From NCBI GenBank assembly GCA_017553505.1, contig JAFZLD010000001.1, forward strand, positions 1 to 64,000: DNA of 64,000 nt. The letters are read 5' to 3'. Source of the stretch: Lachnospiraceae bacterium (GTDB lineage Bacteria; Bacillota; Clostridia; Lachnospirales; Lachnospiraceae). This document shows, piece by piece, positions 1-64,000 of this stretch. Position numbers and translations under genes: made by a program. A model generated the notes under the pieces. It was not told where the DNA came from. It worked only from the letters and a program-made list of their open reading frames with translations, and made no database searches. How positions within the stretch are numbered: the first letter of the stretch is position 1; each line of letters starts with the position of its first letter.

Positions 1-1592
1 CTGATAGCGTCAATCGGAGGATTGGTAACCTGCGCGAAGCTCTGCTTGAAGTAGTCAAACAAAGGACGTGCCTGCTTGGAAAGTACCGCAAGGGGCGTAT
101 CCACACCCATGGCACCGATGTGTTCGCTCTTGTTAAGAGCCATGCAGAGAATCTCCTCGGCATATTCTTCATATGAATAACCGAAGGCCTTCTGGAGGCG
201 CATAAGCTCTTCGTCGCCGTAGGATACGGGCTTCTCGTTGGGAATCTTTAAGTCGCGAAGCTTAAGGGTGTTACCGTCGATCCACTCGCCGTAAGGCTCC
301 TTGGACGCGTATTTTTCTTTGATCTCCGCATCCGTATATATCTTAGAAATTTTGGTATCAACAAGAAGCATCTTACCGGGATGGAGACGTTCTTTCTTCA
401 CGATATGTGCCTCGTCAATATTAAGCACACCTACTTCCGACGAAAGAATGAGTCTGCCGTCGTCCGTTACATAGTATCTCGAAGGCCTTAAGCCGTTACG
501 GTCAAGGATTGCACCCATAACATCGCCGTCCGAGAAAAGAATGGACGCGGGGCCGTCCCAAGGCTCCATCATGGTAGCGTAGTATGCGTAGAAATCCCTT
601 ACTTTGTCTGAAATCGTATCGTTGTGATCCCAAGGCTCGGGAATAAGAATCATGGCTGCAAGTGCGGGATCCATACCGCTCATCATCATGAATTCAAGTG
701 TATTGTCAAGCATAGCGGAGTCGGAGCCTTCAGCCGGAATTACAGGAAGAACTCTCGTCATATCCTCGGGAGTGAAAGCATCCGTGAACATGGTCTCCTC
801 GCGCGCAAGCATCTTATCGACGTTACCGCGAATAGTGTTAATCTCGCCGTTATGCACAAGCATTCTGTTGGGATGAGCTCTTCGCCAGCTGGGATTGGTG
901 TTGGTAGAGAATCTTGAATGAACCATCGCAATGGCAGACTCATAAGCCTTATCCTGAAGGTCCTTAAAGAAAGTACGCAGCTGGCCTACCAGGAACATAC
1001 CTTTATATACGATGGTTCTTGATGACAGAGACGGCACATAAGTATTGTCGTTACTCTGCTCGAATACTCGTCTGATTACATAAAGCTTTCTGTCAAATTC
1101 AAGGTCTGTATGAGCACTTGCGGGACGCTTGATAAAGCCCTGATAAATATCCGGACAGCTCTCCAAAGCCTTGGAACCAAGGACGCTTGGAACAGTGGGA
1201 ACCTTTCTCCATCCTATGAATTCAAGACCTTCTTTGGCTACGATAACCTCAAACATCTTACGGGCCTGTCTCTGTGCAAGCTCCTCTCTCGGGAAAAAGA
1301 ACATGCCGACACCGTATTCACGCTCACCGGGAAGGGTAAAGCCTTCCTCCTTGGCCGCTTTAACCAGGAATTTGTGAGGAATCTGAGTAAGGATTCCCAC
1401 GCCGTCTCCGGTCTCGCCTTTCGCGTCTTTACCTGCGCGGTGCTCAAGGTTCTCAACAATCTTTAAAGCATCGTCAACTATGGCATGGCTCTTTTTGCCG
1501 TGAATGTTGATTATGGCGCCGATACCGCAGTTGTCGTGTTCAAAAGAAGGATCGTACATATTCTGCTGGGGGTTCTCTCCGTCCTGTTTCAT
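1..1592 (-). CDS. gltB: Glutamate synthase large subunit, N-terminal part (cut by window edge)
   Basis: About 530 residues are visible. They match the class II glutamine amidotransferase domain of glutamate synthase, which releases ammonia from glutamine to aminate 2-oxoglutarate. After a short propeptide the nucleophile is Cys22 in DNCGIGA. Other family stretches are KGMFLVGQL, MVHSRFSTNT, VHNGEINTIRGN, WDGPASILFSDG and RNGLRPSRYY. The start at 1592 follows a clear AAGGAG. The gene is third in the asnB-pyrG-gltB operon, 19 bp after pyrG. The FMN/iron-sulfur synthase half and the stop lie outside the window, so intactness cannot be judged. Confidence 0.93.
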   Translation of the reverse strand, partial: MKQDGENPQQNMYDPSFEHDNCGIGAIINIHGKKSHAIVDDALKIVENLEHRAGKDAKGETGDGVGILTQIPHKFLVKAAKEEGFTLPGEREYGVGMFFFPREELAQRQARKMFEVIVAKEGLEFIGWRKVPTVPSVLGSKALESCPDIYQGFIKRPASAHTDLEFDRKLYVIRRVFEQSNDNTYVPSLSSRTIVYKGMFLVGQLRTFFKDLQDKAYESAIAMVHSRFSTNTNPSWRRAHPNRMLVHNGEINTIRGNVDKMLAREETMFTDAFTPEDMTRVLPVIPAEGSDSAMLDNTLEFMMMSGMDPALAAMILIPEPWDHNDTISDKVRDFYAYYATMMEPWDGPASILFSDGDVMGAILDRNGLRPSRYYVTDDGRLILSSEVGVLNIDEAHIVKKERLHPGKMLLVDTKISKIYTDAEIKEKYASKEPYGEWIDGNTLKLRDLKIPNEKPVSYGDEELMRLQKAFGYSYEEYAEEILCMALNKSEHIGAMGVDTPLAVLSKQARPLFDYFKQSFAQVTNPPIDAI

Positions 1593-1611
1593 TACTCAAT
1601 ACTCCTTAAAT

Positions 1612-3222
1612 TTATTTCTTTTGCTGCATATACTTAACCGCTGCCTCCACAAGTCCTTTGAATAAGGGATGCGCCGCATCGGGACGGGACTTGAATTCCG
1701 GATGAGCCTGTGTTGCGAGAAAGTATGGATGATCTTTAAGTTCTATCATTTCAACGATTCGACCGTCAGGTGACATTCCGCTAAGAACCATACCGTTCTT
1801 AACAAGGACGTCCTTGTATTCGTTGTTGACTTCATATCTGTGACGGTGACGTTCGCTGATGTTTTCCTGTCCGTAAAGTGCGTAAGCCTTTGTGGACTTA
1901 TCGAGCTTACAAGGATAAGCACCGAGTCTTAATGTGCCGCCTAAGTTCACTACGCCGTTCTGCTCGGGCATAAGGTCGATTACGGGATGCATGGTGTCGG
2001 GGTTAAGCTCGCTGCTGTTTGCACCCGCAAGTTCGCAGACATTTCTTGCAAATTCAATGATTGCAACCTGCATGCCGAGGCAGAGACCTAAGAAAGGAAT
2101 CTTGTTTTCTCTTGCATATCTTACGGCTTCAATCTTGCCTTCAGTACCTCTTACGCCGAAACCGCCGGGTACGAGGATACCGTCGGAGCCTTTAAGATAC
2201 TTTTCAGCGCCGTCTTTCTCGATATCTTCCGAATCAACCCAGTTGATTTCTACCTTGGCCTGTTCGGCGATACCGCTGTGCTTTAAGGCTTCCACAACGC
2301 TTAAGTATGCGTCGTGAAGTGCTACGTACTTGCCGACAAGAGAAATCTTTACGTTGTACTTAGGGTTCTTTTCACGTACTGTAATCTCTTCCCATTTGGT
2401 TAAGTCGGGCGTTCTGATGGGGAGGTTTAACAGCTTACAAATTGCGTCCGCAAAGCCTTCTTTTTCCAGCATAAGCGGTACATCGTACAAAGAAGGCGCG
2501 TCGAGGTTCTCAAGTACGTTTTCCTTCTTAACGTTACAAAAAAGAGCGACCTTTTCTTTTAAGTGGTCGTCGAGGGGATAGTCCGAACGGCATACGAGAA
2601 TGTCGGGCCAAAGTCCCATGCTCTGGAGGTTCTTGACACTCATTTGGGTGGGCTTGGTCTTAAGTTCGCCGGAGGCTTTGATATAAGGGATAAGGGTTAC
2701 GTGCACCATTGCGGTGTTGCCGATACCCTGCTCGATTCTGAACTGTCTTATGGCTTCAAGGAAGGGCTGGCTTTCGATGTCGCCGACGGTGCCGCCTACT
2801 TCTACGATGGATACTGTCACATCGCCGTCGTCTTCTTCAGTGTGGAAGCGGGATTTGATTTCATTGGTGATGTGGGGAATTACCTGAACGGTACCTCCGC
2901 CGTAGTCGCCGTGACGTTCTTTGTTAAGAACTGTCTGATAAACTTTACCGGTAGTTACGTTAGAATTTCTGGTAAGACTTTCGTCGATGAAACGCTCGTA
3001 ATGACCGAGGTCCAAGTCTGTCTCACATCCGTCGTCGGTTACGAATACTTCGCCGTGCTGGATGGGGTTCATGGTGCCGGGATCCACATTGATGTAGGGA
3101 TCGAATTTTTGCATGGTGACTCTGAAGCCTCTTGCTTTTAAGAGCCTTCCAAGTGATGCTGCCGTTATTCCTTTTCCGAGTCCCGAAACGACTCCGCCTG
3201 TTACAAATACATACTTAACCAT
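1612..3222 (-). CDS. pyrG: CTP synthase
   Basis: This 536-residue protein makes CTP from UTP, ATP and glutamine, at the usual family length. The N-terminal synthetase domain opens with [17 protein letters not shown], which contains the P-loop. The C-terminal class I amidotransferase domain has its nucleophile Cys in FLGLCLGMQ and the His/Glu pair in ATQAHPEF. The start has a GAGG ribosome binding site six bases upstream. It sits 48 bp after asnB and 19 bp before gltB, all read leftward, so one transcript probably carries three glutamine-consuming enzymes. Confidence 0.97.
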
Positions 3223-3270
3223 AAATTGCCTCTCTAATCTCTCAATCTCTTCTCTTATTACACTTGTTGT

Positions 3271-4848
3271 TTACACACCGCTCGCGCCGTAGTTGGCAAG
3301 GACTCTTGCCGAAGGGTCGTTTACGTTACAGCCTTCCCAGGACTTATTAGGCATCCAGAAATCCGCTATCATGTGAGCCTGTCCGGGATAATACTCTTCA
3401 AAGAGTTCTCTGTATAAAAGCGATTCCTTGGTGAACGGAGCCGCGTGGGTGTACTTTTTAATCTTCTCTTTAAATTCTTCGTCTGTGTACTTTTCCTCGG
3501 CGTAGGCTTTCAGGTAATCTACCATCGAGTGTCCCACTGCATCGGAAAAAGCAGCCTTCTCACGCATCAATATGTCGTAAGGAAGGTAATCACCTTCAAA
3601 TGCGTGTCTTAACATATATTTACCTTTGTTATAGGTGTTCATCTTAAGCTTCGGGTTGATGCTCATAACGTATTTCACAAAATCCAGGTCGCCGAAAGGT
3701 ACGCGGGCTTCCATGGAGTTAACGGAAATGCAACGGTCGGCTCTGAGTACGTCGTACATGTAAAGTTCCTTGATACGCTTGGAGGCTTCTCTCTGGAAGC
3801 TTTCTGCGTCGGGAGCAAAGTCCGTGTACTTGTATCCGAAGAGCTCATCCGAAATCTCGCCGGTCATAAGAACACGGATATCGGTGGTCTCGTGAATTGC
3901 CTTACATACAAGGTACATGCCGATGCTTGCCCGGATTGTGGTGATATCGAAGGTCCCAAGGAGCTTCACTACGTCGGGAAGTGCCTTGATTACGTCGTCT
4001 GCTGTAATGATTACCTCGGTGTGGTCGCTTCCGATGTAGTCTGCGACTTCTTTGGCGTATTTAAGGTCGATTGCGTCGGTGCTCATGCCTATTGCGAAGG
4101 TCTTGATGGGCTTATCAAGTAGCTTCTGTGATACCGCACATACAAGGGAACTGTCGAGACCGCCGCTTAGTAAGAATCCTAACGGTGCATCGGAGTCGAG
4201 ACGCTTCTCTATACCTTTAGTAAGTTTTTCTTTAATATTCCTGCAGGCTTCTTCAAGGCCGTCCGCGGAGTATTCTTTGGCTACGCTTACGTCCGAGTAG
4301 CAGATGAAGTTGCCGTCGATGTAGTAGTGTCCGGGAGGGAACGGGAATATCTTGTCAGTGAGGCCTGTGAGGTTTTTAGCTTCGCTGGCAAAGACTATTC
4401 CTCCCTCTCTGGTATGGCCGTAAAACAAAGGCCTTATTCCAATCGGATCTCTCGCCGCCACGAGAGATTTACGTTTGGCATCATAAATTATTAATGCGTA
4501 TTCCGCATCGAGCTTTGCAAACATCTCGGGGCCGTACTTCTCATACATGGGAAGCAGGATCTCGCAGTCCGAGTCGCTTGCGAAGGTGTATTCTTTTTCA
4601 AGTTCTGCTTTGATAGGTCTGAAACCATATATCTCACCATTACATACCAGTTTATTACCGTTAAGATTGAAGGGCTGCATTCCGCTTTCCGTAAGACCCA
4701 TAATCGAAAGTCTCTGAAAGCCCATCACTCCGCCGTCAAACTCTTCCATTCTGTCCATGTCGGGGCCTCTTGAGTGGGTCCGTTCCATGTACTCCCTTAA
4801 ATCATCTTTGGAAAATTCTTTTCCCCGGTACGCAAAAATTGAACACAT
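3271..4848 (-). CDS. asnB: Asparagine synthase (glutamine-hydrolysing)
   Basis: The 525-residue protein converts aspartate, glutamine and ATP to asparagine. Met-Cys at the N-terminus supplies the class II amidotransferase nucleophile Cys2. The HSRGPD and CNGEIYGF motifs bind glutamine, and the synthetase domain carries the pyrophosphate loop FLLSGGLDSS. Later family features include MTGEISDELFGY and ARVPFGD. The start is fixed by Cys2 and by an AGGA site eight bases upstream. It is the first gene of the asnB-pyrG-gltB operon and is preceded by a strong promoter with an immediate T-tailed hairpin. Confidence 0.96.
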   Translation of the reverse strand: MCSIFAYRGKEFSKDDLREYMERTHSRGPDMDRMEEFDGGVMGFQRLSIMGLTESGMQPFNLNGNKLVCNGEIYGFRPIKAELEKEYTFASDSDCEILLPMYEKYGPEMFAKLDAEYALIIYDAKRKSLVAARDPIGIRPLFYGHTREGGIVFASEAKNLTGLTDKIFPFPPGHYYIDGNFICYSDVSVAKEYSADGLEEACRNIKEKLTKGIEKRLDSDAPLGFLLSGGLDSSLVCAVSQKLLDKPIKTFAIGMSTDAIDLKYAKEVADYIGSDHTEVIITADDVIKALPDVVKLLGTFDITTIRASIGMYLVCKAIHETTDIRVLMTGEISDELFGYKYTDFAPDAESFQREASKRIKELYMYDVLRADRCISVNSMEARVPFGDLDFVKYVMSINPKLKMNTYNKGKYMLRHAFEGDYLPYDILMREKAAFSDAVGHSMVDYLKAYAEEKYTDEEFKEKIKKYTHAAPFTKESLLYRELFEEYYPGQAHMIADFWMPNKSWEGCNVNDPSARVLANYGASGV

Positions 4849-4909
4849 TGTAGGTTTCCTCGTTGTTGATTTTTCGCGCCTTCGCGGGCTTTCGCTCCGC
4901 CTCGGCTAT

Positions 4910-4957
4910 AAAAAAAGCGACAAAGGCACGGGGACTTCCCGCGACGCCTTTGTCGCT
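4910..4957 (-). terminator. Promoter-proximal attenuator hairpin in the asnB leader
   Basis: An 11-bp perfect stem, GCGACAAAGGC paired with GCCTTTGTCGC, with a GC-rich loop is followed by seven T on the minus strand. It has the form of an intrinsic terminator but lies between the asnB promoter and asnB. Completed termination would give a leader RNA of roughly 50 nt. Comparable hairpins precede glnN, amt and dapF. Because the promoter lies upstream of the hairpin, it cannot simply be the terminator of the preceding gene. The antiterminating signal is not visible. Confidence 0.75.
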
Positions 4958-4969
4958 TTATATTGTATC

Positions 4970-4998
4970 ATTGTATACAGGTAGAACAGGTTTGTCAA
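4970..4998 (-). promoter_or_regulatory. asnB promoter (TTGACA-17-TACAAT)
   Basis: Read leftward, TTGACA (4993-4998) and TACAAT (4970-4975) are separated by exactly 17 bp, a near-perfect vegetative sigma promoter. The predicted transcript starts near 4963, only about seven bases before the hairpin described next. This is a sequence match only. Confidence 0.85.
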
Positions 4999-5033
4999 TA
5001 AGTTTTTAAGTGATTTTTATATGACATTCTCTA

Positions 5034-5558
5034 TTACTTTAAATCAACCCGATAGTGTTGCTTCATAACTCCGCCTTCCCTGAATTCATCAGTCAGCTTT
5101 CCGCCGCAGCTCTTTGCTGTCGCGGCCGATGCGGTGTTGCTTTTGTCACAGGATATGATTACCTGCTTAAGTCCTATGCTTCGGGCGAAGTCCAGGCAAA
5201 GCGCAAGCTGCTTCGTGCCGTATCCCTTGCCACGCTCGGAAGGTCTGATACCGTAAGCTATGTGGCCACCTTTTCGTAACTGTTCTGTCAATGAATGGTG
5301 AATCTTGATGCAACCTATAAGCTTTCCGTCCGAAACCCGCCCGGAAAAGAAAGTGCTCGTCCGCACGCCCGTCTCGGGATTCACCTCGCTGATGGCCTCA
5401 ATATGCTTAAGCCACTCATCAAAGCTGTCAAAATACGCAAGCCCTCCGCTTCCGTGAACCTGCATGTCCCCGGCACCGAAATGCTCTTCTTTGTACTCTG
5501 TTATCTCTTGTTCCATTGCCTTGGTCGGTCTTACCAATACCAATTCACTTGTACTCAT
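5034..5558 (-). CDS. GNAT family N-acetyltransferase
   Basis: This is a single-domain GNAT protein of 174 residues from the chosen start, expected to acetylate an amine with acetyl-CoA. The pyrophosphate loop is seen as RPSERGKGYGTKQL and the strand before it as GHIAYGI. I prefer the Met at 5558 because AAGGA precedes it by five bases; the upstream in-frame Met at 5588 lacks a comparable site. It overlaps the end of the muramidase gene by 14 bases and is the last gene of the 10292-5034 operon. The substrate is unknown. Confidence 0.85.
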   Translation of the reverse strand: MSTSELVLVRPTKAMEQEITEYKEEHFGAGDMQVHGSGGLAYFDSFDEWLKHIEAISEVNPETGVRTSTFFSGRVSDGKLIGCIKIHHSLTEQLRKGGHIAYGIRPSERGKGYGTKQLALCLDFARSIGLKQVIISCDKSNTASAATAKSCGGKLTDEFREGGVMKQHYRVDLK

Positions 5559-6264
5559 AGAATTCCTTCTCATCGCCGCAATAAACATTCATGTCAATGT
5601 ATCGTTCCGCTCCCGAATACCCTTTAAGCACATGCCTGTTGGAGTACTGCCAGAAGGTCCATTTTACGGACGGGTTCGGCTTTTTGTAGACGCTTCTGAT
5701 CCAGACATCGTAATCGCCGAATCTTTCCTGCAGCACCGGCAACCATTCCTCCGTGGTGTATATAATCGGTCGCATGCCATAGTGTGACTCGACTATACTT
5801 ATATAGTCGCACAGTTCCGAGAGCATTTTTTCTTTGTCGAGCTTATCCGGGTCCTTGTATCCCCCGTAGGGCTCAACATCCACCACCGGCGGAAGCATGC
5901 CCTCCACAGCCGTTACAGCATTACAGAAATTCTCTGCCTGCGTGGCTCCCGCTGAGTCAAGACTGAAGAAATGATACGCGCCGATTCTTAATCCTGTCGC
6001 CTGCGCCTCGCTCCAATTCTTGTCGAACTGCTCATCCTTGTATCCCGAGCCTTCGGTTGCCTTAATGTAGGCAAAAGAAATCTCCTCTTCTGCCAGCTTG
6101 TTCCAGTCTATCTCCCCCTGATGGTGAGAGACATCAACGCCGCGAATCGGGTACTTTTCTTTGGACGGGTTATTTATGTGGAGTACACCCACGTATAAGA
6201 GAATCGGCACTAAGCATGCCAACACTATTAACAGCAACAGTAGAATCAATATCTTTCTTTTCAT
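5545..6264 (-). CDS. Membrane-anchored GH25 muramidase
   Basis: The 239-residue protein starts with a Lys-Arg segment and a leucine-rich membrane anchor (about residues 3-28). A GH25 lysozyme domain follows. Hallmarks are RGVDVSHHQGEIDW (first catalytic Asp), FAYIKATEG, GAYHFF, PPVVDVEPYGG (second acidic pair), IIYTT and KWTFWQYS. The predicted role is cleavage of the beta-1,4 bond between MurNAc and GlcNAc on the outer face of the membrane, for wall remodelling. It lies in a run of acetyltransferase, methyltransferase and transport genes with gaps of 9-21 bp. Confidence 0.9.
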   Translation of the reverse strand: MKRKILILLLLLIVLACLVPILLYVGVLHINNPSKEKYPIRGVDVSHHQGEIDWNKLAEEEISFAYIKATEGSGYKDEQFDKNWSEAQATGLRIGAYHFFSLDSAGATQAENFCNAVTAVEGMLPPVVDVEPYGGYKDPDKLDKEKMLSELCDYISIVESHYGMRPIIYTTEEWLPVLQERFGDYDVWIRSVYKKPNPSVKWTFWQYSNRHVLKGYSGAERYIDMNVYCGDEKEFYEYK

Positions 6265-6273
6265 ACAAACCCT

Positions 6274-6720
6274 CTACAGCCTCTTCAAGCACGAATGCTT
6301 CTCATCTATCGCAAAGCCGTTGTTCCTATAAAAGTTAAGCGTGGACTCCCTGTTTGAGCCGGTTTCAAGAGAAACTTTATAGCAATTATGACTTACCGCA
6401 ATTTCGGTGGCACGCTCAAGTAAAGCCGAGGCAAAGCCCCTCTGCCTGTAAGCCTCGTGCGTAACAACGTTCTCGATTACGGCGAAAGGTCTGACATTGT
6501 GCGTGAGGCTTCTGATAATCGCCATCTGCACCGATGCCACAGCTTTTCCGTCTTCTTCCGCCACCAGGATGTAATTGTACTTATCCTTGGAATATTCCTC
6601 CAGAATAGCCTCCCATACTTCCATGTTCTGCTCTTCCTGCGGCGGATACTTAGTCAGATACTCGAAATACAAAACCTTTAAATCCTGTGCATCTTTACCC
6701 GATGCTTCCCTCACAACCAT
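6274..6720 (-). CDS. GNAT family N-acetyltransferase
   Basis: The 148-residue protein is a complete GNAT fold. The acetyl-CoA loop is YRQRGFASALL and the C-terminal strand-helix is STLNFYRNNGF. AGGAGG lies six bases before the ATG at 6720; a GTG two codons upstream overlaps that site and is unlikely to be used. It is part of the compact leftward operon from 10292 to 5034. The substrate cannot be assigned from sequence. Confidence 0.86.
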   Translation of the reverse strand: MVVREASGKDAQDLKVLYFEYLTKYPPQEEQNMEVWEAILEEYSKDKYNYILVAEEDGKAVASVQMAIIRSLTHNVRPFAVIENVVTHEAYRQRGFASALLERATEIAVSHNCYKVSLETGSNRESTLNFYRNNGFAIDEKHSCLKRL

Positions 6721-6741
6721 GTACACCCTCCTAATACGTGA

Positions 6742-7509
6742 CTATTTGTTCTTCCTGACCACATACACATATCTGGCCAGTTCTTTTCTGTACTCTTCAA
6801 AAGGCTTGTCGGCGTACTCGGTCTGCGCTATCAACATGTCGCACCAGTCGCCGTTACCTTCCCGCTCGAATTCATCTTTGAGGGAGAGGGCCGCTTTCTT
6901 TTTCCTGAGGAGAAGGTCGTAGGATTCTCTCGTGATGTCTGTGCAATCGTAATGAATGCTCTTGTGGCGGAGAATCTGCGCCAACTGTGATGTGTCCGCA
7001 TTCTCTGTCTTAGGCACAACATCGCCCTCCTGATAACAGGTAAAGAAAGTGCCTCCTTTCTTAAGCCATTTCATAATCTGATCTGTAAACGCCGCCATGT
7101 CGGGGGCGAAGTACATGGTATCCATTGAAACGATGACGTCGAATGTGCCGGCCGGATAGTCGATTTCTCCTATGCAGGCCTGCTTGAAATCGCTGTCGGT
7201 TTTAAACGTCGCCCGGGCCGTATCTATAGCATTCTGCGAGTAGTCAAAACCGTAGATGTAAGCACCCGTTTTCTTTTGAAGATACCCTAACATCTTACCG
7301 TTTCCGCAACCTATATCAAGAATCCGCGCTTGTCTATCCGTCGGAATGTATTTAAGAATTCTATCAACCTGCGCGGTATCGCTGAATCCATCCTGCGAAA
7401 AATCATTTCCAAAAGCTTCCTTGCAGAAATGCCTGAAAGCCTCAGAGCTCTGCGCCATCCCATAGAACTGCTCATATTCATTATAAAAAAGTAAATTGTC
7501 CTGTTCCAA
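6742..7509 (-). CDS. SAM-dependent class I methyltransferase
   Basis: The 255-residue protein contains the SAM-binding motif ARILDIGCGNGKMLG, the acidic residue after strand 2 in IYGFDYSQ, and the later motifs FDVIVSMDTMYF and LKKGGTFFTCYQ. It is a small-molecule-type methyltransferase of the Methyltransf_11/25 kind. A tail of about 70 residues after the core probably helps to select substrate. It lies 21 bp after the MFS gene and 21 bp before an acetyltransferase, so it may modify a compound handled by the same operon. The substrate is unknown. Confidence 0.85.
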   Translation of the reverse strand: MEQDNLLFYNEYEQFYGMAQSSEAFRHFCKEAFGNDFSQDGFSDTAQVDRILKYIPTDRQARILDIGCGNGKMLGYLQKKTGAYIYGFDYSQNAIDTARATFKTDSDFKQACIGEIDYPAGTFDVIVSMDTMYFAPDMAAFTDQIMKWLKKGGTFFTCYQEGDVVPKTENADTSQLAQILRHKSIHYDCTDITRESYDLLLRKKKAALSLKDEFEREGNGDWCDMLIAQTEYADKPFEEYRKELARYVYVVRKNK

Positions 7510-7530
7510 ATCTTGTCACCCCTCGTAGTT

Positions 7531-8730
7531 TTAGTTCTCACTGCCTGAGCGGCTCGGTGAGAATCTGCCGAGTACAATCAGCCCTATTCCCATAATGACG
7601 GGGAATATCATGGCAGCGCCGATTCCGATTCGCATGTTGTCGCCCATCGCACCGGCTATGGCACCCGCAAGTGTCGGTCCGCCGGAGCATCCAAGGTCGC
7701 CCGCAAGCGCAAGCAACGCAAAAAGAAGCGTTCCTCTTCCCTTAACCAGCGCCGACGCACTGCTGAACGTTCCCGGCCAGAATATACCTACCGAAAATCC
7801 CGCAAGGCCACAACCAAGCAGCGCAACTACAGGATTCGGAACAAATACGATTACCAGATACGAAGCGATGCAAAGTACAGTCGAAATGCCCATGAATAGC
7901 CTCAAATTAATCTTGTGCCCCTTCGTTCCGTAAATGGTCCTTGAAATCGCCATGCACAGCGCAAACAGCATCGGTCCGAGAATGTCTCCCATCGTCTTGG
8001 AAACTCCCAGTCCCTTCTCCGCAAAAGCAGATGACCACTGGCTCACCGCCTGCTCGGACGCCCCCGCGCTTAACATCATAAGAAACATAAGCCAGAAGAT
8101 TCCCTGCGTGGCAAGCGCCTTGATTCCCGTGCTTTCCTCCGCCTCGGCTTCAAGTCTTGCTATCGGAACTTTAGTAAAAAGAACAAGGTCCGCAGCGGGG
8201 ATAATGCACCACAAAACCGCGAGTATTCTCCAGTTTCCTATGCCCGCAAAAGCAAAAAACACCGTCGACAAAAGCACAACCGCCATATGTCCCCAGCAAT
8301 ATGCCGAGTGAAGCAGACTCATCTGAGCTTCTTTGTTATCGGACGGACATGCCTCCACGATAGGGCTTACCAAAACTTCCTGAAGTCCTCCGCCGATAGC
8401 ATAAATGCATACGCTAAGCAGTATCCCCGGAAACGGCTCCATCACCCGTCCCGGCAAGACCGTAAGAAGTAAGAGTCCTGTAATAGCCGCAGCATTCGAC
8501 AATATCATCGACGCTCTGTATCCTATCTTCTCTATGAAAGGCGTCGAAAACATATCAATTAAGAGCTGAAGGCCGAAATTGAATGTGATAAGAAGCGTTA
8601 TCTTGCTAAGCGGAATGCCAAATTCCGTCTGCATCTGCACAAACAAAAGCGGCACAAAATTATTGACTATAGCCTGCACGACATAGCCAAGGTATGCTGC
8701 TTTAATTGTGGTGTTGTATTTATTCTTCAT
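7531..8730 (-). CDS. MFS transporter
   Basis: The 399-residue protein has about 12 hydrophobic segments in two halves of six, with a polar central loop around VPIARLEAEAEE. This is the usual major facilitator layout. The C-terminal half has FAEKGLGVS and the glycine-rich AGFSVGIFWPGTFSSAS typical of sugar-type or FucP-like MFS carriers, but the cargo is not determinable. Its ATG overlaps the stop of the preceding gene in an ATGA arrangement, which implies translational coupling. Confidence 0.85.
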   Translation of the reverse strand: MKNKYNTTIKAAYLGYVVQAIVNNFVPLLFVQMQTEFGIPLSKITLLITFNFGLQLLIDMFSTPFIEKIGYRASMILSNAAAITGLLLLTVLPGRVMEPFPGILLSVCIYAIGGGLQEVLVSPIVEACPSDNKEAQMSLLHSAYCWGHMAVVLLSTVFFAFAGIGNWRILAVLWCIIPAADLVLFTKVPIARLEAEAEESTGIKALATQGIFWLMFLMMLSAGASEQAVSQWSSAFAEKGLGVSKTMGDILGPMLFALCMAISRTIYGTKGHKINLRLFMGISTVLCIASYLVIVFVPNPVVALLGCGLAGFSVGIFWPGTFSSASALVKGRGTLLFALLALAGDLGCSGGPTLAGAIAGAMGDNMRIGIGAAMIFPVIMGIGLIVLGRFSPSRSGSEN

Positions 8731-9158
8731 AACAAACCCCCGAATATTCTGCTAAAATTCTTAATCGTAGGAATGTGAATCAACACGGCTCTGCCTTGGT
8801 ATTTTTCAAGCAAGTACCAATAGGCTTCGTTGCATAAATAGTGCGTCGGCGTCTTGGAAATCGTACTGTTGATGCCGGCGTCCGACAGACGTTTCGTAAT
8901 CGCCTCAAGGTTCAGCGTGGTAGTGAGGCGTGCGCTTTCTTTCTCCGCACACTTCTCAATTCTGAACGAATCGGACAAATTCTTATCTACGCCAAATAGA
9001 TACACAGCGTCATAATCTGCCGGGAGTTCAGCGATATCCCGCTTAAGTCCCTCAAAAGAGTTGGTTAGCAAGAAATGCTGCCCGGACAGCGCGCTCACCA
9101 GCATGGCAGAAGAATTATTTTTTCCTTTGAAGCCTATGTATAGTTCTTTTTCCGCCAT
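8727..9158 (-). CDS. Pyroglutamyl-peptidase-like protein (short C15 fold)
   Basis: The 143-residue protein resembles the C-terminal part of pyrrolidone-carboxylate peptidases. THYLCNEAYWYLL aligns with the family's nucleophile-Cys segment, and VLIHIPTI with the catalytic His strand. The family is normally about 200-215 residues, and the N-terminal Glu region here is short and diverged. It could be a minimal peptidase or a catalytically altered relative. The ATG at 9158 has GGAGG just upstream; an in-frame TTG at 9170 overlaps that site. It couples to the MFS gene by a 4-bp overlap. Confidence 0.55.
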   Translation of the reverse strand: MAEKELYIGFKGKNNSSAMLVSALSGQHFLLTNSFEGLKRDIAELPADYDAVYLFGVDKNLSDSFRIEKCAEKESARLTTTLNLEAITKRLSDAGINSTISKTPTHYLCNEAYWYLLEKYQGRAVLIHIPTIKNFSRIFGGLL

Positions 9159-9179
9159 ACGCCCTCCCAAGTAACCTCA

Positions 9180-9629
9180 TCAAAAGTCCAATTTAAGCAC
9201 TATCTCCTCGTCATTCATCTCGCCGGTATCGCGAAATCCCGCCTTTCGATACATCGCCAAGGCGTTAGTATTGGTTTCTTTGGTCGATAAGCGAATGTTG
9301 TTGGCTCCGTTATCTTTAAAATAGCGGATAATTACTTCCAGTGCCGCTGTTCCGTAGCCTCTTCCCTGCAGCGATTCATCAATCATAAATCGCCAAAGCC
9401 AGTACCTGTCATCGGGATCTTCATACTCTTCGTCAAAAGCAAACATGGTAAATCCCACCATTTCACCGTCGCAATATATTGCAAAAGGACGCGCAACGTC
9501 AGAGTTTTCCAGCGCAGCGTTCCAAGATTCTTCATTGGTCGCTATGTACTGAGCCTGCTCGGCCGCCACTTTCAGTGCAAAGCATTCTTTCTTATTCTCT
9601 TCTGTAATTTCTCTGAGTTCGATGTTCAT
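9180..9629 (-). CDS. GNAT family N-acetyltransferase (PaiA/spermidine-type)
   Basis: The 149-residue protein carries DRYWLWRFMIDESLQG then RGYGTAALE, a layout typical of polyamine acetyltransferase-like GNATs. TNTNALAMYRKAGF forms the last helix. It is the second gene of the operon that starts at 10292, 12 bp after the HAD phosphatase. The relation to diamine/spermidine acetyltransferases is based on motif resemblance only. Confidence 0.85.
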   Translation of the reverse strand: MNIELREITEENKKECFALKVAAEQAQYIATNEESWNAALENSDVARPFAIYCDGEMVGFTMFAFDEEYEDPDDRYWLWRFMIDESLQGRGYGTAALEVIIRYFKDNGANNIRLSTKETNTNALAMYRKAGFRDTGEMNDEEIVLKLDF

Positions 9630-9641
9630 TATCGTTACTTC

Positions 9642-10292
9642 CTATAAGTCAACTTCATCTAAAGTTCTTATAACCTTGATGCCTTTAATGTCAGTTTCTT
9701 TGGCCCGTGAAATATAAACAGGTGTAATTCCAAGCTTCAAAGCAGGCTCCACATCTGATGTGACCGAGTCGCCGATAAAAATAACTTCGTCAGCCGATAC
9801 ACCCGCCACTTCCATCGCTTTCCTGAATATGGTCAGGTCAGGCTTGCAAGCCTTCGCCATATCTGCCGACACTATTCCCGCAGGCTTAAGTCCCTTCAAC
9901 CGCATAGACTCTTCGACATAGCACAAATCATCATTGGTAAGCACGTATATAGGCAGCCTGGCTCTTTCAAAAAAAGGCTTCACATCATCGTAAAGCGGTG
10001 CGTGGACCCAGATCTTGCTCCACACCTCATGCATATATTTAAGATCTCCGGTCAGCCCGCAGTTTTCCACGCAATGCTCAAGGATTCTGTCTGTCCGAAC
10101 ATCAACCGGTTCAAAAGAATCCCCATAGCTTCCCGCCTCGATTTCTTTGACCTTGCTCCACACAACCTTAAGAATCTCGCCCGGGCTCTTTAAGTCGCTG
10201 CGCGCCATAAAATATGCTATAAGTTCCCTCGTATACGGCTCATCTTCTTTAACCATAGTGCCCGTGTAATCTATAAAAATCGCTTTAATCAT
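9642..10292 (-). CDS. HAD superfamily hydrolase
   Basis: The 216-residue protein starts MIKAIFIDYTGTMV. The nucleophile Asp is followed by Tyr-Thr-Gly-Thr, so the second Asp of the usual phosphatase DxD is Thr, as in the DKTGT loop of P-type ATPases. Motif II is IYVLTND, the motif III Lys is in ACKPD, and motif IV is VIFIGDSVTSDVEPALKLG. The start at 10292 gives a short HAD N-terminus and has GGGGGA seven bases upstream; an upstream in-frame Met would add 29 unrelated residues. It is the first gene of the eight-gene leftward operon. Confidence 0.82.
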   Translation of the reverse strand: MIKAIFIDYTGTMVKEDEPYTRELIAYFMARSDLKSPGEILKVVWSKVKEIEAGSYGDSFEPVDVRTDRILEHCVENCGLTGDLKYMHEVWSKIWVHAPLYDDVKPFFERARLPIYVLTNDDLCYVEESMRLKGLKPAGIVSADMAKACKPDLTIFRKAMEVAGVSADEVIFIGDSVTSDVEPALKLGITPVYISRAKETDIKGIKVIRTLDEVDL

Positions 10293-10350
10293 GCAGTAAT
10301 CCCCCGTTCCTAAGTTACCATTCACAATGTAAAAATAAAATGTACTCAAT

Positions 10351-10379
10351 ATTAAGATTTTACTATTAAAATCTGTCAA
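10351..10379 (-). promoter_or_regulatory. Putative promoter of the HAD-to-GNAT operon
   Basis: Read leftward, TTGACA (10374-10379) is followed after 17 bp by CTTAAT (10351-10356), which matches four of six -10 positions. It lies about 60 bp before the HAD start and is the best candidate upstream of the operon. The -10 element is weak. Confidence 0.5.
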
Positions 10380-10448
10380 AATAAAGGAGCAATGCTTCTT
10401 TTTGCAAAAGTACTCTTCTCATTTCAAAATGGATCGTTCCCTATTCGT

Positions 10449-10477
10449 TTGACAACCTGACTTTTTTCGGTTATATT
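10449..10477 (+). promoter_or_regulatory. Promoter of the PD-(D/E)XK-like gene (TTGACA-17-TATATT)
   Basis: TTGACA (10449-10454) and TATATT (10472-10477) are spaced 17 bp apart. Transcription would start near 10484. A T-tailed hairpin begins only about five bases later, so most transcripts may end before the coding sequence. Confidence 0.82.
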
Positions 10478-10488
10478 AATCCTCATCT

Positions 10489-10516
10489 CGGAATCCCGTG
10501 TCGGGAATCCGTTTTT
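10489..10516 (+). terminator. Leader terminator/attenuator before the PD-(D/E)XK-like gene
   Basis: CGGAATCCCG and CGGGAATCCG form a 10-position stem with one A-A mismatch and a 3-nt loop, followed by five T. It lies between the promoter at 10449 and the start codon at 10541. The geometry matches the attenuators before glnN, dapF and asnB. Confidence 0.72.
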
Positions 10517-10540
10517 ACCACTTAATCACAAGGAGAAAAT

Positions 10541-11311
10541 ATGTACAGACAAATGCTTAAACGGCAGGAGTTTTTGCGTGCAGAAATAGAGGACTGTCTG
10601 CGCGTCATCAATGCCGCTCCGCCCGGAAAACTGGAGGTTCATAAGAACAATTCCTCTGTAAGATTTTATGTAAAGCCCGATAACGGGCCTCGAAAATATC
10701 TTCCAAAGGCAGAAATCAAAACAGCTAAGCTTTTGGCAAATAAAAGAATTATGCTTACGCGGCTTTCTTTTCTTGAGAAGGAACTCCGAGCTACAGAGTT
10801 ATATCTGAAATACTATCCTAAGGAGGCTGCCAGACAGAAAATAATAAATAGAGAATCTAAATTATTAGAACTGCTCCCCGTCCCCGACTCCCTTCCATGG
10901 CACCTGCAACCATTCAGCAGCAATCTTTCTTTTGTCGAAAACCTAAAACATCCCAGCCCCTCAGGCCATATGCTTCGTTCTAAATCGGAATGCCTTATCG
11001 ATATGGAGCTCTTCTACAGAAACGTTCCGTTCAGATACGAATGCGAACTTAAAGTGTTCGGAACTACCATATATCCCGACTTCACTTTCTTCAACGAAAA
11101 GACCAGTGAATATAAGTATTGGGAGCACTTTGGCATGATGGATGACCCTGTGTATCGAAGAAAAGCTTTTGACAAAATCGAAACTTACATTTCTTACGGT
11201 TTTGTTCCCGGTGAAAACGTATTATTCACCTACGAAACCTCAAAAGCGCCACTTACCATCACCACAGTCGACCGCACAATTGATGAAATAGCTGCCTGGT
11301 TAGAGTTATGA
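10541..11311 (+). CDS. PD-(D/E)XK nuclease-like protein associated with TTATCGCAAT repeats
   Basis: I do not recognise a named family. The 256-residue protein has a basic helical N-terminal half (about 1-110) with likely coiled-coil stretches. The C-terminal domain holds RSKSE (Glu150), YPDF (Pro179-Asp180) and YWEHFGMM (Glu195). This spacing fits a restriction-endonuclease-like core, although the classical Lys is not obvious. The same blocks occur in the same order in the protein encoded at 62785-63660, so the two are paralogues. AAGGAG lies six bases before the ATG. It is alone on the plus strand between leftward operons, and four inverted-repeat units begin 30 bp after its stop. Confidence 0.7.
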   Translation: MYRQMLKRQEFLRAEIEDCLRVINAAPPGKLEVHKNNSSVRFYVKPDNGPRKYLPKAEIKTAKLLANKRIMLTRLSFLEKELRATELYLKYYPKEAARQKIINRESKLLELLPVPDSLPWHLQPFSSNLSFVENLKHPSPSGHMLRSKSECLIDMELFYRNVPFRYECELKVFGTTIYPDFTFFNEKTSEYKYWEHFGMMDDPVYRRKAFDKIETYISYGFVPGENVLFTYETSKAPLTITTVDRTIDEIAAWLEL

Positions 11312-11340
11312 GTCCTTTTTACACAGGATAATAGTCCTTT

Positions 11341-11570
11341 TTATCGCAATATCAAAAACACCTTGAAACTGCGATAACTTTCCCCATTTTGAGGCCGTTT
11401 TGCTGGGCTTTTATCGCAATATGAATTTCATTGATAATTGCGATAATATTTGCCTGTTTTTTTATCGCAATTTAGTGTGGATTTGATAATGCGATAATCG
11501 GTTTACATAACTTACTGTTTTCGGCATGTTTTTTATCGCAAAATGGGTTCCTTTTTATATAGCGATATAA
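11341..11570. repeat. Array 1: four TTATCGCAAT...ATTGCGATAA inverted-repeat units
   Basis: Four units at 11341-11377, 11411-11446, 11462-11497 and 11533-11570 each have a left half-site TTATCGCAAT and a right half-site near ATTGCGATAA. Unit length is 36-38 bp and the centres of about 16-17 bp differ. Unit starts are 70, 51 and 71 bp apart. The fourth unit is degenerate (TTATCGCAAA and AGCGATATAA). The array starts 30 bp after the PD-(D/E)XK-like gene. It is not a CRISPR, since the conserved parts are short half-sites. An array of the same family lies at 58812-59032. Confidence 0.9.
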
Positions 11571-11643
11571 GTGAGTAATAGGGTAGCGAAAGAAAACAGG
11601 AAACCACTGAAGGAAGAAATAATGAGCAAGCGCGTAAAACGAC

Positions 11644-11671
11644 AAAACAGGAAAGGCCTGAGCCTTTCCTG
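11644..11671 (-). terminator. Terminator of the glnN-amt transcript
   Basis: CAGGAAAGGC and GCCTTTCCTG form a perfect 10-bp stem with a 4-nt loop, followed leftward by TTTTG. It lies just after the stop of the amt-PII gene. Confidence 0.85.
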
Positions 11672-11693
11672 CTTCGTGTAATAGAGGGACAAT

Positions 11694-13412
11694 TTATTCG
11701 ACGTCCTGAAGTGCGGCGAAGTCTTCTTCGCCGGTGCGGATTTTAACAACCTTCGAGACGTTGTAAACGAAGATCTTGCCGTCGCCGATGTGGCCGGTGT
11801 AGAGGGCTTTCTTAGCGGATTCGATGACGGTTTCAACGGGAATCTTGCTGACTACCACTTCAACCTTTACCTTAGGAAGCAAGGTGGCATCGATTTCGAC
11901 ACCTCTGTACATCTCGCCGGCACCCTTTTGGATACCGCAACCCATAACCTGAGTGACTGTCATACCGGTTACGCCGAGGTCGTTCATTGCTTTCTTCAAA
12001 GCATCGTACTTGGAGAGACGGGCAATGATAACAACCTTTGAAATGCCGGTAGCGGGTTCTATAGGTCTTACGACGCTGACGGAAGCTTCCTTGGCTGCGG
12101 GGCTTGCTTCGTCGTAGTCGGAAGTGCCGAGGCTGGTGTTTTCGTTGACAGACATCGTCATGGTGTTTGAAGTATCCATGATGGCGAAGCCTGCGTATGC
12201 GGAAGGAAGACCGTGTTCGGTAGAGTCAAGGCCGACGATTTCTTCTTCCTCTGTAACTCTTAAACCAAAGATTGCTTTAATGATTAAGTAAGCGATTGTA
12301 ATTGTAACCGCGGTCCATGCTGCAACTGCTGCAAAGCCTACGAGCTGAATGCCTAAGAGCTTGAAGCCGCCGCCGTAGAAAAGACCTGTGTAAGTGTCGT
12401 TGCCGGGAGCGGAAGTTGTAGCGAAGAGGCCGACTGCGATGGTACCCCAGATACCGTTTAAGCAGTGAACCGCAACTGCACCGACGGGGTCATCGACTCT
12501 TAACTTGTAATCAAGGAACCATACACCGAATACTACGAGTAAACCTGCAACAGCGCCGATAACGATTGCGCCAAAAGCATCTGTTACGTCACAGGGAGCT
12601 GTAATAGCTACAAGACCTGCAAGTGAAGCGTTCAAACACATAGATACATCGGGCTTGCCGTATTTGATCCATGTGAAAATCATACATACTACAGTAGCGA
12701 TTGCGGGAGCAATTGTGGTGGTTACGAAGATGGAACCAAGCTGTTCAACCGATGATGCTGCCGCACCGTTGAATCCGTACCAGCCGAGCCAAAGAATGAA
12801 TACACCGAGGCAGCCGATAGGAAGGTTGTGGCCGGGGAAAGCGTTAACTTTAACGATCTTGCCGTTCTTGTCTTTTTCAAACTTACCGATACGGGGACCA
12901 AGGATTGCAGCACCGATTAAAGCTGCGATACCACCAACCATGTGGATTGCGGTGGAACCTGCGAAATCGTGGAAGCCAAGCTGTGAAAGCCAGCCGCCGC
13001 CCCAGATCCAGTGAGCTTCGATGGGGTAGATAACTGCGGAAATAACTGCAGAGTATACACAGTAGGAAATGAATCTGGTACGTTCAGCCATTGCACCCGA
13101 AACGATGGTAGCTGTGGTAGCACAGAATACTAAGTTAAATACGAAGTTGGACCAGTCAAAGTTAGCGTAGTCCGAGAAGATATCAAATCCGGGCTTACCG
13201 ATGATACCTACAATATCTTCGCCAAGTAACAAACTGAAACCGATAAATATGAATACTACAGTTCCGATACAAAAGTCCATGAGGTTCTTCATGAGGATGT
13301 TACCGGTATTCTTGGCTCTTGTAAAACCTGCCTCAACCATTGCAAATCCGGCCTGCATCCAGAAGACCAGTGCGGCTCCGATTAGGAACCATACAGAAAA
13401 TACTTCACTCAT
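11694..13412 (-). CDS. amt: Ammonium channel fused to a C-terminal PII (GlnK) domain
   Basis: The 572-residue protein starts with an 11-helix Amt channel (about 1-400). The pore histidines lie in GSTAIHMVGG and VAVHCLNGIWG, and the acidic cytosolic segment is RVTEEEEIVGLD. After a linker, residues from about 455 onward form a PII domain with TVTQVMGCGIQKG, EMYRG, LLPKVKVEVVV and YTGHIGDGKIFV. PII normally binds 2-oxoglutarate/ATP/ADP and plugs Amt through T-loop Arg47, kept here in EMYRG. The residue aligned with uridylylated Tyr51 is Ile, so control by UMP addition is unlikely. The gene follows glnN with an intervening hairpin. Confidence 0.93.
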   Translation of the reverse strand: MSEVFSVWFLIGAALVFWMQAGFAMVEAGFTRAKNTGNILMKNLMDFCIGTVVFIFIGFSLLLGEDIVGIIGKPGFDIFSDYANFDWSNFVFNLVFCATTATIVSGAMAERTRFISYCVYSAVISAVIYPIEAHWIWGGGWLSQLGFHDFAGSTAIHMVGGIAALIGAAILGPRIGKFEKDKNGKIVKVNAFPGHNLPIGCLGVFILWLGWYGFNGAAASSVEQLGSIFVTTTIAPAIATVVCMIFTWIKYGKPDVSMCLNASLAGLVAITAPCDVTDAFGAIVIGAVAGLLVVFGVWFLDYKLRVDDPVGAVAVHCLNGIWGTIAVGLFATTSAPGNDTYTGLFYGGGFKLLGIQLVGFAAVAAWTAVTITIAYLIIKAIFGLRVTEEEEIVGLDSTEHGLPSAYAGFAIMDTSNTMTMSVNENTSLGTSDYDEASPAAKEASVSVVRPIEPATGISKVVIIARLSKYDALKKAMNDLGVTGMTVTQVMGCGIQKGAGEMYRGVEIDATLLPKVKVEVVVSKIPVETVIESAKKALYTGHIGDGKIFVYNVSKVVKIRTGEEDFAALQDVE

Positions 13413-13435
13413 TTTTCATTTCTCCTTTTTTTAAT

Positions 13436-13473
13436 TCAAAAAGGCGCGTAACCAATCTCGGTCACGCGCCTTT
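13436..13473 (-). terminator. Intercistronic hairpin between glnN and amt
   Basis: AAAGGCGCGTGACC and GGTTACGCGCCTTT pair with one G-T wobble around a 6-nt loop, and T residues follow leftward. It starts about 22 nt after the glnN stop, and I see no promoter between them. It could end glnN transcripts or limit flow into amt. The 5' flank AAACGCAAAGGCGC resembles the flanks of the asnB, glnN and dapF leader hairpins. Confidence 0.75.
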
Positions 13474-13494
13474 GCGTTTAATCAAATATTCAAA

Positions 13495-15594
13495 CTATAC
13501 ATAGAACAGCATCTGTTCGTATGTGGGATAAGGTAAGAATTCGTCGGGGATAAGAAGCTCTGCCTCGTCTGCTACGGCTCTTAACTTCTCCATATCCGGG
13601 ATAACCGTTTCATGATAGAAGGTTGCCTGCTTCTGATAATCAGCTATCTTCTCTGCCTTCACAACGTCCTTTTTAAGCTTCTCGTTAAGGTCATAAATCT
13701 TTTCGTAATGGCTGCTTAAAATCTCTGCCTGCTTCTCTTCTGTCTTGGTGCTTAAGCTGTCAGAAAGAGTCTTCTTGGAAAGTGCGGAACCGATAACTTC
13801 GTCCGTGTACTCAAGAAGTGCGGGAAGGAACTGCTTAACTACCATATCCTGCATTGTAAGAGCCTCGATATGAAGGGTCTTGCAGTAATTCTCAAGCATT
13901 ACCTCGTAGCGGGCTTTAAGCTCGGTCTCGGAATAGATACCGTGTTTCTTAAAGAGAGCCACGTTCTTTTTATCAATGAGCCTCGGAAGAACTTCCGGAG
14001 TGGAGCGGAAGTTGTAAAGTCCACGCTTCTCAGCTTCTTTAACCCATTCGTCGGTGTAGCCGTTTCCGTTGAAGATAACGCGCTTGTGAGCCTTTATGGC
14101 CTTCTTAAGGAGTGCGTGAACCGCTTCGGAGAACTTAGCCTTCGGAACATCCTTTAACTCTTCGTAGAACTTGCTTAACTCTTCAGCAACTGCTGTGTTA
14201 AGAACTGTGTTGGGACCTGCTACTGAGAAGCTGGAACCAAGAGATCTGAACTCAAACTTGTTGCCGGTAAAAGCAAACGGTGAAGTTCTGTTACGGTCTG
14301 TGGTATCTTTGGTAAAGTGGGGAAGTACTTTAGCGCCGATATCCATTCTGACCTTGCCCTTCTTGTCGAATAACTTATCGTTCTCGATGGAATCAAGTAC
14401 TGCGGTAAGCTCATCGCCAAGGAATATTGAAATGATTGCGGGAGGTGCTTCGTTGGCTCCGAGTCTGTGGTCGTTGCCTGCACTTGCAACCGAAAGTCTT
14501 AACAAATCTGCATAATCATCAACTGCGCTGATAACTGCAAGTAAGAATACTAAGAACTGAATGTTCTCATCAGGTGTCTTGCCGGGATCGAGAAGATTCT
14601 CGCCGCCGGTCATGCTGATGGACCAGTTGTTGTGCTTACCTGAGCCGTTCACGCCTGCGAAAGGCTTCTCGTGAAGGAGGCATACATAACCGTGTTTCTT
14701 GGCTACCTTCTTCATGATTTCCATTGTGAGCTGGTTTCTGTCGACTGCTACGTTGGTAGTGTCGAATACTGGAGCTAACTCATGCTGGCAGGGAGCTACT
14801 TCGTTGTGCTTGGTCTTGGCGGGGATACCAAGTTTCCAAAGTTCTTCGTCAAGCTCGTGCATGTATTCGGAAACTCTGGGCTTCAATGCTCCGAAGTAGT
14901 GGTCTTCCATTTCCTGACCCTTGGGAGGCATTGCACCGAGAAGTGTTCTTCCGGTGAAGATTAAGTCCTTACGTTTCTTGTAATCTTCTTCGTCGATAAG
15001 GAAGTATTCCTGCTCGGGACCTACCGTTGTGGTAACGCCTGTAGCATCGTCACGTCCGAGAAGCTTAAGAACCTTAACGGCCTCTCTGCTGATTGCTTCC
15101 ATGGAACGAAGAAGGGGGGTCTTCTTGTCGAGTGCTTCGCCGCTGTAGGAGCAGAAAGCTGTGGGGATGCAAAGTGTTCCGTCCTTGATGAATGCGGGGG
15201 ATGTGGGATCCCAGTTTGTATAGCCTCTTGCTTCGAAGGTAGCTCTGATGCCGCCTGAAGGGAAGCTTGATGCATCGGGCTCGCCCTTAACAAGTTCCTT
15301 GCCGGAGAAGTCCATTGTGATGTCTCCGCAAGCGCCGGGGGAAATGAAGCTGTCGTGCTTCTCGGCTGTGTATCCGGTCAAAGGCTGGAACCAATGTGTA
15401 AAATGTGTTGCGCCGTGTTCGATGGCCCATTCTTTCATGGCAACCGCAACAGCGTTGGCAACGTCAAGTTCAAGATGTGTATTATTGTCAATTGTCTTTC
15501 TTAATGCCTTGTAAATGTCCTTAGGCAACTTGTCTCTCATTACCTTGTCGTTAAAAACAAGCGATCCGTAAATTTCAGGAATTTTTTTGTCCAT
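13495..15594 (-). CDS. glnN: Type III glutamine synthetase
   Basis: The 699-residue protein is of GSIII length, much longer than GSI (about 450). It makes glutamine from glutamate, ammonia and ATP. Family stretches include HFTHWFQPLTG, GPEQEYFLID, APCQHELAPVF, GSGKHNNWS, NEAPPAIISIFLG and NRTSPFAFTGNKFEFR, which supply metal, glutamate and nucleotide ligands. The start at 15594 follows AAGGAGAGGACA; about 50 upstream in-frame residues are leader sequence. Transcription appears to come from its own promoter at 15716-15744, with an attenuator in between. It is paired with the amt-PII gene downstream. Confidence 0.96.
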   Translation of the reverse strand: MDKKIPEIYGSLVFNDKVMRDKLPKDIYKALRKTIDNNTHLELDVANAVAVAMKEWAIEHGATHFTHWFQPLTGYTAEKHDSFISPGACGDITMDFSGKELVKGEPDASSFPSGGIRATFEARGYTNWDPTSPAFIKDGTLCIPTAFCSYSGEALDKKTPLLRSMEAISREAVKVLKLLGRDDATGVTTTVGPEQEYFLIDEEDYKKRKDLIFTGRTLLGAMPPKGQEMEDHYFGALKPRVSEYMHELDEELWKLGIPAKTKHNEVAPCQHELAPVFDTTNVAVDRNQLTMEIMKKVAKKHGYVCLLHEKPFAGVNGSGKHNNWSISMTGGENLLDPGKTPDENIQFLVFLLAVISAVDDYADLLRLSVASAGNDHRLGANEAPPAIISIFLGDELTAVLDSIENDKLFDKKGKVRMDIGAKVLPHFTKDTTDRNRTSPFAFTGNKFEFRSLGSSFSVAGPNTVLNTAVAEELSKFYEELKDVPKAKFSEAVHALLKKAIKAHKRVIFNGNGYTDEWVKEAEKRGLYNFRSTPEVLPRLIDKKNVALFKKHGIYSETELKARYEVMLENYCKTLHIEALTMQDMVVKQFLPALLEYTDEVIGSALSKKTLSDSLSTKTEEKQAEILSSHYEKIYDLNEKLKKDVVKAEKIADYQKQATFYHETVIPDMEKLRAVADEAELLIPDEFLPYPTYEQMLFYV

Positions 15595-15658
15595 TGTCCT
15601 CTCCTTTCGAATTTCGCCCCGGGGTCCGCGCCACCTCGGTTCTCTTACCGGTTTTCGG

Positions 15659-15698
15659 TAAAAGAAAAGGCGCCTTAGGTTTCTCAACCTAAAGCGCC
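15659..15698 (-). terminator. glnN leader attenuator; may also end the purF operon
   Basis: GGCGCTTTAGGTT and AACCTAAGGCGCC form a long stem with one G-T wobble and a GAGA loop, followed leftward by TTTTCTTTT. It lies between the glnN promoter and its coding sequence. It could also stop transcripts arriving from dapF-purF. The 5' flank AAAGCAAC matches the asnB (AAAGCGAC) and dapF (GAAGCAAG) leaders. Confidence 0.78.
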
Positions 15699-15715
15699 GT
15701 TGCTTTATGTAGTAC

Positions 15716-15744
15716 ACAATATACTCGTTCGTTTCATTTGTCAA
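15716..15744 (-). promoter_or_regulatory. glnN promoter (TTGACA-17-TATTGT)
   Basis: Read leftward, TTGACA (15739-15744) and TATTGT (15716-15721) are 17 bp apart. It lies about 10 bp beyond the purF stop. The predicted start near 15709 precedes the leader hairpin by about 11 nt. Confidence 0.83.
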
Positions 15745-15753
15745 CAGGTTTTT

Positions 15754-17127
15754 TTAAAATTTTTCAGTCGGATAATTTCCGTCGAAACAAGCCTTGCAAA
15801 CAGGGAGATTGTCGACCATCCGATCGAACTTCTCGACCTTGGCGTAGCAAAGAGAGTCTGCGCCGATGCGCTTCCTAATCTCCTCGACACCGTTACCGCC
15901 TGCGATAAGCTGAGAGTTGTCGGGCACGTCCGTACCGTAAAAACAAGGGTACAGAAAAGGCGGTGAGCTGATGCGTACATGGACTTCCTTGGCCCCTTTT
16001 TCCTTGAGGAGCTTGATAAGGTTAGCCATGGTGGTACCGCGTACGATGGAGTCGTCGATTATGACGATGCGCTTACCCTTAACCGCGCTCTCGATAACGT
16101 TGAGCTTAAGGTGAACGGCGACGCTTCTCTCGTTCTTATCAGGCTTAATGAAGGTACGGCCCATGTAGCTGTTCTTGTGGAACACAAGGCCGAAGGGAAT
16201 GCCTGAGCGTGAAGAGTAGCCTTCGGCTGCGGCGAGTCCCGAGTCCGGGACGCCCGTCACGATATCGGCATCCACGGGATAATCGTCGGCGAGTTCCTCG
16301 CCGGCTTTAAAGCGCGCGTCGTACACGCTCTTGCCGTCAATAACCGAATCCAGTCTCGCAAAATAAATATATTCAAAAATGCAATGAGCATGCTTACCGC
16401 CCACAAGCGTCTTGTCTGAAGCTATACCGTCCTTGGAAATCGTAATAATCTCTCCCGGCTCCACATCTCTTACAAACTCAGCGTCAACAGCAGACAATGC
16501 ACAGGACTCCGAAGCGATTACGAAATCTTCGCCGCGCTTGCCGATACAAAGGGGCTTAAGGCCCAACGGGTCGCGCATGGCTACAAGCTTGCGGGGACTC
16601 ATAATGATAATTGCGAAGCTTCCCTTGAGCTTGCCGGACACATTCTTGACTGCGTCCTGGATGGTGGGTGTATGGGCACGTTCTTTGGCTATTAATAGCG
16701 CAAGAACTTCGGTGTCAGTGTCACTTCTGAAGACGGTTCCGTCGTTTAAGAGCTCTTCTTTGAGTGCGGGGGCGTTGGCAATGTTACCGTTGTGAACGGT
16801 GGCCAGAGTGCCCTTCGAATAGTTGAATACTACGGGCTGAGCGTTCTCGATGGAGCTGGCGCCGGTAGTCGAGTAACGCACGTGACCCACACCGATGTTA
16901 CCGTGAAGGGTGCTTAACTTATCGCCCTTGAAGACCTCGCTGACAAGACCCATGCCCTTGTAGAAGCTGATGTTGCCCTTCTCGCCGGTGGTATCGCAAA
17001 GCGCCATGCCCGCCGACTCCTGCCCGCGATGCTGAAGCGCCGTGAGGCCAAAGAAAATGTCCTTGGCAACATCTCTGTCCTTAGTGTATATTCCGAAAAC
17101 TCCGCATTTCTCTCTGGGTTTATCCAT
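15754..17127 (-). CDS. purF: Amidophosphoribosyltransferase
   Basis: The 457-residue enzyme catalyses the first step of purine synthesis, converting PRPP and glutamine to phosphoribosylamine. The nucleophile Cys8 is exposed after a short propeptide (REKCGVFGIY). LQHRGQESAG and VGHVRYSTTG belong to the glutamine domain. The PRPP loop is IVIIDDSIVRGTT and the flag region is YMGRTFI. Unusually it sits at the end of dapF-dapL-carA-carB rather than in a pur cluster, 19 bp after carB. Shared use of glutamine with carA is the obvious link. Confidence 0.96.
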   Translation of the reverse strand: MDKPREKCGVFGIYTKDRDVAKDIFFGLTALQHRGQESAGMALCDTTGEKGNISFYKGMGLVSEVFKGDKLSTLHGNIGVGHVRYSTTGASSIENAQPVVFNYSKGTLATVHNGNIANAPALKEELLNDGTVFRSDTDTEVLALLIAKERAHTPTIQDAVKNVSGKLKGSFAIIIMSPRKLVAMRDPLGLKPLCIGKRGEDFVIASESCALSAVDAEFVRDVEPGEIITISKDGIASDKTLVGGKHAHCIFEYIYFARLDSVIDGKSVYDARFKAGEELADDYPVDADIVTGVPDSGLAAAEGYSSRSGIPFGLVFHKNSYMGRTFIKPDKNERSVAVHLKLNVIESAVKGKRIVIIDDSIVRGTTMANLIKLLKEKGAKEVHVRISSPPFLYPCFYGTDVPDNSQLIAGGNGVEEIRKRIGADSLCYAKVEKFDRMVDNLPVCKACFDGNYPTEKF

Positions 17128-17146
17128 ACCGAACCCGTCCTCCCTT

Positions 17147-20100
17147 TTAGGCGTTTATCGTTGACACGCCCATATCCTGCTCTTCAAGCACGTCGAGCAC
17201 AACTCTTAAGGTATCAAGTGAAGTGAACATCGTCACATTATTCTCTGTCGCGCAACGTCTGATGGCCGCACCGTCCTCGTAGTGAACGCCCGACAGGATA
17301 GCACGCGTATTGATTACGTAACTTACGCTGCCTGCCTTGATGGCCTCCAAAATCTCGGTACTGCCTTCGCTTAACTTCTTGCGAATCTTGTTCTTTACAC
17401 CGTAGTCGGATAAGTACTTACCGGTGAGTGAAGTAGCCTCGATGTTGAATCCGAGGTCGTAGAATCGCTTGATTAAAGGCATTGCCTCAATCTTGTCTTC
17501 GTCAGCCAGGGATACGATAACCGTGCCGTGAGTGCGAATCTTAACACCCGAAGCCGTGAGAGCCTTATACATGGCTCTGTGAAGCTTCTCATCGTAGCCG
17601 ATAGCCTCACCTGTAGACTTCATCTCGGGCGACAGGTATGAATCCATGCCCTTGAGCTTAAGGAATGAGAATGCGGGCACCTTAACGTAGTATCTGTCAG
17701 ACTTCGGAAGATCCTCGGTGATACCCTGTTCTTTTAAGCTCTGTCCCAACATAACCTTGGTGGCAATATCCGCAAGCATGATGCCTGTAGCCTTGGAAAT
17801 AAAGGGCACGCTTCGTGAAGATCTCGGGTTAACCTCGATGATATAAACGTTGTCCGATTCGTCCACGATAAACTGTATGTTGAAAAGTCCCACGATGCCT
17901 ATGCCGAGGCCTAAGCGCTTCGTGTAATCCAAAATGGTTTCTTTGACCTTATCCGATACGGTAAAGGGCGGGTATACGCTTATGGAGTCGCCGGAGTGAA
18001 TACCCGTACGCTCTACAAGCTCCATGATACCGGGCACGAAAACCTCTTCGCCGTCGCAGATTGCGTCGACTTCGAGCTCCTTACCCATGATGTATTTATC
18101 AACAAGAACAGGTCTGTCCTCATCAACTTCCGCGGCGTTCTTAAGGTAATTCTCCATCTCCGAGGGCTTGGATACTATCTGCATAGCACGTCCACCGAGG
18201 ACAAAAGAAGGTCTTACGAGCACCGGATAACCGATCTTCTCGGCAATCTTGATACCCTCTTCGATACTTGAAGATACATATCCTTCGGGCTTCGGAATCT
18301 TAAGCTCATCTAAGAGCTTCTCAAATAAATCTCTGTCTTCCGCCTTGTCGATAGCCTCAACGCCGGTACCTATAAGCGTTACGCCTTTCTCGTTAAGCGA
18401 TGCCGCAAGGTTGATGGCTGTCTGACCGCCGAGAGACACGATTACACCGTCGGGCTGCTCCATATCGATGATGTTCATAACATTCTCAGTGCAGAGAGGC
18501 TCAAAATAAAGCTTGTCCGCCGTAGTGTAGTCTGTGGATACTGTCTCCGGATTGTTATTGATAATAATCGCCTCGTACCCAAGGCTCTTAATTGTCTTAA
18601 CCGCATGAACCGTCGAGTAGTCAAACTCCACGCCCTGGCCGATTCTGATGGGGCCTGAACCGAGTACGACTATCTTCTTACGATTCTCCACAATAGCTTC
18701 GTTCTCGCGCTCATAAGTCGAGTAGAAGTAAGGAATATAGCTCTTAAACTCCGATGCGCAGGAGTCAATCATCTTAAACACGGGAGTGATACCCTCGCGC
18801 TTACGAAGCTCTTCCACGTAAGTCACAGGCTCGTCCCACTGCCTTGCAATCTCTGAGTCAGGGAAGCCCATACGCTTAGCTTCAAGCAATGTAGCCACGT
18901 CGCCGCGGTTCTCGCGAAGCTTTACTTCCTCGTCGGTAATAAGCTTGAATCTGTCTATAAAGAATCTGTCCATACCGGTAACCGCAGCAATCTCCTCGGA
19001 GGTCACTCCGCGCCTTAAAAGCTCGGCAATTGCGAAGATTCTGGTATCGGTACCTTCTTTGATGAATTCCAAAATGTCGCCGGTTGTTCTTTCGTCAAAC
19101 TTTGAGTCGTCTAAATAGTCATGTCCCGTTTCAAGCGAGCGAATCGCCTTAAGGAAGCTCTCCTCAAAGGTACGGCCCACCGCCATAACCTCACCGGTAG
19201 CCTTCATCTGGGTATTGAGCGAGGGGTTCGCATCCTTAAACTTGTCGAAGGGGAACCTCGGCATCTTCGTAATCACGTAGTCAAGCGCGGGTTCGAAGCA
19301 TGCGGGGGTATTGGCTAGTCTTATTTCGGGAAGCGTAAGTCCCACCGCAATCTTGGCAGAAACCCTGGCGATGGGGTAACCGCTGGCCTTGGAAGCAAGA
19401 GCCGATGAACGTGATACTCGGGGATTAACCTCAATTACGTAGTAGTCCTTGGATTTGGGGTCGAGCGCAAACTGCACGTTACAACCGCCTTCAATCTCCA
19501 AGCGGCGAATAATCTTCAAAGCGCTGTCGCGAAGCATCTGGTAGTCTCTGTTGGTAAGAGTCAGTGACGGGCACACTACCACCGAGTCGCCGGTGTGAAT
19601 TCCGACAGGGTCGATGTTCTCCATGTTGCAGACTACGATAGCGTTGTCGTCGGCGTCGCGGATTACTTCGTACTCGATTTCTTTGTAACCCTTAACACTC
19701 TTCTCGATAAGAGCTTCACTCACGGGGGACAAAGAAAGTGCATTCTTAAGAATCACCTCGTACTCTTCCATGTTGTAGGCGAAGCCGCCGCCGGTACCAC
19801 CTAAGGTAAAAGCAGGGCGCACAACAAGCGGGAAGCCTATGTCTTCCGCCGCTTTCATGCCCTCTTCCATGGTTCTTACTATCTCGGAGTTGATGACGGG
19901 CTCGCCGATTTCTTCGCACATATTCTTAAAGAGCTCGCGGTCTTCGGAGAGCTCTATGCTTGATTTCTTGGTACCAAGGAGGATACAGCCGCATTCTTTT
20001 AACACGCCTTCGTTCACAAGCTCCATGGTAAGGTTAAGACCGGTCTGACCGCCGAGTCCCGCAAGGAGTGCGTCGGGGCGCTCGCGTCTTATAATCTTGG

Positions 20101-20323
20101 CAAGATATTCAACGTTAAGGGGCTCCATATAAACCTTGTCGGCGATGGAGCTGTCGGTCATGATGGTAGCGGGGTTGGAGTTACAGAGGACTACTTCGTA
20201 GCCTTCTTCTTTGAGCGCAAGACAGCCCTGGGTGCCTGCGTAGTCAAATTCAGCCGCCTGACCGATTACGATGGGGCCCGAGCCGATTACAAGTATTTTC
20301 TTAATATCCGTTCGCTTAGGCAT
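17147..20323 (-). CDS. carB: Carbamoyl-phosphate synthase large subunit
   Basis: This 1058-residue protein has the standard duplicated architecture. Two ATP-grasp/synthetase halves begin with ILVIGSGPIVIGQAAEFDY and IVVLGSGPIRIGQGVEFDY. A C-terminal allosteric MGS-like domain (about the last 140 residues) includes SLTGKYLSDYG and YVINT. It makes carbamoyl phosphate for arginine and pyrimidines from ammonia delivered by CarA. The chosen ATG at 20323 has GGAGG nine bases upstream, which is inside the carA end, so the genes overlap by 8 bp. Confidence 0.97.
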   Translation of the reverse strand: MPKRTDIKKILVIGSGPIVIGQAAEFDYAGTQGCLALKEEGYEVVLCNSNPATIMTDSSIADKVYMEPLNVEYLAKIIRRERPDALLAGLGGQTGLNLTMELVNEGVLKECGCILLGTKKSSIELSEDRELFKNMCEEIGEPVINSEIVRTMEEGMKAAEDIGFPLVVRPAFTLGGTGGGFAYNMEEYEVILKNALSLSPVSEALIEKSVKGYKEIEYEVIRDADDNAIVVCNMENIDPVGIHTGDSVVVCPSLTLTNRDYQMLRDSALKIIRRLEIEGGCNVQFALDPKSKDYYVIEVNPRVSRSSALASKASGYPIARVSAKIAVGLTLPEIRLANTPACFEPALDYVITKMPRFPFDKFKDANPSLNTQMKATGEVMAVGRTFEESFLKAIRSLETGHDYLDDSKFDERTTGDILEFIKEGTDTRIFAIAELLRRGVTSEEIAAVTGMDRFFIDRFKLITDEEVKLRENRGDVATLLEAKRMGFPDSEIARQWDEPVTYVEELRKREGITPVFKMIDSCASEFKSYIPYFYSTYERENEAIVENRKKIVVLGSGPIRIGQGVEFDYSTVHAVKTIKSLGYEAIIINNNPETVSTDYTTADKLYFEPLCTENVMNIIDMEQPDGVIVSLGGQTAINLAASLNEKGVTLIGTGVEAIDKAEDRDLFEKLLDELKIPKPEGYVSSSIEEGIKIAEKIGYPVLVRPSFVLGGRAMQIVSKPSEMENYLKNAAEVDEDRPVLVDKYIMGKELEVDAICDGEEVFVPGIMELVERTGIHSGDSISVYPPFTVSDKVKETILDYTKRLGLGIGIVGLFNIQFIVDESDNVYIIEVNPRSSRSVPFISKATGIMLADIATKVMLGQSLKEQGITEDLPKSDRYYVKVPAFSFLKLKGMDSYLSPEMKSTGEAIGYDEKLHRAMYKALTASGVKIRTHGTVIVSLADEDKIEAMPLIKRFYDLGFNIEATSLTGKYLSDYGVKNKIRKKLSEGSTEILEAIKAGSVSYVINTRAILSGVHYEDGAAIRRCATENNVTMFTSLDTLRVVLDVLEEQDMGVSTINA

Positions 20324-21410
20324 TTTTAGCATCCTCCATGTTCTTTATAAATTTGTCAAAGAGGTATCTGCTGTCGTTGGGACCGGGCTTGCTTTCGGGG
20401 TGGTACTGCACGCCGAAAACCTTGTCCTTTTCGCACTCAACGCCCTCGATGGTATTGTCGAGTAGATTCATGTGAGTTGCCTTGAGGTCGGTCTGTTTAA
20501 GACTCTCTTCGTCAACCGCATAGGAGTGGTTCTGGGAAGTAATCTCAATCTTGCCGGTCTCTAAGTTCTTAACCGGATGGTTGCCGCCTCTGTGGCCGAA
20601 CTTAAGCTTGTAAGTCTTGGCGCCGTAGGCAAGGGAAATAAGCTGATGGCCGAGGCAGATTCCGAAGATGGGGTACTTGCCGCGAAGCTCCCTTATGGTC
20701 TCAATGGTTTCTTTGGCATCGGTAGGGTCGCCGGGACCGTTAGACACAAAGATTCCGTCCGGGTGAAGAGCGACGATATCCGAAGCACTCATGTTGTAGG
20801 GTACCACGGTAACGCTGACACCGAGACGGTTTAAGCAATTAACTATATTCATTTTCATACCGCAGTCGATGGCTACCACGCGATACTTGGTGGTCTCTGC
20901 GGGACAAATCTCCCTTTTGGTGCGGGAAGCACGAGTGATTGCGTCTCTGCGATAGGTGAAGTCTTTAAGACGCTGCATACATTCCTGCTCGGGTGTGTCA
21001 ACGTCGGTAATAAGCGATTTAAGGCTTCCTTTCTCTCTGATGATTCGGGTCAGTGCCCTGGTGTCGATTCCCGTAAGACCGGTTATGTTGTAGCGTTTCA
21101 TGGTCTCCTCTAAGGGTTCGGTACACTCGCAGTGATTGGGGGACTCGCTGTAATCCCTTACAATCATAGCATTCATGCCGGGGCGCTTCGACTCAAAGTC
21201 AGCGTCGTTAATTCCGTAATTGCCGATGGAAGGGAACGTCATCACAACCGCCTGATCCGTGTAAGAAGGATCGGACAGAATCTCCTGATATCCCACCATA
21301 GAAGTGTTGAACACAAGCTCGGAAAGCTTGTCCTCCGTTGCGCCAAAGACGAGTCCTTCGAAAACGCTGCCATCTTCCAGCACAAGTTTTTTACGTAGTC
21401 TCTCTGCCAT
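20316..21410 (-). CDS. carA: Carbamoyl-phosphate synthase small subunit
   Basis: The 364-residue glutaminase subunit has an N-terminal CPSase_sm domain (LVLEDGSVFEGLVFG, NTSMVGYQEILSDPSY) and a C-terminal class I amidotransferase. The nucleophile Cys lies in GICLGHQLISLAYG and the His/Glu in VQYHPESKPGP. It passes ammonia to CarB through an internal tunnel. It directly abuts dapL upstream and overlaps carB downstream, indicating one operon. Confidence 0.97.
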   Translation of the reverse strand: MAERLRKKLVLEDGSVFEGLVFGATEDKLSELVFNTSMVGYQEILSDPSYTDQAVVMTFPSIGNYGINDADFESKRPGMNAMIVRDYSESPNHCECTEPLEETMKRYNITGLTGIDTRALTRIIREKGSLKSLITDVDTPEQECMQRLKDFTYRRDAITRASRTKREICPAETTKYRVVAIDCGMKMNIVNCLNRLGVSVTVVPYNMSASDIVALHPDGIFVSNGPGDPTDAKETIETIRELRGKYPIFGICLGHQLISLAYGAKTYKLKFGHRGGNHPVKNLETGKIEITSQNHSYAVDEESLKQTDLKATHMNLLDNTIEGVECEKDKVFGVQYHPESKPGPNDSRYLFDKFIKNMEDAKNA

Positions 21411-22586
21411 TTATAACTCCTTAAGCCTTTGCATCGCGCGTATTGTATCGTTCTTGTCACCGAAAGCCGTGAGTCGGAAGTAGCCTTCGCCGCACTTTCC
21501 GAAGCCTTCGCCCGGAGTGCCTACTACATTGGCCTTGTTAAGTAAGAGGTCAAAGAACTCCCAGCTGCCCATTTCACCCGGCACTTTAAGCCAGATGTAA
21601 GGCGCGTTAACTCCTCCGTAGACCTCGTAGCCCATATCGGTGAGCGCGTTTCTTATTAGTGTAGCATTTTCCATGTATTCTTGCACCTGTTTTTGTACAG
21701 CTTTCATTCCTTCCATGCTGTAAACCGCTTCGCCGGCTCTCTGCACGATGTAAGGAGCTCCGTTATACTTGGTGGCGTGGCGTCTTGCCCAAAGTGCGTT
21801 TAATGATACGCCTTCTTTGACCAGAGCCTTCGGAACTACTGCGTAGCCGAGTCTGAGTCCCGTGAAGCCTGCGTTCTTGGAAAAAGAATGAAGCTCGATA
21901 GCCACTTCTCTCGCGCCTTCGCACTCATATATGGAGTGAGGGATGCCGGGCTCGGTGATGTAAGCCTCGTAAGCAGCATCATATATGATTACAGAGTCGT
22001 TCTTCCTCGCGTAGTCGACGAATTTCTGTAAGTTTTCTTTGGTTATTACCGCGCCGGTGGGGTTGTTGGGGAAACAAAGGTATAGGATGTCGACCTTCTC
22101 GGCGGGAAGCTCGGGCACAAAGCCGTTGTCCTTGGTGCAGGGCATGTAGACGATCTTGCGACCGGCCATGACGTTGGTGTCCGCGTATACGGGGTAGACG
22201 GGGTCGGTCACTGCCACTACGTTGTCCTTGTCAAAGATTTCCTGAATATTGCCGCAGTCGCTCTTGGCGCCGTCGGATACGAAGATTTCATCGGGGCTTA
22301 TTTCGCAACCGCGCTTTCTGTAGTCAACGTCGGCTATGGCATTGCGAAGGAACTCGTAGCCTCTGTCGGGGGCATAGCCTCTGAAGGTTTCTTTCTTGCC
22401 CATCTCGAATACAGCCTTTTCAAGCGCATCCATGATAGGTGTAGCAAGAGGCTTCGTCACATCGCCTATGCCGAGGCGTATGATTTCTTTGTCCGGGTGC
22501 TCGGCGCTGTATTTCTTAACACGCGAAGCTATCTCGGAAAAAAGATAGTTCTCAGATAAATTCAGATAGTCTTTGTTGATCTTCAT
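21411..22586 (-). CDS. dapL: LL-diaminopimelate aminotransferase
   Basis: The 391-residue fold-type I PLP enzyme matches DapL, which converts tetrahydrodipicolinate directly to LL-diaminopimelate. The Schiff-base Lys is in [25 protein letters not shown] is the PLP/substrate loop and [13 protein letters not shown] is characteristic of the family. The next Met inside (22586) has AAGGAG seven bases upstream and is preferred over the Met that touches the site. It directly follows dapF, so both steps from tetrahydrodipicolinate to meso-DAP are together. Confidence 0.94.
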
Positions 22587-22598
22587 ACCCATACTCCT

Positions 22599-23471
22599 TT
22601 ATACGCAGGTACAGCCCGTGAACACCTCGCGTGCCGGGCCAGTCATATATATGTGATTGTCAGCTTCGTTCCAATGTATCTTAAGGTCGCCGCCTCTTAC
22701 GTGAACGGTCACCTCTCTGTCGGTCTTGCCGGTGAGCACACCCGCGACGCATGTCGCGCAACAGCCGGTACCGCAGGCGAGGGTCTCGCCCGTACCGCGC
22801 TCCCAAACGCGCATGTTAACGTTGTGGCGGTCTGTAACCTCCACAAATTCTGTATTCACTCTTGCCGGAAAGAATTTATGATTCTCAAACTCGGGGCCGA
22901 AGGAATCAAGAGGCATGTTGGCAAGCTTTCCGCCATAGCCCTTCACAGAATCCATAAATATTACGGCGTGAGGGTTGCCCATGGAAACTCCGGTGAACTC
23001 GGCATAGAGATCGGCTGTGGTTATAGGGACTTTAACAGCCTTGGCGGCTTTTCCCGGAAGCTTCGTAGGAATCTGCGCGGGCTCTAAGATGGGTTCGCCC
23101 ATGTCCACGGAGATTTCTACAGCCTTTCCGTTCTCGGCCGTAACCGTAATGTACTTAACGGCGCCCATGCTCTCGATGGTGAACTTTTCGCCCGTCGCAT
23201 ATCCTCTGTCGTACACAAGCTTAGCCACGCACCTGATGCCGTTACCGCACATCTCACCACGGGAACCGTCAGCGTTATACATCTCCATCTCAAAATCGGC
23301 GATATCCGACTTGTTTACAAAAATCAGTCCATCGCCGCCGACACCGAAATGTCTGTCGCTTATGCTCCTTGCAAGTTTGCTTTTATCGGGGATATAAGGC
23401 TGACCACCTACGCAATCCACATACACGTAGTCGTTACCGCAGCCTTCCATTTTGACGAATTCGAGTTTCAT
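22599..23471 (-). CDS. dapF: Diaminopimelate epimerase
   Basis: The 290-residue enzyme interconverts LL- and meso-diaminopimelate for lysine and peptidoglycan. The two catalytic cysteines are in MCGNGIRC and LACGTGCCAT, and the substrate signature GNDYVYVDC is near the N-terminus. The ATG at 23471 has GAGG eight bases before it. It is the first gene of dapF-dapL-carA-carB-purF and has its own promoter with a leader hairpin. Confidence 0.95.
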   Translation of the reverse strand: MKLEFVKMEGCGNDYVYVDCVGGQPYIPDKSKLARSISDRHFGVGGDGLIFVNKSDIADFEMEMYNADGSRGEMCGNGIRCVAKLVYDRGYATGEKFTIESMGAVKYITVTAENGKAVEISVDMGEPILEPAQIPTKLPGKAAKAVKVPITTADLYAEFTGVSMGNPHAVIFMDSVKGYGGKLANMPLDSFGPEFENHKFFPARVNTEFVEVTDRHNVNMRVWERGTGETLACGTGCCATCVAGVLTGKTDREVTVHVRGGDLKIHWNEADNHIYMTGPAREVFTGCTCV

Positions 23472-23489
23472 TATTGTCACCTCAGGGCA

Positions 23490-23530
23490 GAAGAAAAGGG
23501 CACTTCGACCGTAAATGTCGAAGCGCCCTT
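23490..23530 (-). terminator. dapF leader attenuator
   Basis: AAGGGCGCTTCGAC and GTCGAAGTGCCCTT pair with one G-T wobble around a 7-nt loop and are followed leftward by TTTTCTT. It lies between the dapF promoter and start codon. It shares the GCAA-GGGCGCTT flank with the glnN leader. Confidence 0.78.
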
Positions 23531-23546
23531 GCTTCTTGTTGATAGA

Positions 23547-23575
23547 AATATAAGCCTACAGGTTTCTTTTGTCAA
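23547..23575 (-). promoter_or_regulatory. dapF operon promoter (TTGACA-17-TATATT)
   Basis: Read leftward, TTGACA (23570-23575) and TATATT (23547-23552) are 17 bp apart. It lies just past the antitoxin stop at 23594. The predicted start near 23540 is about ten bases before the leader hairpin. Confidence 0.85.
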
Positions 23576-23593
23576 GACTGATTAAGCAATGAT

Positions 23594-23893
23594 TTACAGA
23601 TTTTTCTTGGGTACAAACTCAATCCTGAGTACCATATCCATCCCTGCTGCCAATCGTTTCAAAAGCTTTAACGAAGGATTTCTGGTTCCGTTCTCAAGCT
23701 TACTGATATCGGCCTGATTGATACCGGTCTTCTCTGCAAGTTCTTTCTGTGTCATGTTCTGAGATGTTCTGGCATCGACAATGGCTCTAATGACATCCAT
23801 CTCAGGCTGTATCGCGTCATACTCCGCTGCGAATTCAGGGTCTTTTAACTGTTCGTCTACAAACTCTTTAAATGTCTTCATTGTTGTCACCAT
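23594..23893 (-). CDS. XRE-family antitoxin (HigA-like)
   Basis: This protein of 95-99 residues has a Cro/CI helix-turn-helix in NMTQKELAEKTGINQADISK and a C-terminal strand (DMVLRIEFVPKK) of the kind used for dimerisation. It overlaps the end of the toxin gene; the start is either the ATG at 23893 or that at 23881. The toxin-first order fits HigBA-type modules. It probably represses its own promoter at 24264-24292, whose spacer contains a palindrome. Confidence 0.85.
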   Translation of the reverse strand: MVTTMKTFKEFVDEQLKDPEFAAEYDAIQPEMDVIRAIVDARTSQNMTQKELAEKTGINQADISKLENGTRNPSLKLLKRLAAGMDMVLRIEFVPKKNL

Positions 23894-24230
23894 ACCTTTT
23901 CAAAAAATCTTTCATGCGAAGCTTCGCGAGTCTTAACTCGCTCTTAGGCGTTTTCTGTTGCTTCTTAACGAATCCGCCTGTAAGTATGATTGTTCGTCCG
24001 ACGTAAAAGAAATAGAGTACTCTCGTTATGTCGGAGCCCTGAATGCAACGAAGTTCAAAAATGCCATCTCCCAAATATTCGCTATATGGCATTCTGAGTT
24101 CATTGCCTTTTTCGCCTAATATGCCGATAAGCCCGGTCATCTTGGCTCGCATCTTCGGATTAAGGGAAAGCAAGAACTCTTCTGCAGGCCGCTTCCCTTT
24201 CTCCGTTTCATAAAAAATAAGCCTAAACAT
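23868..24230 (-). CDS. HigB/RelE-superfamily toxin (phage-derived Gp49-like)
   Basis: The 120-residue basic protein has the pattern of ribosome-dependent mRNA interferases. It begins FRLIFYETEKGKRPAEEFL. LGDGIFELRCIQGSDITRVLYFFYVG and IILTGGFVKKQQKTP follow, carrying the conserved Arg and Lys-rich tail of the Gp49/HigB group. The antitoxin follows with a short overlap. No strong ribosome binding site is seen before the ATG, which may limit toxin synthesis. Confidence 0.85.
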   Translation of the reverse strand: MFRLIFYETEKGKRPAEEFLLSLNPKMRAKMTGLIGILGEKGNELRMPYSEYLGDGIFELRCIQGSDITRVLYFFYVGRTIILTGGFVKKQQKTPKSELRLAKLRMKDFLKRYGDNNEDI

Positions 24231-24263
24231 TCAAATATTTCGTATCTTCCCGGATATAAGTCT

Positions 24264-24292
24264 ATTGTATGGTATATATGCCATATTGTCAA
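24264..24292 (-). promoter_or_regulatory. higBA promoter with operator palindrome
   Basis: Read leftward, TTGACA (24287-24292) and TACAAT (24264-24269) are 17 bp apart. The spacer contains TATGGTATATATGCCATA (24268-24285), an inverted repeat that touches the -10 element. It is placed where an XRE antitoxin would autorepress. Confidence 0.8.
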
Positions 24293-24515
24293 TGTCGATA
24301 TAATAGAATACCCTGCACAAAAATGCAGGGTATCGTAGAAAAGTCTCTTATTTCAGTGTATTATTCATACTTATCCTGCGCCGCCACGAAGACGTGGGTT
24401 ACACCCATCCACGCTACAAATCTTTTCGCCTATAGAGAAGCACTTAGGGACAGGGTCGTGCTTTCTGTTCTTAAACTTTACGGCAAATATAATTAATGGA
24501 ATCAAAAGAAGCACT
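24293..24515. other. Intergenic region between higBA promoter and M56 terminator
   Basis: No convincing gene is present. The one feature is a perfect 10-bp stem, ATACCCTGCA with TGCAGGGTAT (24308-24333), around a 6-nt A-rich loop and without a T-tract. A 75-codon rightward reading frame (24269-24496) has no ribosome binding site and no recognisable content. Confidence 0.5.
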
Positions 24516-24545
24516 TAAAAAGCACTCCTGTCTGCACAGAAGTGC
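24516..24545 (-). terminator. Terminator after the M56 sensor gene
   Basis: GCACTTCTGT pairs with ACAGGAGTGC apart from one mismatch, followed leftward by TTTTT. It lies about 20 bp past the stop of the BlaI/M56 operon. Confidence 0.8.
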
Positions 24546-24566
24546 CTTCTTAAAGCGAATACTTTA

Positions 24567-27200
24567 TCAGTCATAGAGTTTCTTTCGCCGCGAGTAAAAC
24601 TCGTCGGGATTGACCGTGTTACCGTCGGATGAGTACATTACATGCGGATAGATATCACAGTCCGAGGCCACGATGAGAACCGACTTTGAATTGATCCAAT
24701 TATAGAGGCTGTCGTAGAAATCGGTGAGGTCGTATTCTTTATCGAGTTCAAAAGAATACTCCTTGGTATCGACTACGCAAGCGGCTCCGTTGTCCCAATA
24801 TAGAACATCGTACATGTAGTCTCCGAATCCCTGGCCGACCCAGAGGCTTGTGACTACGATGTAGTCGAGGCCGTCAACTGTTGTTTCGAAACACTGAATG
24901 TTTCCCGTGTGGGCTGTTGCCCAGTCTAAGCCCCAGAAAGGTGTGGAGCCATCGCCGGCGGTAATCGAGCCGTCATATACTTTGACTTGTCCCCAGTCGC
25001 CCGGGCTGCGGTCTACGCCGCCTACATTTTCAGGCTCAATGCTCGTAAGGATTATGGTGTCTTTCTTGCCGTCGTGTGTTATGTCAAAGTTGCAGGCGTT
25101 AAGCACTTTTTCCGTTTCGCCCTCATCAAGCGGCCACTCGTAAAAAGGATATGCCCAGCGAAAACTCTCCCCGCCCGATGCTTCCGTACTACTCTTAAAG
25201 CGTTTAAACTTGTCGCCGTCCTCTACAGTGACCCCGCCGAATGCAGCGGATTTCTTTTGCACAAAGATCAGATTGTCATCCTGAATTTCAAAAGTAAATG
25301 TAGCCCCGTAGCCTGTCTGCTTTTCGTCTTCCGTAAGAGTAAGCACCGAATCATCCTTGTGCCACCTGCCCATACCTATGTGACTGCTGAACGCGCCGAC
25401 ATAATACTGAAATGTACCGTCACTGTTAAGCGTGATGTAGAAAGGGCTGCCGAAGCCTTCTTTTTCCCACACGTAAACAGCTCCGGGCAATTCACTCAAT
25501 TGGTCATAAAACGGGGCATCAAGCGGTTCAATCTTAACCCGCATGAAGTCACAGTCGGCGTAGGTAATCAGCCCAACTATGCACTTGTCCGTGACCATCT
25601 CGACAATATATACTTCGTCTTCTGCCGTCTTGGTCGCAGAGTCGTAGAATGGTAACAGCTCCGGCGCATATTTTTCGGCAAAAGAACGACAGTAGGCTTC
25701 CTCGCTCGAACGGTCGAGCCCCTCGAGCTCCTCGTATTCCGCAAAGAGATATCCGAGCTTGCGGCTCTCACCGTCATTATCTATTTCAAATATGTAATGC
25801 GCGCCCTCATCCATGTGGTTGGTGGCATTCGGATCGTATGAAACATCTACCAAATGTTTTATAAAGTTTGTGTCTGACTCATACTTTCCTTCATCGGCCT
25901 CACCATACTCCTTCGATCCTACTTCGCGCAAAAGTGCCTTGGCCGCCTCATAGTCGGACGCGCCTGTCTTGTAATATCTGACTTCGCCTTGGAACTTAAC
26001 CCTTGCCCTTCGCGGCTTCTCGTACACAGTTACATAATATTCATCAGCAATTTCAAAATCCACCGAGTTTTCTGAAGGCACACCTCCCGAAGGAGCCTTA
26101 CATTTCTTCCACGAAACTCCGGCAAGATACTTTGCAAGTTCGGTTCCGTCCGCATACATGGGTCTGCTTGAGGAACTGTCATGATACACTGCAAAAAGCT
26201 CCGAATAATCAGCTACAATCGACATTGCATTCTTATAATTTAAAAACGACAAATCCGGCTCTTCGCTCTTTGACTTGGTCAGGAAGCACACCGCTACAAC
26301 CACGCACGCCACCACCGCGCACACGATTACCCAGAATGCCGGTTTCTTGTAGTTAAGGACGCTCTTAACGCGTTCTTTGACACCTACCTCGCCAAAAGCA
26401 AGCGGGCAGGCCGCAACCCTCGCTCTGTTCACACTGCAATCGAGAAGCGCCTGCGAATATGCAGCCTTATCAGCCGTATCCATATCGCGGATGACCTTCT
26501 CATCACACGCAAGCTCAATGTCACGGCATAACAGTATATACGCGGCCCAGCATAAAGGGTTGAACCAGTAAATCGTCAGCAAAAGAAACCCAAGTGGCTT
26601 CCACCAGTGATCTTTACGAGAAAGGTGCGCTGATTCATGTCTTAGCACGCTTTCCAGCGTTTCGCCGCTCATCGTCGCCGGCACATAAACTATAGGCTTA
26701 AAAACTCCAAGTATAAAAGGCGAATCAACGTCGTCACCGGCCCTTACGCCCTTCTTAATCTCAATCGAAGCGGCAACTTTTCTGCGAAGTCGCAGCCAGC
26801 TTATTAGCGCATATACAAGCAGCACCGCAATTCCGGTCACCCACACTACGCTTGCCGCGAAAGTCAACACTTGCAGCGGATTGGCGCTGTCGCCCACCTG
26901 CGGAGCCATGGTCTCTGAAATTGCAGGATTTATAGTATTATCGATTACAGGCACACCTGTTGCCACTGTCGGTCTCGATGCCCCCAAGATATTTGCAGGC
27001 ACAGGCGCATCCGTCGGCACAAGGCTTAAAGCGCTCTCTATCGAAAACGGGCAAATCAAACGCACTGCCACAACCGCCCACAGTATACATGTAACCCACT
27101 TCGGCGCTTTCTTAAGAAGCAGGCGGACAAGAATGACCGCTGCGATAAGCCAGCTCGCCGTAATACTCATATTCAGTATTTTTAAGAATACCCCGCTCAT
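24567..27200 (-). CDS. M56-family membrane metallopeptidase (BlaR1/MecR1-like) with a novel C-terminal sensor region
   Basis: The 877-residue protein begins with BlaR1-type transmembrane helices. A zinc peptidase site HESAH (His188-Glu189, His192) follows, then NPLCWAAYILLCRDIELACDEKV, the standard M56 signature. After a further helix near FWVIVCAVVACVVVAVCF the C-terminal 550 residues are extracellular. They do not show the penicillin-binding SxxK domain of BlaR1. Instead there is a lipocalin-like beta segment (GVYVWEKEGFGSPFYITLNS, then GMGRWHKDDSVLTLTEDE) and a final domain with CNFDITHDGKKDTIIL. It probably senses an unknown ligand and triggers cleavage of the BlaI-type repressor encoded just upstream. 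Confidence 0.85.
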   Translation of the reverse strand: MSGVFLKILNMSITASWLIAAVILVRLLLKKAPKWVTCILWAVVAVRLICPFSIESALSLVPTDAPVPANILGASRPTVATGVPVIDNTINPAISETMAPQVGDSANPLQVLTFAASVVWVTGIAVLLVYALISWLRLRRKVAASIEIKKGVRAGDDVDSPFILGVFKPIVYVPATMSGETLESVLRHESAHLSRKDHWWKPLGFLLLTIYWFNPLCWAAYILLCRDIELACDEKVIRDMDTADKAAYSQALLDCSVNRARVAACPLAFGEVGVKERVKSVLNYKKPAFWVIVCAVVACVVVAVCFLTKSKSEEPDLSFLNYKNAMSIVADYSELFAVYHDSSSSRPMYADGTELAKYLAGVSWKKCKAPSGGVPSENSVDFEIADEYYVTVYEKPRRARVKFQGEVRYYKTGASDYEAAKALLREVGSKEYGEADEGKYESDTNFIKHLVDVSYDPNATNHMDEGAHYIFEIDNDGESRKLGYLFAEYEELEGLDRSSEEAYCRSFAEKYAPELLPFYDSATKTAEDEVYIVEMVTDKCIVGLITYADCDFMRVKIEPLDAPFYDQLSELPGAVYVWEKEGFGSPFYITLNSDGTFQYYVGAFSSHIGMGRWHKDDSVLTLTEDEKQTGYGATFTFEIQDDNLIFVQKKSAAFGGVTVEDGDKFKRFKSSTEASGGESFRWAYPFYEWPLDEGETEKVLNACNFDITHDGKKDTIILTSIEPENVGGVDRSPGDWGQVKVYDGSITAGDGSTPFWGLDWATAHTGNIQCFETTVDGLDYIVVTSLWVGQGFGDYMYDVLYWDNGAACVVDTKEYSFELDKEYDLTDFYDSLYNWINSKSVLIVASDCDIYPHVMYSSDGNTVNPDEFYSRRKKLYD

Positions 27201-27202
27201 CC

Positions 27203-27568
27203 TTAACCCTCCCTCCTGAAGGTATCTATCATCCGCTGTATCTCTTCAACTTCGCTGTCCGTAAGTTTCTTACGTGAAGTAAACGCCGCAATAAAAGCAG
27301 GAAGTGAGCCGTCAAAGGACTCCTCTATCACCTGTTCGCTCTTACCCGAGTAATAGTCGTCGCGCGCGATCAGAGACGACACTACGCCGTCAACATTCTG
27401 AAGTATCCCCTTCTCGCATAGCTTACGAAGCACCGTATAGGTCGTGGGCTTCTTCCACTCAAGTTCTTTCTCACATATCTTCACAAGCTCGCCCGAAGCT
27501 ATCGGCTCATGCTCCCACACAATATCCGCAAAACGCTCCTGAACGGCGCCAAGTTCCAAATCAGCCAT
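27203..27568 (-). CDS. BlaI/MecI-family transcriptional repressor
   Basis: The 121-residue winged-helix protein has the family order LELGAVQERFADIVWEHEPI, then the recognition region KKPTTYTVLRKLCEKGIL, and a C-terminal dimerisation helix with LTDSEVEEIQRMID. Partner M56 peptidases cleave such repressors. The start at 27568 has AAGGAG eight bases upstream. It is first in a two-gene operon with the M56 gene and faces a palindromic operator at 27612-27627. Confidence 0.92.
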   Translation of the reverse strand: MADLELGAVQERFADIVWEHEPIASGELVKICEKELEWKKPTTYTVLRKLCEKGILQNVDGVVSSLIARDDYYSGKSEQVIEESFDGSLPAFIAAFTSRKKLTDSEVEEIQRMIDTFRREG

Positions 27569-27610
27569 ATCAATGTCTCCTTTTGGTTTATCCTTGTAAA
27601 CCACAGTTTT

Positions 27611-27639
27611 AGTTTATTCGAATAAACCATGCTTGTCAA
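27611..27639 (-). promoter_or_regulatory. BlaI-type promoter/operator
   Basis: Read leftward, TTGACA (27634-27639) and TAAACT (27611-27616) are 17 bp apart. A perfect 16-bp palindrome GTTTATTCGAATAAAC (27612-27627) covers the end of the spacer and the -10. Autorepression by the adjacent BlaI-like protein is the simplest reading. Confidence 0.82.
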
Positions 27640-27662
27640 GTACCGGGAATCATAAATCTGTC

Positions 27663-27699
27663 AAAAAAAGAAGCACCTCCGTCACAGCAGAAGTGCTTC
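27663..27699 (-). terminator. Terminator after the Nudix gene
   Basis: GAAGCACTTC and GAGGTGCTTC form a stem with one wobble and are followed leftward by seven T. It lies just after the Nudix stop and before the BlaI promoter. Confidence 0.82.
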
Positions 27700-27707
27700 A
27701 CTCTTAA

Positions 27708-28217
27708 CTATCTCAATGTATCAATATATTTACGGTACCGCTCATTATGCCCCTTAAGCGCATCGTCCTCATCAAGGAACTTAAAGAAGCCGTCGAGGTC
27801 GACCCACTTATATTCAATGGTCTCGCCCTCCTGAAGCACCACCGCATTCTTATCCCCGCTTACGTACGCTACGTAGCTAAAGAAAATGGAATGCGACCAC
27901 TCAGATACCGTATTACCCACGAACTCAAGCCTGTCAGCCTTAAGCCCGGTCTCTTCAAGCATCTCGCGGTGCGCCGCTTCCTCGGCAGTCTCACCAGTAA
28001 GGGCGCTTCCGCCGGCGCTTGCTTCCCACATGCCGGGCGCGATATCTTTATTTAAGTCTCTGCGAGTAAGAAGAAAATCTCCGTCCGCATGACGAATCAA
28101 CAGATCGCACACGATATGATACTCGCCGTCGGGAATATCGTGATTCTTGCCTTTCTTACGCTCCCAGGTCTTACCGAGGGGCTTTAGATTAATATCATAC
28201 AAATCCCACAGTTCCAT
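27708..28217 (-). CDS. Nudix hydrolase
   Basis: The 169-residue protein contains a complete Nudix box: GSALTGETAEEAAHRE then MLEETGL, matching Gx5Ex7REUxEExGU. The N-terminus ELWDLYDINLKPLGKTWER resembles the IPP isomerase-like/YfcD Nudix subgroup. The substrate may be a nucleoside diphosphate derivative or a prenyl diphosphate; the sequence does not decide. The ATG at 28217 is preferred over a TTG two codons upstream. It lies 15 bp after the lipoprotein gene and is probably cotranscribed with it. Confidence 0.88.
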   Translation of the reverse strand: MELWDLYDINLKPLGKTWERKKGKNHDIPDGEYHIVCDLLIRHADGDFLLTRRDLNKDIAPGMWEASAGGSALTGETAEEAAHREMLEETGLKADRLEFVGNTVSEWSHSIFFSYVAYVSGDKNAVVLQEGETIEYKWVDLDGFFKFLDEDDALKGHNERYRKYIDTLR

Positions 28218-28232
28218 AACCAAAATACCATC

Positions 28233-29210
28233 CTATTCGGGAGTTCCCCCGCTTAAATCGTCGTAGAACTCCATATCAACTATCTTAACTCTGCCCTTGG
28301 CATCGAACCTAAAGTAAATGTACAGATTACCGAGAACATCGTAACGCTCAAGCTGCGCGCCCGCAAGTCCGTGAAGCGCTCTGATGCATGGCTCATCGTT
28401 AACGGTAACTGCTTCAACCTGCCAGATACCCCAGGGCATCACCATACCGTAGTCGGCGCCCTTAACAAAGCCTTCGCCCGCAAGAACACGCTCAAACTCA
28501 GCCTTGAATTCCTCGTTGCCGCCACTTTCGACAATATCCTTAACAGCAGCCTCATAATGGGCCTTTGCATCGTAATCTATAACCTTGTCGAACCCGTCGC
28601 AGGTAATCTTAAGCGTGCAGGGCTCGTCGCCATACTTAACATGCACGGGGAATCTGTTCGAACCGTTCGCATCCTCCGGCACTTCCATCTCGTACCAGAG
28701 CCCGTTCTTTTCCTTGAGCACTACGTACTCATCAAGAGGCATCGAGTTTACATGCGGATAATATACGAACAACAGCTCATTAGCGCCGTCGCCGTCGTAA
28801 TCGGCATATACAAGCATTCCCGAGTCAATCGGAAGCTCATCGTTCACCGTGTGAATCAGCTCATTGTTAAAATACACTTCTGTCTTGCCTGTAATAATGT
28901 CGCCGTCTTCCACAAGATAATCTATGGAGTACTCAACGTTGCCGTCTCCGTCAAGGTCGCCGTACTCCACCTTGGTGCCGTCTTCGATCTTCCCTTCGAT
29001 TTCTTTCTCCGTGGAAGCAATCGCGGAAGCCTTGCTGTCATCGTCTACAGGTGTAAAAGAAAAATTCTTCGAGACATCGCTTGGCTCACCTTCAACACTT
29101 GCAACCGGCTCAGGCGATGCACTCACGGGTGCCGGAGCCGCCGCACCGCAAGCACTCAGTGACAAAATCATTATCCCTGTCATAAGAACCGACAAAATCA
29201 ATCTCTTCAT
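28233..29210 (-). CDS. Secreted lipoprotein with DxDGDG calcium-binding-like repeats
   Basis: The 325-residue protein has a lipoprotein signal peptide ending in the lipobox LSAC, then an Ala/Pro/Ser/Glu-rich linker. Two acidic loops, GDLDGDGNVEYS and ADYDGDGANELLF, resemble FG-GAP/VCBS or dockerin-type calcium sites. No enzymatic motif is evident. GGGAGG lies eight bases before the ATG. The following Nudix gene is 15 bp away. Its function is unknown; an exposed structural or binding role is inferred. Confidence 0.75.
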   Translation of the reverse strand: MKRLILSVLMTGIMILSLSACGAAAPAPVSASPEPVASVEGEPSDVSKNFSFTPVDDDSKASAIASTEKEIEGKIEDGTKVEYGDLDGDGNVEYSIDYLVEDGDIITGKTEVYFNNELIHTVNDELPIDSGMLVYADYDGDGANELLFVYYPHVNSMPLDEYVVLKEKNGLWYEMEVPEDANGSNRFPVHVKYGDEPCTLKITCDGFDKVIDYDAKAHYEAAVKDIVESGGNEEFKAEFERVLAGEGFVKGADYGMVMPWGIWQVEAVTVNDEPCIRALHGLAGAQLERYDVLGNLYIYFRFDAKGRVKIVDMEFYDDLSGGTPE

Positions 29211-29241
29211 AGGCAAAACCTCCCAATTTCTCGTGGTCTTA

Positions 29242-30783
29242 TTAATTGTTCTTTGGCTCGGAAATCTTTATGACCAGATTTCCGTCTATATATCGGATAG
29301 AGCCTTCGGCGGGATATACCGGCATATCCGCGGTATATTCGCTATCCTCGTCGCAATGCACTATATTCATATCCACAGCCAGATAATTGTTGATGTAAAA
29401 AGAAAGCGAATTGAGATACGTAAACACCGACTTATAATTGCCGTGCACGTAAAGCTCTCTGATATAAGGCACATCATTGACGCTGCTTGAATAAGGCATG
29501 AAACCGATTATCTCAACCGGCGTCTTACCGGGCTCATAATCCTCAAAAGCTTCGACATCATTCACGATTCTCGTAGCCAGCGACAGCGCCGCTTCATTCT
29601 GCATATCAATCTTAAAATAGTTCTGATTGCTGAATACTATATTGTTCCAGATCATGACAACTATCGGAACCAAAAGAAGCAGCTGCTTACGCTCCGCACC
29701 CTTACTCTCACGAGGCAATTTCTCAACAAGCACAATAAGTCCCACGAACACAAACAGGAACGAGAACACCATCAGCTCATACTCAAATCCCTTGGTAATA
29801 ACATACACAAAATTGGCCGCAAGCGGAAAAAGAACCACGCACGCCGCCTGAAGCACTACATTGATGACCGACGTTTTATTTTTCCTGTTAATCGCAAACA
29901 GCGCCGCGATTACGAAAGCTATGGTAATCCACACGCACAAGGTAACCAAAACGCCCCAGAATCTGCTCACCTGAATTCCGAGAAGATACGTGGACACGAA
30001 AGTTCCCTGATTTGTAAGGAAGTTAAAGAATTCCCTGTAAGCTCCGCCGACAAGTGACAGAATTGATGTACCCTCGAAGTCACCCACGCCCGCAAGACTG
30101 TTGTAGCTGACAGCCTCCATAACGTGGTGAACCTTTATAATCAGCCTGTAAGTCGCATAATAACCTACGCCCGCAATCAGCAGTCCGCCGGCAATCTTAC
30201 CGACCTTAACAAGCACCTTGCTGACCTTGTCGCCGCGCGCCAAATCGCCTATTACGATGATAAAGAACAGTGCAAAAGCAACATCGATATACGACTGATA
30301 GAATCCCATGGCGCAGATAAAGCACACGATTCCCGCAAGATATCCCCACCACTTATCCTTAAGAAACAGCCACACGCCGAGTGTCACAAGCAAAAGCGAC
30401 GTTCCGTAAATATCTATCCAAGGCGTATACACCGCATTGGCGCACAGTATCGTCGAGTTACACGTAAACACACCGCAAGTAATAAAAAGAAGCAGCGGCT
30501 TCTCAATTCCGAGCATCTCCGTAATAAGGTAAGTCGACAGCGAAAAAAGAACTATAGACAATCCGAACAATAACCAAGGCGCCACAATAGTGCCTCTGAA
30601 AACCATGGTAAGAGGCTGCATAAATCTTCCTAAGGATCTCTGCCACATAATGTCATCCTGGAAGACATTGCACATAGTATCGCCGGTGTAAAGGTTATTG
30701 GTAAATCTGTATCCGTGAGTAATTACCCAGAATATCAAAGTATATAAAGAAACACGTTTAAGCTTCTGTATGTTAATCTGCAT
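29242..30783 (-). CDS. Membrane glucosyltransferase, Gtr/Glucos_trans_II type
   Basis: The 513-residue protein has about ten transmembrane helices followed by an extracytoplasmic C-terminal domain of roughly 120 residues. The first loop carries DDIMWQRSLGRFMQPL, and the later GFYQSYIDVAF fits the Glucos_trans_II family, whose members move glucose from a lipid-linked donor onto surface polysaccharide. The ATG follows AAGGAG. It has a promoter of its own at 30830-30858. The acceptor glycan is unknown and no polysaccharide cluster adjoins it. Confidence 0.78.
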   Translation of the reverse strand: MQINIQKLKRVSLYTLIFWVITHGYRFTNNLYTGDTMCNVFQDDIMWQRSLGRFMQPLTMVFRGTIVAPWLLFGLSIVLFSLSTYLITEMLGIEKPLLLFITCGVFTCNSTILCANAVYTPWIDIYGTSLLLVTLGVWLFLKDKWWGYLAGIVCFICAMGFYQSYIDVAFALFFIIVIGDLARGDKVSKVLVKVGKIAGGLLIAGVGYYATYRLIIKVHHVMEAVSYNSLAGVGDFEGTSILSLVGGAYREFFNFLTNQGTFVSTYLLGIQVSRFWGVLVTLCVWITIAFVIAALFAINRKNKTSVINVVLQAACVVLFPLAANFVYVITKGFEYELMVFSFLFVFVGLIVLVEKLPRESKGAERKQLLLLVPIVVMIWNNIVFSNQNYFKIDMQNEAALSLATRIVNDVEAFEDYEPGKTPVEIIGFMPYSSSVNDVPYIRELYVHGNYKSVFTYLNSLSFYINNYLAVDMNIVHCDEDSEYTADMPVYPAEGSIRYIDGNLVIKISEPKNN

Positions 30784-30829
30784 TGGGTTCTCCTTGCAAG
30801 TAAGCTTATCTTAGCCTTAAGCCATTAAC

Positions 30830-30858
30830 ATTTTAGCATTTACGTATTACGGTAACAA
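30830..30858 (-). promoter_or_regulatory. Promoter of the glucosyltransferase gene
   Basis: Read leftward, TTGTTA (30853-30858) and TAAAAT (30830-30835) are 17 bp apart and lie about 50 bp before the start codon. Confidence 0.65.
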
Positions 30859-30874
30859 GTTGAATTTCCTTAAA

Positions 30875-30906
30875 GATTAGTTAAGGCGGCATGTTTCCAT
30901 GCCGCC
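30875..30906 (-). terminator. Hairpin after the LURP-one gene
   Basis: GGCGGCATG and CATGCCGCC form a perfect 9-bp stem with a 4-nt loop, 15 bp after the stop at 30921. The downstream T-tract is weak (TTAACTAATC), so termination efficiency is uncertain. Confidence 0.6.
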
Positions 30907-30920
30907 CCGATTATCCTTTA

Positions 30921-31529
30921 TCAGCCGCCCGATGACGATCCGCCGCCGCTGCCGCCCGAAGCTGCCGCCGCTCTGTCACGCATCATATGCTGAAGCGCTA
31001 CAAGTATAGCAACAACCGTCTCCTCGTGCTCTTCCTGATAAATGTCGATGCAGTATTTGTCATGGATGGAGAACATCTTCTGACCGATTACCGCAATCAC
31101 ATTACCCTCTTCATCAAGAAGCTCGAAATTAAGGCCCAAGAGGTTACCTCTTAACTGCCAACCGAGTCCCACGATATTCGTGATGTCCTTGATGATATGC
31201 ATGATTTCATTGGAAAGCTCAAAACGCATTCCGTCACGCATGGTTACGAAATGTCTCTCATGAAGAGTGAAAAACTTTCTCTCTATATGAGCTACAAACT
31301 CACCGTCCGCTCTGTAGATATCCGTTTTGTCATGAAGCGAAATCATCTTCGACTGCGCCTGATACACCACGTTTCCGCTTGCATCGGTGATATCTATGTG
31401 ATGATGCAGGGAAAACACCTTGGTGCTGGTAAAGAGCGAATTAACGGGTCTGCCGTAAGTCTCGGCATTGAAAACGTTAACGTCTTCGCCCCCTTCTCTG
31501 TATCTGTGTACTTTTGAAAATACTCCCAT
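30921..31529 (-). CDS. LURP-one-related (Tubby C-terminal-like) protein
   Basis: The 202-residue protein shows the repeating beta-strand pattern of the YxjI/LURP-one family: TKVFSLHHHIDITDASGNVVYQ, KMISLHDKTDIYRADGE, FFTLHERHFV and KMFSIHDKYCIDI. The fold is a membrane-tethering or phospholipid-interacting Tubby-like barrel; the role in bacteria is unclear. The C-terminus ends in a Ser/Gly-rich tail after RAAAASGGSGGG. AGGAGG precedes the start. A TATAAT-like -10 is seen at 31569-31574 without a good -35. Confidence 0.8.
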   Translation of the reverse strand: MGVFSKVHRYREGGEDVNVFNAETYGRPVNSLFTSTKVFSLHHHIDITDASGNVVYQAQSKMISLHDKTDIYRADGEFVAHIERKFFTLHERHFVTMRDGMRFELSNEIMHIIKDITNIVGLGWQLRGNLLGLNFELLDEEGNVIAVIGQKMFSIHDKYCIDIYQEEHEETVVAILVALQHMMRDRAAAASGGSGGGSSSGG

Positions 31530-31643
31530 GTGTACCCTCCTTTATAGGTCGTTTCAACTTATGGTGCAATTATAGCGCAGATTCCTACGAGAATATAGTA
31601 TTGCAGTGGCGAAATATATTATTTTATTTTTCTGCCGCAATGC

Positions 31644-31673
31644 AAAAGGACAGCACTTTTTCGGTGCTGCCCC
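31644..31673 (-). terminator. Terminator after the BMP-family gene
   Basis: GGGCAGCAC and GTGCTGTCC form a stem with one G-T pair and a 7-8-nt loop, followed leftward by TTTTGC. It ends the HD-GYP/BMP operon. Confidence 0.78.
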
Positions 31674-31691
31674 TAAGCTTAGTCACATTCT

Positions 31692-32894
31692 TTATTCCTC
31701 AATGATAATAATATCCTTAAGAATATACCCAAACTTCGGGTACGAAGTGGTTTCGTTCTCCACGTAGCCCTTGCTTAAATCGATTGTGTCGGAAGGATCT
31801 TGATAGTTAACGCCCACATAATTACCCTTGAATACAAAATCAACCTTGCCACGCTTAACCTGCTTAAACTTGGCTATTGCCGCATCGATGGCTTCCTGCG
31901 TTCCCGGCGCCGCTATCTGAATATTTAAGTCGAGCATCTCAATCCAACCCTTTTCGAAGCCGGCAAAAGAATCTGTTCCGCGAACATTTCCGTTGACCGT
32001 AGATTCAATTGACTTATTCTTAAACATAGCGTCCACCGCACCGAGGACGTAAGGCTCCCAGCAGATTCTTGCGGTTACGATTGACGTGCAGGGCGCTACT
32101 TCCGACATGCTGTTGTTGTAGCTGATAAAATAAACTTCTTTTTCCGCTGAAGCTTCCTCGCAGGCTACAGCCGGGGCGATGGTATCGGTGTGCTGCGTAA
32201 TGATAATGCAGCCCTCATCTATAAGCTTCTCGGTCGCTTTCTTTTCCTGAGCGTAGCTGCTCCAGGTCTCGGTATAGACTACGTGCATCACTGCCTGCGG
32301 CACCTGAGAGCGCACACCTAAGAGGAATGCGGTGTAGCCGGATATCAGTTCCGAAGTGGGGAACGCCGCCACGAAACCGACTACCGCCTGATCTTCGGTA
32401 ATGGTACCTTCGGCAATCATCTGCTTGATTTTTAAGCCTGCAACGATACCGCTTACATATCTTCCCTGATATGCCTCGCCCTTGAATGTATGGTAATTGG
32501 CGGGCACCTCTTCATTGCTCATGTCCATGTATGAGGTCTGGCAGAACTGCACATTCGGGTAATCGGGAGCCAGTTGCCTTACAAGCTCGCTGTATCCGCT
32601 AAAGAAAATGATGTCGCAGCCGTCTTCCGCCAGCGCTCTTAAGGGTTCTTCCATTTCATCGTCGAGTACGTTGCTACAGGTTTCAATTTCTACTCTCGTT
32701 CCGTACTTTTTCTCAAGAGCGTCTTTGGCAAGCGAGAAATTATATGTGTAGGACGTACTTTCATCGTTGTCGTAGACGAAGCCTACCTTCAGGGATTCTC
32801 TCTCGCCCGAAAGGTTAAGCAATCTGAATAAAACTATAAGCAACGCCAATATAATCGAACATGTCACTGCTGTTGCGATATAAATACGTTTCAT
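31692..32894 (-). CDS. BMP-family substrate-binding protein with a membrane anchor
   Basis: The 400-residue protein has an N-terminal transmembrane anchor (about 5-25) instead of a lipobox, then a periplasmic-binding fold. VGFVYDNDEST, ALAEDGCDIIFFSGY, YPNVQFCQTSY, GRYVSGIVAGL and VGFVAAFPTSELISGY are typical of BMP/Med nucleoside-binding proteins. No ABC transporter genes adjoin it. Its ATG overlaps the stop of the HD-GYP receptor gene (ATGA), so it is translated with a signalling protein and may present a ligand to it. That functional link is inference. Confidence 0.85.
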   Translation of the reverse strand: MKRIYIATAVTCSIILALLIVLFRLLNLSGERESLKVGFVYDNDESTSYTYNFSLAKDALEKKYGTRVEIETCSNVLDDEMEEPLRALAEDGCDIIFFSGYSELVRQLAPDYPNVQFCQTSYMDMSNEEVPANYHTFKGEAYQGRYVSGIVAGLKIKQMIAEGTITEDQAVVGFVAAFPTSELISGYTAFLLGVRSQVPQAVMHVVYTETWSSYAQEKKATEKLIDEGCIIITQHTDTIAPAVACEEASAEKEVYFISYNNSMSEVAPCTSIVTARICWEPYVLGAVDAMFKNKSIESTVNGNVRGTDSFAGFEKGWIEMLDLNIQIAAPGTQEAIDAAIAKFKQVKRGKVDFVFKGNYVGVNYQDPSDTIDLSKGYVENETTSYPKFGYILKDIIIIEE

Positions 32895-35800
32895 GCTTTA
32901 CCCCCTTTCTCCCCTGCTTCGTACTCAGCTTTGTGCATCTCTGCTTCCTGAATCTTCTTGTCTTCCGCAACTCGGCGGGAAAGTTCTTCGGACTGCTCAC
33001 CCTGCGAATTTCTGATTTCTTCTCTCTTCTGAGCGTATATCTTGTCAAGGTCGATAACGCCTTTGTCCACCAGTCTTAAGAATGCGTCCAAAGCATTCGG
33101 ATCGAACTGGGTGCCACGTCCTCGCTTCATCTCGTTCATAACATAATCGGTGTCCATGTGATTACGATATACACGGTTCGATGTCATGGCGTCAAAAGCA
33201 TCCGCAACGCTTATGATACGTCCGAAAAGGGGGATTTCATCGCCCTTTAAGCCGTCCGGGTATCCTTTGCCGTCGTACCGTTCGTGGTGGAATCTGGTGC
33301 CGTCCACAACGTGGGATACGAGTGTAAAGTCTTTTAGGATGTCGCCGCCCGCCACTACGTGGGACTTCATCTTGGCATATTCATCGTCATCGAGTCGGCC
33401 CACTTTGTTAAGCACGCTGTCGGGAACCCCGATCTTACCGATATCATGCATCTGTGCGGCTTTTTTAAGGCTTGAGAGTTCTTTGCGTTTGTTCCACCAT
33501 TTGAAGCAGTTCATTTCACGTGCGATGAGTTCCGAGTACTCCGCCACTCGCATGGAGTGCTGGCTGGTGCGCACGTCCTTGGCATCGACTGCTTTAGCTA
33601 TGGCCATGACGGTTTCATTGGCCATGTTAAGCTTAATCTGCTGTCTGTTTAACTGTCTTTGAACTATCAGCCATGTGCACCAGATAAGGAACAGTCCCGA
33701 AAGAACGAATACGTATCTTACGAAACCCTTTCTTTCGTAGAACTCACCTTCTTTGGTCATTTCAAATTTACGTTCCTCAAGCACTCTGGTGCCGGCGCTG
33801 TCAAAGATTGCCAAGCGGAAAGTGTAGTCTCCCGCGGGAAGGTCGTTGTAAATAATATTGTTGAGGCTGTTCTGGGGCACGATGGTCCATCGCTTGTCGT
33901 AGCCTTCGAGGAAGTAGCCGACGTTGGGCTCCTGGATGGTGTAATTCAAAATCTCGGGAGCAAGTTCCACTCTGTCTACACCCTCACCCACCGTGATGAC
34001 GCCCATACGGGCGATCGGCTGACTTACGCCGTCCATCTTGACGGAGGCAAGCTGCATTCTGTAGGAACGAACATCGCTGTTGTATTTGTCGATATCGATG
34101 ACATAAACGCCCGTATCGCAAGGAAGGAACAGCTCGCTGCTTCCGTTGTAGTAGTTCCAGGAATTGGCGGTAAGGGAAGTTCCGAGTCCGCGCCTTGAAT
34201 CCAAGAGTTCCCAGGCGATTTCGCCGCCTGCCACAAGTTCGTCGCGCTCGACCACGTAAATACCTGCACTGGACATTACAAAGAAGGTTTCTTTGTCCTT
34301 GGCCCAAATGTCGTAGTTGTTAAAATAAGGGAATTTATCAAGCACGCTAATGGTGCCGTCAGCGTTCAGATAGCAGAGGCTGTTACTGGTAACTACGAAA
34401 ACGCCTTCGGACTTGGGGTCTTTAACGGTACGAAGAATTACGCCGCTGCTGAGCCCGTCGTCGCGAGTAAGCATGTCGATAACTTCGCCGTCCTTAAGAA
34501 CCGCTATACCGTCACCGTCGGTACCTGCAAGAATGGTGCCGTCACGACGCTCTGTAATCGTTAGAATCATCGAGTTAATCAGACCGTCCTTCTTACTGAT
34601 GGTCTTCTCAATCTTATGATTGCGGATATAGCTAAGACCGGTGTCACCTGCAGCAAGGATTGTGCCGTCGGAAAGCCCTACCACAACTCTCGCCTTGTTA
34701 CCGAAGCTTCCGCTTTCCGCATTGTAAGTCCACACCTCTCCGTTGGCGGTAAATTCCATAAGGCCGCTTCCGTAAGTGCATACCCACAAGTGATCGTTAT
34801 CATCTACGTACATGCAACGGATACGCTTTCCGTCAAGCATTTCCGTCAGTCCGTTCTCGATTTGGTTTCTGCATGCTTTGTCCACCACATCAAGACCTTT
34901 GTCGGTTCCGATGTAGTACTTATCCTGCCAAAAAACAATTGCATTGACTACCTGTCTCTCCATGCCGATGGCGCCGTAGACATCTTTAAAAGGCGACTTG
35001 GCAAGTCTTAACAATCCGAGTCTGGATGAAGTAAACCAGAGATTGCCCTGATAGTCGCATAACATATTATCGATAGAGTTGTTAAAATCGTTGGTATTTA
35101 GCTTGTGATACCCTTCTCTGTCCATGTAGGACACACCGGTATCGGATGTAATAAAGAGTGTTCCGTCATTGATATAGTAGAGTTCGTTGATATTGTTTAC
35201 GTCTTCACATTTGATAATGTTCTTGGTCTGAAGCTTATCTCCCGAGACGATGAAGCAATATATACTGTCTGCGGAAGTGCCCACCATAAGTGTTCCGTCC
35301 GGTGCAAATGCACAGCTGTTGAACAGCTCACCGGTATCCGGTAACCAGGCATAATCAAGTATTTCGCCACCCTTCAGCAAGAACAATCGTCCGTCGGATG
35401 TAACTGCCACCACATGATCGTCTTCATCGGCGGTAATGGCTTCGACATAATTTACTTCAGATAACGTATTCACAGCCTTAAGACCGTTATTCATAACAAC
35501 AATCTGCATGCTGCTCGAAGTACCTATATAGTAATATCCGTCGGTTCCTCTGATGATGCTTCGCACCGAATTGGAGGGAAGTCCGTCGCTTTGGTCGAGC
35601 ACGTTTACAACCTTTTCGCGAATCGCTATGGACAAACCGTTATCGTTGGTACCTATCCACAAGCGGCCTTCTTCGTCCACGTATAAGCAGTTTACGTTCT
35701 TAACCGATTCGTAATTATCTATCCATCTGAATTCATGACCGTTATATCGATACAGACCCGCATAGGTTCCTATCCAAAGGACACCGTCATTGGTCTGCGC

Positions 35801-36541
35801 AATATCATTAGCCTCGCCGCAGGGAAGACCGTTGTTACTGCTGTATACGCTCTGTACATAATCGTTGTAATCGGGGAGTTCTGCGTAAGCGTTTGCATGA
35901 GCTTTAAAGGGTATTGATAATGCAAGACCGATTGAAACAATCAGAGCAGAGAGTGCCGTTGCCGCATTGCCCTGACTCATTCTTTTTTCATTATCACTGT
36001 TCTTCTTGGCTCGTCGAATCAGTATCACAATGTATACTGCCGCTATTGTAATGACTTTATCGGCAAACTCTATGAGAAGCTGTCCAAGAATCACGCACAC
36101 AAAGATCGGACATTCTTTGTCCGTAAGATAATCGATTAAAGCGTCGCCCCATTTGTTGCCGGTATAGCCTGCCGAAAATATAGCATTCACGGGTACGGAT
36201 ACCACCAGTGCCGTCAGCACGGTAAAAGAAGCCGCTTTCATAAAGCCGTAGAACTGATCGAACCACCGCTTCTCGGCCGCGATACCCACGATAACGCCAA
36301 GCGCTATGCTGGTAATCGAATAAGCCGCCGAAAGCCGGTTAACGACACAGTACGCCAGATTGCCCGTAAGGCCCACAATACCGCCGCACACAGGACCAAG
36401 GGCATATGCCGCAAGTGCAGTTCCGAAAGAGTCGGCCCATATCGGCAATTCGAACTTAACCGCCAAGAGCTTTCCTCCCACATTCAGGCACACACACGCT
36501 GCAATAAAAAGAACGATTTTCCAGGTTCTCCACTTTTTCAT
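32891..36541 (-). CDS. Membrane receptor: ECF-S-like helices, beta-propeller, Y_Y_Y and HD-GYP domains
   Basis: The 1216-residue protein begins with about six transmembrane helices resembling an ECF transporter S component (ADSFGTALAAYALGPVCGGI). After another helix come Reg_prop-type propeller repeats with DGVLWIGTYAGLYRY, EGRLWIGTNDNGLSI and DNDHLWVCTYGSGL. A Y_Y_Y-like strand domain follows (YFLEGYDKRWTIVPQ, NDLPAGDYTFRLAIF), then a single helix and an HD-GYP phosphodiesterase. The latter has the metal HD in AAQMHDIGKIG and the signature HHERYDGKGYPDGL, predicting c-di-GMP hydrolysis in the cytosol. A charged coiled tail ends the protein. It probably converts an extracellular cue into lower c-di-GMP. 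Confidence 0.88.
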   Translation of the reverse strand: MKKWRTWKIVLFIAACVCLNVGGKLLAVKFELPIWADSFGTALAAYALGPVCGGIVGLTGNLAYCVVNRLSAAYSITSIALGVIVGIAAEKRWFDQFYGFMKAASFTVLTALVVSVPVNAIFSAGYTGNKWGDALIDYLTDKECPIFVCVILGQLLIEFADKVITIAAVYIVILIRRAKKNSDNEKRMSQGNAATALSALIVSIGLALSIPFKAHANAYAELPDYNDYVQSVYSSNNGLPCGEANDIAQTNDGVLWIGTYAGLYRYNGHEFRWIDNYESVKNVNCLYVDEEGRLWIGTNDNGLSIAIREKVVNVLDQSDGLPSNSVRSIIRGTDGYYYIGTSSSMQIVVMNNGLKAVNTLSEVNYVEAITADEDDHVVAVTSDGRLFLLKGGEILDYAWLPDTGELFNSCAFAPDGTLMVGTSADSIYCFIVSGDKLQTKNIIKCEDVNNINELYYINDGTLFITSDTGVSYMDREGYHKLNTNDFNNSIDNMLCDYQGNLWFTSSRLGLLRLAKSPFKDVYGAIGMERQVVNAIVFWQDKYYIGTDKGLDVVDKACRNQIENGLTEMLDGKRIRCMYVDDNDHLWVCTYGSGLMEFTANGEVWTYNAESGSFGNKARVVVGLSDGTILAAGDTGLSYIRNHKIEKTISKKDGLINSMILTITERRDGTILAGTDGDGIAVLKDGEVIDMLTRDDGLSSGVILRTVKDPKSEGVFVVTSNSLCYLNADGTISVLDKFPYFNNYDIWAKDKETFFVMSSAGIYVVERDELVAGGEIAWELLDSRRGLGTSLTANSWNYYNGSSELFLPCDTGVYVIDIDKYNSDVRSYRMQLASVKMDGVSQPIARMGVITVGEGVDRVELAPEILNYTIQEPNVGYFLEGYDKRWTIVPQNSLNNIIYNDLPAGDYTFRLAIFDSAGTRVLEERKFEMTKEGEFYERKGFVRYVFVLSGLFLIWCTWLIVQRQLNRQQIKLNMANETVMAIAKAVDAKDVRTSQHSMRVAEYSELIAREMNCFKWWNKRKELSSLKKAAQMHDIGKIGVPDSVLNKVGRLDDDEYAKMKSHVVAGGDILKDFTLVSHVVDGTRFHHERYDGKGYPDGLKGDEIPLFGRIISVADAFDAMTSNRVYRNHMDTDYVMNEMKRGRGTQFDPNALDAFLRLVDKGVIDLDKIYAQKREEIRNSQGEQSEELSRRVAEDKKIQEAEMHKAEYEAGEKGGKA

Positions 36542-36702
36542 CGATACTACTCCCCTTAAACATGATGAAAACCAATTTCAAAGATACACCCCTGCACCCG
36601 TACCGATTTCTTATTTGATTAATTGTTTGAATTCATTAAAAAGAAGCCATAGACCCCCAATTTCTATAGTATATTCGGGGAATAAACCAAAAAGCAAAAG
36701 AA

Positions 36703-36723
36703 GGATATCCTAAGCGGATATCC
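36703..36723 (-). terminator. Terminator after the DUF1648-like gene
   Basis: Two copies of GGATATCC separated by five bases form a stem and are followed leftward by TTCTTTTGCTTTTTGG. It lies between the 36755 stop and the HD-GYP promoter region. No other feature is seen between 36542 and 36700. Confidence 0.7.
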
Positions 36724-36754
36724 TCCTATCAATCATATGGCAGTTTCTAAATAT

Positions 36755-37117
36755 CTATGTCAGTAGTACTCCCAGACCGATTACCAGCCAAATCACAAGC
36801 GCCAGTCCTATAGCCCTTACTACCTGAAGTTCCAATATCTTCCTATTGTTGGCCGCCTCAAGCTTGGCCCTCTCTTCGGGGTCGTCTGTATGTATTTCTT
36901 CTATGCTGTTGTCTTTGCGGATAAAAGCCAGCAATTGCAACGGCAAGAGAATAAGTACACCATACTTGGAACCGTATCTGCCGTTTCCGATATGAAATAA
37001 GGATGTATTTCTAAATGTTTCCGGCATAAAACGCCACAGCAAGAAGCCTACGACTATGCTGAGGATGGAAATGACATATAAAAGAATTTTCAATTGCTTG
37101 TCAGATAGCTTTGACAT
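36755..37117 (-). CDS. Small DUF1648-like membrane protein
   Basis: The 120-residue protein has three hydrophobic segments. The stretch MPETFRNTSLFHIGNGRYGSKYG resembles the PDxVPxHWNxxGxxDxYGSK element of DUF1648 proteins, often found in SdpI-type immunity-like membrane proteins. The start at 37117 has AAAGGGGG six bases upstream; longer in-frame starts lack a site. It is last in a short leftward group with 37171-37530 and the XRE regulator. Its function is unknown. Confidence 0.6.
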   Translation of the reverse strand: MSKLSDKQLKILLYVISILSIVVGFLLWRFMPETFRNTSLFHIGNGRYGSKYGVLILLPLQLLAFIRKDNSIEEIHTDDPEERAKLEAANNRKILELQVVRAIGLALVIWLVIGLGVLLT

Positions 37118-37170
37118 AGTATACCCCCTTTGCATGTACCGATAGTTGTCCCCAAAATATATAATGGCCA

Positions 37171-37530
37171 CTATTCCACCAAAGATAACTTACCTGAATA
37201 AGTAGCTATAGTAACACCATTCTTATAAACATAAGAATCAAGTTTCAATACGCCGGAATACTTTCTACCGCTTCTAACCGCGTTGAGTGTATATTCCATA
37301 GGCGGGACAATTTTCCCGCTGTATGTAACTTGTATAGTTTCTGTCGGACTATGCAAAATATCCGTTGTACTAAAATATGATTGGATTTCTTCAATCGATA
37401 GTATTTCTTCGTTTTCGCTTGCTTCAATCGTATACTCATAACTAGTATTAAAAGAATCTATAAAACTATCATTGATGTTTGAATTGCAGATAATTGCTGA
37501 AAGTGTTAAACACACGATAATAGCGCCCAT
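37171..37530 (-). CDS. Small exported or membrane-anchored protein of unknown function
   Basis: I do not recognise this 119-residue protein. It begins with a hydrophobic stretch (GAIIVCLTLSAIIC) that could be a signal or anchor, followed by an acidic segment and a beta-rich C-terminus. AAGGAGA lies six bases before the ATG. It starts one base after the stop of the XRE regulator, so the two are surely cotranscribed. Confidence 0.55.
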   Translation of the reverse strand: MGAIIVCLTLSAIICNSNINDSFIDSFNTSYEYTIEASENEEILSIEEIQSYFSTTDILHSPTETIQVTYSGKIVPPMEYTLNAVRSGRKYSGVLKLDSYVYKNGVTIATYSGKLSLVE

Positions 37531-37531
37531 T

Positions 37532-38086
37532 TTAACTCTCCTTTAACATGTATGTATATATAGCCAACGCGTCATTATAGTCTTCGGTTAAATATTCTGA
37601 AGGGGCAAACCATACCTCTATTGCGTCAAATTCTTTATTCGAGTACTCTTTTTTTAAAATATTGCAATAGTTTAGAGCCTGTCTTTCATCAAACCACAAA
37701 ATAGGGACAACTTTAACCACTGCAGTTATTCCTTGCCTATCAACATTATACGCGTCGCTATCTACAATTCTGAATTTAGGGATTATAGTAAGAAACAGTA
37801 TTACCGCTAAAACCATTAAAGAAACAACCGCAACCGTCCATTTTATCTTTAGTCTTTTCTTCGGTGGTAGATTAGACTTTTCCGGCAAACCCAATAGTTC
37901 TTCCACTGTTATATCTAATACATGACATATCTCTTCAATAAATTCAATTGAAGGCTCATATGCCCCTTTTTCCCATCGGCACAAAGATGATGCAGATATG
38001 TGCATTTTTTCAGCAAGTTCGGCTTGCGTTATTTGCTTTTTTTCTCTTGCGATTCTTATTTTTTCCCCAATAGTTTTCTTGTTCAC
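37532..38086 (-). CDS. XRE regulator with a transmembrane segment and extracellular tail
   Basis: The 184-residue protein has an N-terminal HTH_3 domain (AREKKQITQAELAEKMHISASSLCRWEKG) and ITVEELLGLPEK. A single membrane helix lies near residues 88-108 (WTVAVVSLMVLAVILFLTII), followed by about 75 residues outside. Such one-component membrane regulators can sense wall or membrane signals. The start is a GTG with GGGGGTGAT upstream. It is divergent from the lysozyme-like gene, with a large inverted repeat in the shared region. Confidence 0.8.
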   Translation of the reverse strand: MNKKTIGEKIRIAREKKQITQAELAEKMHISASSLCRWEKGAYEPSIEFIEEICHVLDITVEELLGLPEKSNLPPKKRLKIKWTVAVVSLMVLAVILFLTIIPKFRIVDSDAYNVDRQGITAVVKVVPILWFDERQALNYCNILKKEYSNKEFDAIEVWFAPSEYLTEDYNDALAIYTYMLKES

Positions 38087-38205
38087 TTCATCACCCCCAA
38101 TTATTACAATTTTACATCAATCGCTACCGATAATGTAGTTACATGTTGAAAAATAAGATATTCTTAACAAATAGACATTAAATCCAAAGTTACAAAAATG
38201 TCATT

Positions 38206-38251
38206 TTGCAGAAAGTGCAATCCTATTGTGGGTGAATTGCATTTTCTGCAA
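38206..38251. promoter_or_regulatory. Inverted repeat in the XRE/lysozyme divergent region
   Basis: TTGCAGAAAGTGCAAT (38206-38221) and ATTGCATTTTCTGCAA (38236-38251) are inverted copies with 15 of 16 positions matching, separated by 14 bp. The site lies 80 bp before the lysozyme-like start. It may be an operator for the XRE regulator or a stem-loop. Each arm is itself partly palindromic. Confidence 0.6.
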
Positions 38252-38331
38252 TGGACTTTCAGCGACACTTTCTTTGATAATTAGATTGACTTAAGTCACT
38301 CAAATAACAATAATGTAGGAGAAAGAAAAAG

Positions 38332-39303
38332 ATGAAAATTCAGTCAAGCACAAATTGTAACAATGCGATAAGTTATAACCAGAGTTCATATGTTTCCCAT
38401 GCATCAGCCAGCGGTAGAACTGATAATGCAAATGAACAGCCCCTAAATTCTGATACAGCTTTTTATGATAATGACGGGGTGATTTATACACAAACCGCTT
38501 TATGCAAATATGAAAGTGAAGATGGTTCTGTAGTCTTTAAAATATCAGCCACAAATCAATATGAAAATCAGAATATTCAATCAAAACTTTCTGAATTAGG
38601 TTTCTATGATGGCCCAATGGACGGTAATCTTTCAAGTAATAAGTCTCGCTCAGCGCTTTCGCTTTTTCAAAAATTGTATGGTGTATCCGGTGAAAATGGT
38701 ACATATGGGAACAAAACAAAAAACAAACTAAATACTGCATATACAATGTATCGTAATGTAACTAATTGTGATGGTTTTAGTAGCATTAAGAAAACCTATG
38801 GCCTTACTAACTCAGAAATAGCTAATGCAGCAAAAATATGGACATTTCTGAGAGTTGGCATGAGTATGGACGCCAACCATACCGCCGGCATAATGGGAAA
38901 TATGTTTCTCGAATCAAACTTTTCTCCGGATAATGCGCAAAACTCTAAAGGATACCCTGGTAATCACAACCCCGAATACACGTATAAATACGATGATAAA
39001 GTCGCTTATGGACTAATTCAGTGGAAAGATGATGGCCGTAAGAAGGGGTTGCTGAGTAAAGCGAATGAATTAGGTATTTCTGTTTCGAATCTAAATGCAC
39101 AGCTAGCCTTTTTAAAACAAGAATTAACATCTTCGGTTGCCGGTAATGATTATTACAAAAGGCTCTGGGATAATATTAAAGGATTGGATTCGGTTGAAGG
39201 AATATGTGATGCATTTCGAGCCAATATAGAAGGTACAGACGGGGACATTCAAGCTCGAAGAAACTATTCTACTGCCATATTTAACGCATTTGGAGCATTT
39301 TGA
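38332..39303 (+). CDS. Peptidoglycan-binding / phage-tail-lysozyme-like protein
   Basis: The 323-residue protein has no signal peptide. A PG_binding_1-like three-helix domain lies near residues 75-130 (NIQSKLSELGFYDGPMDGNL and YGNKTKNKLNTAY). The C-terminal domain resembles phage tail lysozyme: AGIMGNMFLESNFSP (a candidate catalytic Glu), AYGLIQWKDDGR and LNAQLAFLKQEL. The predicted role is cell-wall hydrolysis. Lack of a leader suggests release by another route or a phage-derived origin. The base composition is AT-rich compared with the metabolic genes. A plain AGGAG site precedes the ATG. Confidence 0.72.
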   Translation: MKIQSSTNCNNAISYNQSSYVSHASASGRTDNANEQPLNSDTAFYDNDGVIYTQTALCKYESEDGSVVFKISATNQYENQNIQSKLSELGFYDGPMDGNLSSNKSRSALSLFQKLYGVSGENGTYGNKTKNKLNTAYTMYRNVTNCDGFSSIKKTYGLTNSEIANAAKIWTFLRVGMSMDANHTAGIMGNMFLESNFSPDNAQNSKGYPGNHNPEYTYKYDDKVAYGLIQWKDDGRKKGLLSKANELGISVSNLNAQLAFLKQELTSSVAGNDYYKRLWDNIKGLDSVEGICDAFRANIEGTDGDIQARRNYSTAIFNAFGAF

Positions 39304-39314
39304 GGAAGATGAAT

Positions 39315-40100
39315 ATGAAACAACTATTGATACTCATTATATTATCTTTTGGAATACTATGCGCATGTAGTAATAATGATTCAACAGACTTAAGTAGTAT
39401 TTCCGTCATTAAAGATAGTAATGCTGAATTAAGTTCAGAAGCTAGCGATACCACAACTGCATCAAATGATTTCACGACATACCAAAGCATTGTAGAAATA
39501 TTGCCTAATTGTGACGATTTGCCGCCCGAAATTGCCTCCGTTTTTTATGATGGGAAGCCATTTATTTATGTTTATCCTGTTGTTCCTTATGACTATAGTG
39601 TTCAATCTCTCTACTCTAGTTCCAAGGAATTATGCATAAATGATTTCATATATGAGGCTTTTGCCGTCAAAACCAAAGAAGGCAATATAGAACTTGAAGA
39701 ATATAATATTCGCTGGGAAAGGTATGCTGTTTTGGATTTTGACCGCGATGGTATAAACGAACTAATATACTACGTATATCAAGGTGGTAACGGCTTTTTT
39801 ATAATATTCCATGTGATTAATGGTTCTGTTTATGGATATTCCGAGACGTACAGAAACATCGATTTGCTATTCAAAGATGGTACAATAGTCGGTGAAGCAG
39901 GTGCATCAACATATTGGTATGAAAGAATTGAGTCTTTTGATTTAACTGGATTTACGACAAGCATTTTTGCAAGCCATGAAAACGATTGTTATACCATATG
40001 TGGTGAGGTTGTTTCAGAAAAAGAATTCTCTGATTATACAAAAGAATGGAATTATGAAAATAGTGAAGCAATGGTGGAATGGGTATCTGCTTCAAAGTAA
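39315..40100 (+). CDS. Lipoprotein of unknown function
   Basis: The 261-residue protein has a signal peptide ending in a lipobox, GILCAC, then a Ser/Thr-rich linker. A globular domain includes VLDFDRDGINELIYYVYQGGNGF, an acidic loop like those in VCBS/FG-GAP proteins. The ATG at 39315 has AGGA eight bases upstream; two earlier in-frame starts are too close to that site. It follows the lysozyme-like gene by 11 bp. Function is unknown. Confidence 0.65.
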   Translation: MKQLLILIILSFGILCACSNNDSTDLSSISVIKDSNAELSSEASDTTTASNDFTTYQSIVEILPNCDDLPPEIASVFYDGKPFIYVYPVVPYDYSVQSLYSSSKELCINDFIYEAFAVKTKEGNIELEEYNIRWERYAVLDFDRDGINELIYYVYQGGNGFFIIFHVINGSVYGYSETYRNIDLLFKDGTIVGEAGASTYWYERIESFDLTGFTTSIFASHENDCYTICGEVVSEKEFSDYTKEWNYENSEAMVEWVSASK

Positions 40101-40443
40101 AAATACACACCAAAGAAATTGATGACTGGGCGGTTATTGAAACAAAAGACCCCATTGGGGCAACCACCGGATGGCTAAGCCTAAGAACTCAAACAGCTTC
40201 CTATAACAATACATATGTGATTAATACTGGTTACCCCAAGCCCAGCACATGCTCAGGATAGGCTGCTGATAGAAATAGTGGGGGCCTGTTTTTGCCTATT
40301 ATTCTGATACAGGGTACACTGCCATTGGGATTTTGACCGCTGGTTCAGCCAAATCAACAGACAACAGTTCTTATCCTACTGCTTTTTCGAGTGCGGTAAG
40401 GATTTCTAAAGATATGTATAATCTATTCTTAAGCTATAGGTGA
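40101..40443 (+). pseudogene. Decayed S1 (V8/glutamyl-endopeptidase-like) serine protease fragment
   Basis: Reading from about 40101, DDWAVIETKDPIGATTG resembles the catalytic-Asp region of trypsin-fold proteases, and TYVINTGYP a later strand. An in-frame TAG lies at 40259-40261. After that the motif DRNSGGPVF (catalytic Ser) is recovered only by a one-base frame change in a run of five G near 40281-40285. The frame then runs YYSDTGYTAIGILTAGS to a TGA at 40441. The His-containing N-terminal half is missing. This is a truncated gene with at least a nonsense change and a frameshift. Confidence 0.75.
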
Positions 40444-40447
40444 TTAA

Positions 40448-40846
40448 ATGAGTAAAAAAAACCGGATTATTATTCTATCAGTGGCCATTTGTGTAGCCTT
40501 GATTTTCCTTTCTCCGATTCTTTTGCGAGGAATTCTATATTTTAAAGCTAATATGGACCATTCTTCTGACATGATAACCGGCGAAATTGTCGAAGATGTT
40601 ACCGAAGGACACGGTATCATTATTGATTTTGGCAATCCAGACTATGATTTGGAAATCAATACTAACGGTATAATTTGTTTCAACAGATTAGGATTTCCAT
40701 GCTCAAAGGACAATTTGACTAAAGGGAAGAACATTACATTTTATTCAAAGTCATCGGTTGTTTACGATATAACAAACTATGAGGAGCAAGAAAACAAGCG
40801 AGTTGACTTTGTTCATGAGTGTTGGATTGTCTGGATTAATCACTAA
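40448..40846 (+). CDS. Small membrane-anchored protein of unknown function
   Basis: The 132-residue protein begins SKKNRIIIL and has one transmembrane helix (about 7-30) and an extracytoplasmic beta-rich domain with GEIVEDVTEGHGIIIDFG. I do not recognise the family. It starts four bases after the protease pseudogene ends and may once have been translated with it. A stem, CAATAGATTTC with GAAATCTATTG, lies about 25 bp downstream and may limit transcription. Confidence 0.5.
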   Translation: MSKKNRIIILSVAICVALIFLSPILLRGILYFKANMDHSSDMITGEIVEDVTEGHGIIIDFGNPDYDLEINTNGIICFNRLGFPCSKDNLTKGKNITFYSKSSVVYDITNYEEQENKRVDFVHECWIVWINH

Positions 40847-40906
40847 TCAAGGTTGTTTTATACAGGTACAATAGATTTCTAAGGAAATCTATTGTCACGT
40901 GCTGTC

Positions 40907-41065
40907 GCCTTATAAGAATAAGCAAAATATACACCTGTTGCACAGGCTAATAAAACATCAGGTCGAATCCGACTTACATGCAAGCATGAAGCCGAACCCG
41001 GCCTGATATTTTATTCACCCGACTTAAAGAACTGTCGGGTGATATTTTGCTTATTCTTGCAAGGC
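40907..41065. mobile_element. MITE-like 159-bp element with 24-bp terminal inverted repeats
   Basis: The ends 40907-40930 and 41042-41065 are inverted copies with 22 of 24 positions matching, including a perfect 17-bp core AAGAATAAGCAAAATAT. No coding sequence is inside. The interior has CCTGT/ACAGG, an outer stem ATCAGG (40957) with CCTGAT (41002) enclosing three small hairpins (GTCG-aatc-CGAC, CATG-caag-CATG, CCG-aacc-CGG), and ACCCGAC/GTCGGGT. This gives a cloverleaf-like fold. It may be a miniature transposable element or a structured RNA gene. I could not find a target-site duplication. Confidence 0.6.
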
Positions 41066-41123
41066 TCGTAGCTTTCGCGAGTCGCACCCGCTTGCGCGGG
41101 TTCTCCACAATCGGGTGATCGCA

Positions 41124-41155
41124 TAAAAAAACAAGGTATCCGAACGGATACCCTG
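41124..41155 (-). terminator. Terminator after tRNA-Gly
   Basis: GGTATCC and GGATACC form a stem extended by flanking bases, with a 4-nt loop, followed leftward by TTGTTTTTTT. It lies about 15 bp past the tRNA 3' end. Confidence 0.85.
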
Positions 41156-41167
41156 TTTTCTTATGCG

Positions 41168-41239
41168 AGCGCGAGACGGGGATCGAACCCGCGGCCCCCA
41201 CCTTGGCAAGGTGGTGCTCCACCGCTGAGCCACTCGCGC
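41168..41239 (-). tRNA. tRNA-Gly (anticodon GCC)
   Basis: A 72-nt cloverleaf is readable. The acceptor stem is GCGCGAG/CTCGCGC with discriminator T, the D stem GCTC/GAGC, and the anticodon stem CCACC/GGTGG around TTGCCAA, which gives anticodon GCC. The T arm is GCGGG-TTCGATC-CCCGT. The CCA end is not encoded. A promoter lies at 41266-41294 and a terminator follows. Confidence 0.95.
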
Positions 41240-41265
41240 ATGTTACGTGTTTCGCAACAAAACAT

Positions 41266-41294
41266 ATATTACATAAAACCCCTTCTTTTGTCAA
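41266..41294 (-). promoter_or_regulatory. tRNA-Gly promoter (TTGACA-17-TAATAT)
   Basis: Read leftward, TTGACA (41289-41294) and TAATAT (41266-41271) are 17 bp apart and end about 27 bp before the mature tRNA. Confidence 0.82.
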
Positions 41295-41412
41295 GACGGT
41301 TTTTGAAGATTTTTCATTAAAATTCCGCCTTGCAAATAATCCGTTGCCTGCCAAAGTTTATTGTATTATTATAAGATGCAAGGAGTGTATCTTGCTACAA
41401 GGAGGTAGCGCC

Positions 41413-42129
41413 ATGAGAGATTTAAGTAATATATCATCATTAATCAGTTCACTTAACAACAACTCTAACAATTTCATAAATTATACCGACTATTCTTCTA
41501 TCAAGAGCGGCAGCTACGGCAAGCTTATGAAGGCGTACTACGCTGAGGAAGCTAAGGCCAATAAGACTCAGAAAGCTTCTACCAAGAAGACTGATACTAC
41601 GCAGAAGACCAAGGCAACTACCAAGACCAAAACTCCTGCCGACAATCCCGAGCTTACGAAGGCTAAGGCCAATGCCGACAAGCTTAAAGAATCCGCTTCC
41701 AAGCTTTCTCAGAAGAGCCTTTGGGAAAAGAAAGACGATAAGCTTGATACCAAGGCTATCAAAGAATCCGTTAAGGACTTTGTAAAGAGCTACAACGACG
41801 TTATCGAACAGTCCAAGAAATCGGGCTCCAAGGAAGTTGAGAAGAACACCAAGTGGATGACCGATCTCTCCGATACTCTTTCAAAGACTCTTGATAAGGT
41901 AGGCGTTAAAGTCGGCGACGACAAGAAGTTAACCTTCGACGAAGAGAAATTTGACAAGGCCAAAGAAAGCACCCTTGAGTCCATGTTTAAGGGCACCTAC
42001 TCTTATGCCGGACAGATTGAGGCTAAGGCTTCGGGTATCGCTTCCGCAAGTCTGATGCAGACTTCCACTTACGAGAAGGACGCTTCCACTACGGCTTCAC
42101 TTGCAAGCCTCTTTAATACCAACATTTAA
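41413..42129 (+). CDS. Lysine-rich protein with a FliD_C-like region
   Basis: The 238-residue protein starts at an ATG eight bases after GGAGG. A low-complexity Lys/Thr/Gln stretch (about 50-90) leads into a helical segment. The pattern WMTDLSDTLSKTLDKVGV, then LTFDEEKFDKAKES and SMFKGTYSYAG resembles the C-terminal part of the flagellar cap protein FliD. No other flagellar gene is present, and the protein lacks the long FliD N-terminal region. It could be a remnant, a hook-associated relative or an unrelated coiled protein. A promoter TTGCCT-17-TATTAT is visible near 41350-41380. Confidence 0.55.
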   Translation: MRDLSNISSLISSLNNNSNNFINYTDYSSIKSGSYGKLMKAYYAEEAKANKTQKASTKKTDTTQKTKATTKTKTPADNPELTKAKANADKLKESASKLSQKSLWEKKDDKLDTKAIKESVKDFVKSYNDVIEQSKKSGSKEVEKNTKWMTDLSDTLSKTLDKVGVKVGDDKKLTFDEEKFDKAKESTLESMFKGTYSYAGQIEAKASGIASASLMQTSTYEKDASTTASLASLFNTNI

Positions 42130-42143
42130 CCGGTACATAATGA

Positions 42144-42174
42144 AAGCTCTGTGTCACACGACACAGAGCTTTTT
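42144..42174 (+). terminator. Terminator between the FliD-like gene and asnS
   Basis: AAGCTCTGTGTC and GACACAGAGCTT form a perfect 12-bp stem with a 4-nt loop and TTT after it. It serves the rightward gene and probably also ends leftward asnS transcripts. Confidence 0.88.
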
Positions 42175-42193
42175 GATTGCCTCAATACTTAGA

Positions 42194-43579
42194 TTAAAAA
42201 TCGCATGACCTAGGTGTTCTGGGATAAGGGATTACGTCTCTGATGTTCTCAACACCTGTTAAGTACATGATAAGACGCTCGAAGCCCATACCGAAACCGC
42301 TGTGGATGCATCCGCCGTATCTTCTGGTGTCAAGGTACCAGTCGATGCCTTCGCGATCTACGCCCATCTCGTTCATTCTTTCGATAAGCTTGTCGAGGTT
42401 CTCTTCTCTCTGGCTGCCGCCCATAAGCTCGCCGGCCTGAGGTACGAGGAGGTCTACTGCTGCAACGGTCTTGTTGTCGGGGTTAACCTTCATGTAGTAA
42501 GCCTTGATGTCCTTGGGCCAGTCTGTTACGAATACGGGACCGTTAAAGTAATCTACGATGTACTTCTCGTGTTCCTTGGCAATATCCTCGCCGTAGTCGG
42601 GCTCAAACTCCCACTTAACATCGGCTTTCTTGAGGATGTCGATTACATCGTGGTGGCTGATGCGGGTGAACTTAGCGTTTACGATAGCGTTAAGCTTGTC
42701 CTTAAGACCCTTCGATACGAACTTGTCGCAGAAGTCGATTTCTTCGGGGCAGTGCTCGCATACGTATTTAACTACGAACTTAAGCATATCCTCTTCGATA
42801 TCCATAAGACCCTGAAGGTCGCAGAAAGCCATCTCGGGCTCGATCATCCAGAATTCATTGGCATGAGTCTGGGTGTTGGAGTTCTCGGTTCTAAATGTCG
42901 GACCGAAGGTGTAAATGTCGCCGAAAGCCATAGCGAATGTCTCGCCCTGAAGCTGTCCGGAACCGGTAATAAATGACTGCTTGCCGAAAAGGTCCTTAGA
43001 GAAATCAACCTTGCCGTCTTCGGTCATAGGTAAATCGTTCATGTTAAGGGTAGTAATCTTAAACATCTGGTCGGAGCCTTCACAGTCCGCACCTGTAATA
43101 AGGGGTGTGTGTACGTAAAGGTATCCTCTGTCCTGAAAGTAAGTGTGAACAGCCATCGCAGCTACGCTACGCACGCGGAACACTGCGCTGAATAAGTTCG
43201 TACGGGGACGAAGGTGTGCCACGGTACGAAGGTACTCTCTGGTGTGTCTCTTAGGCTGAATAGGGTAATTCTCGGGGCAGTCGCCAAGGAGGCGGACGCC
43301 GGTTGCCTTTACTTCGAAAGGCTGCTGTTTATCGGGGGTAAGCACGAGCGTACCTTTAACTTCAACGCTTGCGCCCACTCTTATCTTGGAGATGTCCTCA
43401 AAATTATTAAGTTCCTGCTCGTAAACGACCTGCAAATTTTCGAAGAACGAACCGTCGTTAACGTTAAGGAATCCAAACTGTGCCTGTGCGCGGTTAGTAC
43501 GTACCCAAGCGCAGATGGTCACTTCTTTGGAAGCGTATTCAGAGGTGTTTCTGAACAGCTCTTTAATTTTAGTTCTCAT
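42194..43579 (-). CDS. asnS: Asparaginyl-tRNA synthetase
   Basis: The 461-residue class IIb synthetase charges tRNA-Asn. An OB-fold anticodon-binding domain (VTICAWVRTNRAQAQFGFLNVNDG) is followed by the catalytic core. The core has motif 2 near TFGPTFRTENSNTQTHANEFWMIEPE, with the FRTENS asparagine signature, and motif 3 GFGMGFERLIMYLTG. Either of two adjacent ATGs could start it; the second (43579) has the better distance to AAGGAG. Only about 100 bp of leader is present, too short for a T-box. Confidence 0.96.
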   Translation of the reverse strand: MRTKIKELFRNTSEYASKEVTICAWVRTNRAQAQFGFLNVNDGSFFENLQVVYEQELNNFEDISKIRVGASVEVKGTLVLTPDKQQPFEVKATGVRLLGDCPENYPIQPKRHTREYLRTVAHLRPRTNLFSAVFRVRSVAAMAVHTYFQDRGYLYVHTPLITGADCEGSDQMFKITTLNMNDLPMTEDGKVDFSKDLFGKQSFITGSGQLQGETFAMAFGDIYTFGPTFRTENSNTQTHANEFWMIEPEMAFCDLQGLMDIEEDMLKFVVKYVCEHCPEEIDFCDKFVSKGLKDKLNAIVNAKFTRISHHDVIDILKKADVKWEFEPDYGEDIAKEHEKYIVDYFNGPVFVTDWPKDIKAYYMKVNPDNKTVAAVDLLVPQAGELMGGSQREENLDKLIERMNEMGVDREGIDWYLDTRRYGGCIHSGFGMGFERLIMYLTGVENIRDVIPYPRTPRSCDF

Positions 43580-43831
43580 CATTTTTCTCCTTAATTATAT
43601 TTGTGCCGGCCAAAGAAAGATTCTTCAACAAACACTATGTTGCTATGATACCAAGTTTTTAAAATAATTCAAACACTTTTTTTGAAATTGTTAGGGTTGT
43701 TGCGCGTTCTCCGCTGCACTCGCCACAGATTTTGCCCCCAAAAGAGCAACCGTTAACTGTCTTTAGCAATCTCCGTATACTATAATTATTGCAAAAGAAA
43801 CTCTCACGCACATATATAAGGAGGTTACATT

Positions 43832-44233
43832 ATGGGCAATTGGGGTGACGAAACCGATCCCGAGGTACAGGGACTTAAAGAATACGAGGGCCGCTTCACG
43901 GTCAATTTTAAAAAGATTTACATGGATGTGGACGAGATAGTTCAGAAGACTCTCACCATCACCGACAAGCATCCGAAGGACTCGCTTTTAAAGCTTTGGG
44001 CCGGCACGATGGTAGGATTCTTGGTACTGTTTGCTTTGTCATATCAGGTTCTTTTTATAATAACGGTACCTTTCATGGCCTTCTATTTCATAGCACTGCT
44101 TCGTATCTATAAGGCTTGGAAGACCTTCCGTTATAAGAGCGCCACATTCTGGCTTATAACTATCGCAGGGCTCATCCTTGCGGCCGCTATAGGTCTCGGA
44201 GGCAGAACCCTCATACTTAAATATTTCTTCTAG
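43832..44233 (+). CDS. Small membrane protein of unknown function
   Basis: The 133-residue protein has a soluble N-terminal 55 residues with an EIVQKTLTITDKHPKDSL segment, then three hydrophobic helices. I do not recognise it. AAGGAGG lies seven bases before the ATG, and a promoter TTAACT-17-TATACT ends about 50 bp upstream. A bidirectional hairpin follows at 44242-44275. Confidence 0.6.
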   Translation: MGNWGDETDPEVQGLKEYEGRFTVNFKKIYMDVDEIVQKTLTITDKHPKDSLLKLWAGTMVGFLVLFALSYQVLFIITVPFMAFYFIALLRIYKAWKTFRYKSATFWLITIAGLILAAAIGLGGRTLILKYFF

Positions 44234-44241
44234 CAACAATT

Positions 44242-44275
44242 AAGCGCGAGCGCCATAATCGGCACCCGCGCTTTT
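44242..44275. terminator. Bidirectional terminator between convergent genes
   Basis: AAGCGCGAGCGCC and GGCACCCGCGCTT form a stem with two imperfect positions and a 6-nt loop, with TT on both sides. It separates the rightward 43832 gene from the leftward ABC operon. Confidence 0.7.
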
Positions 44276-44278
44276 AAG

Positions 44279-45010
44279 TTACATCTTAACTTCCATCTTT
44301 CTGTAGATCATTATGTCGGCTACAAGGAATGCTACCAGCACAAACACACCGATTATAATCCACGGAACCGTACCCATGTTAAAGAAAGCGTTTAAGCCTT
44401 CGCCGATCTTGGCGGGGATTGACTCGGGGCTCTTCTTCATGGCTGTTGATATTCTGGGGCCGCCGAGAGCTATAATCATGTATATTGCCCACATTGCCCA
44501 GAAGAATTTTCTTTCGAACATAACGTACATTGCAGTACAGAAGATAATCACAAGGGGAAGTACCACTGCAAGGCCGATAATAAGTCCGGGCGAAACGTTC
44601 CCAATAAGATTTTCAATCTCGTGTCCCTTAGCAAGTGCGGGTCCCACAACCTTCATCTCAAGCACGTTGATGGCAAAGCATGCAGCCACAGCTGCAAGTA
44701 CGTCAAGCACAAGAAGAAGGTATCTTCCGATAAGGTAAGACATTCTTGCTCTGTTCATGGAAACGGTTACATAGAAGTCAGCCTGTCCGCCGAGGGACTG
44801 TCCGAAGATTAATAAGATAGCTACCAAACCAAGTCCGAACACTGTTCCGAGGGTTACATAGCCGGTCTTCTCTTCGGTGCTTAATGTCAGCGTAATAAAA
44901 TACGCAATTACCATACCGAGGACACCGCCGCCGAGCGCAGCGCCTATATAGTTAAATATTTCTTTGAAATTAATCGAAATAAACTGTCCTATTGTCTTTA
45001 ATGTTTTCAT
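44279..45010 (-). CDS. ABC transporter permease (YtrC/D-like)
   Basis: The 243-residue protein has about six transmembrane helices and no ATPase motifs. FYVTVSMNRARMSYLIGRY resembles the coupling-helix region of ABC-2 type permeases from GntR-controlled operons. It is the last gene of CPBP-gntR-ATPase-permease-permease. A GC-rich 68-bp gap separates it from the preceding permease. The substrate is unknown; related operons respond to envelope antibiotics. Confidence 0.78.
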   Translation of the reverse strand: MKTLKTIGQFISINFKEIFNYIGAALGGGVLGMVIAYFITLTLSTEEKTGYVTLGTVFGLGLVAILLIFGQSLGGQADFYVTVSMNRARMSYLIGRYLLLVLDVLAAVAACFAINVLEMKVVGPALAKGHEIENLIGNVSPGLIIGLAVVLPLVIIFCTAMYVMFERKFFWAMWAIYMIIALGGPRISTAMKKSPESIPAKIGEGLNAFFNMGTVPWIIIGVFVLVAFLVADIMIYRKMEVKM

Positions 45011-45078
45011 TTTCTCTCACATTCTGCCTCGGGCCCGGGGCTTAAATGTCTCGAGCCCGCAAAAGGCTTAATCAACTG

Positions 45079-45750
45079 TTAGAATTTAATATCTTTGTGC
45101 TTGATACCTACCGCAAGAAGCCAGATACCGATTGCATCGAGGATGATGCCTGCCGCACAGATAATTACGCTGAGTGCACCAAAGTTGGTAAGAAGCGCGG
45201 GTATAAGTGTACTTCCTTTTTTGGTTGCAGCCATGCCTACGAATATAGCGCCTACAGACACTGCCGTGACGAATACAAAGTAAAGAACCATACCAAGTCC
45301 TCTTCCGAAGCGGTCCGATAAGTACGCTACGATATTACCCATGAAGAACAGTATACATACAACGCCGACCACCAAAGGTGCTGCGGCTCCCGCATACGGT
45401 CTGCTATCGGGTGATATATAGAGGAAGCAGGCAAAAGCAAATGCAAAGCTTAACAAGCAGAACACATGCTGTGCCACATTCATACCTATAAGGCTCGAGC
45501 TTCTTCTGGAACTGAAGGAAACAGTTATCGGGAAAATCGTGGTGATATTCATAAATCCGAAAGCCATAATGGACATTCCCGACGCCATGAGCAAGTAAGT
45601 TACTATGTTCCTTGAGAATGTCTCGAGGAAGTTGCCGCCGTCAAAAAACGACATAAATGCGCAGATACCGATTATCATAAGGTATGTAAGACCCATTGTC
45701 TTACCTATATAAAAGAACCAGTATTTAATATTTCTTTCAAGTCCGGTCAT
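45079..45750 (-). CDS. ABC transporter permease
   Basis: The 223-residue protein has about six helices. FPITVSFSSRRSSSLIGMNVAQH matches the position of the conserved cytosolic loop in the other permease, so the two probably form a heterodimer. It lies one base after the ATPase gene. It contains no ATP-binding motif. Confidence 0.78.
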   Translation of the reverse strand: MTGLERNIKYWFFYIGKTMGLTYLMIIGICAFMSFFDGGNFLETFSRNIVTYLLMASGMSIMAFGFMNITTIFPITVSFSSRRSSSLIGMNVAQHVFCLLSFAFAFACFLYISPDSRPYAGAAAPLVVGVVCILFFMGNIVAYLSDRFGRGLGMVLYFVFVTAVSVGAIFVGMAATKKGSTLIPALLTNFGALSVIICAAGIILDAIGIWLLAVGIKHKDIKF

Positions 45751-45751
45751 A

Positions 45752-46651
45752 TTAAGCCTCCTTGCCGCACATAGCTACGAAAATCTGCTGAAGGTTCATA
45801 GGCTGAACGGTGATGTCTGCGGTGTTCTTAAGCTCTTCACCGGGCTCAAGCATTACTGCTGCGGCCTTGCTTCTGCCGATCTTCTCTACGTGATATACCT
45901 TTCTGCCTTCACAGATAGCGTCAACGTCTTCTTCTTTGCCGGATACGTGTACCACTCTCTCCACAAGCTCCTGAGTGTTCTCTTTAAGAATAATCTTGCC
46001 CTTGTCAAGGAAAAGAACCTCTTCAAAGATATCAGCTGCTTCTTCGATGATGTGAGTTGAAATTACAAATGTACGTCCGCTCTCGGAGAACTCTTCAAGA
46101 GCAATCTTATAAAATGTTTCTCTTGCCACTACGTCAAGACCTGCAACAGGTTCGTCAAAGAAAGTGTAAGGAGCCTTGCTGGCAAGAGCCACGATGATGG
46201 TTACCATGGAAAGCATACCTTTGGAAAGCTTGGAAAGACGCTTCTTAACGTCAAGTTCGAATTCTTTTACCAATCTGTCTTCAAGGGCTTTGTCATAGTT
46301 AGGGAAGTAGGTTTGAGCTGCCTTTAAGTAATCCTTAACCTTAAGACCGCCTACACCTGCGTTACCGCCTGTGATATTGAGCTCTCTTGAAAAGCAGATA
46401 AGGTCGAGTGCGTCCTGATTGTCCCATACCTTAAGGGGCTGAGCCGCAATATCGTCTGTTGCGGAAACGGTTACTTCACCTGCCGTAGCGGGGTTCTGAC
46501 CGGAGGCAATTGACAAAAGTGTTGTCTTACCTGCGCCGTTTCTTCCGATAAGTCCGTAAATCTTACCTCTTTCAAGAGTTAAATCAACTCCGTGCAATAC
46601 TTCGTTGCTGCCAAACTTTTTAACAATTCCTTTGCATTCTAATGTGTTCAT
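45752..46651 (-). CDS. ABC transporter ATP-binding protein
   Basis: The 299-residue protein has Walker A GLIGRNGAGKTTLL, signature LSKLSKGMLSM, Walker B YTFFDEPVAGLD and switch His in FVISTHIIEE. The signature SKGM in place of SGGQ is common in YtrB/YxlF-type exporters. A C-terminal domain of about 70 residues follows. It lies 15 bp after the GntR gene and powers the two permeases downstream. Confidence 0.93.
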   Translation of the reverse strand: MNTLECKGIVKKFGSNEVLHGVDLTLERGKIYGLIGRNGAGKTTLLSIASGQNPATAGEVTVSATDDIAAQPLKVWDNQDALDLICFSRELNITGGNAGVGGLKVKDYLKAAQTYFPNYDKALEDRLVKEFELDVKKRLSKLSKGMLSMVTIIVALASKAPYTFFDEPVAGLDVVARETFYKIALEEFSESGRTFVISTHIIEEAADIFEEVLFLDKGKIILKENTQELVERVVHVSGKEEDVDAICEGRKVYHVEKIGRSKAAAVMLEPGEELKNTADITVQPMNLQQIFVAMCGKEA

Positions 46652-46666
46652 TATTAATCTCCTATG

Positions 46667-47029
46667 CTAGTTCGCTTCATCAATCATTTTAATTAAGTCT
46701 TCCTTGGTCATGCCAAGGTTCTTAGCTTCTTCCACGATTGCTCTGACATAATTTTCGTAGAATTCTGCTTTGCGGCGCTTCATGATAAGCTTCTTGGCGC
46801 CGGCTGACACAAACATCCCTATACCACGCTTTTTATACAAAACACCCGAATCAACCAGTATATTCACACCCTTTGCTGCAGTCGCGGGGTTGATGGTATA
46901 TATCTTGGCCAAGTCGTTGGTGCTTGGTACCTTTTCTTCTTCCAGCAGAATATCTCTCAATATATCATTCTCAATCATTTCGCTAATCTGAATATAAATT
47001 GACTTTTCTTTTGAGAGGATTTCATTCAT
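46667..47029 (-). CDS. GntR-family regulator, YtrA type
   Basis: The 120-residue protein has a winged-helix domain (SIYIQISEMIENDILRDILLEEEKVPS then TNDLAKIYTINPATAAKG) and a short C-terminal dimerisation helix, as in the YtrA subfamily. It overlaps the CPBP stop by 8 bp. The ATG at 47029 is preferred, though a GTG at 47041 is possible. Two direct repeats at the operon promoter are likely binding sites. Confidence 0.88.
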   Translation of the reverse strand: MNEILSKEKSIYIQISEMIENDILRDILLEEEKVPSTNDLAKIYTINPATAAKGVNILVDSGVLYKKRGIGMFVSAGAKKLIMKRRKAEFYENYVRAIVEEAKNLGMTKEDLIKMIDEAN

Positions 47030-47915
47030 CTGCTGACACACCTCGTTTCCTTCCCATCAGGAAGAATCCTAATATTGTTAATACTATTCCTCCGCCGATC
47101 ATAACTCCGAGCTGTACGCCCTGACCGAAGCCTGCAAGCCATGCTACGACGAAAGTTCCTACGAAGTTGAAAATCATGTGTCCCAAAATTGGGCCCCAAA
47201 GTGAACCTGTCTTCTCTCTGATGTATCCAAGGAAGAGACCGAGTACAAATGCATATGTGCCCTGCACAATGTTTAAGTACTTGATACCGCCCTGGAAGCC
47301 TGCCTGGAACTGTAAGTGTGTGACTCCGAAGCAAAGCGCCTGGATTACATTTACCGCCCAGAACTTAAGGTTCGCTTTCTTAAGGAGTGCAAAAGAAACT
47401 CCTCTGAAAAGCACTTCCTCGTTAAGAGGGGCAATTACAAGTGTTGCAAGAATCGATACTAATGTGAATCCCGCAAGACCTGAGCTTGCAATCAGTTCCG
47501 AATAGCCTTCCATAAGGCTTGGCGCAACTACCGCGAATATCGGCATAATGAAGAGTGTTAAGAACGCTCCGCCAATCATCAGTATGATTGTTCCGGGAAG
47601 TGTAAGTCTCGGAAAAGCCTTAATCGGTGAACCGAAGTCGTTTCTCTTCATTATCAGAAAAAGAATAATGAGTCCTACAATAAATGATATTATCTGCATC
47701 AGTGCCGTAAGCTTAATTGCATTGTCGCTGTTAAGCACTTCTACCAGGTGAGCCATAAGGCCTTCGGGCGTTCCGCCCTCCGCGTAGAACTTGGCTCCGA
47801 TGATTACCTGCACGATTGACATTGTCAGCGTTGCGATTCCTTTAAATAAGAAAATCGGCAAGGTGGCAAGCAATATGTATTTAACCTTATGCCATGTTGA
47901 ATATTTGTCGTTCAT
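47022..47915 (-). CDS. CPBP-family intramembrane metalloprotease
   Basis: The 297-residue protein has about eight transmembrane helices. It carries the Abi/CAAX motifs NEEVLFRG (EExxxR), FGVTHLQF (His) and HMIFNFVG (His), which form the intramembrane zinc site. The start at 47915 has GGAGG five bases upstream. It is the first gene in the operon with a GntR regulator and an ABC transporter. Possible roles are peptide maturation or self-immunity; the sequence does not decide. Confidence 0.88.
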   Translation of the reverse strand: MNDKYSTWHKVKYILLATLPIFLFKGIATLTMSIVQVIIGAKFYAEGGTPEGLMAHLVEVLNSDNAIKLTALMQIISFIVGLIILFLIMKRNDFGSPIKAFPRLTLPGTIILMIGGAFLTLFIMPIFAVVAPSLMEGYSELIASSGLAGFTLVSILATLVIAPLNEEVLFRGVSFALLKKANLKFWAVNVIQALCFGVTHLQFQAGFQGGIKYLNIVQGTYAFVLGLFLGYIREKTGSLWGPILGHMIFNFVGTFVVAWLAGFGQGVQLGVMIGGGIVLTILGFFLMGRKRGVSADE

Positions 47916-47990
47916 ATATACCTCCGTGTTATTTGGGAACTTAAAACCGATCCTCATGAGTTAATCGGTTAGTTCGTTATGTGGTTCATT

Positions 47991-48032
47991 ACTTATGTAA
48001 CTAACCATAGCACTAATGTACCTAACTGTCAA
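47991..48032 (-). promoter_or_regulatory. Promoter and twin operator repeats of the GntR/ABC operon
   Basis: Read leftward, TTGACA (48027-48032) and TATGGT (48004-48009) are 17 bp apart. Two direct repeats of GTTAG(G/T)TACAT(T/A)AGT lie at 48012-48026, exactly in the spacer, and at 47991-48005, just past the -10. They are 21 bp apart, two helical turns. Repression by the YtrA-like protein is expected. Confidence 0.82.
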
Positions 48033-48246
48033 CAGGTATTTGAGAAATAATTCAGGTGTGTAGACATGTGTTGATTATCTGTGCTAATTGTGCTATTATC
48101 GCACACACATATATATTCCATTCGCATTGTACTGTCATGCGCCTTTTCGGTTTTTAGTGGCTAAAGGAAGATTTTCTTTGCGCATTTAAGCTTATTTTTC
48201 TGCAATCACATCATTAACCCCGTCTATTTTTCCGGTACTCCGTATA
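48033..48246. other. Intergenic region without a recognised gene
   Basis: About 210 bp between the operon promoter and the terminator at 48247. I see no coding sequence, strong hairpin or clear promoter. A GTGTG/CACAC-rich patch lies near 48056-48110. Confidence 0.4.
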
Positions 48247-48287
48247 TAAAAAAACTCCCAACACGTATTCTTTTTACGTATTGGGAG
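48247..48287 (-). terminator. Terminator after the histidine phosphatase gene
   Basis: CTCCCAATACGTA and TACGTGTTGGGAG form a 13-position stem with one wobble, followed leftward by seven T. Confidence 0.88.
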
Positions 48288-48307
48288 TAGTACTTATTTT
48301 TTATGTT

Positions 48308-48916
48308 CTAGTAGAATGTCTTACCCGGTTCGACAAGTGTTGCTTCGCCGTTTTTAATCTCAAAGATTGTGACGGTGCAGTTCTTCTGCTGCACGTATCC
48401 CCAGAAATCCTTCTTTTCCCAGTGCATAAGACAGGTCATCAGGGCTTTGTTGAGAGCGCCGTGGCCTAAGATAAGGATGTTGGCGTCAGATCTTACCTCT
48501 TCCAGAGGATATATACGCTCATCGAGGAATGACCGGGCTCTGGCTACGAGGTCTTCTATGCTCTCTGCGCCTTTCTCCGGGAAATAATTGCCCGCATCTT
48601 TGAAAAGTGTAGTGATGCAACAATCTTCGGGGCGTTCCACTTTAGTGGTACCTTCGTAGTCGCCAAAGAACATCTCTTTAAGCCTGTCATCCTCGAATAT
48701 GGGCACCGGGCGGGCGCCTTTAATTATCTCGGCGGTCTTGCGCGCACGCTTCAAAGGGCTTGAGAAAATGTAGTCAAAATCGGTATCTGATAAGCCCTCG
48801 GCGGTAAGCTCCGCAAGGCGCACCCCGTTCTCGTTAAGTTCAATGTCGGTCTGACCCTGGATACGCTTTACGGTGTTCCAGTCGGTTTCGCCGTGTCTTA
48901 CAATGAATAATTTCAC
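48308..48916 (-). CDS. Histidine phosphatase family protein
   Basis: The 202-residue protein has the phosphohistidine motif LFIVRHGETDWN and the second Arg in SSPLKRARKTAE. The second His lies in ILGHGALNKAL and the acid in MFFGDYEG. It belongs to the cofactor-independent-looking phosphoglycerate mutase-like phosphatase branch; its substrate may be a sugar phosphate or alpha-ribazole phosphate. It follows the LRR gene by 16 bp and may be cotranscribed. Confidence 0.88.
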   Translation of the reverse strand: MKLFIVRHGETDWNTVKRIQGQTDIELNENGVRLAELTAEGLSDTDFDYIFSSPLKRARKTAEIIKGARPVPIFEDDRLKEMFFGDYEGTTKVERPEDCCITTLFKDAGNYFPEKGAESIEDLVARARSFLDERIYPLEEVRSDANILILGHGALNKALMTCLMHWEKKDFWGYVQQKNCTVTIFEIKNGEATLVEPGKTFY

Positions 48917-48932
48917 TTATTATGTACCATCC

Positions 48933-49877
48933 TTACAGTGACAGCCCGTCAAAGAAACTGTCTTTTTTGTCGTGATTGCTTGAGGCTTTGAGTATATATG
49001 CCTTAGCGGTAGCCATGTCGTCGCCGAGGTCTCGTAACATTGCATCGATTTCCTCGGTGGTGGGCTTGATTGTATCAAGATAGAGCTCGAGATACTCTTT
49101 ATTGTCTTTAAATTCTTCTTTGAAGAGGCTCCATGCCGAGCCTGTGCCGCGGCCCTTGGCGCGCGCGGTTACGTACTCGCAGAGAGTCGCTCTGAAGTCA
49201 TCGGTAAGATTATTATCGTGCATAAGGCGTAGTAAGCACAAGTAGCATTTGTTGCGCCCCACTTCTTTAAGGTACTCGGTGCTCTCACCGGGCATCTCTC
49301 CGTCCACCATGCCGACGCCGTCGTAGGAAATGTCTTCCTCGCCGCATAAAGCTCTATCGGTAAAGCCTTCATAGTCATCTAACTTCAGAAACGATGACAG
49401 CGCAAGATCCCACTTATCATACCAAACAGAGGTCCCTATGTCCTTGTCACGGAGTAAATACGTCGCAGGAAGTCTCTTGACCGTTGCCGCAAGAAGATAC
49501 GGCATATCATCATCGTCAAATTCGCTTAGGCGTATGGACTCGATACGCTCGGAGCCCTCGAATACGCCACGCTGGAACGTAGGCCTTCCACCCTTTTCTA
49601 TCGTTACGTTCGTAAGGTGAATGCACTGCGAAAGCGCCCAGTCACCGATATCCGTAACGGTGGCGGGAAGCGTAATGTCACGAAGGCCGCGAAGGCCTAA
49701 GAATGCTTTCTTGTCAATCGCAGTCACGGGAAGGTCCCCCGAACCGTCTTCAGGCTTCACCGTCGCGGGCACCGTAAGTCTGCTGCCGGCGCCCTCGTAG
49801 CCTGTTACTGCCACGCCGTCGCCCGCCGCATTTACTTCACATGACAATATGAAACTGTCTGCCGTCACCTTTATCAT
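48933..49877 (-). CDS. BspA-like leucine-rich repeat protein
   Basis: The 314-residue protein opens with BspA-type LRR strands: VTAIDKKAFLGLRGLRDITLP, TVTDIGDWALSQCIHLTNVTI and FEGSERIESIRL. An alpha-helical C-terminal half without a named domain follows. There is no signal peptide, so it is probably cytosolic. Its ATG overlaps the stop of the MoxR ATPase (4 bp). It may provide target binding for a MoxR/VWA chaperone complex; that is inference from position. Confidence 0.75.
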   Translation of the reverse strand: MIKVTADSFILSCEVNAAGDGVAVTGYEGAGSRLTVPATVKPEDGSGDLPVTAIDKKAFLGLRGLRDITLPATVTDIGDWALSQCIHLTNVTIEKGGRPTFQRGVFEGSERIESIRLSEFDDDDMPYLLAATVKRLPATYLLRDKDIGTSVWYDKWDLALSSFLKLDDYEGFTDRALCGEEDISYDGVGMVDGEMPGESTEYLKEVGRNKCYLCLLRLMHDNNLTDDFRATLCEYVTARAKGRGTGSAWSLFKEEFKDNKEYLELYLDTIKPTTEEIDAMLRDLGDDMATAKAYILKASSNHDKKDSFFDGLSL

Positions 49878-51358
49878 ACTAAGTTATCTATCTCTTTTCG
49901 TAAATCTTCTTTTCTGTCCTGTACCATCAAAAGCGCATTGTACTTATCATAATCCTCGGAGCCGAAAGTATTGAAGAATCTTGCGGTCGAATCCGAAAGC
50001 GTAAGCTCCGTCACCGCCACCAGCATCTCGTTGCTCTCGTCGCCAAAGAAAGTCGACAGAGTCACAAAGAGATTGTGTAAACGCTCCTGTTCAGCCTTAG
50101 TGCTCTCCTTAAGCGCCGCAACCTTGTCGTTGTAAATCTTACTTACAACCTCAGCCGCATTCTTGTCATCCTCGTTAACGCCCGCAAGCATGAGTCCAAA
50201 GAGACTCTTGATACGCTTGTGCTTACGCTTCTCGGACGAAGAAAGGGAGCCCGACATTTCTTTCTTGGAAATGATAGTGTTGCGGGCTTCAATCTGAGTC
50301 TTAAGTGCTGCTGCCACATCGGCGGATTCTTTGACCGATTTAAGTGCGGGGAGGATTTCCTTGTAATCATCCGCAAGGTGCATGATGTCTTTGACCTCGC
50401 CCTTAACCTTATCAAGCAGGATGCCTACAAGAGACAATCGCTCGTCCATAGGCGCTTTCTTAGCCTTCTCGGCAACCGACTCGTTGATATCGCCTGAGAG
50501 AAGCGCTTCCGCATTGTAGCTTGCGCGGTACTTAATGTAGAGATCGTAATATGCCGCGAACTCGCGCACTATCTTGTCGTTACGAAGGTACTGACCGATA
50601 AGGCTCTCGCTTACCTTAAGGCCGTCCTCTTCGTAAAGATTAATGATATCGCTTAAGTCTTCCCAGCCTCGGGCGGTCACGTAGGAGCGGCCCTCGGAAG
50701 TTGTCTCGATGTGATAGAAATAGTCTTTCTTGTTTTCAAGAAAGCCCATGATGGCGCCATGAAGGCCCTTTTCAAGGGCGTATGCCTTCCACGCGGGGTA
50801 ATCGGCCTCGACGGTAATAACCTTGAGACGGTCGAGAGTTACTACGTCGAACTCTCGCACCGAGCGGTTATACTCCGGCGGGTTACCCGCCGTCACGATT
50901 ACCCATCCGTCAGGCACCCTGTGGCGCCCGAATATCTTAAACTGCAGGAACTGCAGCATCGAAGGAAACAACGTCTCCGACACGCAGTTAATTTCATCCA
51001 GGAACAGTATGCCCTCGCGCACACCGCTCTTCTCCATCGTCTCATACACCGACGCGATAATCTCGCTCATGGTATACTCTGACACATCGTAAGTGTTGCC
51101 GTCATACTCCTTTTTATCGATAAATGGAAGTCCCAGCGCCGACTGTCTCGTATGGTGAGTCATGGAGTAGCTTACAAGCGCAATTCCAAGCTCCGACGCA
51201 ATCTGCTCCATAATCGCCGTCTTACCGATACCCGGAGCACCGAGCAAGAACACGGGACGCTGGCGCACCACCGGTATCCTGTAATCACCGAACTCATCCT
51301 TCTTAAGATAGAGCTTTACGGTATTCTTAATGTATTCTTTGGCCTTGGCTATGTTCAC
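49874..51358 (-). CDS. MoxR-type AAA+ ATPase
   Basis: The 494-residue protein has Walker A FLLGAPGIGKTAIMEQIA, Walker B GILFLDEINCVSETL and sensor 1 VTAGNPPEYNRS, all in the first 230 residues. The C-terminal half is helical and charged, with KEMSGSLSSSEKRKHKRIKS. MoxR proteins act as chaperones with VWA partners. It overlaps the VWA/DUF2201 gene upstream and the LRR gene downstream by 4 bp each. Confidence 0.88.
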   Translation of the reverse strand: MNIAKAKEYIKNTVKLYLKKDEFGDYRIPVVRQRPVFLLGAPGIGKTAIMEQIASELGIALVSYSMTHHTRQSALGLPFIDKKEYDGNTYDVSEYTMSEIIASVYETMEKSGVREGILFLDEINCVSETLFPSMLQFLQFKIFGRHRVPDGWVIVTAGNPPEYNRSVREFDVVTLDRLKVITVEADYPAWKAYALEKGLHGAIMGFLENKKDYFYHIETTSEGRSYVTARGWEDLSDIINLYEEDGLKVSESLIGQYLRNDKIVREFAAYYDLYIKYRASYNAEALLSGDINESVAEKAKKAPMDERLSLVGILLDKVKGEVKDIMHLADDYKEILPALKSVKESADVAAALKTQIEARNTIISKKEMSGSLSSSEKRKHKRIKSLFGLMLAGVNEDDKNAAEVVSKIYNDKVAALKESTKAEQERLHNLFVTLSTFFGDESNEMLVAVTELTLSDSTARFFNTFGSEDYDKYNALLMVQDRKEDLRKEIDNLV

Positions 51359-52656
51359 AGCGTTTCCTCCTCGAGTATCACTTTAATGGCCCAGTCGGGG
51401 ACCTTCACTCTGTATTCGTCTTTATTAAGAAATGCAAATATAACATCGTAATCCGGGCACTTCTCGGGATAGATTCCGAGGCCGTCCGTCAGATATATAA
51501 GCCCCTTCAGATTGTTAAACTCCTTATTCTTAACAAGCTCATCCACGTAGGCAAAAGCAGGTCTGAAATCCGTCGCCCCGAAGCCCGTAAGCTTGAAATC
51601 CTTAATCAGGCTCTGAAGCTCATTAAGCGACGTAACCTTAATATCCTCCCACACCCGCATATCGCACTCGATAATGTGAATGTTTACTTCGGAAAAGAAA
51701 GAGCCCGACCGCGACAGAATATCCACGGTCTTTTCCAAGAACTTCCTCACCGTCTCGCCGCTGCAGGAAGCCGACGTATCGATTACTATCACAAACTCCC
51801 TGACCTTCTTGTCCTCGGTATATTCAAGCGGCTCCACCAGAGGCATCTTGCCGTATGTTCTCAATCCATAAGTATAATATATATAGTCGAATTCGTCAGG
51901 ATTTACCTTAATTTCTTCGCCCTCGACCGAGAATCTTCTTAATATCGCGTCGTAATCGTAACGGGTCTTGGTGGCTTCCTCAAGATTCTCGGTGATACTC
52001 TCACCGCCCATACCCTTCTTGGAAAAAGAATCTAACTCCGCCTTAACTCTCTCTGCTATCCTCTTCCAGTCTTCCTCGGTAAGGATGGCCTCCGGCTCTT
52101 CTTTGTACGAGGCGCGGACACGGTGACGATCCATGGTAAATAACTGCTTGTACTTAACCTCCGCATCGTGTGAAATACCGCCCACCGCAAACTCTCTGTA
52201 GAGCTTCTCGGCCGTAATCTCGGGCACCCATTTACGCAAGCGCGTGATGATGGTACGCTCTTCGTCATCCTTCATCATGGAAGCTCCGGGAATGTCCATT
52301 TCCAGAATAATGTTCTCAACCGCAATATCCGTAGCGATGTTCCAGAAGTTCTCGTCAGTCTTATCGTATCTGTAAGGATGCATGAATATCGCATGTAGCA
52401 TCACGTGAAGATACAAGCGCACCGCGATATTAGGCTCTTCCTTGTAGTCCGTAAGAAGCTTGAGCGGGTCATAAGATAAGGACTCGCCGTCGCACACATA
52501 GCCCTTAAGCCCCGGCACCGACTGAAGTTTAAGCTTCATGAGAGCCGTGTCAAAGAACCTGAATCTTACGGTAATGGTATCTCTCGCAAGAAGCATTATT
52601 TTGCCGGCATATTCCTCTATTAACTTGTCATCACGTAATGTTGCCGTTGTGTCCAT
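51355..52656 (-). CDS. DUF2201/VWA-like metallopeptidase-related protein
   Basis: The 433-residue protein has a metallopeptidase-like N-terminal region (NIAVRLYLHVMLHAIFMHPYR, NIATDIAVEN). Its C-terminal VWA-like domain keeps a MIDAS-like start VIVIDTSASCSG, the middle Thr in GFGATDFRPAF and a YLTDG segment. DUF2201 proteins are usually encoded beside MoxR ATPases, as here. The ATG at 52656 or a GTG at 52662 is the start; both fall at the ylmH stop. Confidence 0.82.
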   Translation of the reverse strand: MDTTATLRDDKLIEEYAGKIMLLARDTITVRFRFFDTALMKLKLQSVPGLKGYVCDGESLSYDPLKLLTDYKEEPNIAVRLYLHVMLHAIFMHPYRYDKTDENFWNIATDIAVENIILEMDIPGASMMKDDEERTIITRLRKWVPEITAEKLYREFAVGGISHDAEVKYKQLFTMDRHRVRASYKEEPEAILTEEDWKRIAERVKAELDSFSKKGMGGESITENLEEATKTRYDYDAILRRFSVEGEEIKVNPDEFDYIYYTYGLRTYGKMPLVEPLEYTEDKKVREFVIVIDTSASCSGETVRKFLEKTVDILSRSGSFFSEVNIHIIECDMRVWEDIKVTSLNELQSLIKDFKLTGFGATDFRPAFAYVDELVKNKEFNNLKGLIYLTDGLGIYPEKCPDYDVIFAFLNKDEYRVKVPDWAIKVILEEETL

Positions 52657-52658
52657 AA

Positions 52659-53414
52659 TCACCTGTATACGCTGACCAGTAAATTGATCTTGCCTTTCTT
52701 GCTAATCCCTGCCTCTGTCTTAATCTCGAAGCGGCCAAAGCCTCTGACGCTGACTCTGTCACCTGTCTTAACCTTGGTGTCGGGAGTCACCACAAGCTTG
52801 GAATTTACAAATACTTTCTGCTCTTTGAAAAGTCCCTGAGCCGACTCGCGCGAAAGCTTATATACACGGGCTATTATAGCATCGATGCGCTCGGAACTTA
52901 TCTGAATTCTAACATCTTCAAGTGAACCTTCGGGCAACACGAACTCTTCCGTGAAGGGCTTCACCATTACAGTCGTGTGGCGCACTCTCGTAAGGTTCTC
53001 GATAATATAGTCCGCCATGGACTCTATGCAATAAAGAATCGCTCTGTTGCTGTCCACAAATATGTCGCCGAGAGTCTCTCGCTCTATTCCAAGGTTCATA
53101 AGCGCCCCGAGAAAATCCCTGTGGGAAAGGTCATCCGCGAACTTCTCATTAAGCGGAGTAATGAGTAACGCCGTAATCGGAAGCGGTTCCTCGTAGCCGA
53201 AGTCTTCGGGACTGCCGAAGCGGATAAGCTTTCTTTCGCAGTAATCGTTACCGCCGAAAGCCACCGGTGAAGCGTAGTCAAGCTCCCTCTTAATCTCCAT
53301 GAACTCGGATAGCTCAGCTTCGGTTAAGAAGTTCGTATATGTGTACCTGCTTGCGCTGTAGCTGCGCTCGGCAAGCTCCTTTAATCTGTTCTTAAGTAAT
53401 GCGTCGTCTGCCAT
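52659..53414 (-). CDS. ylmH: YlmH-type S4 RNA-binding protein
   Basis: The 251-residue protein has the YlmH N-terminal domain (RRLKELAERS-like start, YTNFLTEAEL, NDYCERKLIRFGSP, REFLGALMNLG variant HRDFLGALMNLG) and a C-terminal S4 domain ending VNSKLVVTPDTKVKTGDRVS. YlmH relatives bind ribosomal RNA/tRNA and are linked to ribosome quality control and cell division. The ATG at 53414 is chosen because the longer frame runs into the terminator of the upstream gene. It leads an operon with the VWA, MoxR and LRR genes, an unusual partner set. Confidence 0.85.
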   Translation of the reverse strand: MADDALLKNRLKELAERSYSASRYTYTNFLTEAELSEFMEIKRELDYASPVAFGGNDYCERKLIRFGSPEDFGYEEPLPITALLITPLNEKFADDLSHRDFLGALMNLGIERETLGDIFVDSNRAILYCIESMADYIIENLTRVRHTTVMVKPFTEEFVLPEGSLEDVRIQISSERIDAIIARVYKLSRESAQGLFKEQKVFVNSKLVVTPDTKVKTGDRVSVRGFGRFEIKTEAGISKKGKINLLVSVYR

Positions 53415-53432
53415 GATTTCCTCGTAGCACCC

Positions 53433-53461
53433 AAAAATCGGGTGGCTCATCACCACCCGAT
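53433..53461 (-). terminator. Terminator after the DUF3298-like lipoprotein gene
   Basis: ATCGGGTGG and CCACCCGAT form a perfect 9-bp stem with a 7-nt loop, followed leftward by TTTTTGGG. It lies four bases past the stop at 53466 and before the ylmH start. Confidence 0.85.
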
Positions 53462-53465
53462 GATA

Positions 53466-55346
53466 TTATTCTAAAGCTGTTATGCCTAAGTCTTCGTAAC
53501 TTATCGGCACCTCAATGAATCCTGCCGCATAAGATGACATCTCATAAGGCGGATACTCGATCCACAACTTGCCCTCATCGTAAGTTACAGGGAAGTTGGC
53601 AAAAGAAATATACTCGTAAGCATGCTGATACACGGCATCCCCATCCTCGTCCCATGCATAAGGTCTTTCGTCCTCGCTGTAGGATAAGAAGTCTTCTTTG
53701 GTCTTCTCTGCAACGATGCGCTTTAAGTCTTCCTCTGTGCCGGGGAAGATGTCCTTGATGGTTACCTGCACACCGGTAGTAAGGTCATAGAGGTTGCTAT
53801 CCATGTAAGGCATTCCGTGCGCTCCGCCGCCATACCAGTAACCGTCGGAATTTACTACAAGGTAGTTGCCGAGAGTCTTAAGCTCTCTGATTGTTCTGTC
53901 AAAGGTTACCTTGCCGTAGTACTGACCATGCCCCATATCTTCACAGTCTTCGGCACTTGTAGATTTGTAGCCGTCGGCTTCGTGCTCTTCTTCGGCATAA
54001 GTCTTGGCTCTTTCTTCAAAAAGTTTATTAAGTTCGGCTGCCTTAGGACCTACCGAAGCGTCAAGTACAGGATACTCCGCATAGCACTGATAAATGGGAT
54101 TACCGCAGAACTCGCATAATTCCGTATAGCTTACCGCATCGATATGACCATACTTTATCCAGCCGAATTCCTGCTTGTCAATTCCGAGAGGAACAAGCTT
54201 TCCGTCCTTAATCAAAGACCATTCCAGATCGGTATCGAGAGCTGAATAAGTATATAAAGTGTCACCGTTAAGCACAGTAACCGAACTTGCATAGTAGGTA
54301 TTACCGTCGCCGGGTTTCTTAGTCAAGGTAACAACCTTTTGTTTCATAGACTTATCAATGTCATATGAATAAATCGTCGTACTCTCCTGACCGTACAAGC
54401 CTTCGCCCTCCTCCGTAAAGTACGTTACGGAGCCCTCCGTGCCGAGGCATGTATTGTATGTCTCCGACACAACCTGTCTGTCATTGGTATTCAAATTAAT
54501 GCATACAAGGCGACGGTCATCATAATTGCCGCCCTCGTAGCATGTATAAAGAATGTGCTCCCCATCATAGTTAAGGATGTCCTGATTCTCGCTGTCTTCG
54601 GCAGGAAATTCTGTGAAGAGATTCAAAGTCTTACCGTCGTAATTGTAATACTTGCCTTCAACCTTAACCTTGATATAGCCGGTCTCGTCCACCATTCTAG
54701 CCGCACACTTAGCGTTAAAGTATGCGTCATTCATCGGTATTCTCTCGATAACTGCATCATAAGGAAGATTGTCCCAGAAAGTGTCGGTACATTCAAGTTC
54801 CTCAAGTGTCTCGGGATCGAACCAATACTCCCTGTACTGTCCAGCATACCAGTTAGCGGCCGTAAGAATAATCTTACCGTCATAGAAATCTATAAAGCCT
54901 CCCCACTGAACTGTCACAAGGTCTTTGGTCTCGCCGGTCTTGTAGTTGTATGCCTTGTAAACACAGGAATTAAGATCTCCGTCGGCAAGCTCACCGTCGT
55001 AAGAATCCTGGAAAAAGATGTAATCACCGTTTAAAAACCAGGAATTGTACATCATAATCTCAGGCACATCATACTCGCCGAGCACCTCGGTACCCTTCAC
55101 AATAAAGAACTTATTGCTTGCGTCCGGGTAATAATATGATCTCTTTAAAAGTGTGGGTAAATATTCAGCTTCCGCTTCCGCCTCGGGCGCAGGCGTCTCA
55201 ACACTCGCCTCCGTTGATGCACTCGCCGAAGTCTCCTCTAAAGTCGATGCCGAGCCTGCCGATTCAACCGGCTTCTCGCAAGCACACAATCCGAAAGTCA
55301 ATATGGCAGCCATAGACACTGCCAGGAATTTTTGCAATTTTTTCAT
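53466..55346 (-). CDS. Large lipoprotein with a beta-propeller-like region and a DUF3298-like C-terminus
   Basis: The 626-residue protein has a signal peptide with lipobox GLCAC and a Ser/Ala/Glu linker (about 25-62). Repeated beta segments such as DILNYDGEHILYTCYEGGNYDD and DIDKSMKQKVVTLTKKPG follow, resembling DUF5050-type propellers. The last 200 residues contain WYGGGAHGMPYMDSNLYDLTTG and KDIFPG, as in DUF3298/RsiV-like domains, which in RsiV bind lysozyme. Binding of a wall-active protein is thus possible. No sigma factor gene adjoins it. Confidence 0.75.
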   Translation of the reverse strand: MKKLQKFLAVSMAAILTFGLCACEKPVESAGSASTLEETSASASTEASVETPAPEAEAEAEYLPTLLKRSYYYPDASNKFFIVKGTEVLGEYDVPEIMMYNSWFLNGDYIFFQDSYDGELADGDLNSCVYKAYNYKTGETKDLVTVQWGGFIDFYDGKIILTAANWYAGQYREYWFDPETLEELECTDTFWDNLPYDAVIERIPMNDAYFNAKCAARMVDETGYIKVKVEGKYYNYDGKTLNLFTEFPAEDSENQDILNYDGEHILYTCYEGGNYDDRRLVCINLNTNDRQVVSETYNTCLGTEGSVTYFTEEGEGLYGQESTTIYSYDIDKSMKQKVVTLTKKPGDGNTYYASSVTVLNGDTLYTYSALDTDLEWSLIKDGKLVPLGIDKQEFGWIKYGHIDAVSYTELCEFCGNPIYQCYAEYPVLDASVGPKAAELNKLFEERAKTYAEEEHEADGYKSTSAEDCEDMGHGQYYGKVTFDRTIRELKTLGNYLVVNSDGYWYGGGAHGMPYMDSNLYDLTTGVQVTIKDIFPGTEEDLKRIVAEKTKEDFLSYSEDERPYAWDEDGDAVYQHAYEYISFANFPVTYDEGKLWIEYPPYEMSSYAAGFIEVPISYEDLGITALE

Positions 55347-55451
55347 GGTATTAATACTCCTTTTGGAACTCCTCTTTAAAACACATTTTAACAGATTTTA
55401 TTAAAAGAACAAACGAATCTTAGAATCTTAAAAGAATCCTAAATAAACCTA

Positions 55452-55484
55452 AAAAGAAAAACACGGAGGTGGGGGCCTCCGTGC
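55452..55484 (-). terminator. Terminator after the PspC gene
   Basis: CACGGAGG and CCTCCGTG form a stem extended by flanking bases, with a 6-nt loop, followed leftward by TTTTTCTTTTT. Confidence 0.85.
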
Positions 55485-55512
55485 TTTCTTAAGTAGGGTT
55501 AGATTCAATCGG

Positions 55513-55782
55513 TTATGAATTGTAATTGTCGTTACGATAATCATCGTTTCTTACGTAATCGCTGTTGCTGCCGTAGTCTCTTCTGTCCTGATAAGGATTG
55601 GGGTCGTCGCTCATAACGAGGCCGCATACGATATATGCAAGAACGCCGGTACCAAAAGCAAGTACCAATACTACGAATCCGAGTCTGAAGATCATGGGGT
55701 CGATGTTGAAGTACTCACCGAGGCCTCCGCATACTCCGAAGATTTTTCTGTCTTTAACTGATTTGTAAACTCTTTTTTCCAT
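55513..55782 (-). CDS. PspC-domain envelope stress protein
   Basis: The 89-residue protein has the PspC signature KIFGVCGGLGEYFNIDPMIFRLGFVV, one long membrane segment and a Tyr/Asp/Asn-rich tail. PspC proteins respond to membrane stress. The start at 55782 follows AAAGGA. A promoter is seen at 55810-55838. The gene stands alone. Confidence 0.9.
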   Translation of the reverse strand: MEKRVYKSVKDRKIFGVCGGLGEYFNIDPMIFRLGFVVLVLAFGTGVLAYIVCGLVMSDDPNPYQDRRDYGSNSDYVRNDDYRNDNYNS

Positions 55783-55809
55783 AACAATAATCCTTTCTTT
55801 AGCTAAGTT

Positions 55810-55838
55810 TATATAAAGTGTTGTCATTAGTGGGTTAA
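55810..55838 (-). promoter_or_regulatory. PspC promoter (TTAACC-17-TATATA)
   Basis: Read leftward, TTAACC (55833-55838) and TATATA (55810-55815) are 17 bp apart, about 25 bp before the start codon. Confidence 0.6.
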
Positions 55839-56031
55839 GCGAATGTCTTTCGCTTTATGTGATTATTATATCATATACTATTATACATTAAATAGTACTA
55901 TTTGCAATATAAGAGTTGATATTTTTTATTTTCCGCAAGATAAGCCATGAAAAGTAGCAAGTTTTGAATTGTAGTTACAATTTAAAGAAACCTACAATGA
56001 TAGTGGAAACGGTTAATAATGGGGAATGTAT

Positions 56032-56907
56032 ATGATTGAGAATCTTAAGGGTGTATACGAAACCGTCAACTTCAAAAAAGAATCGGGAATCAGGTTCTAT
56101 GTGAATACTTCACAGGTCACATATCCCGCTCACTGGCACACTCCGCTTGAAATCATCATGCCCGAGAAGGGTAAGTACTACGCCAAGTGCGTTAACGAAG
56201 AAGTCACTCTTAATCCGGGGGACATTCTTTTTATAGCACCGGGAACACTGCACTCGCTTGCACCTGTGGGCGGAAGCGGCTCGCGTATCATCCTGCAGAT
56301 TGATATGTCCAATGTTCGCGGAGTGCAGAATACGGACAGTATTATAACCTTTCTTTCGCCGATGTATCTTCTTACCGCGCAGAGCGGCCGGGGGATTTAT
56401 AAAGAAATCAGGCAGGCGCTCCTTGAAATAAAAAAAGAATATCAAAGCGATATTCCTTTCTTCGAGGCGGCGGTGTACGGGAAATTGCTGTACATTCTGT
56501 CTATTATAGGAAGAAGCGAGGCTTATCAGGCGCATACCGATTCCGCAAGCAGCGCCAAGAACCGCGAGTATACGGAGAAGTTCCTGCGTATCTGCGACTA
56601 TATTAACACGCACTGCTCGGAGAACTTAACGCTTGAAGAAACCGCCAATATGGCAGGCTTCTCCAAGTACCATTTCACAAGGCTTTTCAAGCAGTTCGCC
56701 AATCGTTCATACTATCAGTATTTGAGCCAGTGCCGCATATATACTGCGGAGAAATATCTCTCGTCGACGGATTACAATATCACGGATATTGCCTTTAAGT
56801 CGGGCTTTACATCGCTTTCGTCGTTCATTCGTATGTTTAAGCTGATTAAGGGTGTTACGCCTTCCGAGTATCGCGCCGCTTATACGAAGCAGCGGCCGGT
56901 GGTGTAG
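56032..56907 (+). CDS. AraC-family regulator with a cupin sensor domain
   Basis: The 291-residue protein has an N-terminal cupin (YPAHWHTPLEIIMPEKG, LNPGDILFIAPGTLH) and a C-terminal double helix-turn-helix (LTLEETANMAGFSKYHFTRLFKQF and ITDIAFKSGFTSLSSFIRMFK). It probably responds to a sugar or other small molecule. The ATG at 56032 has GGGGA upstream and is preferred to one two codons earlier. It converges with the TetR gene and has no obvious target operon beside it. A possible promoter TTGTAG-18-TACAAT lies about 40 bp upstream. Confidence 0.88.
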   Translation: MIENLKGVYETVNFKKESGIRFYVNTSQVTYPAHWHTPLEIIMPEKGKYYAKCVNEEVTLNPGDILFIAPGTLHSLAPVGGSGSRIILQIDMSNVRGVQNTDSIITFLSPMYLLTAQSGRGIYKEIRQALLEIKKEYQSDIPFFEAAVYGKLLYILSIIGRSEAYQAHTDSASSAKNREYTEKFLRICDYINTHCSENLTLEETANMAGFSKYHFTRLFKQFANRSYYQYLSQCRIYTAEKYLSSTDYNITDIAFKSGFTSLSSFIRMFKLIKGVTPSEYRAAYTKQRPVV

Positions 56908-56908
56908 C

Positions 56909-57535
56909 CTACAAATATTTCTCGGCTATGGTCTCGAAATCGTATGTGGATTCGTAGCCGATTCCTTTAAGCAATTTAGTGCCCATATTGTACATCATTT
57001 TGCAGGCTTCCTTTTTGGGGAGCCTGTAGCTGTCATAGCCCATCATCAGTGCGAGACCGTGGGTGTAGATTACGGTATCCCTTACGATTTCGCCTATCGC
57101 TTCCGGTGAGGCGTTGTACTGAGCCGCCAGCATTTCTACCGCTTCGGCGTCGAACTGCTTACTGAAAATGGTGGAATCCCCGCCGATTCTCTCGCCGATA
57201 GTCTCCATCGGATCGTCCACACAGATAAACTTAAATACATTCGGGTGGTCGCAGGCATTTGATATGTAGTGCAGACCTGAGACAAAGAAAGCTTCTACCG
57301 CTTCCTTGCCCTCCATCTTGGCCGAGAGTCCGCCGTACATCTGAATCTGCGCGTATCTGTAGAGTTCTTTCTTAAGTTCAATCATGCTTCCGAAGTGCCA
57401 GGAAACCGGCTGAGTGGAGCAATTTAATCTTGCGGCGATTGCCTTAATTGCCACCGCGCCGATGCCGCCCTCTTCTAAGAGTTCGTATGCCGCTTCCAGT
57501 ATCATTTCTTTAGAAATCTGAGTTTTACGTCCCAT
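56909..57535 (-). CDS. TetR-family regulator
   Basis: The 208-residue protein has a TetR DNA-binding domain (ISKEMILEAAYELLEEGG, then AIAARLNCSTQPVSWHFGS) and a helical ligand domain. It is the last gene in an operon with two flavoproteins, 21 bp after the second. It probably represses the operon promoter, which carries overlapping palindromes at 58728-58747. Confidence 0.87.
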   Translation of the reverse strand: MGRKTQISKEMILEAAYELLEEGGIGAVAIKAIAARLNCSTQPVSWHFGSMIELKKELYRYAQIQMYGGLSAKMEGKEAVEAFFVSGLHYISNACDHPNVFKFICVDDPMETIGERIGGDSTIFSKQFDAEAVEMLAAQYNASPEAIGEIVRDTVIYTHGLALMMGYDSYRLPKKEACKMMYNMGTKLLKGIGYESTYDFETIAEKYL

Positions 57536-57556
57536 GTGATGTCCTTTGTTGCTTGG

Positions 57557-58207
57557 TTATTTGTAGGGTCTGTACTTAAGAGACTTGGTGCATCCGAGTC
57601 CTGCCGCAATCTTCTTAAAGCTCTTACGCGCAACGGTAGCAAACATAGCGCCTACCAATATGCGAATCATAAGCGGGAAAGTCTCGGGGCCTGTGAATTT
57701 CCTGCAGGCCTCCGACTTGAAATTGCCCTGAGCCGCGAATTCTCTGCCCATTTCCTTGTAGGGAGAAGTAACCCTCTCGCGGGTCTGCTCTCCAAAAAAT
57801 CTTATACTAAAATTGTCCCCTTTGGCAAGAGTTCCGCCGTATTCGCATCCGAGTTCTTTTGCCAGTATTTCAAGATACGCTTCGCCGCATCTAAGCTGCG
57901 AACCTTCCGCGAATCCGCCCTGCAAGATAAAAGAAAGCTGCGTGCCGTCGTTCTTGGGAGCAAATGTCTTAAGAAACTCAAGAAGCAGTCCCGGAATGTT
58001 CTCAACGTAAAGCGGAATGGCCATGAGTATGTTCTTATTAGTGTTGTATGCTGTGCGAATTGCGTCCCACTGCTTTCTGTCGGAAACCTCGTACTGCTCG
58101 AATGTCGTGCCGTTCTCCGTAAGTCCTTCGGTGAACTTGGCTAAAATCTTGTCTGTATTACTAAACTCCTTAACGCGGGGACTTCCGTTTATGATTACTA
58201 CATGCAT
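57557..58207 (-). CDS. Flavodoxin-like NAD(P)H/FMN oxidoreductase
   Basis: The 216-residue protein begins HVVIINGSPRVKEFSNTDKIL, the phosphate-binding loop of flavodoxin-fold reductases. The sequence ILMAIPLYVENIPGLLLEFL binds the flavin ring. The C-terminal 50 residues are longer than in simple FMN reductases. It overlaps the upstream flavodoxin gene by 10 bp, so the two flavoproteins may act together, for example in reduction of a xenobiotic sensed by the TetR protein. Confidence 0.82.
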   Translation of the reverse strand: MHVVIINGSPRVKEFSNTDKILAKFTEGLTENGTTFEQYEVSDRKQWDAIRTAYNTNKNILMAIPLYVENIPGLLLEFLKTFAPKNDGTQLSFILQGGFAEGSQLRCGEAYLEILAKELGCEYGGTLAKGDNFSIRFFGEQTRERVTSPYKEMGREFAAQGNFKSEACRKFTGPETFPLMIRILVGAMFATVARKSFKKIAAGLGCTKSLKYRPYK

Positions 58208-58701
58208 GCTACTGCCTCCTTAATGTTCTCGGTGCTGTACGCGCCAAGTGACTTGCTTTCAAAATTGATGGCGCATCTCTCCGTCCATCTGTTTAAATAT
58301 GCTTTATCGGCCTCTCCGCTGTAGATAATGCCCACATCCGGCGAGCTCTTGTATCTCGCAACATGACGCATTTCCTTGCCCTTAAACTTAAGATACATCG
58401 TCGCAATCGGTAAGATTCGGTCAAAGAAATTCTTTCCCTTATGATTAATGAACCCAAGCGCCGTATCCGAAATCACCCACAACTCCTTCGCATGAATAAT
58501 CTCCTTAAAAATCTCCTCATAATCATCCTTAACCGTGCACTCCCCCGGCGTCTTCAGCCAGCAATAATTACAACCTATGCAATTTCCAATCTTCTTGTTG
58601 CCGGCTTCGATAACTTTAACATCCTTACCCATCACCTTAGCCTGTTCCATAACCTTCCCGCTAATCTCTTTATCCTCAGTAGTATTGACTACCAATATCA
58701 T
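58198..58701 (-). CDS. Flavodoxin-family protein with a CxxCxxC motif
   Basis: The 167-residue protein has an NAD(P)H-FMN reductase fold with ILVVNTTEDKEISGKV. The motif CIGCNYCW and a following Cys are typical of the iron-sulfur flavoprotein/FMN_red group. WVISDTALGFINHKGKNFFDR covers the flavin-binding side. The ATG at 58701 is preferred because GGAGG lies eight bases before it. It is first in the operon with the second flavoprotein and the TetR gene. Confidence 0.8.
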   Translation of the reverse strand: MILVVNTTEDKEISGKVMEQAKVMGKDVKVIEAGNKKIGNCIGCNYCWLKTPGECTVKDDYEEIFKEIIHAKELWVISDTALGFINHKGKNFFDRILPIATMYLKFKGKEMRHVARYKSSPDVGIIYSGEADKAYLNRWTERCAINFESKSLGAYSTENIKEAVACM

Positions 58702-58727
58702 CTTCATGTCCTCCATTTCGTTTTAGT

Positions 58728-58782
58728 GTAAACGCGTTTATATAAACATCTTTATATTATTCTTGGAGGTGGGGTTTGTCAA
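58728..58782 (-). promoter_or_regulatory. Flavoprotein/TetR operon promoter with overlapping palindromes
   Basis: Read leftward, TTGACA (58777-58782) and TAATAT (58754-58759) are 17 bp apart. Just downstream lie two overlapping perfect palindromes, GTTTATATAAAC (58736-58747) and TAAACGCGTTTA (58729-58740). They sit where a TetR-type repressor would block the start of transcription. Confidence 0.8.
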
Positions 58783-58811
58783 GAGATATTTTGAATTTTT
58801 TTTGCGCCCTT

Positions 58812-59032
58812 TTATCGCAATACGAAAAAAGAATGGATTCTGCGATAAAAAATCACGAGTTATGTAAATCACTTATCGCAATACGTGAATCCATGCAAAA
58901 TTGCGATAAAAAAACAGTCAAAACTTATCGCAATTTACATCAAAATTTCATATTGCGATAACTGCCTCCAAAATCACCCTAAAAATGGCCAAAATTTATC
59001 GCAGTTTCAAATAAAAATCCGTATTGCGATAA
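58812..59032. repeat. Array 2: four TTATCGCAAT...ATTGCGATAA units without a nuclease-like gene
   Basis: Units lie at 58812-58848, 58873-58909, 58925-58961 and 58996-59032, each 37 bp. Half-sites are identical or nearly identical to those of array 1 at 11341-11570, while centres differ. Unit starts are 61, 52 and 71 bp apart (70, 51 and 71 in array 1). The array fills the gap between the flavoprotein promoter and a structured intergenic stretch, and it is better preserved than array 1. Confidence 0.9.
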
Positions 59033-59120
59033 AGTGGCCCCGTAGGGCCCGGAAATGGGATGGGTGAAGTTCCAAAAAGCTCGGGAATAGCGTTGACCTG
59101 ACCGGATACGCCCTAAGATA

Positions 59121-59181
59121 CTTTTGCCTGCCGTGCAGAATATGAAACGCAGAGACCTTTGGTTGCCACGACAGGTAAAAG
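59121..59181. other. Long imperfect intergenic hairpin (possible structured RNA)
   Basis: CTTTTGCCTGCCGTG (59121-59135) and CACGACAGGTAAAAG (59167-59181) pair at 14 of 15 positions, counting one G-U, around a 31-nt loop. A second small stem, GCGT/ACGC, lies upstream near 59092-59111. The stretch 59036-59190 has no coding sequence and does not match an RNA family I can name. Confidence 0.4.
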
Positions 59182-59192
59182 GCACACAAAAA

Positions 59193-59226
59193 GGGCCGCG
59201 TGGACGAAGCCACGCAGCCCTCTTTT
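59193..59226. terminator. Bidirectional terminator after the carboxylesterase gene
   Basis: GGGCCGCGTGG and CCACGCAGCCC form a stem with one mismatch. TTTTT follows on the minus strand and TCTTTT on the plus strand. It ends the esterase transcript and could end any RNA coming from the repeat side. Confidence 0.88.
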
Positions 59227-59245
59227 CATATGGGAGATTTATCTT

Positions 59246-60766
59246 TTATTTTGCTTTATCAACGATAACGTTCTTGATAAAGTCTACAAATTCGGATGTG
59301 TCTTTCTTGGGCTCCGGACCGTTTGATGTGAACTCAAGCTCGTTGCGGTCGGTGCCGTAAGGCTTCCACTCGGGAAGCTTGGTGCCGTCTACGTCGACGC
59401 CGTTGGGGTTGCCGGTCTTGATGAAGTTAACCCAGTAACCGCTCATCTTGCGGGCAAGATCGTAGTGTCTGCCTACGAAAGGTCTCCAGCACTTATCGAG
59501 GTTGTTAAAGAAGAACCAAAGATCGACAGAGTGGAAGGTGCCTGCGTTGTCGCCGGGAATGTCAGGATTGAATCTGTAGTAGTAGAATAAATCGCCGGTT
59601 CCGTTCTTGATGTTGGACTCTGCGGCGCCCTTGACGGATGCTTCGATGCCGCTGACCGTAGCATAGCCCATGGGGCCTTTAACGGGAACTTCTGCGAAGG
59701 ACATGAACTTGTCTGCCTTGTCGCCGAAGATTTCTTTTGCCTTTCTTTCTAACTCTGCGGTGTCGGCTGCGGGAATGAATGACTTAAACTCGTCACCCGT
59801 GTTGCCGCTTAAAACGGGGCACTTAGCCCACTGGCCGTTAAGCAAGCGCTTATAAGGCTCGTCTACACAGAACTTGTGGTCAATGCAGGGTGCAAACATG
59901 CCGTACTTCTCTCTGAATGCCGCATACTTGTCGCGGATGGTGATGGCGTCAACCCTTCTTGCCTCTTCAAGAGTCTTAACGCCTATGAAGTCAAAGAACT
60001 TCTTACCGAGTTCCTCAGCCTCGCTGATGTCGTGAGGAACGATGAAAGCGTCCTCGCCGTAGGGATTTCTGATGATACCGCTCATGATGAGAGCGCTCTT
60101 GATCATCTTATAGTTCTGTTCACAGGTAATCTGGAGTAATGTGCTTCCGCCGCCTGCGGACTGACCTGCAATGGAAATGTTCTCGGGATCTCCGCCGAAT
60201 GCAGCGATGTTCTCGTATACCCACTTAAGACCTGCCTGCTGGTCGAGGTTACCAAAGTTTGTGGGAGCCTCGGGGCTTTCTGCTGTTATCTCGGGATGAG
60301 CAAGGAAACCGATAGCACCAAGACGATAGTTAACGGTAACTACGATGATGCCTTTCTTGGCAAGGTTCTCACCGTCAAATTCCATCTCGCAGGGATATCC
60401 CCACTGGAAACCGCCTCCGAAGTACCATACGAGTACGGGAAGCTTGTCGTTCTCCGAATGAGCCGGCGACCAAATATTTAAATACAAGCAATCCTCGCCC
60501 ATGGGAATCTGATTGTCAACGTGCCATTCCTTGTCGTAAAGGGCCTCGCCCACACCGGGTGTGTCCTGTACGGAAATGTTCTTAAATTTGTAGCACTCAA
60601 GCTCTCCGTCCCAATTCTTAGCGGGCTGAGGTGCTCTCCATCTGTTCTCTCCCACCGGGGGAGCTGCAAAAGGAATTCCCTTAAACACGGTTATACGTGC
60701 ATTTCCTCCGGGAAGACCCTTTACTACGCCGTTTTTAGTTGTAACTTTTCTAAGCATCGGCAGCAT
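59246..60766 (-). CDS. Type B carboxylesterase
   Basis: The 506-residue alpha/beta-hydrolase has the carboxylesterase/para-nitrobenzyl esterase layout. FKGIPFAAPPVG is near the N-terminus, EDCLYLNIW is the type B signature 2, and the oxyanion strand is VLVWYFGGGFQWG. The nucleophile Ser lies in ISIAGQSAGGGS and the likely catalytic His in GTFHSVDLWFFF. No signal peptide is seen. GGAGG lies eight bases before the ATG. It is divergent from an AraC/GyrI-type regulator, which may control it. Confidence 0.92.
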   Translation of the reverse strand: MLPMLRKVTTKNGVVKGLPGGNARITVFKGIPFAAPPVGENRWRAPQPAKNWDGELECYKFKNISVQDTPGVGEALYDKEWHVDNQIPMGEDCLYLNIWSPAHSENDKLPVLVWYFGGGFQWGYPCEMEFDGENLAKKGIIVVTVNYRLGAIGFLAHPEITAESPEAPTNFGNLDQQAGLKWVYENIAAFGGDPENISIAGQSAGGGSTLLQITCEQNYKMIKSALIMSGIIRNPYGEDAFIVPHDISEAEELGKKFFDFIGVKTLEEARRVDAITIRDKYAAFREKYGMFAPCIDHKFCVDEPYKRLLNGQWAKCPVLSGNTGDEFKSFIPAADTAELERKAKEIFGDKADKFMSFAEVPVKGPMGYATVSGIEASVKGAAESNIKNGTGDLFYYYRFNPDIPGDNAGTFHSVDLWFFFNNLDKCWRPFVGRHYDLARKMSGYWVNFIKTGNPNGVDVDGTKLPEWKPYGTDRNELEFTSNGPEPKKDTSEFVDFIKNVIVDKAK

Positions 60767-60851
60767 GATTGTAACCTCCTCTTTACTGATATATGTAACG
60801 CGCGGTACTGCCTACCGCACTCTCTTGTGTCTCAAGTCACCCCCATGACTC

Positions 60852-60865
60852 ATAAAACGTTTTAT
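60852..60865. promoter_or_regulatory. Palindrome ATAAAACGTTTTAT upstream of the esterase gene
   Basis: A perfect 14-bp palindrome with a central CG lies about 85 bp before the esterase start. It resembles LacI-family or CcpA-type operators, but no LacI gene is nearby. The rest of 60767-61051 shows no gene and no convincing promoter. Confidence 0.45.
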
Positions 60866-61051
60866 CGTTTGTATTTATCATATTCTTTTGCCAAGGGCGG
60901 GCACTTATCAGATATTGCCATGTACTATTTATTTATTGTCATATTTTTTAGTAAAAAAAGGTCAAAATCAGTATTGCCGATGCCGTTTCCGCGATGCATA
61001 CTTGTATTGACGCGGTTCTTTTAACCTGACAAAACTGCGCAACGGCGGAAA

Positions 61052-61077
61052 TGTAGGATTGCTCGCGGTTTCCTACA
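61052..61077. promoter_or_regulatory. Inverted repeat before the AraC/GyrI-type gene
   Basis: TGTAGGA (61052-61058) and TCCTACA (61071-61077) are perfect inverted copies 12 bp apart, ending about 25 bp before the ATG. The right arm overlaps a TACAAT that could be a -10. It is a candidate autoregulatory site. Confidence 0.5.
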
Positions 61078-61101
61078 ATAGCTTCATCAGGAGGAACAAA
61101 T

Positions 61102-61992
61102 ATGGAGTGGACAGAGTCATTGCAGGAATCAATTTCATACATCGAGGCACACCTGCTCGAAGAAATCAACTATGAAGACGCAGCGAAGCATGTGCACACT
61201 TCAAGCTACGAATTTCATAGGGCTTTCAGCTTTCTTACGGGAATGACCGTCGGAGCGTATATTCGTAACAGAAGGCTTTCTTTGGCCGGTCGCGAAATTG
61301 TTGAGACGGACGCGCGCATCACGGATATTGCAATGAAGTACGGCTACGACACGCCCGAGAGCTTTACCAAGGCATTCACCCGTTTCCATGGGGTTGCACC
61401 TTCTTTTGCCAGGGCTGAGTCTGCCAAGCTCCGATTATTTAATCCTCTTGTCATTAAGTTAACCGTTGAAGGAGGTTTAAGTATGGATTACAGAATCGTA
61501 CAGACAGAAGCTAAGAAATTTATTGCAATTGCAAGACCGTTTAAGAACGAAATCATCAATGACGAGGACAATCACGAGATCCCTGATTTCTGGGGAGAGG
61601 TTAATGCGGCTAAACTGCTCGAGCCGATTAAAGCGCTACGCCCCGCGGGCAAATGCGACCTTTACGGCTTGTGCACGCCTACCAGGGAAGGTGCCGAAAC
61701 ATTTGATTACGGAATCGGCGTAATTGTCGACAAAGATACCAAGGATTTCGATATGGCAGCGCTTGAGAGTAAGGGCTATCGCATCTGGGACGTTAATCCC
61801 GGTACCTACGTAGTCTTTGAATGCATCGGCGATGACGGCGATTGCATCAGTGAGACCTGGGAACGCTTCTACAAGGAATTCCTGCCCCAGATGGGCTACG
61901 AATCCTCGGAAGAAACGGACTATGAAGTGTACTTCGATGCCGGCAAGCCCGGAGTGTTCTGCGAGTTGTGGATACCTGTTAAGAAGAAGTAG
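61102..61992 (+). CDS. AraC-family regulator with a GyrI-like effector domain
   Basis: The 296-residue protein has an N-terminal AraC double HTH (INYEDAAKHVHTSSYEFHRAF and ITDIAMKYGYDTPESFTKAF). A C-terminal GyrI/Rob-type ligand-binding domain (about 130-296) includes YRIVQTEAKKFIAIARPF, YGIGVIVDKD and PGTYVVFECIG. Such proteins often sense amphipathic or toxic compounds. AGGAGG precedes the start. It faces the carboxylesterase gene across 335 bp. Confidence 0.9.
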   Translation: MEWTESLQESISYIEAHLLEEINYEDAAKHVHTSSYEFHRAFSFLTGMTVGAYIRNRRLSLAGREIVETDARITDIAMKYGYDTPESFTKAFTRFHGVAPSFARAESAKLRLFNPLVIKLTVEGGLSMDYRIVQTEAKKFIAIARPFKNEIINDEDNHEIPDFWGEVNAAKLLEPIKALRPAGKCDLYGLCTPTREGAETFDYGIGVIVDKDTKDFDMAALESKGYRIWDVNPGTYVVFECIGDDGDCISETWERFYKEFLPQMGYESSEETDYEVYFDAGKPGVFCELWIPVKKK

Positions 61993-62010
61993 GTAATTTG
62001 TGATATAAGA

Positions 62011-62045
62011 AAACCGCTGTCTGCGTGGGCAGATAGCGGTTTTTA
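62011..62045 (+). terminator. Terminator after the AraC/GyrI-type gene
   Basis: AAACCGCTGTCTGC and GCAGATAGCGGTTT form a 14-position stem with one wobble and a 4-nt loop, followed by TTTAT. Confidence 0.88.
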
Positions 62046-62086
62046 TTTATCTTTGGGATTGGGCGGCCCAGCGGCGGCTGTCGCAA

Positions 62087-62743
62087 CTAAACGCTTGCGA
62101 TGCTGCTGCTCTCCAGCTGATTCTTTAAGCGGTTGAAGTATTCTAACTGAAAATCAACCTTCTCGTGCCACATCTTATCGGCGGTTTTCGTGCCGTAAGG
62201 ATATTCGCGGAACTGTTTCAACTTGCTGATTCTTTTGTCTGTAAAGGCAATCTGCTCAGCTAAAGGCATTTCGCTGAACTTCATAAACTCCAGTCCTTCG
62301 TAGATACGATAAGCATCGAAACGATCGATGTTGTCGGCATCTCCCACTGTGAGTGCGAAAGGTGTTCTTTCGCCGCTAAAGTCCGAAGTGTCGTCCACAT
62401 GAATGGCTATTCCGTAGCACATTTCCTCAACCTCTGCGTCGGTGTAGCCCAACTCTTTGAAGAACGGTCTTGCTATCTCCGCGCCAACTCTTCCGTGTCT
62501 CGACGCATCCTCGGCCGACTCATACTGCACTGTATACCCGATGTCGTGGAGCAATGCCGCCACGTACATTCTTTCCTCATCAAAGCCCTCGCCCTTAGCG
62601 ATTTTTCTCGCAATCTTCGCTACTCTGAACGAATGCTCAATGCGGTATTCAACCATTCTCTCTGTTCTGTCCGTGAATCCCACAGTCTTCCTAAGTTCTG
62701 TCTGCAGGAAGTCCGCAGCTCTTTGAATTATTTCTTGTCTCAT
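62087..62743 (-). CDS. HD-domain phosphohydrolase
   Basis: The 218-residue protein has the HD metal ligands in EHSFRVAKIA, ALLHDIGYTVQYES and GDADNIDRFDAYRI. GIAIHVDD provides a further His. The family includes nucleotide and (p)ppGpp-like hydrolases; the substrate here is unknown. GAGGGG lies seven bases before the ATG. It lies 41 bp after the second PD-(D/E)XK-like gene on the same strand and might be cotranscribed with it. Confidence 0.85.
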   Translation of the reverse strand: MRQEIIQRAADFLQTELRKTVGFTDRTERMVEYRIEHSFRVAKIARKIAKGEGFDEERMYVAALLHDIGYTVQYESAEDASRHGRVGAEIARPFFKELGYTDAEVEEMCYGIAIHVDDTSDFSGERTPFALTVGDADNIDRFDAYRIYEGLEFMKFSEMPLAEQIAFTDKRISKLKQFREYPYGTKTADKMWHEKVDFQLEYFNRLKNQLESSSIASV

Positions 62744-62784
62744 TCTTTTACCCCTCTGTACCGTTTAATGTGCCCATTCTACCA

Positions 62785-63660
62785 TTAAATCAAATAATTC
62801 TCAATCATAGCCTTAATAACCTCGCTGTTAAGCGGTTTCTTAGTCGTCTCGAAAGTCATAATGAAATTTTCCCCGGGGATATAGCCGTTAAGCATGTACC
62901 TGCTTATCTTATCGACGTTTTTGCGCGCATAATCCTCCAGTTCCATCATTCCGAAGTGCTCCCACACGTATTCTTTTCTCGTGCGCACATTCAGACACAG
63001 AAAGTCCGGCCTAAACTCTATACTATCCATCACCAGCGGGAACTCATACCTGTAAGGTATTCCGTAAAGGTTGAGCATATTCGCAATATTTACCTCAGTC
63101 TTCGAGCGCACCCGCTCATTCTTAGCCGTATAATGCTCCGCATCCCCCTCCGCGAAATACCCCGGCGGATACACCACCCCCTCCCAGTTTCGGACGAAGG
63201 TATCCCGGTCTTCAAAAACCGGATTAATTAGTAGCCTTTTGCCCGGGTGCATATCATCATAAATCTTCTCTATTGCCGTACTCTCCGTCCTCCGCAGGTA
63301 TTCGTCCAGAATCCCCAGTTCCTTCTGCGCCTCGGCCACAAATTTCTTATCATAAGCCTTCTGCGATAGCGCGACTGCCAGCTTTTGATTATTGCTCTTT
63401 ATATATGTTCCGCAAGTGTCTTTCGACTCTGTTATATGGAAATATTGATATCCCTTGCCATACTTTCTTACTCTTAACCACCCCTCCGGCGCCTTAGCCA
63501 GTGCCTTAGTCCTAACTTTGATTTCGTTTCTCAGCAACTGTGCTCTCTGCTCAACGATTGTCCTTAAGTCCTTGACCCATTCTTCATTTAAATTTCTTCT
63601 GATTTGCCTCATTTTTTCAGCCTCAATGCATAAGATATGCGTTACAGCGCTTTTATGCAT
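62785..63660 (-). CDS. PD-(D/E)XK nuclease-like protein associated with AATGCATAA repeats
   Basis: The protein of 275-291 residues is a paralogue of that at 10541-11311. In 291-residue numbering the shared blocks are RSKTE (Glu189), RPDF (Pro218-Asp219), YVWEHFGMM (Glu234) and GENFIMTFETTKKPL. The N-terminal half is basic and helical, with KAPEGWLRVRKYGKG aligned to APPGKLEV of the other. The start may be the ATG at 63660, which lies inside a repeat half-site and has AAGGAAGG upstream, or the ATG at 63612, which has GAGG. With the latter start, repeat unit A is fully untranslated. Endonuclease activity is inferred from fold motifs only. Confidence 0.7.
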   Translation of the reverse strand: MHKSAVTHILCIEAEKMRQIRRNLNEEWVKDLRTIVEQRAQLLRNEIKVRTKALAKAPEGWLRVRKYGKGYQYFHITESKDTCGTYIKSNNQKLAVALSQKAYDKKFVAEAQKELGILDEYLRRTESTAIEKIYDDMHPGKRLLINPVFEDRDTFVRNWEGVVYPPGYFAEGDAEHYTAKNERVRSKTEVNIANMLNLYGIPYRYEFPLVMDSIEFRPDFLCLNVRTRKEYVWEHFGMMELEDYARKNVDKISRYMLNGYIPGENFIMTFETTKKPLNSEVIKAMIENYLI

Positions 63661-63943
63661 TATTTTCCTTCCTTAATTTTTGCCACCAATGCATAAATGC
63701 GCATAATTTAAACCGTTATGCATCTTTTCAGCGCGCTTAGATTTCAAACCCAACCACTCTCCATACTCTGGTGCTTGCATTGATGAATAAATGTAATGTT
63801 TTGGGATTCTTATGCATCATAGTCTCCGATTAATGTACGGAAACAATGCATAACAAGAATGTATTATGCCATTTATGCATTACGGCCATTTTTTACTTCT
63901 GTAGCTAATGCATAACAGCGGTTTTCGGCCTGATTTATCAGTC
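63625..63943. repeat. Array 3: AATGCATAA...TTATGCATT inverted-repeat units
   Basis: Five units of exactly 37 bp lie at 63625-63661, 63688-63724, 63782-63818, 63845-63881 and 63907-63943. The last has a degraded right half-site. Centres of about 19 bp differ. Start-to-start distances are 63, 94, 63 and 62 bp. The array is directly upstream of, and its first unit overlaps, the second PD-(D/E)XK-like gene. The unit length equals that of arrays 1 and 2 but the half-site is different. From 63944 to 64000 only a possible leftward TACAAT -10 near 63976-63981 and a CTCCG/CGGAG hairpin are seen. Confidence 0.88.
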
Positions 63944-64000
63944 CGTTACGTTCTCCGACTACGGAGACAAGGGGTATTGTACATTAGTAAAAAGAAAATG

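Follow-up and report, generated by a model that had tools for sequence, protein, structure and literature searches.

A family of predicted two-domain PD-(D/E)XK nucleases linked to private, helically phased arrays of inverted half-sites

We analyzed a stretch of 64,000 nucleotides from a Lachnospiraceae bacterium (hereafter the window, contig C8 of the 3.13-Mb source genome G000). A minus-strand open reading frame ending at 62785 encodes a protein with the blocks RSKTE, RPDF and WEHFGMM, which confirms what the initial annotation had described as a second protein of its kind. The upstream ATG chosen by the ORF caller lies 48, 47 and 49 nt from a conserved ATG in the focal gene (L001) and its orthologues L044 and L045, respectively; it thus keeps the reading frame in L001 but in neither orthologue, and the gene most likely begins at the conserved ATG at 63612. 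With this start, the first unit of the adjoining repeat array ends 12 bp upstream of the gene, and the overlap of that unit with the 5' end of the gene, as originally proposed, was not upheld. The locus is syntenic in three genomes. Its neighbours (61102-62743) look, by eye, like an AraC-type regulator, GyrI-like in its C-terminal part, and an HD-domain hydrolase. The features of the window are summarized in Table 1.

Table 1. Features of the window, with the evidence or remarks attached to each
Feature	Position	Strand	Evidence or remarks
Focal nuclease gene	62785..63612	-	275 codons, ATG start at 63612; ORF list, frame in orthologues L044 and L045, AlphaFold2 model
Putative N-terminal specificity domain, residues 1-110	63283..63612	-	AlphaFold2 model, tracking of half-site and identity, fixed differences
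Predicted PD-(D/E)XK-type nuclease domain, residues ~155-275	62788..63150	-	Conserved residues, PADLOC match, fold matches
Array unit 1	63625..63661		AATGCATAA N19 TTATGCATT, exact
Array unit 2	63688..63724		One mismatch
Array unit 3	63782..63818		Three mismatches relative to the exact unit
Array unit 4	63845..63881		Exact
Unpaired single half-site	63907..63915		Sequence
Candidate promoter, outer array edge	63976..64000, past window end	-	TACAAT 63976-63981, TTTACA 63999-64004, spacing 17; one locus
Cassette differing as a block from sister genome G013	63362..63982	-	Array, leader and ~83 codons; 40-column DNA identity; edges approximate
Paralogue, 256 codons	10541..11311	+	Same family, 30% identity
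Paralogue array, TTATCGCAA half-sites	11341..11571		3' of paralogue gene; last half-site degenerate
Orphan array, four TTATCGCA units	58812..59032		No family gene adjoining; 86% identical to array at G000:C19:47362

The AlphaFold2 model of the focal protein (mean pLDDT 92) predicts an N-terminal domain composed of a helix (residues 16-39), a beta-hairpin (45-60) and a long helix (73-108), and the family as a whole combines such a helix/beta-hairpin/helix domain of ~110 residues with a PD-(D/E)XK-type nuclease domain. Residues K171, E173, D203, E218 and H219 were invariant in all 152 aligned homologues (of 158 proteins, those with a stop, an X or a length outside 230-340 being excluded), and this acidic and basic active site, together with the predicted restriction-endonuclease-like fold, places the protein in the PD-(D/E)XK superfamily. 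The C-terminal region of the PADLOC model PDC-S68 matched the focal protein (2e-23), with just the last ~115 residues aligned. Fold matches obtained with VIA-align included I-Bth0305I, Bax1, TnsA and Vsr, the first three being tied within 1 Z, and the best match obtained with Foldseek alone was Bax1 (E 2e-3); in the predicted model, the catalytic domain is thus nearest in fold to I-Bth0305I, Bax1 and TnsA. Sequence searches of the protein against Pfam, NCBIfam, PHROGs and the PDB gave no meaningful match, two peptide patterns found no relatives in viral contigs, and no description of the nuclease/array family was found in searches of the open-licence literature.

Within 63626-63915, nine half-sites were found, eight of them exact copies of ATGCATAA/TTATGCAT and one ATGAATAA. 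Eight of the nine pair into four 37-bp units, two exact and two with mismatches; of the five 37-bp units counted originally, four therefore stand, and the fifth is the single half-site. The eight exact copies of ATGCATAA upstream of the gene compare with a maximum of three in 30 dinucleotide shuffles. The exact pattern AATGCATAA N17-21 TTATGCATT occurs at two places in the 3.13-Mb genome, both in the focal array (reversed control, 0), and no dispersed copy of the exact focal site was found elsewhere in that genome. At the outer edge of the array lies a sigma-70-like candidate promoter. A promoter scan of 63500-64000, whose reach does not include a site crossing the window end, found two candidates compared with 1.4 in shuffled sequences. 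As a general rule, a promoter upstream of the arrays was not detected (mean of 4.42 mismatches compared with 4.48 in shuffles, 88 arrays), and matches with at most two mismatches were found upstream of 5 of the 88 arrays and inside none. Judged by the position of the array, autoregulation of the focal gene is plausible; the idea of a birth site for repeats, also raised in the initial annotation, found no direct support.

The source genome contains nine family members with eight different half-sites, one being common to L008 and L009, and that of L005 being assigned by eye with mismatches. In agreement with the initial annotation, the paralogue in the window has a first array with a different half-site (TTATCGCAA/TTGCGATAA, units starting at 11341), located 3' of its gene, as are the arrays of the L008 clade. 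The genes and arrays of L008 and L009 are alike within unrelated flanks, and the likeness stops 2 bp beyond the L009 array. The orphan array of the window sits between genes named by eye as flavin-reductase-like and carboxylesterase-like, and is missing at the same place in the genomes G013 and G002, where the intergenic sequence differs throughout. Tandem Repeats Finder missed all three arrays in the window, because their spacers differ although the spacing is regular.

We then counted, for 156 of the 158 genes (L161 and L162 are the same loci as L044 and L045), the commonest 8-mer on both strands of each flank (900 bp, extended by 60 bp of gene sequence), and called an array when this word occurred at least four times and was as frequent in none of 50 dinucleotide shuffles. 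An adjacent, locus-specific array was significant at 118 of the 156 genes (131 flanks, of which 101 were upstream and 30 downstream), and the remaining 38 showed no array at the threshold used. Segments more than 1 kb away from the genes of L161-L240 served as controls and yielded three arrays among 115, one of which repeated the motif of the gene belonging to that segment; tiling the window as far as 63360 gave another three in 66 tiles, two of them family arrays. Both site orientations were present at least twice each in 113 of the 131 array flanks, and some arrays had a single orientation only (L077, L182). With start codons chosen by script, the nearest upstream site lay at most 150 bp from the start in 85 of the 101 significant upstream flanks (median, 78). 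At L083 and L086, arrays of the same half-site flank the gene on both sides, resembling element ends. On the family tree, the three phyla are largely separate (4 changes), and there is thus no sign of recent wide hopping across phyla.

The periods of the arrays cluster at 53, 62-65, 73-75, 84-85, 94-95 and 106 bp, with few exceptions (54, 56, 60, 61, 71 and 72). Tested against 10.5 bp, the 81 arrays with a period seen at least three times, a few of which are other tandem repeats (L097 and L193 downstream), gave a Rayleigh R of 0.87 (P ~ 2e-27), and the 57 distinct core words gave 0.84 (P ~ 5e-18); the best of 2000 random draws reached 0.39. Such spacing by whole helical turns would be expected of sites kept to one side of the double helix. 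In addition, the half-site columns of orthologous or homologous arrays were 83-100% identical compared with 43-94% between sites, and 11 of the 12 comparisons were significant (P < 0.05). The sole exception was the array C18a between G013 and G002 (half-sites 60/72, 0.83; spacers 119/157, 0.76; P = 0.13).

The initial annotation had read the matched divergence of protein and site as cognate specificity, and the comparison of homologues supports this reading. Among 101 homologues, a half-site was common to all 29 pairs with at least 70% protein identity, to 76% of 17 pairs at 60-70%, 41% of 68 at 50-60%, 21% of 131 at 45-50% and 1-6% of pairs below 45%, where sharing means a similarity of 0.6 or more and the pairs are not independent. 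The half-sites of L083 and L006, which are slightly under 70% identical, differ. A Mantel test of protein against half-site gave rho 0.138 compared with a maximum of 0.125 in 999 permutations (101 genes; L001 and L044 were excluded because their near-palindromic word gives no strand). That protein and half-site diverge together is strongly supported by these sequence comparisons.

We further located this signal along the protein. In sliding windows corrected for the remaining protein, the partial correlation with the site peaked at residues 49-68 (r 0.39; permutation 95% limit, 0.19) and did not exceed 0.22 in the nuclease domain, where it reached 0.16-0.22 around residues 189-217. When the protein was cut at residue 84, the partial correlation was 0.48 for the N-terminal part given the C-terminal part and 0.35 for the reverse; both parts keep a correlation with the site, and the N-terminal domain is therefore not the sole signal. 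For pairs 60-70% identical after residue 112, the site was common to 0/29 when the N-terminal part was less than 30% identical, to 1/4, 16/31 and 3/8 in the intermediate classes in rising order, and to 5/5 when it was at least 60% identical. The half-site signal sits mainly in the N-terminal domain.

At two loci, the DNA itself differs as a block. Between G000 and G013, identity at the focal locus is mostly 0.90-1.00, apart from single dips to 0.62 and 0.82, but is only 0.40-0.78 per 40-column step in a block that extends from ~-370 to ~+250 as counted from the start codon; G002 resembles G000 inside this block as much as elsewhere. L045 is set apart from L001/L044 by 29 fixed differences, one of them an insertion, which all fall in residues 1-83; the remainder of the protein is ~98% identical. 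G000 and G002 carry the site TTATGCATT, and G013 carries, at most positions, TTATCCATT. Likewise, L005 and L078 differ from ~-560 to ~+390 (0.20-0.73 inside, 0.88-1.00 outside), with the sites CCCATCCAT and AAGGTGTG. A weaker case of block difference is that of L006/L082 compared with L083. The sequence blocks seen at the two loci are thus those of an array and a putative recognition domain replaced jointly, with the nuclease domain left in place.

Arrays were also found away from any family gene. In G000, TTATCGCA pairs occur at 29 places and form nine arrays, seven of which lie away from the listed family genes. Pairs of TTATC[CG]CA, which comprises TTATCGCA and TTATCCCA, number 47 in G000, 28 in G002, 40 in G013 and one in G017, and were absent from the other 14 of the 18 genomes of the genus (reversed control, 0). 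Pairs of TTAGTCAA number 21 in G013, 17 in G002, eight in G011 and seven in G016, of which eight (G013), four (G011) and four (G016) adjoin the gene itself; again, none was found in the other 14 genomes of the genus or in the control. Some of these have no exact partner in residence: there is no exact cognate nuclease for the 15 TTATCCCA pairs of G000, and no listed nuclease of G002 has exactly the TTAGTCAA site despite the 17 pairs there. When 40 and 47 viral stretches with TTATCGCA or TTAGTCAA pairs, respectively, were inspected, each had one pair and none had an array, which by a rough estimate is the chance level.

The TTATC arrays are roughly symmetrical, with unit spacings of 71 or 61, 52, and 71 or 61 bp, and the flanks of their outer and inner half-sites differ. 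Among the 36 pairs formed by nine chosen G000 arrays (C5, C14 and four other TTATCCCA places being excluded), seven align over their full length with all four ends at most 3 bp from the outermost half-sites, and the remaining pairs align partially or overrun by up to 30 bp. We examined 16 orphan arrays, and found that they sit between larger ORFs, one being overlapped by an 86-aa ORF and one touching its neighbour by 21 bp; the flanking genes are co-directional in nine cases, convergent in four and divergent in three. Of 11 array places compared in three genomes, C4b, C18a and C19b are occupied in all three, at six (C5, C8, C6, C11, C14 and C19a) one or both relatives are without an array, C22a carries a different half-site type in G002, and the comparison of C3 extended to a single relative. 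When the orthologous places C8, C5, C18a, C4b, C11, C6, C14, C19a and C22a were aligned, none showed a clean insertion with a target-site duplication; the best empty-site candidate, C19a, lies in a region that differs otherwise too, and C8 and C5 are not clean.

The half-site type of the dispersed arrays tends to follow that of the resident nucleases. G000, with CG-type nucleases, has nine CG and six CC arrays, and G002, with CC-type nucleases, has one and eight, respectively (P = 0.024; the mixed array C70 of G002 is omitted from this comparison). At C18a, G000 carries TTATCGCA and the other genomes TTATCCCA, and at C4b, C6 and C14 the type departs from that of the resident nuclease. Near-focal ATGSATAA pairs also form arrays remote from family genes. 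By hand count, all 21 orphan units of this type in six arrays, some of which are mutually orthologous, are mixed (ATGCATAA plus ATGGATAA), the unmixed cases being the two-unit array C19 and the lone unit G002:C86:18672; the units look as if they were read by a heterodimer or a relaxed protein. The mixed arrays are L123, L124, L126, L133, L134 and L135 in G000, G013 and G002.

L146 (G002:C61) and L124 (G000:C22) occupy the same place with a similar linker, and have TTAGTCA-type and ATGCATAA/ATGGATAA sites, respectively, an apparent in-place change of half-site type. At the place where G000 and G002 have the C6 array, L157 (G013:C35) is a different inverted-repeat cluster. The sequence GTTTACATAAC/GTTATGTAAAC turns up repeatedly in long linkers, across arrays whose half-sites differ (L027-L035 and others), and also where no array was detected; GTTTACATAAC is found at 30 places in G000 (L241-L270; control, 3), nine of them within detected TTATC[CG]CA arrays. 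L252 (G000:C13:111749) is a GGTGGGAA array with a ~64-bp period and no listed family gene adjoining.

As a whole, these results are best explained, and we consider it probable, if the two-domain nuclease and its private array constitute one genetic element. Phasing, pairing, constraint and co-variation suggest that the N-terminal ~110 residues would read a half-site of ~9 bp and that a dimer would occupy two inverted half-sites ~20 bp apart; since units repeat every 5 to 10 helical turns, successive dimers would all face the same side of the double helix. The array usually lies a short way ahead of the start codon, and by occupying it the protein would repress its own expression; this part of the mechanism is rather likely. 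The C-terminal PD-(D/E)XK-type domain, its active site kept, is predicted to cut or nick DNA. For at least three half-site families, gene-less arrays are scattered between genes in genomes with a matching or closely related nuclease, and these may have spread in a REPtron-like partnership through copying or conversion provoked by the nuclease, a step that we put forward tentatively. New specificities would arise by joint recombination that replaces the array and the recognition domain, while the nuclease domain stays. In its fullest form, the proposal is that a homing-type nuclease and a helically phased array recombine as one cassette and that the nuclease spreads or converts gene-less copies, which would make a PD-(D/E)XK REPtron; this is conceivable, and we would not yet call it probable.

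Alternatively, the nuclease might be autoregulated without mobility, the arrays being operators that silence a dangerous, perhaps defensive, nuclease, the divergence of half-sites preventing cross-regulation among up to nine paralogues, and the gene-less arrays being remnants of lost genes or sites of a regulon. The short distance of most arrays from the start codon, the synteny of the focal locus and the promoter-like site at the outer edge of its array would all be expected of operators, and the relation of the nuclease domain to the defence candidate PDC-S68 in 60/60 members would suit a silenced defence gene. However, the gene precedes its array in the L008 clade, complete arrays of four units reappear elsewhere in the genome with common ends, orphan arrays occur whether the flanking genes are co-directional (9 of 16), convergent (4) or divergent (3), and there is no general promoter signal upstream of arrays. 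We therefore regard this explanation as unlikely, although it deserves to be kept in mind.

It might also be supposed that the dispersed arrays are host sites for chromosome structure or transcription insulation, maintained by a domesticated nuclease. The arrays C4b, C18a and C19b stand at the same place in three species, with 142 of 144 half-site columns conserved at C4b, and the 16 examined orphan arrays lie between larger ORFs, as this would predict; nevertheless, the array is missing in one or both relatives at 6/11 places, C22a has another half-site type in G002, 14 of the 18 genomes of the genus lack TTATC[CG]CA pairs and 14 lack TTAGTCAA pairs, and the half-sites of C18a are hardly more conserved than its spacers between G013 and G002, which makes the idea improbable. 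That the arrays act as RNA, with inverted half-sites in the leader folding into hairpins that the protein binds or cuts, is highly improbable: such half-sites could indeed pair in RNA, and the focal array would be in the leader if the outer promoter were used, but the spacing follows the DNA helical repeat, some arrays have one site orientation only, and others lie 3' of the gene or are orphaned on either side of genes. Finally, a match of half-sites through co-inherited flanking DNA, without recognition, would agree with the linkage of each array to its gene and with the similar flanks of related proteins, but can practically be dismissed, as half-sites remained 83-99% identical in seven comparisons in which the DNA between sites dropped to 43-59%, and the association is stronger with the N-terminal domain than with the equally linked nuclease domain.

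The reading that nuclease and array form one element has several consequences. The natural block exchanges point to ~110 residues as the recognition part, and the family makes it testable how an array of sites and its binding protein change specificity together. With inverted arrays measured for 101 genes, and 215 stretches confirmed by one scan, it would amount to a large, naturally occurring catalogue of proteins paired with their DNA specificities, from which a recognition code could be read by comparison and which could yield a family of compact DNA-binding domains. A further implication is that palindromic arrays may become dispersed without relying on HuH transposases. Within the open-licence literature, our results point to a new kind of enzyme-plus-repeat element in gut bacteria, whose function we infer from such comparisons.

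Among known systems, Type I restriction enzymes exchange the recognition part of HsdS by recombination while the catalytic part is kept, and the family resembles them in this respect; here, in contrast, one small protein is concerned, and a DNA array travels with the recognition domain. PDC-S68, a PADLOC candidate defence protein of ~1200 aa, has a C-terminal nuclease domain related to that of all 60 family members scanned, whereas the focal protein does not have its full length, and its nuclease domain follows a small N-terminal domain of another kind and has a linked array. Unlike the EDxHD homing endonucleases such as I-Bth0305I, the family showed no intron, intein or interrupted target; its sites adjoin the gene itself and are intact, and no clean empty target for homing was found in a comparison that covered array places rather than gene insertions. 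The nearest analogue appears to be the REPtron. In REPtrons, TnpA-REP (RAYT) lies near repeats of its own type, the repeats are dispersed extragenic inverted doublets with a spacer, and enzyme and repeat co-evolve (PMC3116915, PMC8266576). The present family shares each of these traits, and dispersed extragenic non-autonomous repeats matching the enzyme were found for three half-site families, some arrays having no exact resident cognate. The defining enzyme of the REPtron is, however, a HuH tyrosine transposase, and the protein described here has no meaningful Pfam, NCBIfam or PHROGs family and a predicted restriction-endonuclease-like fold, that is, an unrelated PD-(D/E)XK-type nuclease. Moreover, REP palindromes fold in single-stranded DNA, whereas the half-sites of ~9 bp described here stand ~20 bp apart in helically phased arrays, and array and recognition domain differ as one cassette. 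Judged from sequence, the family would thus work most like a REPtron while departing from it in the enzyme that defines one.
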